IMG/VR virus record: IMGVR_UViG_3300048625_000333
Span: 1 to 23,866 of that record
DNA from: a virus
Direction: 5' to 3' (one strand)
Length of the DNA: 23,866 bases
Both the position numbers and the translations under genes were made by a program. The notes under the pieces are model-generated. The model did no database searches, had not been told where the DNA came from, and saw only the letters and a program-made list of their open reading frames with translations. This document shows, piece by piece, positions 1-23,866 of the stretch. Position 1 is the first letter of the stretch, and every line of letters begins with the position of its first letter.

Positions 1-1504
1 CAGTTTTGATTAGGCGTGGAGTGTTGACGTACTGGATAAACAATGAGATTGCCTGCTTGGCAGTTTTTTCTACGGCTGCTTCAATGCTGGCAAAGATGGT
101 AGTTAGGTAGGCGTCGTCGCGTTCCTGTAAGTAGTTGATTGCGGTTGCTGCGGTTACACCACCTGATTGTCCACGTGAGACTTGGTGCTGACCTGATAGG
201 TCTTCAAAGTCTGATTCCAACTGCTGCACTTCTTGGAGCACATAGTTTGGTAGTGGCTGAATTGGAACAGGCTGTGGCATTGCGAAACCTGGGCGTACTG
301 GAATCCATAGACCTGCTTTTGCTGAGAGCTTGCGTGGGTCTACTGCACCTTCGTGGTACATCATCTGAGGCTTAGCCATAAGGTTCTTTGCCTGAATGAT
401 TTGTGAACGGGTGCGGTTCAGTTCGCGCTGGATTGGGATTAGGTTCTTGATTACTGAACGGCGGTAGAACTTGCCGGTAGGAATCGAGTAAGCGTGTGCG
501 AACGGGTATGACTTGTGAGAGTAAGGGATACCGTTCTCTGCGAACTGAACAATTTCGTTGTCTACGATGGTGATTAGACCACCCTTTGGAAGGTATGGGC
601 AACCGTTTGGCTTAGCCCACATTTCAATAACGAGTACAGCGTCAGGCTTTGCAGTGTTCCCACCCTTGACGTCCATCATGGTTGCGTCCATGATTTCGGT
701 TGCTGAAACCTTTGATGGTACGAAGTCCTTTGGTAGAACACCACCGAAGGTGCTCTTTACCCAGTTCTCAGACTTGGTGTAAACATTGAAAAGGTATGGC
801 TGGTTCTCAATGTTTTCTTCTGCAAGGTCTGGAACGAACAGGTGGAATGGTGAAACAACTTCGAATGCTACGTCGCCGCGTGAAGTTTCCTTCTGGATGA
901 TTTTGCGCTCACCAGTGTAAGGGTCTTCGGTTGGGGTTGGGGTGATTTCGCGAGCCGAAGGGTCCCAGTAGGTTTTAGTGAAAACGTTACCGCAGACGGC
1001 ACGCCAAAACTCAGACTTCTGTAGCACGTCGGTCTGGAAGTTTGCTTTGTCGTACATTGCTTGCCAAACCTGTTCGGCAGCAGTTGCAGCCATAAGGTCA
1101 TCATCGTCGTTTGATGCTGGTACAACAGTTGCTGATGGGTGACCTGATGAAGTCTTAGCAATTTCGGTGCGAATGATTGGTTCAATTTTGTTTACAACAA
1201 TGCGTGGGGTGCCTGCAGGGTTTGGGGTTTCAACTAGCTGCTTTGGTGCACCCTTTACAACCTCAGTCCAATCACGGTACTGGGTGCCGTTGTAGAACGC
1301 CAACTGAAGGTACCAGTCTTGCTCTTCCATTTTGCGAGCCTGCTTGGCTTTTTCATACTCAGACTTAACCCAAGCGACAAGCTTCTTAGCTTCATCCTTG
1401 CGCTTGAACTGGTTGAGTAGGCTGTCGTCAGCCATCTCACCTTCACTGGTTGCGCCAGCAATGTACTGACCGGTCTTGCCGTCAAAGTATTGTTCGTTTG
1501 CCAT
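1..1504 (-). CDS. Portal protein, P22-like family (partial, C-terminus off the left edge)
   Basis: Translating the minus strand from ATG at 1504 gives an open frame of 501 codons that runs off the window. It begins MANEQYFDGKTGQY and contains a helical segment (KSEYEKAKQARKMEEQDWYL), then RIVVNKIEPIIRTEIAKTSS and a later RELNRTRSQIIQAKNLMAKP. These are the pattern of P22-type portal proteins: long N-terminal helix, core with 'N-x-I-xx-I' and a helical stem region. The portal forms the dodecameric ring at the capsid vertex through which DNA is packed and the tail attaches. It lies downstream of the terminase in the same leftward operon, as expected. The Shine-Dalgarno is weak (GGAATAGG just upstream). 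The family call rests on motif resemblance; a generic portal role is safer than the P22 assignment. Confidence 0.8.
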   Translation of the reverse strand, partial: MANEQYFDGKTGQYIAGATSEGEMADDSLLNQFKRKDEAKKLVAWVKSEYEKAKQARKMEEQDWYLQLAFYNGTQYRDWTEVVKGAPKQLVETPNPAGTPRIVVNKIEPIIRTEIAKTSSGHPSATVVPASNDDDDLMAATAAEQVWQAMYDKANFQTDVLQKSEFWRAVCGNVFTKTYWDPSAREITPTPTEDPYTGERKIIQKETSRGDVAFEVVSPFHLFVPDLAEENIENQPYLFNVYTKSENWVKSTFGGVLPKDFVPSKVSATEIMDATMMDVKGGNTAKPDAVLVIEMWAKPNGCPYLPKGGLITIVDNEIVQFAENGIPYSHKSYPFAHAYSIPTGKFYRRSVIKNLIPIQRELNRTRSQIIQAKNLMAKPQMMYHEGAVDPRKLSAKAGLWIPVRPGFAMPQPVPIQPLPNYVLQEVQQLESDFEDLSGQHQVSRGQSGGVTAATAINYLQERDDAYLTTIFASIEAAVEKTAKQAISLFIQYVNTPRLIKT

Positions 1505-1518
1505 AAGCCTATTCCGAA

Positions 1519-1842
1519 TCAGTTATAAGTATCAAAGACGGCAGAGAGTGCGCGTTCAGCTTCTTCAAGCTCCAGCTCTTCGCCAGTCTTATAAAGTCCA
1601 GTATAGCCAGAATCTTCAGGATAAGCAGGTGCAACAGTCACGGCTTGTAACTGTTGAAACGCCATTGGTTCTTTACTAGCTAGCAGGTTTGAGAGGTGCA
1701 GTACCGCTTCGCTTTGTAGTTCTGCCGATTTCAACAGGTTGTGCGACTGGTAGTTCAGGCTTCTCGTCATCCTGTGCACTAGAAACGCTGTCGCTGTAAG
1801 AAACAGCAAAGATAAAGTCAGTAACGCTACTACGAATTCCAT
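1519..1842 (-). CDS. Small membrane-anchored protein overlapping the preceding gene out of frame
   Basis: A 107-residue frame with one strong hydrophobic segment at about residues 3-23 (FVVALLTLSLLFLTATAFLV) followed by a basic residue pair, a helical stretch rich in Ser, Leu and Gln (residues 26-57) and an acidic C-terminus (EELELEEAE). This predicts a single-pass, N-terminally anchored protein. The ATG at 1842 has a good Shine-Dalgarno (AGAGGA, 8-base spacing), although it lies inside the neighbouring gene, so 167 bases are read in two frames. A conservative alternative is ATG at 1668 (Met59), just after the upstream stop, giving 49 residues without the membrane segment but with a poor ribosome site. 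The function is unknown; its place between terminase and portal suggests a morphogenesis or lysis-related role, but nothing shows which. Confidence 0.6.
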   Translation of the reverse strand: MEFVVALLTLSLLFLTATAFLVHRMTRSLNYQSHNLLKSAELQSEAVLHLSNLLASKEPMAFQQLQAVTVAPAYPEDSGYTGLYKTGEELELEEAERALSAVFDTYN

Positions 1843-2113
1843 TGATAAGTTCCTCTACGTGGTCTGGTACTTTTGCAAGTTCTCTTTCGTGGGCTTCAAC
1901 ATCCATTTTTAGGAAGTCAATTTCAGCCTCTAGTGGTTCTTTGTCAGCCCAGCCAATGAAGATGGCTAGTTCTTTGATGCAGGTTTCACAGATTTGTGCT
2001 TCGCCACCTGCGACAAGTTCGCGGGTTAGTCCGAAGATGCGCTTGTTTGCACCGCATGATACGCATGATGATGGGAAAGGTCCGCCGTTTTCGTAAAAAT
2101 TAAAGTGTCTCAT
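1676..2113 (-). CDS. Small protein with N-terminal Cys-pair zinc site
   Basis: A 145-residue protein with CVSC near residues 17-20 and CETC near residues 42-45, a spacing typical of a treble-clef or zinc-ribbon site. A helical, acidic middle (EAEIDFLKMDVEAHERELAK) and a Pro/Thr/Lys-rich, probably disordered tail follow. The ATG at 2113 is preceded by GAAGGA about 7 bases upstream, a ribosome site embedded in the last codons of the terminase gene, four bases away. It is likely translated together with the terminase. The C-terminal third is also covered by another frame (see 1519-1842). I do not recognise a named family; a DNA- or protein-binding accessory of packaging is a guess. Confidence 0.7.
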   Translation of the reverse strand: MRHFNFYENGGPFPSSCVSCGANKRIFGLTRELVAGGEAQICETCIKELAIFIGWADKEPLEAEIDFLKMDVEAHERELAKVPDHVEELINGIRSSVTDFIFAVSYSDSVSSAQDDEKPELPVAQPVEIGRTTKRSGTAPLKPAS

Positions 2114-2116
2114 TCT

Positions 2117-3652
2117 TTATCCTTCTAGTTCACTAATTGATGACGCTCCGCGCCATTCTTGACCCCAAGGGTCAGGTTCATCATACTCAGTAAATTTGGT
2201 TGTTGCACCGAACTGTTCACGGAAAACAGAATGGAATGCTTGACTTTGACCTTCTGCAGAGAACTCTGCAGGTGTTAGGTCTGGCATGAAAGTCATCGCA
2301 TATTTCAATGCGTCGTAGCAGTGGTTGTCTTTGTCGCGGATTTCTTCTAGCTTGTTTTTCATTTCAGCAACCTTTGGTGAGGCGTGCTTTTTCCATTTTA
2401 GTTTAGGGATTTCAGCGATAAGTTCTGGGCAGTCATCCGTGAACATAAGGTATGGCTTGTTTGTTTTTGGGTTGACTTTCATATACTGCTGGATGCGTTC
2501 CAAACCGATACGTCGGTCATTTGGAATTTGGTCTACCGCAATGTAGATGCCATGCTTGGCGTACTCTTGCTGGATTGAGGTTCCGGTGTGCTCTTTTGTT
2601 TGTTTGATTGCCGGGTCTCCGGTAGTAAGGTAAAGTTCCGCACCTGACTCTCGTAGAATTTTCTTCGTCCGAGCATTAACTTCTTTGGAGTGGTAGTCAA
2701 CATTCTCTCTCGCTTTGTGGTATTCGTCGAAGACGATAATAGTTCCATCTTTGTCAACTGCCATCCACAACCAGACGGTGGGGTTGGTGTATCCGCTATC
2801 CATTGTTCGAATAATTCGATGCTTGCCAGTGGGTTTGAACTGTCCTTTAGGAATACAGTGTGTGAGAGGACTGAATTCTGGAAAGACTGCACCGCCAAGA
2901 TGGACGTATTGTCCGTTGCGTCGGATGAGTTGCTCTTCTGGTGTAAGTGATTCCATATAACGCGCAATGGCTTCTCTAGAGAGCGTTGGGTTATCGTCCA
3001 TAGTTGCTTCAACGATTCCAATGTCTTTAGTTCCTTCTTGTGCTGGGATGTATACGTCTTCGAGAATCCATTCCATACCTTGGACTGGGGTTTGTGACAT
3101 CCACCAGTCGCCGTCAGTATCGATGAGACGTGCGAGACATTCTTGCCAAACGCTTTTCGGGCATTCTTCGTCAAAGTGAACGAAGTGTCGGGATGAACCT
3201 GCGAACTTGTCTAGGTCTTGGTCTTGCGACATAAACTCTACGAAGCTGCCGTTGTTTAGTGTGAGTACATGACGCTCACGGCTATAGGAGTCTTCCCATG
3301 AACCGTTAACTAGGTATTTCTTTGGTAGCCATTGCTTCCAAAGTGGGAGGATAATCTTATCCACACCGTTTAGGAAGTCAACTGCAACAACTCGTCCACG
3401 TACTGGTTCATCTGGCATTGTACGGAACGGGTGAGTTTTGGTAACCCAGTAAATTCCTTCAATGGTTGAACCCAAGGATTTACCTGAACGGTTACCACCA
3501 ATGTATAGGCGTGCTTTTTGTGGCAGGGCATGGAAAGCTTCCTGCTTTGGTGACGCCTTATAGTTGTAAAGGTTTGGTGCTGCAGCAGACTCTTGGATTG
3601 ATTCGCCCAAACCACGCAGGGCATCTTCTAGGTTGAAACTATCCCGTGCCAC
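2117..3652 (-). CDS. terL: Terminase large subunit
   Basis: The motor that drives DNA into the prohead and cuts it into genome lengths. The N-terminal ATPase shows Walker A GGNRSGKS (residues 52-59) and Walker B FVHFDEE with acidic D161/E162. The C-terminal RNase H-like nuclease shows the spaced acidic residues expected: TMDSGYTNP (D285), TTGDPA (D346) and CYDALKY (D447). At 511 residues it has the usual length. The start is GTG at 3652, overlapping the upstream gene by 14 bases, with only a weak ribosome site, so translation may depend on coupling. No separate small terminase is visible in the window; it could be the small HTH-like gene at 8829 or lie elsewhere. Confidence 0.95.
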   Translation of the reverse strand: MARDSFNLEDALRGLGESIQESAAAPNLYNYKASPKQEAFHALPQKARLYIGGNRSGKSLGSTIEGIYWVTKTHPFRTMPDEPVRGRVVAVDFLNGVDKIILPLWKQWLPKKYLVNGSWEDSYSRERHVLTLNNGSFVEFMSQDQDLDKFAGSSRHFVHFDEECPKSVWQECLARLIDTDGDWWMSQTPVQGMEWILEDVYIPAQEGTKDIGIVEATMDDNPTLSREAIARYMESLTPEEQLIRRNGQYVHLGGAVFPEFSPLTHCIPKGQFKPTGKHRIIRTMDSGYTNPTVWLWMAVDKDGTIIVFDEYHKARENVDYHSKEVNARTKKILRESGAELYLTTGDPAIKQTKEHTGTSIQQEYAKHGIYIAVDQIPNDRRIGLERIQQYMKVNPKTNKPYLMFTDDCPELIAEIPKLKWKKHASPKVAEMKNKLEEIRDKDNHCYDALKYAMTFMPDLTPAEFSAEGQSQAFHSVFREQFGATTKFTEYDEPDPWGQEWRGASSISELEG

Positions 3653-4079
3653 GAATTAGCCCAACCAAGTCAAGTAAACGTAGACGCACAAGAGTGTTAT
3701 CGTCACTGCTAAGCCGAGTGCGAAGTTCAAAGAGGTCTCCGAGTTTGGCATAAGCCCACCACTCCCCAGCCCGTGGAGCTCCCACACCAGCACGCTGAGT
3801 GACGAGGAAACCAAAGCGACCATTTGCATTGGCTTTTTCAGTTTCGGCTTCTTGGAACCATTTTTCGATTTGCCCATAGGAAGCCTCCTTGGCAGCCTTG
3901 CCACCTTTGATTTCGAAGACGATTAGTCCGCGTAGTGGTTCGCGCAGCCAAACATCACCTTCATCATTTGTTCCTTTTAGAACGTTGCGGTGTGCTTCTA
4001 GTTCGCTGTACCCCTGAGATAGCAGGTGGTTTCTTACAGCAGTTTCGGCAGCCGTGCCGATTTGTTTCGCCTTACTCAT
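3639..4079 (-). CDS. PD-(D/E)XK nuclease, Holliday-junction-resolvase-like
   Basis: A 146-residue protein opening the leftward packaging operon. The pattern fits the restriction-endonuclease fold seen in archaeal-type Holliday junction resolvases: helix with GTAAETAVRNHLL (E12), then NDEGDVW (D42), then VFEIKGGK (E56, K58), followed by the helix YGQIEKWFQEAE. These are the metal-binding and catalytic residues of the PD-(D/E)XK core. Such an enzyme beside the terminase probably resolves branched replication intermediates so that packaging is not blocked. The ATG at 4079 has a strong Shine-Dalgarno (GGAGGAG, 6-base spacing). The resolvase substrate is inferred from family resemblance; a general DNA nuclease is the safer reading. 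Confidence 0.75.
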   Translation of the reverse strand: MSKAKQIGTAAETAVRNHLLSQGYSELEAHRNVLKGTNDEGDVWLREPLRGLIVFEIKGGKAAKEASYGQIEKWFQEAETEKANANGRFGFLVTQRAGVGAPRAGEWWAYAKLGDLFELRTRLSSDDNTLVRLRLLDLVGLIRGTG

Positions 4080-4099
4080 GGTCGTCTCCTCCAGTATGC

Positions 4100-4113
4100 G
4101 TTAGAATTCTAAC
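4100..4113. promoter_or_regulatory. Palindromic divergent promoter core
   Basis: The only gap between the leftward packaging operon and the rightward tail operon is 34 bases. It holds the perfect palindrome GTTAGAATTCTAAC. This gives a TAGAAT -10-like hexamer on the plus strand (4102-4107) and another on the minus strand (4106-4111). On the plus strand the hexamer ends exactly 6 bases before the ATG at 4114, so the transcript would be leaderless. On the minus strand a start near 4099 leaves a short leader containing GGAGGAG. No clear -35 is seen on either side. The palindrome could equally be, or also be, an operator. Confidence 0.5.
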
Positions 4114-4371
4114 ATGCCTATTAGTCCCTCTACTGAAGATGTGAATGCTTTTCACTTGAACTCCGATAAGGATTCAAGTGCTCAGGCTTTGCACCACACT
4201 TTGGGTGTTGGACCTTCTCAGGCTGCGCCGGGAAATCACACACATAACGGCAAAGATTCGGCTCGCATCAGTTTTAATGACATTGATGGTGGCGTTTGGA
4301 ACATTGACGGCGGAGAACCTGGCACCGTTTACACACCTATCCCGCACTTTGATGGTGGAGGAGTAATTTAA
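4114..4371 (+). CDS. Small tail-associated structural protein
   Basis: An 85-residue protein, first gene of the rightward structural cluster. It contains GNHTHNGKDSARI, a His-rich motif of a kind common in short tail-fibre or baseplate segments, and ends in a Gly/Asp-rich tail (DIDGGVWNIDGGEPG). There is no ribosome site; the ATG sits directly after the palindrome at 4100-4113, which suits a leaderless message. Its stop overlaps the next ATG (TAATG), so it is translationally coupled to the long fibre gene. The precise role is unknown; a fibre connector is the likeliest guess. Confidence 0.7.
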   Translation: MPISPSTEDVNAFHLNSDKDSSAQALHHTLGVGPSQAAPGNHTHNGKDSARISFNDIDGGVWNIDGGEPGTVYTPIPHFDGGGVI

Positions 4372-7300
4372 TGGCTGTTATTTTGCAGTTGCGTCGAGGC
4401 GTTGCCTCTCTTTGGACGTCAGCTAATCCTGTTCTTGCTCAGGGTGAGATGGGTGTTGAAACTGACACTATGAAGGTGAAGATTGGTAATGGTACCTCTA
4501 ATTGGGTTTCGTTGCCTTATTTCACTCAGGGCACTGCTGGTAAGTCTGCGTATGAGATTGCGCTGCTGAATGGTTTCATTGGTACGGAGTCTGCTTGGCT
4601 TGTGTCTTTGAAGGGTGCTGCTGGTCCTGCTGGTCCTGCTAATACTTTGAATGTTGGAACTGTTAGTTCTGGCACTATTCCTTCGGCTTCGATTACTGGC
4701 ACTGCACCTAATCAGACTTTGAACCTTGTATTGCCTAAGGGTGATACTGGTACGACTGGTCCTCAGGGTGCTACTGGTGCAACTGGTGCTACTGGCGCTA
4801 AGGGTGATACTGGTAATACTGGTGCTCAGGGTCCTGCGGGTCCTTCAAATGTTTTGTCTGTTGGTACGGTTGCAACTGGTGCTGCTGGTTCTTCTGCGTC
4901 GATTACGATTGCTGGTACTTCTCCTGCACAGGTTTTGTCTGCGACTATCCCTCAGGGTATTCAGGGTGTTCAGGGTATTCAGGGTATTCAGGGTATTCAG
5001 GGTGATACCGGTGACCAGGGTATTCAGGGTATTCAGGGTGTCAAGGGTGACACTGGTGCTACTGGTGCAACTGGCGCTACTGGTGCTAAGGGTGACCAAG
5101 GTATTCAGGGCATTCAGGGCATTCAGGGTATTCAGGGTGTTAAGGGTGATACTGGTGACCAAGGTATCCAAGGTATTCAGGGTGTCAAGGGTGACAAGGG
5201 TGATACTGGTGCAACTGGTGCAACTGGTGCTACTGGTGCTACTGGTCTTAACTGGCAGGGCACTTGGTCAAACACTGCCGATTACGTAAATGATGATGCT
5301 GTTTACTACAACAACTCTTCTTGGTTTGCTTCAGGTGACCCAACTGTTGGTGAAGTTCCTTCACTGAGCGCAACTCACTGGATGCCTTTGGCTTTGCAGG
5401 GTGCAACTGGTGCTACTGGTGCAACTGGTGCTACTGGTGCTACTGGTGCTAAGGGTGACCAAGGTATTCAGGGTATTCAAGGTGTTAAGGGTGATACTGG
5501 CGACCAGGGCATCCAGGGTATTCAAGGTGTTAAGGGTGATACTGGTGCTACTGGTGCTACTGGTGCTACTGGTCCTGGTGTAAAAACTGGTGGTACAACT
5601 AACCAGATTCTTGCTAAGGCTAGTGCTGCAGATTTTGATACCCAATGGGTTAATGCACCTAATGCACCGAATGGTATGCCAACTGGTGGCTCTACTGGGC
5701 AGTTCCTTGCCAAAGTTGATGGTGCTGATTACAACACCACTTGGACTTCTACTGCCCCTTCAGCTGGCTACACGTCAGTTATTAAGCATGAAGTAAAACT
5801 TGGTGAAGCAATTGCTAAGGGTCAAGCAGTTTATGTAAGTTCTTCTAATGGAACGAACATGATTGTTTCAAAGGCTTCAAATGCTGCTGAGGCAACCTCT
5901 TCTAAGACTATGGGTTTGCTTGAAACTGGTGGTTCAACTAACGCTTTTGTAAACGTCATTACTGAAGGTTTGCTTGCTGGGCTAGATACTGGTACTGCTA
6001 CTGCTGGTGATGCTGTTTGGTTGGGCACTGCAGGCAACCTTATCTTCTGGCATTATGGTGGTTCAACTACTAAGCCTTCAGCTCCAGACCACCTTGTCTT
6101 TATTGGTATTGTGACTCGTGCACATGCAACTAATGGTGAAATCTTTATCAAGGTTCAGAATGGTTTTGAACTTGAAGAGTTGCATAACGTTGCTATTGGT
6201 AGTATCGCTAATGGTGACCTTATTAAGTATGATTCTGCTACTGGTCTGTGGAAGAATGCTGCACAGTCAACACTAACTATTGGACCTTCACAGGTTACTG
6301 GCACTGCAGTTATTACTACTGATTCACGTCTAAGTGATGCTCGTACACCTACCGCTCACACTCACGCAGAGTCTGAGATTACTGGGTTAGTTAGCGACCT
6401 TGCTGGTAAAGCGCCAACTGTGCATACGCACACTAAGTCCCAGATTACTGACTTTGCTCACACGCACCCTACGAGCGAAGTTACCGGCTTAGATACTGCA
6501 CTTGGTTTGCTTGCTCCAAAAGCATCGCCTACCTTTACTGGCACTGTAACTACGCCATTGACTGCTGGCTTTGTGAAGTCAAGCGCTGGTGGAGTTCTTA
6601 GCTCATCAACGATTGCTGAATCAGATGTAACTAACCTAACTACTGACCTTGCGGCAAAAGCCCCAACTGCATCACCTACCTTTACTGGCACTGTAACTAC
6701 GCCTTTGACAACTGCAGGGTTTGTAAAGACTTCTGCTGGTGGTGTGCTCTCAAGTTCCGCTGTAATTGCTCAGTCCGATGTAACTAACCTAACTACTGAC
6801 CTTGCGGCAAAAGCCCCAACTGCATCACCTACCTTTACTGGCACTGTTAACGCCGCTGGAATTATTTCAAGCACTAGCATTACTGGTACAACTCCAGTTA
6901 ATGGTGGCAGCTCTGGCGGTTTAGTTATCCGTGCTCCCGCATCTGGAACACAAACAAGCTCTTACTTACAGTTTGTGAACAATGCTAACAGTGCACAGTG
7001 GGGCTCAATCGAAGCAACTACCGCTAGTATAATGAACTACAGCGGAACAGCCCATAACTTTAATGCAGCAATCACATCTGCTAGCAACGTATTTGCTAAC
7101 CTCGGAACGTACGACCAGTTCCGTGCTCTTTCCACCAATTATGGTGCAATGATTAGAAACGATGACTCTAACACCTATATTCTTATAACTGCTTCTGGAG
7201 ACAAACTTGGTTCGTGGAATGCTTTAAGACCGTTCTACATTAACAACTCCACAGGTCTTGTTAAGATGGATAACGGTTTCCAGGGTAATAACAGAGCATA

Positions 7301-7586
7301 CGTAACTGACCAGCCAGTGGGGTTCACTATTACTGCTGCAATGGCAGGAAGCACTCAGCGCACTACCTCTGCAACTGCTATGACAATTACTCTAACTAAC
7401 GTGCTAAGCATTGGTGACCGTATTGACTTTATTCAATATGGTGCAGGACAGATTACCTTTGCTGCTTCTGGTGTTACTTTGAACTCTTCTGGTGGTAAAC
7501 TAAAAACTACTGGTATTTATTCTGGCACAACTGTCCAGTGTGTTGCTTCTGGCGTTTACGTCCTGATTGGAGATATCGCAGCATGA
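4371..7586 (+). CDS. Collagen-like tail fibre protein
   Basis: A 1071-residue fibre. Residues 1-50 (QLRRGVASLW, NPVLAQGEMGVETDT) match the N-terminal module found in major-tropism-determinant-type and other receptor-binding fibres. Gly-X-Y collagen repeats (GATGAT, GIQGIQ, GVKGDT) occupy about residues 122-157, 196-292 and 344-403, split by a short aromatic module near 293-340 (LNWQGTW...HWMPLALQG) that resembles carbohydrate-binding inserts. About residues 465-610 form a globular domain seen in other phage fibres (EGLLAGLDTGTATAGDAVWLG). A repeat zone (SPTFTGTV) follows, then a C-terminal head ending in YVLIGDIAA. The protein should trimerise and bind the host surface. The start has a GGAGGAG site and TAATG coupling; the end overlaps the adhesin gene (ATGA). 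Confidence 0.88.
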   Translation: MAVILQLRRGVASLWTSANPVLAQGEMGVETDTMKVKIGNGTSNWVSLPYFTQGTAGKSAYEIALLNGFIGTESAWLVSLKGAAGPAGPANTLNVGTVSSGTIPSASITGTAPNQTLNLVLPKGDTGTTGPQGATGATGATGAKGDTGNTGAQGPAGPSNVLSVGTVATGAAGSSASITIAGTSPAQVLSATIPQGIQGVQGIQGIQGIQGDTGDQGIQGIQGVKGDTGATGATGATGAKGDQGIQGIQGIQGIQGVKGDTGDQGIQGIQGVKGDKGDTGATGATGATGATGLNWQGTWSNTADYVNDDAVYYNNSSWFASGDPTVGEVPSLSATHWMPLALQGATGATGATGATGATGAKGDQGIQGIQGVKGDTGDQGIQGIQGVKGDTGATGATGATGPGVKTGGTTNQILAKASAADFDTQWVNAPNAPNGMPTGGSTGQFLAKVDGADYNTTWTSTAPSAGYTSVIKHEVKLGEAIAKGQAVYVSSSNGTNMIVSKASNAAEATSSKTMGLLETGGSTNAFVNVITEGLLAGLDTGTATAGDAVWLGTAGNLIFWHYGGSTTKPSAPDHLVFIGIVTRAHATNGEIFIKVQNGFELEELHNVAIGSIANGDLIKYDSATGLWKNAAQSTLTIGPSQVTGTAVITTDSRLSDARTPTAHTHAESEITGLVSDLAGKAPTVHTHTKSQITDFAHTHPTSEVTGLDTALGLLAPKASPTFTGTVTTPLTAGFVKSSAGGVLSSSTIAESDVTNLTTDLAAKAPTASPTFTGTVTTPLTTAGFVKTSAGGVLSSSAVIAQSDVTNLTTDLAAKAPTASPTFTGTVNAAGIISSTSITGTTPVNGGSSGGLVIRAPASGTQTSSYLQFVNNANSAQWGSIEATTASIMNYSGTAHNFNAAITSASNVFANLGTYDQFRALSTNYGAMIRNDDSNTYILITASGDKLGSWNALRPFYINNSTGLVKMDNGFQGNNRAYVTDQPVGFTITAAMAGSTQRTTSATAMTITLTNVLSIGDRIDFIQYGAGQITFAASGVTLNSSGGKLKTTGIYSGTTVQCVASGVYVLIGDIAA
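4734..5579 (+). repeat. Collagen-type GXY coding repeats
   Basis: Low-complexity DNA encoding Gly-X-Y triplets, built from reused units such as GGTATTCAG and GGTGCTACT. The same codons are used for the same residues again and again, which keeps the DNA repetitive and open to slippage or recombination. Long opposite-strand open frames here are by-products of this bias. Confidence 0.9.
6624..6847 (+). repeat. Pair of 71-base direct repeats inside the fibre gene
   Basis: The 71 bases at 6624-6694 recur without change at 6777-6847. The offset is 153 bases, exactly 51 codons, so the repeat is in frame and encodes the same residues twice (DVTNLTTDLAAKAPTASPTF and onward). A more diverged third copy of the SPTFTGTV part lies near 6525-6560. 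Complete identity at the DNA level points to recent duplication or gene conversion. Confidence 0.9.
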
Positions 7587-8413
7587 CCCCTATCCCTCTT
7601 GGCATTTTGGCGTCTGCAATTAAAAACCTTCCAGTAGTTGCTGGCGGAACTCTTTCATCAGATGCAACTTACTATTACCGTGCATTCACATCAAGTAGCA
7701 ACATAATCTTATCTGGCGCTCCTTTATCTATGGATATTTTTGCTGTCGGTGGCGGTGGCGGTGGAGCTGGAAGCGCTCTCGGCGGTGGCGGTGGCGGTGG
7801 CGGTAAGTCTATTCGCTGGTCCTCCCAAGCTTCTATCCCTATTGGCACATATCCAGTAGTTGTCGGAGGAGCAGGGTCTGCTTCAACATTTAATGGGCTA
7901 TCTGCTGCTGGCGGTGGCGGTGGTGGCAATCCTAATGGTGGTGCTGGAGATAATGGTGGTGGCGTAGGAAATAAGGATGGCAGCAGCGGTGCTGGCGGTG
8001 GTGGTGGCGGTGCCAATGGTGGTGGCGGTAACGGAAGTGGCGCGTATTCTGGAGGAACCCCGCTGGCTGGTGCCGGTGGTGCCGGTATTGTCCTAACCAC
8101 TTACGGCATAAGCTCTACTAGCGTTCCTACTTTGGGGTCCGGCTACTTTGGTGCTGGCGGTGGCGGTGGTGCAGGAAACACTTATAGCGGAACCAGATAT
8201 GCAACGGCTGGCGCAGGAGGAACAGGTGGCGGCGGTCGAGGTGCATCATCTTCAACATTTGGTACTTCGCAACAGAGCACAGGTGGGTCTAGCTGGGGTG
8301 CTGGTGGTGGCGGTGGTTGCGTTTACTACGCTGGAACCTCATATTTTGCTGCAAGCGCAGGATATCAAGGATTTATGGTAGTAAGATACCTTCGTTCAGC
8401 CGTAGGAGGATAA
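7583..8413 (+). CDS. Glycine-rich tail-tip adhesin (polyglycine-helix type)
   Basis: A 276-residue protein from ATG at 7583, chosen because it forms an ATGA overlap with the fibre stop. After an N-terminal attachment-like part (MTPIPLGILASAIKNLPVV) and a beta-rich segment, the rest carries many runs of four to eight glycines (VGGGGGGAG, GGGGGGGGKS, AGGGGGG) broken by short variable loops. It ends in QGFMVVRYLRSAVGG. This matches the design of polyglycine-II adhesins such as gp38 of T-even-like phages, in which packed glycine helices hold receptor-binding loops at the fibre tip. Its place directly after the long fibre supports receptor recognition. An alternative is a generic glycine-rich structural protein. 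Confidence 0.75.
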   Translation: MTPIPLGILASAIKNLPVVAGGTLSSDATYYYRAFTSSSNIILSGAPLSMDIFAVGGGGGGAGSALGGGGGGGGKSIRWSSQASIPIGTYPVVVGGAGSASTFNGLSAAGGGGGGNPNGGAGDNGGGVGNKDGSSGAGGGGGGANGGGGNGSGAYSGGTPLAGAGGAGIVLTTYGISSTSVPTLGSGYFGAGGGGGAGNTYSGTRYATAGAGGTGGGGRGASSSTFGTSQQSTGGSSWGAGGGGGCVYYAGTSYFAASAGYQGFMVVRYLRSAVGG

Positions 8414-8415
8414 AG

Positions 8416-8772
8416 ATGGCAAATTTTGCTGAAATTGATGAAAACAATGTAGTTCTTCGCGTAGTAGTGACAGATAACAATGACCCTAATGGCGATGAAG
8501 GATACCAGTGGCTACTCGATAATCTTGGTGGTCATTGGGTTAAAACTTCTTATAATGCTGCTACTAATGGATTTCGTAAACACTATGCAGATGTAGGAAT
8601 GACTTATAACGAATCGCTTGATGCGTTTATTCCAATTAAACCTTTTTCTTCATGGGTTCTTGACGAAGAAATGTGCCTATGGGAAGCCCCTACTCCTTAT
8701 CCACTTGATGGTTTAACCTATAGCTGGGATGAAGAGTCGCTATCTTGGCAGTTAATGGACTTTAGCGAATAA
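8416..8772 (+). CDS. Phage protein of unknown function, common beside tail fibres
   Basis: A 118-residue protein from ATG at 8416, with a strong ribosome site (AGGAGG, 8-base spacing) that overlaps the end of the adhesin gene. It starts MANFAEIDENNVVLRVVVTD, continues with WVKTSYN and FRKHYADVGMTYNESLDAFI, and ends with a Trp/Pro-rich segment (EAPTPYPLDGLTYSWDEESL). This pattern (start MA-F-, central RKNYA-G--Y, C-terminal W-AP-P-P) is familiar from many cyanophage and marine phage genomes, where it remains without assigned function. Its place in the fibre operon suggests a virion or fibre-assembly role. Confidence 0.75.
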   Translation: MANFAEIDENNVVLRVVVTDNNDPNGDEGYQWLLDNLGGHWVKTSYNAATNGFRKHYADVGMTYNESLDAFIPIKPFSSWVLDEEMCLWEAPTPYPLDGLTYSWDEESLSWQLMDFSE

Positions 8773-8828
8773 TCAATAAAGCGTGTTAGGCTATTCCCTG
8801 TAAGCAAAACTTGAAGGGGTAATAGAGC

Positions 8829-9050
8829 ATGCTTGAAGCATTGTCACAACCAGAAGCCGAAGCGTTATGTCCTACTGTAAAAAAAGCAATAGCGACTTTT
8901 GATGACAAGGACCTAAAGAAGTTTCTTGAAGCACTAAATAACCTAGAGTGGGCAGCTCGTGACCTATCGTCACAGCTGAAAACCCTAGGTTTTAATGTTT
9001 CCGAGAACCAAATCTGGAAGCATCGAGCAAATAGTTGCGCCTGTGCTTGA
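8829..9050 (+). CDS. Small HTH-like DNA-binding protein
   Basis: A 73-residue, mostly helical protein. The C-terminal half (RDLSSQLKTLGFNVSENQIW, then KHR) reads as a helix-turn-helix and ends in NSCACA. This resembles small actinophage proteins with an 'L---G--VSE--I--HR---C-C' ending. A ribosome site (GAAGGGG) precedes the ATG. It sits after the fibre module in a 56-base gap that also holds a weak TAGGCT -10-like box at 8787-8792, and it overlaps the start of the next gene. It could be a regulator or a small terminase subunit; the sequence alone does not decide. Confidence 0.6.
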   Translation: MLEALSQPEAEALCPTVKKAIATFDDKDLKKFLEALNNLEWAARDLSSQLKTLGFNVSENQIWKHRANSCACA

Positions 9051-10191
9051 TGACCTTACACCGACAGTATCGGTAAAGGTTCCTAAAGAATTTCGTGCAG
9101 GTGTCGAGTTTGATGGCGCAAATGGTATAGCAACTACGCCATATGCTAAAATACCAATTAGTTTTGAAGCATTACTAATTGAAGCAGGGTTAGACCCTGC
9201 CGAGTACGAAATTGTTGGCAATCCACGCTTATCTAAATGGCAGCAGCGAGACGGTGGAGATTACCTAACATCTTTCCGTTTTACTTTCACTAAAAAGGCA
9301 GGCAACGTTGTTGACCTGCCATTGTTGTATGCTCAAGCAAAGCAAAAAGTTAGCCTAAAACGACAACCTGCAGGTGACAAAGTATTTGTTATCGTTCCAG
9401 CCGACTACCAAGTGGGCAAGAATGCGTCCCGTGGTGGGACCCCTGAGTTAATTGAGCGCGTGTTTGCATCGTATGCGCGTATTGAGGCAAAGTTGAAAGC
9501 GGGCAAGTGGTCGCGTATCGTTATCGTAGACGCAGGAGACATCGTAGAATCCGTATCCAACGCAGCATCCTTGGCTCAGCTTCAATCCAACGATTTATCT
9601 CCGATGCAGCAAACGGACGTCGCAGCCTCATTAATGTGGGACTTAATCAAATTGGCTCACCGGTACGCGCCAGTAACTTATTGCACGGTGGGCAGCAACC
9701 ATTGCCAGTTCCGTTACAACGGTCAAACTATCGGCAAGCCGGGCGTAGACGACTGGGGCATCGTAATCTTGCAACAGTTGCGTCGCCTATCAGTGGAGGT
9801 TGGCTTGGACGTTACTTACGTTATCCCGCAACCTCACGACGAATCAGTGGCGTTTGACCCTTTCGGGGATAACTTTCACGTGTTGGCTGTTGCTCATGGG
9901 CATCAGGCTAAACGCCCAAATAGTGTGCAGCAGTGGTTGGAGAAGCAAACTTTTGGTCATGGTCCCGTGTCCAGTTTTACCACTTTTATCAGCGGGCACT
10001 TTCACCACCTGCGTGTGGAGGAGCTTGGTCCTTCACACAATGGTGGGTCGCGTTATTGGGTTCAAGCCAGCACGAGCGATAATGGAAGCGATTGGTACCG
10101 TTTAACATCAGGCTCTGAAAGTACCACGGGCATAACCTGTTTCGAGTTGGAACGCGGCGTACACTTCCAAGGAACAGTGTATAAACTGTAA
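8995..10191 (+). CDS. Calcineurin-like metallophosphoesterase
   Basis: A 398-residue protein. The C-terminal two thirds show the ordered metal-binding motifs of the calcineurin-like superfamily: ADYQVGK (D137, Q139), VDAGDIVES (D182), VGSNHCQ (N235, H236), AHGH (H301, H303) and SGHFHHLR (H335, H337). The first motif has Gln where His is usual, and the third reads SNH where GNH is usual. The N-terminal 120 residues are a separate domain with WQQRDGGDYLTSFRFTF, seen with this enzyme in other actinophages. The substrate is unknown; nuclease or nucleotide phosphatase activity is plausible. The start is uncertain: ATG at 8995 overlaps the upstream gene by 56 bases and has a poor ribosome site, and GTG at 9043 is an alternative. 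Confidence 0.8.
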   Translation: MFPRTKSGSIEQIVAPVLDDLTPTVSVKVPKEFRAGVEFDGANGIATTPYAKIPISFEALLIEAGLDPAEYEIVGNPRLSKWQQRDGGDYLTSFRFTFTKKAGNVVDLPLLYAQAKQKVSLKRQPAGDKVFVIVPADYQVGKNASRGGTPELIERVFASYARIEAKLKAGKWSRIVIVDAGDIVESVSNAASLAQLQSNDLSPMQQTDVAASLMWDLIKLAHRYAPVTYCTVGSNHCQFRYNGQTIGKPGVDDWGIVILQQLRRLSVEVGLDVTYVIPQPHDESVAFDPFGDNFHVLAVAHGHQAKRPNSVQQWLEKQTFGHGPVSSFTTFISGHFHHLRVEELGPSHNGGSRYWVQASTSDNGSDWYRLTSGSESTTGITCFELERGVHFQGTVYKL

Positions 10192-10200
10192 GAGCGCAAC

Positions 10201-10241
10201 AACGTGGGATTCGTTCGAAAGAGGGGGTCCCACGTTTTCTT
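10201..10241 (+). terminator. Rho-independent terminator closing the tail operon
   Basis: The stem AACGTGGGA (10201-10209) pairs perfectly with TCCCACGTT (10228-10236), followed by TTCTTT. It lies 10 bases after the phosphoesterase stop and should end the rightward transcript. Confidence 0.8.
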
Positions 10242-10245
10242 TATA

Positions 10246-10257
10246 TAGACTTATACT
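10246..10257 (+). promoter_or_regulatory. Likely leaderless -10 promoter element for the HAD gene
   Basis: TAGACT at 10246-10251 fits the TANNNT -10 form and ends exactly 6 bases before the ATG at 10258, so transcription would start at or near the start codon. There is no Shine-Dalgarno and no evident -35. The same hexamer-to-ATG spacing is seen at 4102 and 23370. Confidence 0.45.
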
Positions 10258-10635
10258 ATGTATGGTTTTGACATTGATGATACCCTTGCCCACGCAGACT
10301 TCCAGCATGCTCGCTCGAAGTTAGAGGCAATTCTTAGCGCAAAGGTTTTGTATACCCCATCAATGCCTTTTGTTGCTATTACTGCACGAGGTAGCGACCC
10401 TAAGGTTCAGAAGGCTACAAAGATTTGGTTACGTCAACACCAACCACATAACACTAGTGTGGAATTTGTTTCTGGTGGTATGAAGCAGAAGATTGATGGT
10501 AAAGCTCGTGCTATTCAGCAGCATGGCGTAACAGATTATGTTGACAATAATACTGAGCTGCTTGCAGGTTTGAAGAACCTGCTACCTAAGGTGAAGTTTT
10601 ATCACTTCGATGGCACTAAGCCTGTAGCCTTTTAG
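10258..10635 (+). CDS. HAD-superfamily phosphatase-like protein
   Basis: A 125-residue minimal HAD fold. Motif I is FDIDDTL (nucleophile D5, acid/base D7), motif II is ITAR (T42), motif III lysine is in DGKARAI (K82) and motif IV is DYVDNN (D93, D96). All catalytic positions are present, so it should be an active Mg-dependent phosphohydrolase. Phage members include polynucleotide 3'-phosphatase-like and nucleotidase-like enzymes; the cap region is too small to predict the substrate. It is a single-gene rightward unit following a terminator, and its last 20 bases overlap the 3' end of the opposing HNH gene. Confidence 0.8.
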   Translation: MYGFDIDDTLAHADFQHARSKLEAILSAKVLYTPSMPFVAITARGSDPKVQKATKIWLRQHQPHNTSVEFVSGGMKQKIDGKARAIQQHGVTDYVDNNTELLAGLKNLLPKVKFYHFDGTKPVAF

Positions 10636-11230
10636 TTTCTGCTTCAATAATCTCTGCAGTTGTAGCCCGTGTCATAGCATCATGCTTCGCACACTCACCA
10701 GATAACGGTAGGAATGGTTTGGTGTGCTCTGGGCGCTCGCCGTAATGTGGGTCGTTCAAAGCATGCCAAGTGTTGTGGCAGTGGTCGCAAATCCGGTGCA
10801 GGTTGCCAGGAGCGTTGTTCATGGTATTTTTATCAGGTCCATGATGACGGTCTGAAGCAGGTCGTCCAACGCATCCAACGATTGGAATAACTCCTCCGCC
10901 TGCGAGCTTAAGACCTGCCCACTCACAGACCATGCCCGCATTGATTGGGTACATTTCTTTAGCTCGCTTACGTCCAGTAGAAACTGGGTCACTGTACTCG
11001 CTGAGAGATTTAGTGCCTTGATAGCCGTCGTCGATGTACCCATTATCAATACTTTCATTACCTGTTAGATGTGTTTCATCATTTGCAACAATGACGTTAC
11101 CTGCCATGTCAAACTTTACTTCGCCACCACAACAACACTCTTGCTCAGCGACCTCTAACCATACAGACTCGCACTCATTGTGAAAGCCTGCACGGCAACC
11201 AAAGCAAGGGTTATCGCTTCCAGTACTCAT
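10616..11230 (-). CDS. HNH endonuclease with N-terminal Cys clusters
   Basis: A 204-residue protein from ATG at 11230, chosen for its GAGG ribosome site; longer upstream starts would lie deeper inside the helicase gene. The C-terminal half carries an HNH core: DRHHGPDKNT (H129/H130), NLHRICDHCHNTWH (N143, H145, the C148/C151 zinc pair, H152 and H156). The N-terminus has CFGC and a later CCCGGE, suggesting a second metal site. HNH nucleases in phage replication modules include homing enzymes and packaging or host-DNA-cutting enzymes. It overlaps the primase-helicase gene by 20 bases, so it belongs to that operon rather than looking like a free-standing inserted homing gene. Confidence 0.8.
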   Translation of the reverse strand: MSTGSDNPCFGCRAGFHNECESVWLEVAEQECCCGGEVKFDMAGNVIVANDETHLTGNESIDNGYIDDGYQGTKSLSEYSDPVSTGRKRAKEMYPINAGMVCEWAGLKLAGGGVIPIVGCVGRPASDRHHGPDKNTMNNAPGNLHRICDHCHNTWHALNDPHYGERPEHTKPFLPLSGECAKHDAMTRATTAEIIEAETKRLQA

Positions 11231-13721
11231 CTTTTTCCTCACTGTCAATGTAGCCAAGGATGTCGTTGATTGATGACTTGTTGTTGGTTGCGTCAACCTT
11301 TAGTAGTTCTACACCTGAGAACATTTTGTAACCAGCACTGGTTGATTCGGCAACACCTAGGCGACCCTTCACTTCACGACTCAAAGAGTTCTGGGTGACA
11401 GGCTTCTCGCCGTTCTCAGCACACCATTCACGGTAAGCGTTGTACAACGAAACCTTAGCCACGGTTGCAGTATCAGCAAGGATGGTCTTCTCGTCCAAGA
11501 ACTTTGCAATGTGGTCTTCTTCGTGACGGTATGACTGGGTTGCCATCTTGACCGACTCAGGTTCACTGAAGCCTTGAATGGTTACACGAACAGCACCGTC
11601 AATCATCCACTGCAAAATACCTGCACCCTCTTCTTCTACAAGGATTTTAGCCAAGTTTTCTTTGCGCTTATCAGCTGGAATAGTTTTGTTAAAATCAATT
11701 TTCCGGAGTCTTCTCCAGAAGCCGTCACCACCAGACTTAACCTCTGGCAGGTGATTAACCGCCATGAAAAGTGTATGAGTTGGCTTAAAGTCAAAGAAGT
11801 TTTGCCCCATAAAGCGTGCTGATAGAGTGTCGCCACCAGTAAGCATTTTAACGCGAGATTCATTGAACTTACCATCAGGTCGTGTTTCAGAAGCAACTGC
11901 CAATCTGACACCGCGTAAGCGTGCAATGTCTGCAGGGTGGGCGTTTCCCGTTGTATCCAATAGGAAATTCTCAGGCATTGTGGCTGCATAATCGTTTAGG
12001 ATTCCTGCGATGACGTCAATGATGGTCGACTTACCGTTGGCTCCAGTGCCAACAAATACTGGTAGAACATGGAAGCGTGAATCTCCGAATAAGGAAGCCC
12101 CGAAAAGCTCTTGGACATAAGCAATACGCTCAGCGTCTTCAATAGTTTCTCTGAGGAAGGTGTCCCATAAAGGTGTATGTGCTTGTCTTGGAGTGACGGA
12201 TGTCTGTCGAGTATTGAGGTCGATACCCTTAATGGCAGGGCGCAGTTCACCTGTGAGCAAGTTGACGATGCCATCAGGCGTACAAATGCTGTTCGCCTCC
12301 GCATCCAAATCAATTGCAGGTATAAGAATTTCAGGTGACGTGGCGCTGATAGTAATGGCATTGTTTAGTCTCTCTTTGTTTTGTGAAGACTCAATCCAAC
12401 GGTAGCCTTCTTTGCCTAACTCTAACGCCTTAGCAGGCTGCAAAGCATCAATGGCGGTCTGAATAATAGATTTGTCTTTATCGATTACGTAACGGGAACC
12501 ATCCCAGAAATGCCAACCAACATCAGTAACGTGACGGTAACCGCCCTGCATCCAATAGTTTAAACGAAACGAGTTCGAAGCGTCATTGAAACCCAACACG
12601 TCAATGGACTGTTGGTAAACTTCCATAAGGTTTTCGCGACCATCATCGGTGACAGCCTCAAGTTCTAAACCCCTATCGCTACCAGAAGAAGCAGCATTGT
12701 GCTGGTGACCGCGCACTTCCTCCTTCAACTTAGCTGGGCTGAACGATTCAACACGTGCAACAGCCCAACGATTAGCCGACTCCAACTCGCCCTTATTCAT
12801 CTCACGAGATGGTGCATCCTTCAAGAATGCACGGAAACGCTCATCCAAGATAGTAACCAGTTTGTGCGCTGACGACTCAGTAAGGCAACCATTACGGTGA
12901 GCAGCATTAACCTTAATTAACTGCTGAACCAACCAACCATGACGAGACTTAGGTGCACCATTAGTAGGTGCAACTGACTGGAACAAATGAGTCACCCAGT
13001 GGCAGTCCTCAGCAACATACTCCCACTCAGAAGAACCAGAAACAAGACTGAACTCTTCAGGCATCGTATGCACTGAAGTAAAACCGTGAGTGATAAGAAC
13101 ATCATCCAACTCAGCCAACGACAGTGGACGCCACTGCTCAGGCAAATCTACACGTACAGGTACCGGATTAGCCACATCCTTATAATTAACGCCTCCAACG
13201 GCGCGGAAAATACGTGGGAGGTCGAACACTGAGTCAAGTTGACCGCCTTGGGAAGCAGCCATATACCTAACAAACGCACCCCATCGAGCCAAAACCCCTG
13301 CAGCTTGCTCCTGCGTGTAATCTTCCTCGGGGTCAATAGCCCAATATGGTTGTAACCCATGCCCCGAATGTACAACAGCACTAGGGGCAACACCAATAAG
13401 CTCCGCCAAAAGGTCAACCAACTGTGACGCATTGCCCTCAGACTGAATACCAGTGTCTTTGTAGTCGATGTCAACCCAGACCGCTGCGAGACGTGTGATG
13501 TCATTTGCCGTGGCACGCCCAGACACGTTGGAAGGGTTAATCTCATACCAAACATTCGCCTTCATCTCAGTTAAAGCTTCAACAACAGTGTCAGCAAACG
13601 ACACCTTCACCTGCTTCACACGGAAACCCTGCGTAGCAGACTGGTAACAAACTGTTACGGAGTTATCCTCAACGTAACCTAAACGTTCTAATAGTTCTTG
13701 AAAAGGCTTGGTCATAGCCAT
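11211..13721 (-). CDS. PrimPol-type primase fused to SF3 (D5/P4-like) helicase
   Basis: An 836-residue replication protein. The N-terminal archaeo-eukaryotic primase shows VWVDIDY (D84, D86), VVHSGHGLQPYW (residues 117-127) and FDLPRIFRAVGG with a third acidic residue near 167. The C-terminal superfamily 3 helicase shows Walker A GTGANGKST (about 557-564), the VASETRPDGKFNESR acidic motif and motif C LFMAVNHLP, followed by a sensor segment (FWRRLRKIDF) and a P4-type winged-helix tail. It should prime, and perhaps extend, DNA while unwinding the fork. ATG at 13721 is preferred over 13730 because GAAAGGA then has proper spacing. No separate DNA polymerase is seen in the window. The gene lies downstream of a long hairpin. 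Confidence 0.92.
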   Translation of the reverse strand: MAMTKPFQELLERLGYVEDNSVTVCYQSATQGFRVKQVKVSFADTVVEALTEMKANVWYEINPSNVSGRATANDITRLAAVWVDIDYKDTGIQSEGNASQLVDLLAELIGVAPSAVVHSGHGLQPYWAIDPEEDYTQEQAAGVLARWGAFVRYMAASQGGQLDSVFDLPRIFRAVGGVNYKDVANPVPVRVDLPEQWRPLSLAELDDVLITHGFTSVHTMPEEFSLVSGSSEWEYVAEDCHWVTHLFQSVAPTNGAPKSRHGWLVQQLIKVNAAHRNGCLTESSAHKLVTILDERFRAFLKDAPSREMNKGELESANRWAVARVESFSPAKLKEEVRGHQHNAASSGSDRGLELEAVTDDGRENLMEVYQQSIDVLGFNDASNSFRLNYWMQGGYRHVTDVGWHFWDGSRYVIDKDKSIIQTAIDALQPAKALELGKEGYRWIESSQNKERLNNAITISATSPEILIPAIDLDAEANSICTPDGIVNLLTGELRPAIKGIDLNTRQTSVTPRQAHTPLWDTFLRETIEDAERIAYVQELFGASLFGDSRFHVLPVFVGTGANGKSTIIDVIAGILNDYAATMPENFLLDTTGNAHPADIARLRGVRLAVASETRPDGKFNESRVKMLTGGDTLSARFMGQNFFDFKPTHTLFMAVNHLPEVKSGGDGFWRRLRKIDFNKTIPADKRKENLAKILVEEEGAGILQWMIDGAVRVTIQGFSEPESVKMATQSYRHEEDHIAKFLDEKTILADTATVAKVSLYNAYREWCAENGEKPVTQNSLSREVKGRLGVAESTSAGYKMFSGVELLKVDATNNKSSINDILGYIDSEEKDEYWKR

Positions 13722-13746
13722 TCGTCTCATCCTTTCGAGGGTTGAA

Positions 13747-13788
13747 AGGAAACCTAGAGTGCACCGGGGAGTACACTCTAGGTTTCCT
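13747..13788 (-). terminator. Long intergenic hairpin (terminator or attenuator)
   Basis: AGGAAACCTAGAGTG (13747-13761) pairs perfectly with CACTCTAGGTTTCCT (13774-13788) around a 12-base loop. Leftward transcripts from the SSB-like gene meet it 11 bases after that stop, and TTTC follows. The U-run is weak, so partial read-through into the primase-helicase gene is likely: an attenuator or RNA-stability element rather than a full stop. Confidence 0.65.
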
Positions 13789-13799
13789 AGATTTTGGGG

Positions 13800-14423
13800 C
13801 TAGATTAGGTCTTCAGCAAGGACTGCTTTGACATCGTAAAGGTTAACCTTTACTGCTGCAGCAATCTCTGAGTCATCAAACCCATTCTGGCTAAGAGTTT
13901 TAATCTTAGTCACCTGTTCTGCACTAAGTTTAGCACTCTCTTCAACAGCACCAGAACCCAACAAAGCATCAACAGCCTTGCTAGAACCAGTACCCTCAGC
14001 AATCTTCATACCGTACAACTTAGTAGCATTGAAACGCTTGTTAGCGTTCGGCTTCTCACCGGTGAAAGTGATAGTCACAACCTGACCAACAGCAACAGGC
14101 TTACCGAACTCCTTAACCGCAGCCTTCATCGCAGTCAACTTAGCGCCAACAAGATACAACTTGCGAGTGCCATCATCTTCAGGATTGGTCGGGTCAGAGT
14201 ACTCGGTGTCCAAAGTTAGAACAACCTGCAGCTGAGGCTTGCCGTCATCCCAAAACTTAGGCTCGTTAGAGTCAAAGTCGCGAACCTGAGCGGTCTCCAA
14301 AGCGGTGATAGTGCCGGTGAACGAGTCACCAATCTTCGAATCCTTGAAAGAAATCGAAGGAACCGAAACAGTTGCGAACAACGAGTTAGGGTCTGGAAGG
14401 TTTACATCAGTTACATTTACCAT
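13800..14423 (-). CDS. Probable single-stranded-DNA-binding (OB-fold-like) protein
   Basis: A 207-residue protein. The first 130 residues are beta-rich with repeated short strands (GDSFTGTITALETAQVRDF, PQLQVVLTLDTEY, RKLYLVGAKLTAM, GQVVTITFTGEKP), an arrangement suggestive of an OB fold. The end is helical (AEQVTKIKTLSQNGFDDSEI) and may be a small helical interaction domain. Its place between a Cas4-like nuclease and the primase-helicase fits a replication or recombination SSB, as found at this position in related actinophages. There is no classic acidic SSB tip, though the last residues (LAEDLI) are acidic-hydrophobic. The ribosome site is weak and the leader is AT-rich. The function is inferred. 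Confidence 0.6.
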   Translation of the reverse strand: MVNVTDVNLPDPNSLFATVSVPSISFKDSKIGDSFTGTITALETAQVRDFDSNEPKFWDDGKPQLQVVLTLDTEYSDPTNPEDDGTRKLYLVGAKLTAMKAAVKEFGKPVAVGQVVTITFTGEKPNANKRFNATKLYGMKIAEGTGSSKAVDALLGSGAVEESAKLSAEQVTKIKTLSQNGFDDSEIAAAVKVNLYDVKAVLAEDLI

Positions 14424-14458
14424 TTTATTTTTGCTTTCTTTGTTTTATATTTTGTGAA

Positions 14459-14481
14459 GTAATAACGCCGTCCGTTATTAC
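14459..14481 (-). terminator. Short hairpin over the stop of the Cas4-like gene
   Basis: GTAATAACG (14459-14467), loop CCGTC, CGTTATTAC (14473-14481): a perfect 9-base stem that includes the stop codon of the upstream gene. No U-run follows on the minus strand, so it is more likely an RNA-processing, stability or translation-coupling element than a strong terminator. Confidence 0.5.
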
Positions 14482-15227
14482 CTTTGGATGAATGACTCAA
14501 GGTCATCCTGTTCGCTCTGCTCATACTTTTTACAGTCAAAACAGAACGAAGCCTTAGGTTGCTTTTCAATGACAGCATCCCAGCCAACAATCTCAGCTGC
14601 ATCAATCATCACCTCAAGCGCAGCAAGAGCCTCCATAGCCACCTGCTCGTCATAACGCAACATAACAACCTGTGCGTCTTTCAAATCTTTATCCCTAGGA
14701 AGGAAAGTAAGACTAACATGCGTAACATCGTAACCTTTCTTTTTCCAGCCGAGACCATACAGCATAGCCTGAATACGATACTGCTGCTTAATCTTGCCCT
14801 TCTCAGCCTCAGCTAAAGCTTTAGCGCCAACAACTTTCCAATCGTTAACAACACCAGCCTTCGCATACATGTCACACGAACCACCAAGTTCCAACCCTTT
14901 ATAAGAGTGAACGTGCAAACGATTCTCCAACAAATACTCGTCAGACCATTCACGCCCAGCAAAACCATCCTCCAACGCCTGATGAACAGCCGTACCCATG
15001 AACGGGTACCAACCACCACTAATGTCCTTAGGTTTCTCAGCCAGCTTGCGTGCAACACATTTACGACAATCAGAACCAACCTCAGAAATACCAATAATTT
15101 TCTGATAACTACGCTCAGTAACAAATAGCTCCTTGATACGTTTCAGCCACAACTTTGCAGCATCATGCGCCTTCTCATCCTCAACCGTGTAATCGGAAGG
15201 GTTCACATCCAAAATCTTCACAGGCAT
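14478..15227 (-). CDS. Cas4/RecB-like PD-(D/E)XK exonuclease with four cysteines
   Basis: A 249-residue nuclease. ATG at 15227 is chosen because GAGGTGG sits about 7 bases upstream and the previous stop ends just before it. Motifs in order: GSDCRKC (C54, C57), GTAVHQALE (H82), LGGSCDMY (D119), VVNDWKVVG (D129, K131), QQYRIQAMLYGLG (Q149-Y150), then FCFDCKKY (C229, C232). This is the RecB-family nuclease core with cysteines at both ends that could hold a 4Fe-4S cluster, as in Cas4 and AddB. In phages such enzymes resect DNA for recombination. No CRISPR array or other cas gene is present. It is followed by the SSB-like gene. Confidence 0.82.
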   Translation of the reverse strand: MPVKILDVNPSDYTVEDEKAHDAAKLWLKRIKELFVTERSYQKIIGISEVGSDCRKCVARKLAEKPKDISGGWYPFMGTAVHQALEDGFAGREWSDEYLLENRLHVHSYKGLELGGSCDMYAKAGVVNDWKVVGAKALAEAEKGKIKQQYRIQAMLYGLGWKKKGYDVTHVSLTFLPRDKDLKDAQVVMLRYDEQVAMEALAALEVMIDAAEIVGWDAVIEKQPKASFCFDCKKYEQSEQDDLESFIQR

Positions 15228-15228
15228 C

Positions 15229-15591
15229 TTATGCCACCTCATCTCTCAACAACAATCTAGCATCAGCCTCAGACATTCGCCCACGACGATTACCCCTACT
15301 CCTAAAAGCCTGACGCTCCTTAGGTGACATACCACCCCAAATACCATGCGTCTCATTATGTTTCAACGCATACTCCAAACATTGCAAACGAATCTCACAC
15401 AACGTATTACACAAAGCCTTAGCATTACCAACCTGCTCCTGGTCACCATAACCCCAAGACTCAGCAATATCAAAACCAAACTTCTCAGCATAAAACAAAT
15501 CAGGGGCACTAGCACAAGGAACCTGCCCACCAGCAACCTCAAACGCAAGGTCAGCTAACTTAGCAGCATCCGCACCACGCCTATCAAGCAT
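15229..15591 (-). CDS. WhiB-family Fe-S regulator with unusual Cys spacing
   Basis: A 120-residue protein from ATG at 15591 (15597 is equally possible). Four cysteines: C26 (QVPCASAPDLFY), C61 and C65 (ALCNTLC) and C71 (RLQC). The family signature GIWGG (residues 83-87) and a basic tail (RSRGNRRGR) follow. WhiB-like proteins bind a 4Fe-4S cluster and act with the primary sigma factor; phage copies can alter host septation and block superinfection. The usual spacing is C-x2-C-x5-C, but here it is C-x3-C-x5-C. It overlaps the upstream XRE gene by 8 bases, with a weak ribosome site, suggesting coupled translation. The family points firmly to an actinobacterial host. Confidence 0.9.
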   Translation of the reverse strand: MLDRRGADAAKLADLAFEVAGGQVPCASAPDLFYAEKFGFDIAESWGYGDQEQVGNAKALCNTLCEIRLQCLEYALKHNETHGIWGGMSPKERQAFRSRGNRRGRMSEADARLLLRDEVA

Positions 15592-15817
15592 TAGCATCAA
15601 TCTCATCAGCAACAGCACGCCACAAAGTTGAAGGCTCCATATGCATACCCCGAGCAATATCATTCACCATCGCAAACGAAGGAACCTTAGAACCCTTCTC
15701 AATCTCACTAAGATAAGCCTTAGAAATAGGCACACTCCAAGCAAGGTCAATGTTCTTCATACCCTTACCAACCCGCAACTTACGAATCGTAAAACCCAAC
15801 ACAGCATTATCTCTCAT
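15584..15817 (-). CDS. XRE-family HTH regulator (Cro/CI-like)
   Basis: A 77-residue, single-domain Cro/CI-type DNA-binding protein. The helix-turn-helix runs through IRKLRVGKGMKNIDLAWSVP and SKAYLSEIEKGSKVP, ending in FAMVNDIARGMHMEPSTLW, the classic order of the HTH_3 domain. There is no dimerisation or cleavage domain. The ATG at 15817 has a strong GGAGG site (8-base spacing) that lies inside the end of thyX, with an 11-base overlap. It is co-transcribed with WhiB immediately downstream, so the two regulators are probably produced together. Confidence 0.85.
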   Translation of the reverse strand: MRDNAVLGFTIRKLRVGKGMKNIDLAWSVPISKAYLSEIEKGSKVPSFAMVNDIARGMHMEPSTLWRAVADEIDANA

Positions 15818-16499
15818 TCTGAAAAACCTCCATCGACTTAGGAAAAGCCCGAACAGTCAACTCACGCACAGCCTTTGCATACTCTTGAATCTCAACCTGA
15901 GCATCATGCCCCAAACGCTGCTCCAAAAATGTCATAACACTTTGCAACGAAGCAGTCCAACGCCAACGAACATACATCCCATAAGCAGGTAAAAACAAAC
16001 GAGCAAGCTCAGGAGCAACACCCATGCCCATAGCCTGCTGATACTTCTCCACACCTTTATCAATGTGATACATCAAATCAGCAGTCAACATTATGCCCTT
16101 CTCCATATCCAAAGGAGCACCAGAACCCTGCTTAGAGCTCTCAGGCTTACTACGCCACTCCAACGAGTCTGGAACATAAAACTCTTCCTGCTCAGTAATG
16201 TAACGGCGAGATGATTCATTCCAACCATTCTGGTCATCAACATGAGTAGAAGACACCGCATACTTCCACCACTGACGAGCAACAAAGAGTGGCGCATAAA
16301 CCTCAAAAGTCAAGGCTGCATGACGGAAAGGGCTAGTGTGCCCCTCGCGGACAAGGAAGTCCAGCAGACCAGTGTCACGCTGAGAAAACTCAGTTGACTC
16401 CTTGTCATAGCTGACACGTGCAGCATTCACAACAGATAAGTCAGTGCCTAACTGGTCAACCAATCGGACATAGCCATAATCAAGAACATCTTTATTCAT
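15807..16499 (-). CDS. thyX: Flavin-dependent thymidylate synthase ThyX
   Basis: A 230-residue enzyme that makes dTMP from dUMP using methylene-tetrahydrofolate, FAD and NADPH. Recognisable parts are GHTSPFRHAALTFEV (residues 53-67), the variant ThyX motif starting ARQWWKYAVSSTH (from residue 74) and ending NESSRRY (94-100), and a C-terminal LRL-like helix. The motif differs from the textbook RHRx7S but retains the NE-S-RY half that binds dUMP. Length is typical. The start follows the helicase stop directly (TAAATG) with a GGGAG site. Phage ThyX supplements host dTMP during replication. Confidence 0.93.
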   Translation of the reverse strand: MNKDVLDYGYVRLVDQLGTDLSVVNAARVSYDKESTEFSQRDTGLLDFLVREGHTSPFRHAALTFEVYAPLFVARQWWKYAVSSTHVDDQNGWNESSRRYITEQEEFYVPDSLEWRSKPESSKQGSGAPLDMEKGIMLTADLMYHIDKGVEKYQQAMGMGVAPELARLFLPAYGMYVRWRWTASLQSVMTFLEQRLGHDAQVEIQEYAKAVRELTVRAFPKSMEVFQNER

Positions 16500-18020
16500 T
16501 TACTTCTCTCCCTTATTCAAACGGGCAAGAATGTCACGCCCAAACTCAACACCACGCGAACCATCCAACAGCTCACGAGTAACCTTATACCTCTTAGACA
16601 CCTGCTCCAAAATCGCTTGGTCAATCGTATTCTGAGCAATCAGATTCCAAATCGTCACATGATGCATGTTAGAAGCACGATGCACACGGTCCTCAATCTG
16701 CTCAATACGGTCAGGGTCATAAGGTGAGTCAAGCATAATCAAGTCATCGGCAGCATCAAGATTAATGCCCACACCCATAGACCCAGAAAGCAACACCACG
16801 CGAAGACCCGCAGTCTGAAACTCACGCTGAATAGATGCGCGAGCACTGTCACTTGCCCCACCATCCAACACAGCACTTTCAATACCTCTAACATCTAACT
16901 CCGCCTTAAGCCAGTGCAAAACTTTCGAGAAGGACGAGACGATGACAACCTTCGCACTGTTATCTGCCATGTCATCCCGTTCAGTAAATCCACGCTCATC
17001 GAACCACTCCAAAAGCCAGTCAAGTTTGGCTGAGTCTCCACCAACAACAGGGACAACACCACCGTCAACCTCTTTCCACGAACATGTGGATAACTGCCTC
17101 GCGCGAAGTGCAAAGACCATCGCTTCCCCACTGTCACGCTCTTCCACTTTGGCATCATAAATCTTCCTCACACTCTCCAACTGACGTAACGCATAAGCAG
17201 CCTGCTGCTCACGCCCCAACTCAACCTCAACATCCACATACCTCTTAGGAGGCAACTGCGGCAACACCTCCTGCTTAGTGCGACGAATCATCCACTGCTT
17301 ATCACGCTCCAGCCACACCTGCTCAGACTTCAAACCAGCAGGAACCTTCACAGTGCGAGTCCGAGAAACCTTCTGCTCATTCAACCAAAAGTTCTCCTCC
17401 AACCACACCCACTTAGAAGCAGGCATGTGCTCAGGATGCAAAAACATCCAAGTGCCATAACGGTTATCCAACTTGCCACGGTCAGGAGTCCCAGACACAG
17501 CCACACGAAAAGCATCCCTACCAAACTTCAACTGCAACAAACCCTTCCAAAAGTTGGTAAGTTTACGCGGGTCTTTGATAGGCAACACCATGTGCGACTC
17601 ATCCACAACAACAGCATCATAAGGTGTGCCAGCAATCTCAGGCACACGCAAACCCTTAGCCGTCATGTCAAGGGCGTTATGATTAGCCAACACAATCACC
17701 GGCACATCACCAAACACCTGCTTGAACTGCTTAGACTTCTGAGAAGCCGTGCCCTTGCTAACATCCACAACACCAACGTCATAACGAGGCTTCACAAACC
17801 GTTCAATAGTGTCACGCCAAGTAGTCTGCGCGTTAACAATAGGCGTCACAATCAAAATCGTAGAAGGCTTACCAAACAGCCCAGCCAACTCCAACCCAGC
17901 CAACACCTCCAACGTCTTACCCAACCCAGGTTGGTCAGCTAGCAGAATCCGTCTCGATTCTTTTATCCTGCTCGCTGCAACCTGCTGATAAGGATACAAA
18001 ACCTCATCAAACAAACTCAT
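16500..18020 (-). CDS. SNF2-like superfamily 2 DNA helicase/translocase
   Basis: A 506-residue protein with all helicase landmarks: Q-like LYPYQQVAASRI at the start, Walker A ADQPGLGKT (about residues 28-36), motif II DESH (140-143), motif III SGTP (176-179), and in the second RecA domain GVGINLD and QIEDRVHR near residues 420-445. The arrangement matches SNF2/RapA-type translocases carried by many phages, which remodel or unwind DNA during replication and recombination. The ATG overlaps the preceding gene by 4 bases (ATGA), so translation is coupled to the Cys-rich protein. Confidence 0.92.
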   Translation of the reverse strand: MSLFDEVLYPYQQVAASRIKESRRILLADQPGLGKTLEVLAGLELAGLFGKPSTILIVTPIVNAQTTWRDTIERFVKPRYDVGVVDVSKGTASQKSKQFKQVFGDVPVIVLANHNALDMTAKGLRVPEIAGTPYDAVVVDESHMVLPIKDPRKLTNFWKGLLQLKFGRDAFRVAVSGTPDRGKLDNRYGTWMFLHPEHMPASKWVWLEENFWLNEQKVSRTRTVKVPAGLKSEQVWLERDKQWMIRRTKQEVLPQLPPKRYVDVEVELGREQQAAYALRQLESVRKIYDAKVEERDSGEAMVFALRARQLSTCSWKEVDGGVVPVVGGDSAKLDWLLEWFDERGFTERDDMADNSAKVVIVSSFSKVLHWLKAELDVRGIESAVLDGGASDSARASIQREFQTAGLRVVLLSGSMGVGINLDAADDLIMLDSPYDPDRIEQIEDRVHRASNMHHVTIWNLIAQNTIDQAILEQVSKRYKVTRELLDGSRGVEFGRDILARLNKGEK

Positions 18021-18301
18021 TTCCCAGCTGCACTCTCATAATCGTTATCACAGTGGCATGCGTTAGTAGTAGAAGCACCACACCACGAACAACCATTATC
18101 CTCAGTTGCTAGGCAAGTGCCACAGCCCTCATCAGAACAAAGAATACAAAACACATCAGACTTAGCTTTCTCAGCCTTTTCCTCACACCCATTAGTGTCA
18201 CGGCAAGCCTTCACAGCCAACCCACACGTATTACAAGGAGGCAAATACTTATCATCAGTGAACACACTCTTAGAGTTCGTGTGAATCCAAACATACGCCA
18301 T
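18017..18301 (-). CDS. Cysteine-rich zinc-binding small protein
   Basis: A 94-residue protein with about fourteen cysteines in repeated pairs: CNTC, then CRDTNGC, CILC, CGTC, CSWC and a final CHC. This suggests several zinc ribbons or knuckles and no other domain. Start (TAATG) and stop (ATGA) are coupled to the genes on both sides. A role as zinc-binding partner of the downstream helicase is a reasonable inference from the tight coupling, but no family was recognised. Confidence 0.75.
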   Translation of the reverse strand: MAYVWIHTNSKSVFTDDKYLPPCNTCGLAVKACRDTNGCEEKAEKAKSDVFCILCSDEGCGTCLATEDNGCSWCGASTTNACHCDNDYESAAGK

Positions 18302-18681
18302 TAGTGCACCGTCAATCGTGACTTGTTCGAACGCTTGAACATCTCAGGATAATCAGCCACATCAAAATGCTCCTTCACATACTCAGTGTTTACAGCAGTC
18401 TCACGCCAACGAGCAATACTCGCAACCTTCGCACCATGCACAAGGAGAACATCCTTGGAACCAATAGCATCCTTGATAATCGCATCAATGGCATCCTTAC
18501 GAGCCTTCAACGCCTTCAACTGGTCATCCAAATCACCACGCTCAGCCAACAACTCATTAGCCAAAACCGCGTCAGCAACCTCCACAGCCTTCTTATCATC
18601 CTTAGTAGCCTTAGGCACGCCAGTAACCAAACGCTCCTTAGCCTCAGCCACCAAAATACCATACTCTTCAATGCTTTTCAT
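18301..18681 (-). CDS. Coiled-coil protein of replication/recombination operon
   Basis: A 126-residue protein. Residues 25-75 form a long charged helix, likely a coiled coil (LANELLAERGDLDDQLKALK). A small beta region (VLLVHGAKVASIARWRE) and an ending RSNKSRLTVH follow. Small proteins with this layout, a helix then 'V--W-------D...Y---------L-V', accompany RecB/Cas4-like nucleases in many actinophages, with no established function. The ATG at 18681 has a clear AAAGGAG site. The gene order suggests a recombination accessory. Confidence 0.7.
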   Translation of the reverse strand: MKSIEEYGILVAEAKERLVTGVPKATKDDKKAVEVADAVLANELLAERGDLDDQLKALKARKDAIDAIIKDAIGSKDVLLVHGAKVASIARWRETAVNTEYVKEHFDVADYPEMFKRSNKSRLTVH

Positions 18682-18684
18682 GCT

Positions 18685-18927
18685 TTACTCCTTTACTTGC
18701 TTTTCAATAATGTCTAACAGAACTGCTTGCGTAACAAACCTAACGTTATCCGAATCAGGTGTCAAGAACCCAACATGAAACATGTTCCTAATAGTCCTAC
18801 CCTGATGAACAGTCATAACAACATCACCACGCACCCACGAACCCACATACATAGGATTCCCACCCACATACTCATTCCATCCGTGAAACTGCAACGAATC
18901 CCTAATACTCTTACTCAACACTTTCAT
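18685..18927 (-). CDS. Hypothetical small protein
   Basis: An 80-residue protein, mixed alpha/beta, with a Trp/Gly/Met-rich middle (FHGWNEYVGGNPMYVGSWVR) and a helical end. No family recognised. ATG at 18927 has GAAAGG about 8 bases upstream. It is the first gene after the hairpin at 18994-19032 and has the TTTACACCCGACC leader repeat 24 bases before its start, so it may begin a new transcript. Confidence 0.65.
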   Translation of the reverse strand: MKVLSKSIRDSLQFHGWNEYVGGNPMYVGSWVRGDVVMTVHQGRTIRNMFHVGFLTPDSDNVRFVTQAVLLDIIEKQVKE

Positions 18928-18951
18928 GTGCTATCCTTTCAATACACCTTT

Positions 18952-18964
18952 GGTCGGGTGTAAA
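18952..18964 (-). repeat. Leader repeat copy 1, TTTACACCCGACC
   Basis: On the minus strand TTTACACCCGACC lies 24 bases before the start of the 80-residue gene. The same 13 bases occur at 19514-19526 before another start. Here it also forms part of a 6-base inverted repeat (TACACC with GGTGTA). It may be a regulatory site or a duplicated leader. Confidence 0.6.
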
Positions 18965-18993
18965 AAGCTCTTACCTTTCGGGAGCAGTTGGTC

Positions 18994-19032
18994 GCAAAAC
19001 CCCTCTAGCAAATAACGGCAGAGGGGTTTTGC
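18994..19032. terminator. Perfect-stem terminator
   Basis: GCAAAACCCCTCT (18994-19006) pairs with AGAGGGGTTTTGC (19020-19032), a 13-base stem with a 13-base loop. It is just past the stop of the leftward gene at 19039, so it should stop or reduce leftward transcription. T-runs lie inside the arms (GGGGTTTT) on both strands. Confidence 0.75.
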
Positions 19033-19038
19033 TTTACC

Positions 19039-19296
19039 CTAAACTTCCTCTACACCATCCGCATCAATAATGAACGTGCGAACATCAATCTGACCAGCTA
19101 AGGCAGTTATGTCCCTGATTCGCTTGGCTTGCTTGTTGCGCTTGCGTGTGATGTAGCGGGCAAAATCCAACTTGGCATGGTCTAGTTCGCCGTCAAGTTT
19201 CTCCCAGTCCTTATCAAGCCAGTTGGTCGTGTCAAACATACCAACCTTCTCAGTGCCCCAGTTGCCATACTCAGACACATACAAGTTCTTACCCAT
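19039..19296 (-). CDS. Hypothetical small basic protein
   Basis: An 85-residue protein with a Trp-rich N-terminal half (NWGTEKVGMFDTTNWLDKDW), a highly basic helix (ARYITRKRNKQAKRIRDI) and an acidic end (DADGVEEV). The basic helix could bind nucleic acid, but no family is recognised. ATG at 19296 overlaps the upstream stop by one base (TGATG); GTG at 19299 is an alternative. A terminator follows. Confidence 0.65.
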   Translation of the reverse strand: MGKNLYVSEYGNWGTEKVGMFDTTNWLDKDWEKLDGELDHAKLDFARYITRKRNKQAKRIRDITALAGQIDVRTFIIDADGVEEV

Positions 19297-19499
19297 CACT
19301 CGCTCACATCCTCAACTGAAGACAAATCAACCTCAAGGTCAAACGCCTTATCCTTGAAACCAAAACCAACCAAATCAGTAAGGTCAACCTCAGCCAACTG
19401 AACCTGGTCCAACAACTCACGAGCCTGCTCCAAAGACTCAGCCTCAAACCAACCCTTGAACGTGTAGGTCTCCGAATACCAAAACGAATACTCTTTCAT
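19296..19499 (-). CDS. Hypothetical small acidic protein
   Basis: A 67-residue acidic protein from ATG at 19499, selected for its AAAGGAG site; a longer frame would begin before the leader repeat. It begins MKEYSFWYSETYTFKGWFEA, followed by a helix SLEQARELLDQV and an acidic beta/turn end. The layout (aromatic strand, 'A-S-E-A---' helix, strand) is shared with several other small proteins in the window, for example at 20843 and 21371. Function unknown. Confidence 0.65.
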   Translation of the reverse strand: MKEYSFWYSETYTFKGWFEAESLEQARELLDQVQLAEVDLTDLVGFGFKDKAFDLEVDLSSVEDVSE

Positions 19500-19513
19500 T
19501 TGCTTCTCCTTTA

Positions 19514-19526
19514 GGTCGGGTGTAAA
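19514..19526 (-). repeat. Leader repeat copy 2, TTTACACCCGACC
   Basis: Identical to 18952-18964. It lies just after the stop of the HTH gene and 15 bases before the start of the 67-residue gene. Both copies are followed by AAAGG. Confidence 0.6.
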
Positions 19527-19528
19527 CA

Positions 19529-20101
19529 TTACTTCTTCTCATTCAACGGCGGAACAGCACCAACAGGAACAACAGCCAACTCATCAGCCGACAAATTGAA
19601 CCCCTGCTGGTCATTCAAAATCATGCGACAAACAAGAACAGCAGTCGGAAACCAACTAATGTCATCCCAACGGTCATTCTTCTTCACATAATCAGCACGA
19701 ACAGTAAGCCACATAGGCTCCCAAACCTTCGTAACATACCCAGCATGCTTATCAATCTGCGACTCCAACCAAGAACACACATTCTCAGAAGTAAACCGCG
19801 ACAACACAGTCATACCATTCGACTTCTCCAAATCATTCGCACTGGTCTCAGCAATCGGGAACTCACGGTCAAGGTCAGTCATACGATACACACCAGTCTG
19901 AACACCATTACGTTCAATCCAAGCCTGAACCACAACTTTGCGGTAATAAGACGTGCCACCAAGTTGAATAGAACCAAACGGGGCAAGGTGAGAACGCGAA
20001 TCAGTCCGCCAATTTCGCAACTGATTCATGGTGAAATGTGTAGCGTCTGAAACTTCCTTCGCGGAAAGCAAGTCTCCGTAAGTAGGGTGAAAGTGGGGCA
20101 T
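19529..20101 (-). CDS. Excisionase/MerR-like HTH protein
   Basis: A 190-residue protein from ATG at 20101, chosen for its AAAGGAG site. The N-terminal 60 residues form a winged-helix of the MerR/excisionase type: LLSAKEVSDATHFTMNQLRN, then W-R, a wing with GGTSYYRK and a following helix VVVQAWIERNG. The C-terminal 120 residues, with WLESQIDKHAGYVTKVWEPM, are not recognised. It is the first gene leftward of the AT-rich origin, so it likely reads from a promoter within that region and may act on the origin, on its own promoter or in recombination. No integrase is visible in this window. Confidence 0.75.
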   Translation of the reverse strand: MPHFHPTYGDLLSAKEVSDATHFTMNQLRNWRTDSRSHLAPFGSIQLGGTSYYRKVVVQAWIERNGVQTGVYRMTDLDREFPIAETSANDLEKSNGMTVLSRFTSENVCSWLESQIDKHAGYVTKVWEPMWLTVRADYVKKNDRWDDISWFPTAVLVCRMILNDQQGFNLSADELAVVPVGAVPPLNEKK

Positions 20102-20149
20102 AATGTCTCCTTTGAGTAAATGAGTTGAAGTCACTGCGACATCAACTAA

Positions 20150-20403
20150 ATGCTATTTTATGGGGTATTTTTGTTGTTTTGGAACATTTGCTAAAAAAAG
20201 TTTGAAAAAAAATCCCTTATTTTTAGCGGTTTTCACAGATTTTGTATAGATTTCTAAGTCGGTCTATATAGTGAGAAAAAAAAACCTACTCAATGATTAT
20301 CTAGTAGTTTAGTAGATTTTATTTTTTACATAGGCGAAGCGACTACGGATTTTGAAAAAAGTTATCCACAGAGTTATCCACAGGCTAGAACAGTTGTGGA
20401 TAA
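20150..20403. other. Putative replication origin: AT-rich region plus three DnaA boxes
   Basis: Three exact DnaA boxes lie within 42 bases: TTATCCACA at 20362-20370 and 20374-20382 (direct, 12 bases apart) and its reverse complement TGTGGATAA at 20395-20403. Beside them, 20150-20345 is a very AT-rich stretch with A/T runs and TTTGAAAAAA repeated at 20201-20210 and 20351-20360, a good unwinding element. The gap separates two leftward operons, one of which encodes the primase-helicase. Together this suggests a DnaA-dependent origin used by the phage. The minus strand also has a weak TAAAAT -10-like box near 20156 that could serve the HTH gene. Confidence 0.75.
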
Positions 20404-20546
20404 CTTAGCAGTTGCCTAACCACGTTCACGGGGTCCGCGTCATCCGCGTCAAAAAGCACACGCAAGAAACGGTCCTCCCCACAAGACGGGCAAAACTCCA
20501 CGTCAGACACATTCGGACTATTCCATCCGCAAGAATCACAAATCAT
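20385..20546 (-). CDS. 53-residue zinc-ribbon micro-protein
   Basis: Read from ATG at 20546: MICDSCGWNSPNVSD, then FCPSCGEDRF and an acidic helix (FDADDADPVNVVRQL). The two CxxC pairs form a zinc ribbon. AGGA precedes the start, and the start overlaps the upstream stop by one base (TGATG). The last codons encode SYPQLF and contain a DnaA box, so coding and origin sequence overlap. It is the last gene of the micro-gene operon. Confidence 0.7.
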   Translation of the reverse strand: MICDSCGWNSPNVSDVEFCPSCGEDRFLRVLFDADDADPVNVVRQLLSYPQLF

Positions 20547-20698
20547 CACGCACGTCCTAACATGACAAGCACAGTTTGAAAAGCGTCATACTCACCTTGG
20601 TGATAGTTAGCGTCATCAGTCATCGTAGACATCTCATAATCTTTATCGGCACGATTCAACTCCTCAATCAGCCAAGCACGAAAATCTTTCTCATTCAT
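20546..20698 (-). CDS. 50-residue helical micro-protein
   Basis: Read from ATG at 20698 with a GGAGG site (8-base spacing). The sequence starts MNEKDFRAWLIEELNRADKD and ends VLVMLGRA; it is mostly helical and acidic, with no cysteine. The start overlaps the upstream stop (TAATG) and the stop overlaps the next start (TGATG). The good ribosome site and coupling support it as a gene; function unknown. Confidence 0.65.
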   Translation of the reverse strand: MNEKDFRAWLIEELNRADKDYEMSTMTDDANYHQGEYDAFQTVLVMLGRA

Positions 20699-20838
20699 TA
20701 GTAAGCCTCCAAATCTTCAACAGGTTCAATAACCCACGGGGAATGGGATTTCGGGGTAACGCCAAAGTGACGGCGAGCATAACAAAACTCACCAGATAAA
20801 ATCGCGGTCATGTCCTGTTGGCAATAAGCGCACATCAT
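20698..20838 (-). CDS. 46-residue Cys-containing micro-protein
   Basis: Read from ATG at 20838 (or 20835): MMCAYCQQDMTAILSGEFCY, a basic turn (ARRHFG) and a C-terminal acidic end. CAYC plus a later Cys and His could form one zinc site. A G-run upstream serves as ribosome site. Its stop is coupled to the next start by TAATG. Function unknown. Confidence 0.6.
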   Translation of the reverse strand: MMCAYCQQDMTAILSGEFCYARRHFGVTPKSHSPWVIEPVEDLEAY

Positions 20839-20842
20839 ACGA

Positions 20843-21061
20843 TTACATCCCCCCGTATACGCCAACAAGGCGGGCGTTTATCTCTAAAGGCTCATCTGAC
20901 AAGACGGGCAGTTTATAAGAGGCATAGCGTAACGCCTCCTCTGGGTTACGGGCAACAACTGACACGCTGACAAGGTAATCAACGAAGCAGTAGTTTATTT
21001 CCCAGTCACCGTCTAAGTAATCTGGCAGTTCTCTGCCGTCAATGTTGATAACAGTTTCCAT
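20843..21061 (-). CDS. Hypothetical small alpha/beta protein
   Basis: A 72-residue protein from ATG at 21061 with GAGGAG 8 bases upstream; an in-frame TTG two codons earlier is a poorer start. It begins METVINIDGRELPDYLDGDW and has a strand-helix-strand part (VSVVARNPEEALRYASYKLP), a layout shared with the small proteins at 19296 and 21371. Acidic. Function unknown. Confidence 0.7.
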   Translation of the reverse strand: METVINIDGRELPDYLDGDWEINYCFVDYLVSVSVVARNPEEALRYASYKLPVLSDEPLEINARLVGVYGGM

Positions 21062-21063
21062 AA

Positions 21064-21171
21064 TCAAATCTCCTCTAGTTCGTTAGTTAGAAAATACCCA
21101 CACTCTGGGCAGTCGTGGCGATGAATGTTAGCGAGAAATACCTCAGCGCAATAAGGGCAAAAATAAGGCAT
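21064..21171 (-). CDS. 35-residue zinc-ribbon micro-protein
   Basis: Read from ATG at 21171: MPYFCPYCAEVFLANIHRHD, then CPECGYFL and a short acidic tail. CPYC and CPEC with intervening His make a minimal zinc ribbon or rubredoxin-like knuckle. A GGAGG site lies about 9 bases upstream and the start overlaps the preceding stop by one base (TAATG). Short, but the motif and coupling support it. Confidence 0.7.
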   Translation of the reverse strand: MPYFCPYCAEVFLANIHRHDCPECGYFLTNELEEI

Positions 21172-21371
21172 TAGTAAGTCGCCTCCGAATCGTAGCCACA
21201 CTCTGGGCAAACATAAGGCTCCCCGTTAGCGAGCGGCGGGTAAAGTTGCTCCTCGCAACAATCACACGCATAAACAATAGGGTTACACGCCTTACAGGTG
21301 TAGGCTCCGCAACCGTAGCTGCTCCGTGTAGCCTCTAACTCGGCAACCTGCTTATCAGTTAGCGGGGGCAT
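21171..21371 (-). CDS. 66-residue multi-cysteine zinc-finger protein
   Basis: Starts MPPLTDKQVAELEATRSSYG, then cysteines in the order CGAYTCKAC, CDCCEEQ and CPECGYDS. Eight cysteines could hold two zinc ions, similar to rubredoxin-like or DnaJ-type knuckles. The start overlaps the upstream stop (TAATG); AGGCGGGTG is a modest ribosome site. Function unknown; nucleic-acid or protein binding is possible. Confidence 0.7.
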   Translation of the reverse strand: MPPLTDKQVAELEATRSSYGCGAYTCKACNPIVYACDCCEEQLYPPLANGEPYVCPECGYDSEATY

Positions 21372-21544
21372 TAGTTCACCCGCCTAACCGACAGCACAGC
21401 ATTACGCGGGGCGAGTTCAATGGCAAGGATGTTTCTAATCGCCTGCTCCTCGCTTGTCGCGTTAGTTTGAATAGTTACCTTGCCTTTATCGTGCTTGAGA
21501 GTGACGGCATAAATGCCGATTCCAAAAGTCTCTAGAGTTGTCAT
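21371..21544 (-). CDS. Hypothetical small alpha/beta protein
   Basis: A 57-residue protein from ATG at 21544, chosen because it overlaps the upstream stop (TAATG) and has GAGGAC upstream. It has two beta strands (IGIYAVTLKHDKGKVTIQTN), a helix (SEEQAIRNILAIEL) and a final strand with VLSVRRVN. This beta-beta-alpha-beta arrangement recurs in the neighbouring small genes. Function unknown. Confidence 0.65.
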   Translation of the reverse strand: MTTLETFGIGIYAVTLKHDKGKVTIQTNATSEEQAIRNILAIELAPRNAVLSVRRVN

Positions 21545-21792
21545 TAGTCTTCGTCCTCGTCTGGCATAAAAATGCCCCATTCTGCTAGTTGGTATTCAAT
21601 AGAATCCTCGTCAAACCCTGCCTCTGATAGGGCGGTAAACGCCCCCTCGAAAACGCTTTCAACGATTGCGTAAGCGTCATGCAAGGTGTCAAAATCGTCA
21701 CCCGTCCAACGGCTTACTTGAATCTGCCAACCCTGTAAACGGTTGTCTACGGTCATCTGCCAGTCATGGCTAGGTGTCGAATAAATGGTCAT
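21544..21792 (-). CDS. Hypothetical small acidic protein
   Basis: An 82-residue protein, strongly acidic at the end (MPDEDED). It begins MTIYSTPSHDWQMTVDNRLQ and has a helical middle (DAYAIVESVFEGAFTALSEA). The start is coupled to the preceding stop (TAATG) with GGGAGTG as ribosome site. Short acidic phage proteins can be DNA mimics or enzyme inhibitors, but nothing specific supports that here. Confidence 0.65.
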   Translation of the reverse strand: MTIYSTPSHDWQMTVDNRLQGWQIQVSRWTGDDFDTLHDAYAIVESVFEGAFTALSEAGFDEDSIEYQLAEWGIFMPDEDED

Positions 21793-22103
21793 TAGTTCAC
21801 TCCCGCCTTTTCTTCTTCTGACAGTTGCGTGTAAGCGCGGGTAAACATGTCCTCGTAATACAGGAATAAGTCAATAGACATAAGGCTAAAAATAGTCGCC
21901 TTGCTGTCCGCGCCAACTTCTTGCCAACGGTCTGATTCCTCTAGAGGCAACTCGCGCCACTCGTCCAAGATGTCACTGTAATAAATAGGAACGAAACCAT
22001 CCGCAAACTCGCGCAATAAGTCTTCGGGGTATTCGCTCGCCATTAGTTGGTCAAGGTTGTTCGCAACCTCGCTTAGAACATCCGCGTAATCTGATAGTGC
22101 CAT
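21792..22103 (-). CDS. Hypothetical acidic helical protein, first gene of micro-gene operon
   Basis: A 103-residue acidic, helical protein beginning MALSDYADVLSEVANNLDQL and including PEDLLREFADGFVPIYYSDI. Antirestriction proteins of the ArdA type also have acidic segments of this sort (for example a 'D-W-E-P' core), and DEWRELPLEESDRWQE is faintly similar, but the resemblance is too weak to name it. The ATG at 22103 has AAAGG (8-base spacing) in a leader that closely matches that of the gene at 23110. The promoter at 22155-22219 should drive it and the eight genes after it. Confidence 0.65.
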   Translation of the reverse strand: MALSDYADVLSEVANNLDQLMASEYPEDLLREFADGFVPIYYSDILDEWRELPLEESDRWQEVGADSKATIFSLMSIDLFLYYEDMFTRAYTQLSEEEKAGVN

Positions 22104-22146
22104 TGGTCTAACCTTTCTTATTTGGTCTGTTGGTCTTTCTTGGTGC
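22103..22146. repeat. TTGGTCT heptamer cluster in the leader
   Basis: TTGGTCT occurs at 22103-22109, 22122-22128 and 22130-22136, with a near copy TTGGTGC at 22140-22146. All lie in the 5' leader of the micro-gene operon. A binding site for a protein or RNA is possible. Confidence 0.5.
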
Positions 22147-22154
22147 TAATAGAA

Positions 22155-22219
22155 ACTCTATCACATAAACGACTCATCACCTAATCGTGTCAAGTTATTT
22201 ATGTAACAGTTTCATAACA
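22155..22219 (-). promoter_or_regulatory. Leftward promoter/operator A of the micro-gene operon
   Basis: The plus strand holds CTCATCACCTAATC (22173-22186), 15 variable bases, then TGTAACAGTTTCATAACA (22202-22219). The same two boxes with the same spacing recur at 23178-23224. On the minus strand a TAGAGT -10-like hexamer (22155-22160) lies 17 bases from TAGGTG (22178-22183), inside the conserved box; a TTGACA (minus strand) lies further upstream, at 27 bases. A start near 22148 gives a leader of about 45 bases. The upstream 18-base box is probably an activator or repressor site. Confidence 0.6.
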
Positions 22220-22419
22220 GCATTGAGTCGCTAGTCTCTCAGATTTCACCCCTAGCGATTCGCCTCGCAACTCTCAAAAAAAACACTTTTCATGTCAATC
22301 CCGCCTTGTCTAACAGCCCCGCTAACATCGCAAGCAACACGGGCGGGGATGACATGGCAGGCGACACAAGGCGCAAGGCAAGGCGCAATTCCAGCCGACC
22401 CCTTTCTATGCGGTTGAGC
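22220..22419 (-). other. Non-coding structured stretch (possible small RNA or tandem terminators)
   Basis: No convincing gene. On the minus strand the arms at 22342-22356 and 22291-22305 pair over 15 positions with one two-base internal mismatch, and a T8 run (22276-22283) follows 7 bases later. A second hairpin pairs TCGCTAG (22228-22234) with CTAGCGA (22252-22258). ACAAGGCG (22366-22373) could instead pair with CGCCTTGT (22302-22309), which would compete with the first stem. This could be an sRNA, an attenuator or a back-up terminator. Confidence 0.45.
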
Positions 22420-22464
22420 AAAAAAATCCTCATCAGCCTCGTTGTGTGGAGGCTGATGAGGATT
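22420..22464 (-). terminator. Strong rho-independent terminator
   Basis: AATCCTCATCAGCCTC (22425-22440) pairs perfectly over 16 bases with 22449-22464 around an 8-base loop; on the minus strand seven T's follow. It lies 37 bases after the stop of the leftward gene at 22502 and should end its transcript. Confidence 0.9.
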
Positions 22465-22501
22465 GAGCAGTTATTAGCCATGCTCAGGGACTTGGGGGGT
22501 C

Positions 22502-23110
22502 TTAGGCTGGGTCAACCTCTACGTTGTCCTGATTGGCTGAGCCAACACCCTCACCGTTCAGGGTCACGTCTGGGTGCCATGCGAGGTCAATCTCCAACTC
22601 GGTGATTTCGGTGTTCTTTGGCACGGTTACCCATGCCGAGTATGTGGCAGTGAAGGTCACTTCGATTTCCTCAGTCTGCTTCAAATTGAGTTCAAGCATT
22701 TCAGCAAGTTCTTCCCAAAAGATTTCCTGAAGTTCGGTCTCTGTCCATTCATCGCGGTCAATGCTTGATTGGATGAAGCCAGCAATCTTGGCAATGCGGT
22801 CGCGGTAAGTGTTGGTTGCTTGGTTGGCAGTGCTCAGTAGTTCCTTGAGGTTCGCGTTCTCAATCGCAAATTTGTCTGCGATGACGCGCATGTTTCCTAG
22901 GCAGTCAAGGCTTCCGCAGTAGCAGTTGCCGTCTTCGTTGATGTGTTCGCTCTCAATAGGTGTGACGTCAAAAGCCTCTGCGACAACCTCTGCGACTTCG
23001 TAGCCTTCGCCTCCGATAGCGATGACGTATTCCTCAGCCTGTGAGCGAGTGGTGAAGGCTGGAATGTGGCGGATGGTGTTACCGTTCTTGGTGATTACGA
23101 ACTTGGTCAT
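22502..23110 (-). CDS. Phage protein of unknown function, early-type single-gene operon
   Basis: A 202-residue acidic protein. It has an N-terminal strand-helix part (FVITKNGNTIRHIPAFTTRS, QAEEYVIAIGG), a Cys motif CYCGSLDC in the middle, a helical stretch with an acidic face (DEWTETELQEIFWEELAEML) and a beta-rich end (IEVTFTATYSAWVTVPKNTE). I associate this pattern with hypothetical actinophage proteins, none with a known function. ATG at 23110 has AAAGG in the leader shared with the gene at 22103. It is bracketed by its own promoter and strong terminator, so it is probably highly expressed. Confidence 0.75.
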   Translation of the reverse strand: MTKFVITKNGNTIRHIPAFTTRSQAEEYVIAIGGEGYEVAEVVAEAFDVTPIESEHINEDGNCYCGSLDCLGNMRVIADKFAIENANLKELLSTANQATNTYRDRIAKIAGFIQSSIDRDEWTETELQEIFWEELAEMLELNLKQTEEIEVTFTATYSAWVTVPKNTEITELEIDLAWHPDVTLNGEGVGSANQDNVEVDPA

Positions 23111-23159
23111 TGGTCTTACCTTTCATCTGAGGGAGCCCCCTTGGCTTCCTTCACTATCA

Positions 23160-23224
23160 AAGGTAGCACACAATCACCTCATCACCTAATCAACTCAGCA
23201 TTCTTTTGTAACAGTTCCATAACA
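23160..23224 (-). promoter_or_regulatory. Leftward promoter/operator B
   Basis: This contains the same two boxes as promoter A: CTCATCACCTAATC (23178-23191), 15 variable bases, then TGTAACAGTTCCATAACA (23207-23224), differing from A by one base. On the minus strand TACCTT (23160-23165) lies 17 bases from TAGGTG (23183-23188). A start near 23153 gives a leader of about 43 bases with a short GC-rich hairpin near 23131-23149. Confidence 0.6.
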
Positions 23225-23225
23225 T

Positions 23226-23246
23226 CCCCCTAGGGGGGGTACCCCC
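23226..23246. repeat. Two overlapping 12-base palindromes
   Basis: CCCCCTAGGGGG (23226-23237) and GGGGGTACCCCC (23235-23246) share three G's. They lie directly beside promoter B, between the leftward operon and the rightward repressor unit, and could be an operator or a transcription roadblock. The rest of the gap to 23369 shows no gene; a second TATACT occurs at 23312-23317. Confidence 0.6.
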
Positions 23247-23369
23247 GATTCTCAGCCGGGCACCCAGCACCAACAGCCCAGCATGTTGTGACCAAGATTC
23301 CAGCCGCCCCCTATACTTAGCTACACCTCCCCAGATTTTCATTTTTCAACACTTGTCTATCATCCCTGC

Positions 23370-23381
23370 TATACTGGCTGT
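23370..23381 (+). promoter_or_regulatory. Leaderless promoter of the repressor unit
   Basis: TATACT (23370-23375) is a near-consensus -10 box and ends 6 bases before the ATG at 23382, so transcription should begin at the start codon. A weak -35 (TCAACA) lies 18 bases upstream of the -10. There is no Shine-Dalgarno. Confidence 0.6.
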
Positions 23382-23480
23382 ATGGAGACTTTTATTTTGA
23401 CTTTGGTGGGACTTGCAAGCTTGCTTGTTTTGACTGCTTTGATTTTGGGGATGTTTGGTGATTTTGATGGCGAGGATTAG
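23382..23480 (+). CDS. 32-residue single-pass membrane peptide
   Basis: Starts METFILTLVGLASLLVLTAL, continues ILGMF and ends in the acidic tail GDFDGED. The hydrophobic part spans about residues 4-25, one membrane helix, with the acidic tail probably cytoplasmic or external. It is directly preceded by a near-consensus -10 and has no ribosome site, consistent with leaderless translation. Its last 14 bases overlap the start of the repressor-like gene, so the repressor may rely on its translation. The role is unknown; it may be only a leader that drives repressor synthesis, or a small membrane effector. Confidence 0.6.
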   Translation: METFILTLVGLASLLVLTALILGMFGDFDGED

Positions 23481-23866
23481 TGACCACCCAGTGAGGCTTG
23501 CACGCATTACGGCGGGGTTGTCTCAGAATCAGTTGGCTCAGCGTGCTGGTGTGCATCGTTCGGCTTTGACGGCTATTGAGGATGGGCGTACTCGTCGTCC
23601 TTCTAAGGTTTTGTTGGGGACGTTGGCGTCTATTTTGGATGTTCCTGAATCGTATTTGGAGAGTGAGATTGAGCGTTGGTTGAGCAATCCGCAGTTGACG
23701 AACCTAACACCGGCAGCGAAGAATTTGTTGGAGGTGCCTCCGTATGTGCTGAGTCAGTATTATCCATCTTTCGCGTTGTGGCGGATGGAGTTGGCGAGGA
23801 CGCCTACGGCGTTTGCGAGTATGTTGCGGATAAATCCTGCGACTGTCCGCGATTACGAGTCTGGTA
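23467..23866 (+). CDS. XRE-family repressor-like protein, two HTH regions (partial)
   Basis: Read from ATG at 23467, with 133 codons before the window ends. Residues 1-55 form a Cro/CI HTH: HPVRLARITAGLSQNQLAQR, then GVHRSALTAIEDGR and VLLGTLASILDVPE. A linker and a second helical part follow, with WRMELARTPTAFASMLRINP and TVRDYESG, which looks like a second HTH of the same type. Repressors of this length and layout occur in actinophages. Its position facing two leftward operons with matching promoters suggests that it controls them. The start overlaps the membrane peptide gene by 14 bases and has no good ribosome site. Confidence 0.8.
   Translation, partial: MARISDHPVRLARITAGLSQNQLAQRAGVHRSALTAIEDGRTRRPSKVLLGTLASILDVPESYLESEIERWLSNPQLTNLTPAAKNLLEVPPYVLSQYYPSFALWRMELARTPTAFASMLRINPATVRDYESG

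Follow-up and report, generated by a model that had tools for sequence, protein, structure and literature searches.

Does a cluster of DnaA boxes beside AT-rich DNA in a phage genome mark a replication start site, and what part would host DnaA play there? The question is raised by the IMG/VR record IMGVR_UViG_3300048625_000333, which is classed as linear and was analysed over its whole length of 23,866 bases (the window). The window encodes a portal, a terminase, a RusA-like resolvase, a tail fibre, exonucleases, a SNF2 helicase, ThyX, WhiB and a PrimPol-SF3 primase-helicase of 839 residues. WhiB and ThyX, together with relatives of the PrimPol in mycobacteriophages (~36% identity) and of the terminase in Arthrobacter phages (46% identity), point to a phage of actinobacteria. 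A host of lower GC content, at which a preliminary description of this DNA had hinted, is compatible with a 47% GC genome that carries WhiB and ThyX. Two scans of genome_contigs with the PrimPol and terminase as queries recovered no relative. The ThyX gene (15807-16499) looks like an accessory gene between those for the SNF2 helicase and WhiB; it was found in the window and in one relative, G003, and in none of the other relatives searched. Elsewhere in the record, a small protein (21792-22103) weakly resembles an ocr-like anti-restriction family over 30 residues (E 1.5e-4), and two stretches within the tail-fibre gene (5190-5236 and 5532-5576), with 91-96% identity to Klebsiella phage records, are probably collagen-like repeats.

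Table 1. The putative initiation element and the gene block that it heads, in window coordinates.
Feature	Position	Strand	Remarks
PrimPol-SF3 (D5-type) primase-helicase	11211-13730	-	Far end of the same-strand block headed by orf201
Block from orf201 to PrimPol	13800-19529	-	Small ORFs, RecE-like exonuclease fragment, SNF2 helicase, ThyX, WhiB, exonuclease
orf201 (201-aa protein)	19529-20134	-	Candidate palindrome-binding initiator or autoregulator; MerR/BldC/excisionase-like winged helix
AT-rich leader between palindrome and orf201	20135-20257		Candidate unwinding element; 71% AT
Imperfect palindrome, 86 bp	20258-20343		Ends GTCG...CGAC; lineage-specific centre; proposed orf201 binding site
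Tandem DnaA-box pair, TTATCCACA-GAG-TTATCCACA	20362-20382	+	12-bp pitch; box centres 65.5 and 77.5 bp from the palindrome centre
Third DnaA box, inverted	20395-20403	-	98.5 bp from the palindrome centre

The preliminary description had reported three exact 9-base DnaA boxes, TTATCCACA, and these are present at 20362-20370 (+), 20374-20382 (+) and 20395-20403 (-). Under a first-order Markov model the chance expectation for such a triple within 42 bp in the window is ~7e-9, which argues for an origin. Over the whole window five exact boxes were observed against 0.20 expected under the same type of model, the other two falling within the coding sequences of the terminase (3357) and the SNF2 helicase (17085). 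No dnaA gene was found. DnaA-trios were sought by a published criterion, at least three trios no more than 16 bp from a box (PMC8287927); no run of three or more (NAN, 3'->5') was found within 16 bp of the boxes, which counts against an origin. A TAGTAG-like stretch near 20303-20316 was rejected as a candidate for such trios, as it belongs to the centre of the palindrome and is too distant from the boxes. A short zinc-ribbon-like reading frame lies upstream (20385-20546, minus strand); its end adjoins the tandem boxes and the third box falls inside its 3' end. In relatives such as G017 this frame, read by eye, stops at the TAA contained in the first box.

Alignment of the DNA upstream of orf201 revealed a large palindrome next to the boxes (Table 1); neither the palindrome nor the conserved box geometry figured in the preliminary description. 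In the window 27 of its 45 arm positions are paired, compared with at most 24 in 100 shuffles. The AT-rich stretch that had been described beside the boxes is confirmed: AT content reaches 71% in 20135-20260 and 72% in 20150-20345, against 52.5% window-wide. DNA stability reaches its minimum for the record in a 100-bp stretch centred near 20282, in the leader and palindrome. Boxes and AT-rich DNA lie essentially between genes, in front of the block of replication genes. The repeats here are inverted, and no conserved array of direct-repeat iterons was found. The possibility that the palindrome belongs to a dispersed operator network was set aside because in most of the genomes tested nothing elsewhere matches its half-sites comparably well, which favours an origin.

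Relatives were collected through PrimPol (20 loci) and through orf201, with a single query (8 loci) or an alignment (17 loci). Where the records reach, the gene order is a small-gene region, orf201, SNF2 helicase, exonuclease and PrimPol, all on one strand, and the element sits upstream of the orf201-to-PrimPol block in the relatives that cover that region, which favours an origin. Each of the 19 records (window and relatives) has the palindrome, with its dyad equally placed, its GTCG and CGAC ends conserved and its centre differing by lineage; in a few relatives its fixed-length score is within the shuffle range, and the evidence there is position and the similar end sequences. The palindrome region is the least stable 100 bp in 12 of the 13 records tested and a close second in the remaining one (G002), again as expected of an origin.

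DnaA boxes accompany the palindrome in 13 of the 19 records, mostly at set distances from its centre. Boxes are thus kept in close relatives, whose lack of them the preliminary description had named as grounds for refuting its proposal. Measured from the palindrome centre, the boxes of the window and of L188 lie at -98.5, -77.5 and -65.5 bp, in identical orientations; the L188 record was fetched after this geometry had been described, and its orf201 is only 55% identical to that of the window. Such constancy of distance among divergent relatives speaks for an origin. The third, inverted box is positioned likewise in G012. The tandem pair is spaced as in the window in G012, L188, G020 and L197 and within ~1 bp of that position in G005 and G017; it lies ~9 bp closer to the palindrome in G002 and G004 and ~8 bp farther away in G006. 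A single inverted box pair replaces the tandem pair in G019 and in L193/L194. G005 and L197 have an additional box in mirror orientation at +65, a further point for an origin. By contrast, the palindrome stands without any box, defined as none at one mismatch or fewer within the upstream stretch searched, in six of the 19 records (L029, G007, G008, G010, G016 and L198), which counts against one. All four box-less records included in the stability test are among the 12 in which the least stable DNA lies here. On the orf201 tree, the distribution of boxes takes at least three gains or losses. Because palindrome, low-stability DNA and position are kept both with and without boxes, these three look like the core of the element, to which the DnaA boxes seem to be an optional extra. 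The DnaA-box origin of the preliminary description is accordingly upheld in part: boxes, AT-rich low-stability DNA and a place at the head of the replication block do make an origin-like element, but with six of 19 palindromes box-less a core role of the boxes is not supported.

The best candidate for a palindrome-binding protein is orf201. Its winged helix is predicted at about residues 14-76 and is followed by a helical C-terminal domain without a confident match (mean pLDDT 78, pTM 0.50 for the predicted structure). Among solved structures, Streptomyces BldC comes closest to the winged helix (Foldseek probability 1.00, but E = 0.05). The closest folds overall, at weak E-values, are those of transcription factors and excisionases, and there are weak matches to TubR and to other DNA-segregation or transfer proteins. 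In Pfam, orf201 has a sub-threshold HTH_17 match only, and INPHARED contained no match. Comparison with initiator and Rep families also gave no match, which weighs against an origin. Across 11 records, similarity of the palindrome centre correlates better with orf201 (Mantel r 0.78) than with PrimPol (0.59) or SNF2 (0.41); the correlation with a Cro/C1-like repressor is 0.57. Palindrome similarity likewise follows the orf201 winged helix (0.70) more closely than the PrimPol C-terminus (0.50). An adjacent winged-helix gene that tracks the palindrome best is a point for an origin. These Mantel figures include the shared ancestry of related genomes, and this, too, weighs against an origin, as does the PrimPol C-terminus itself, a DNA-binding-like domain with a Pox_D5 match and a sub-threshold RFX match.

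The GC-skew minimum that an origin might be expected to show is not at the element. The cumulative minimum lies 3.3-4.2 kb off in the strongly skewed G002, G004 and G007, where it coincides with a gene-strand switch adjoining a repressor gene. The window and G012 are also strongly skewed but incomplete, the minimum of the window falling near the contig end, and G017, G006, G008, G010 and G016 have no clear cumulative minimum. The third-position skew of same-strand genes jumps across the element in the skewed lineages, from -0.13 to +0.50 in the window, and fades 6 kb beyond it, which is compatible with transcription as much as with replication. GC skew is not diagnostic for the position of an origin in these genomes, and the minimum elsewhere counts against one. 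The coding-strand third-position skew itself, +0.4 to +0.68, is confined to ~6 kb downstream of the element in the window (14400-20100), G002, G004, G007 and G012; it is absent from G017, G006, G008, G010 and G016.

Taken as a whole, this element, which uncultured phages of one actinobacterial family have in common, resembles a site where phage replication starts. We consider it reasonably probable that it is a replication-initiation element in which orf201 occupies the palindrome, the AT-rich stretch unwinds and host DnaA assists. The protein encoded alongside, most likely orf201, would bind the 86-bp palindrome, and host DnaA would bind the tandem boxes ~65 and ~77 bp from its centre and, in two relatives, the mirror box as well. 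The strain that both impose would open the adjoining AT-rich DNA, where the PrimPol-SF3 helicase of the phage would be loaded. DnaA would act as an accessory, as in DnaA-assisted plasmid origins, and not as the core initiator; that it recruits the PrimPol, as had been suggested, is possible. Because some related phages have no boxes, these are probably an optional route to borrow the replication starter protein of the host; box-less relatives presumably open the equivalent site by phage proteins alone. A more specific version is put forward tentatively, namely that the large palindrome is bound not by an initiator of the Rep or O type but by a MerR/BldC-like winged-helix protein, which also loads the PrimPol-SF3 helicase; host DnaA would be an optional partner, gained or lost repeatedly inside a single phage family.

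The main rival to a replication start site is a purely regulatory element, in which orf201 is a MerR/BldC-like regulator bound to the palindrome in front of the operon that includes its gene, and DnaA at the boxes adjusts early transcription to the replication state of the host, while replication starts elsewhere or through recombination. DnaA is a known transcription factor, the nearest folds to orf201 are transcription factors such as BldC, the palindrome does lie upstream of the operon, and sigma-70-like promoters can be seen by eye between palindrome and gene in several relatives; moreover, much of the GC skew is explained by gene strand. Yet the palindrome is more than 100 bp upstream of the orf201 start, a consensus promoter scan of the window found no promoter at the element, and regulation accounts poorly for the combination of low stability, a palindrome and boxes at a set distance from it, with mirror boxes in two relatives. 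We regard this explanation as rather unlikely, albeit one to be taken seriously.

The excisionase-like winged helix of orf201 and its weak structural matches to TubR and to DNA-segregation and transfer proteins would also suit a recombination (attachment) or partition site bound by an excisionase-like or centromere-binding protein. Such sites would not be expected to carry DnaA boxes at set distances, however, and no integrase, ParA or TubZ was found among the scanned proteins (part of the ORFs) of the window and G017, so that we consider this improbable. Least probable of all is a DnaA decoy whose boxes titrate host DnaA and stop host initiation during infection. The boxes are of consensus sequence and a multicopy phage genome would presumably bring many of them, but there are just two or three per element, held at a set distance from the palindrome, and a decoy needs neither position nor orientation.

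The proposed start site shares features with several known systems. In iteron plasmids, including P1, DnaA sites adjoin sites for a winged-helix plasmid or phage protein, and their position and orientation matter (PMC4980987). Like the origins of RK2, F, pSC101 and P1 oriR, the element has an adjacent winged-helix gene, boxes whose position and orientation are kept and AT-rich unwinding DNA (PMC4980987). It has boxes fixed beside a putative initiator site, as we infer the palindrome to be, as well as the AT-rich DNA of low stability, both as in DnaA-assisted plasmid origins; orf201, with its predicted winged helix and its covariation with the palindrome, is a candidate counterpart of the site-binding initiator encoded beside such origins. 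Unlike the iteron plasmids, it has one large palindrome with a lineage-specific centre in place of direct-repeat iterons, orf201 has no Rep family match, and the helicase would be PrimPol-SF3 and not host DnaB. At oriR of plasmid R1, DnaA is reported to bind its box only with RepA bound beside it (PMC5883639). There, too, a DnaA box adjoins the (here putative) site of an element-encoded protein, whereas orf201 has no detected similarity to a RepA family and no such palindrome is described for R1 (PMC5883639). Tandem DnaA boxes at a short pitch are also found in the basal unwinding system of bacterial oriC (PMC8287927, PMC6669920), from which the element differs in having no DnaA-trios near the boxes and no dnaA gene found.

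SF3 initiator-helicase origins, such as alpha of phage P4, combine repeats with AT-rich DNA. The present phage resembles them in these respects and in a PrimPol-SF3 whose C-terminus gives a winged-helix-like match (Pox_D5, sub-threshold RFX), but here the palindrome tracks orf201 above the PrimPol C-terminus, and there are a separate DNA-binding gene and DnaA boxes. The iterons of phage lambda lie within gene O, and lambda uses host DnaB; the element described here is intergenic, and its phage has its own PrimPol-SF3. Lambda is nevertheless similar as a tailed phage with DnaA-box-like sites near its origin, where DnaA-protected sites have been described, and in a link between transcription and initiation (PMC3985674). 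The element differs from the plasmid and lambda origins in its large palindrome in the place of iterons, its Rep-unlike orf201 and its PrimPol-SF3 helicase.

To our knowledge, few origins have been mapped among phages with PrimPol-SF3 helicases, and none of them turned out to have a DnaA-box origin in the literature searched. Two distant relatives, phages Jasmine (searched whole) and TM4 (30000-52797), contain no exact TTATCCACA or TTGTCCACA. DnaA boxes had been called uncommon in tailed phages, a view that is not supported: the tandem pair TGTGGATAANNNTGTGGATAA occurs in at least 120 IMG/VR contigs, against 6 for the control, the identical pattern read backwards, and lambda and P1 are precedents (PMC3985674, PMC4980987). 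Among the tandem pairs listed (L066-L185), a simple ORF call places 64 of 120 between genes; the spacer met most often among these matches, which have a 12-bp pitch, is CTC. The wide spread of tandem boxes in viral contigs suggests that borrowing of host DnaA may be commoner in phages than the preliminary description assumed. The phage family described here is a natural experiment, in which palindrome and low-stability DNA occur with and without boxes, so that dependence on the host initiator could be compared directly.
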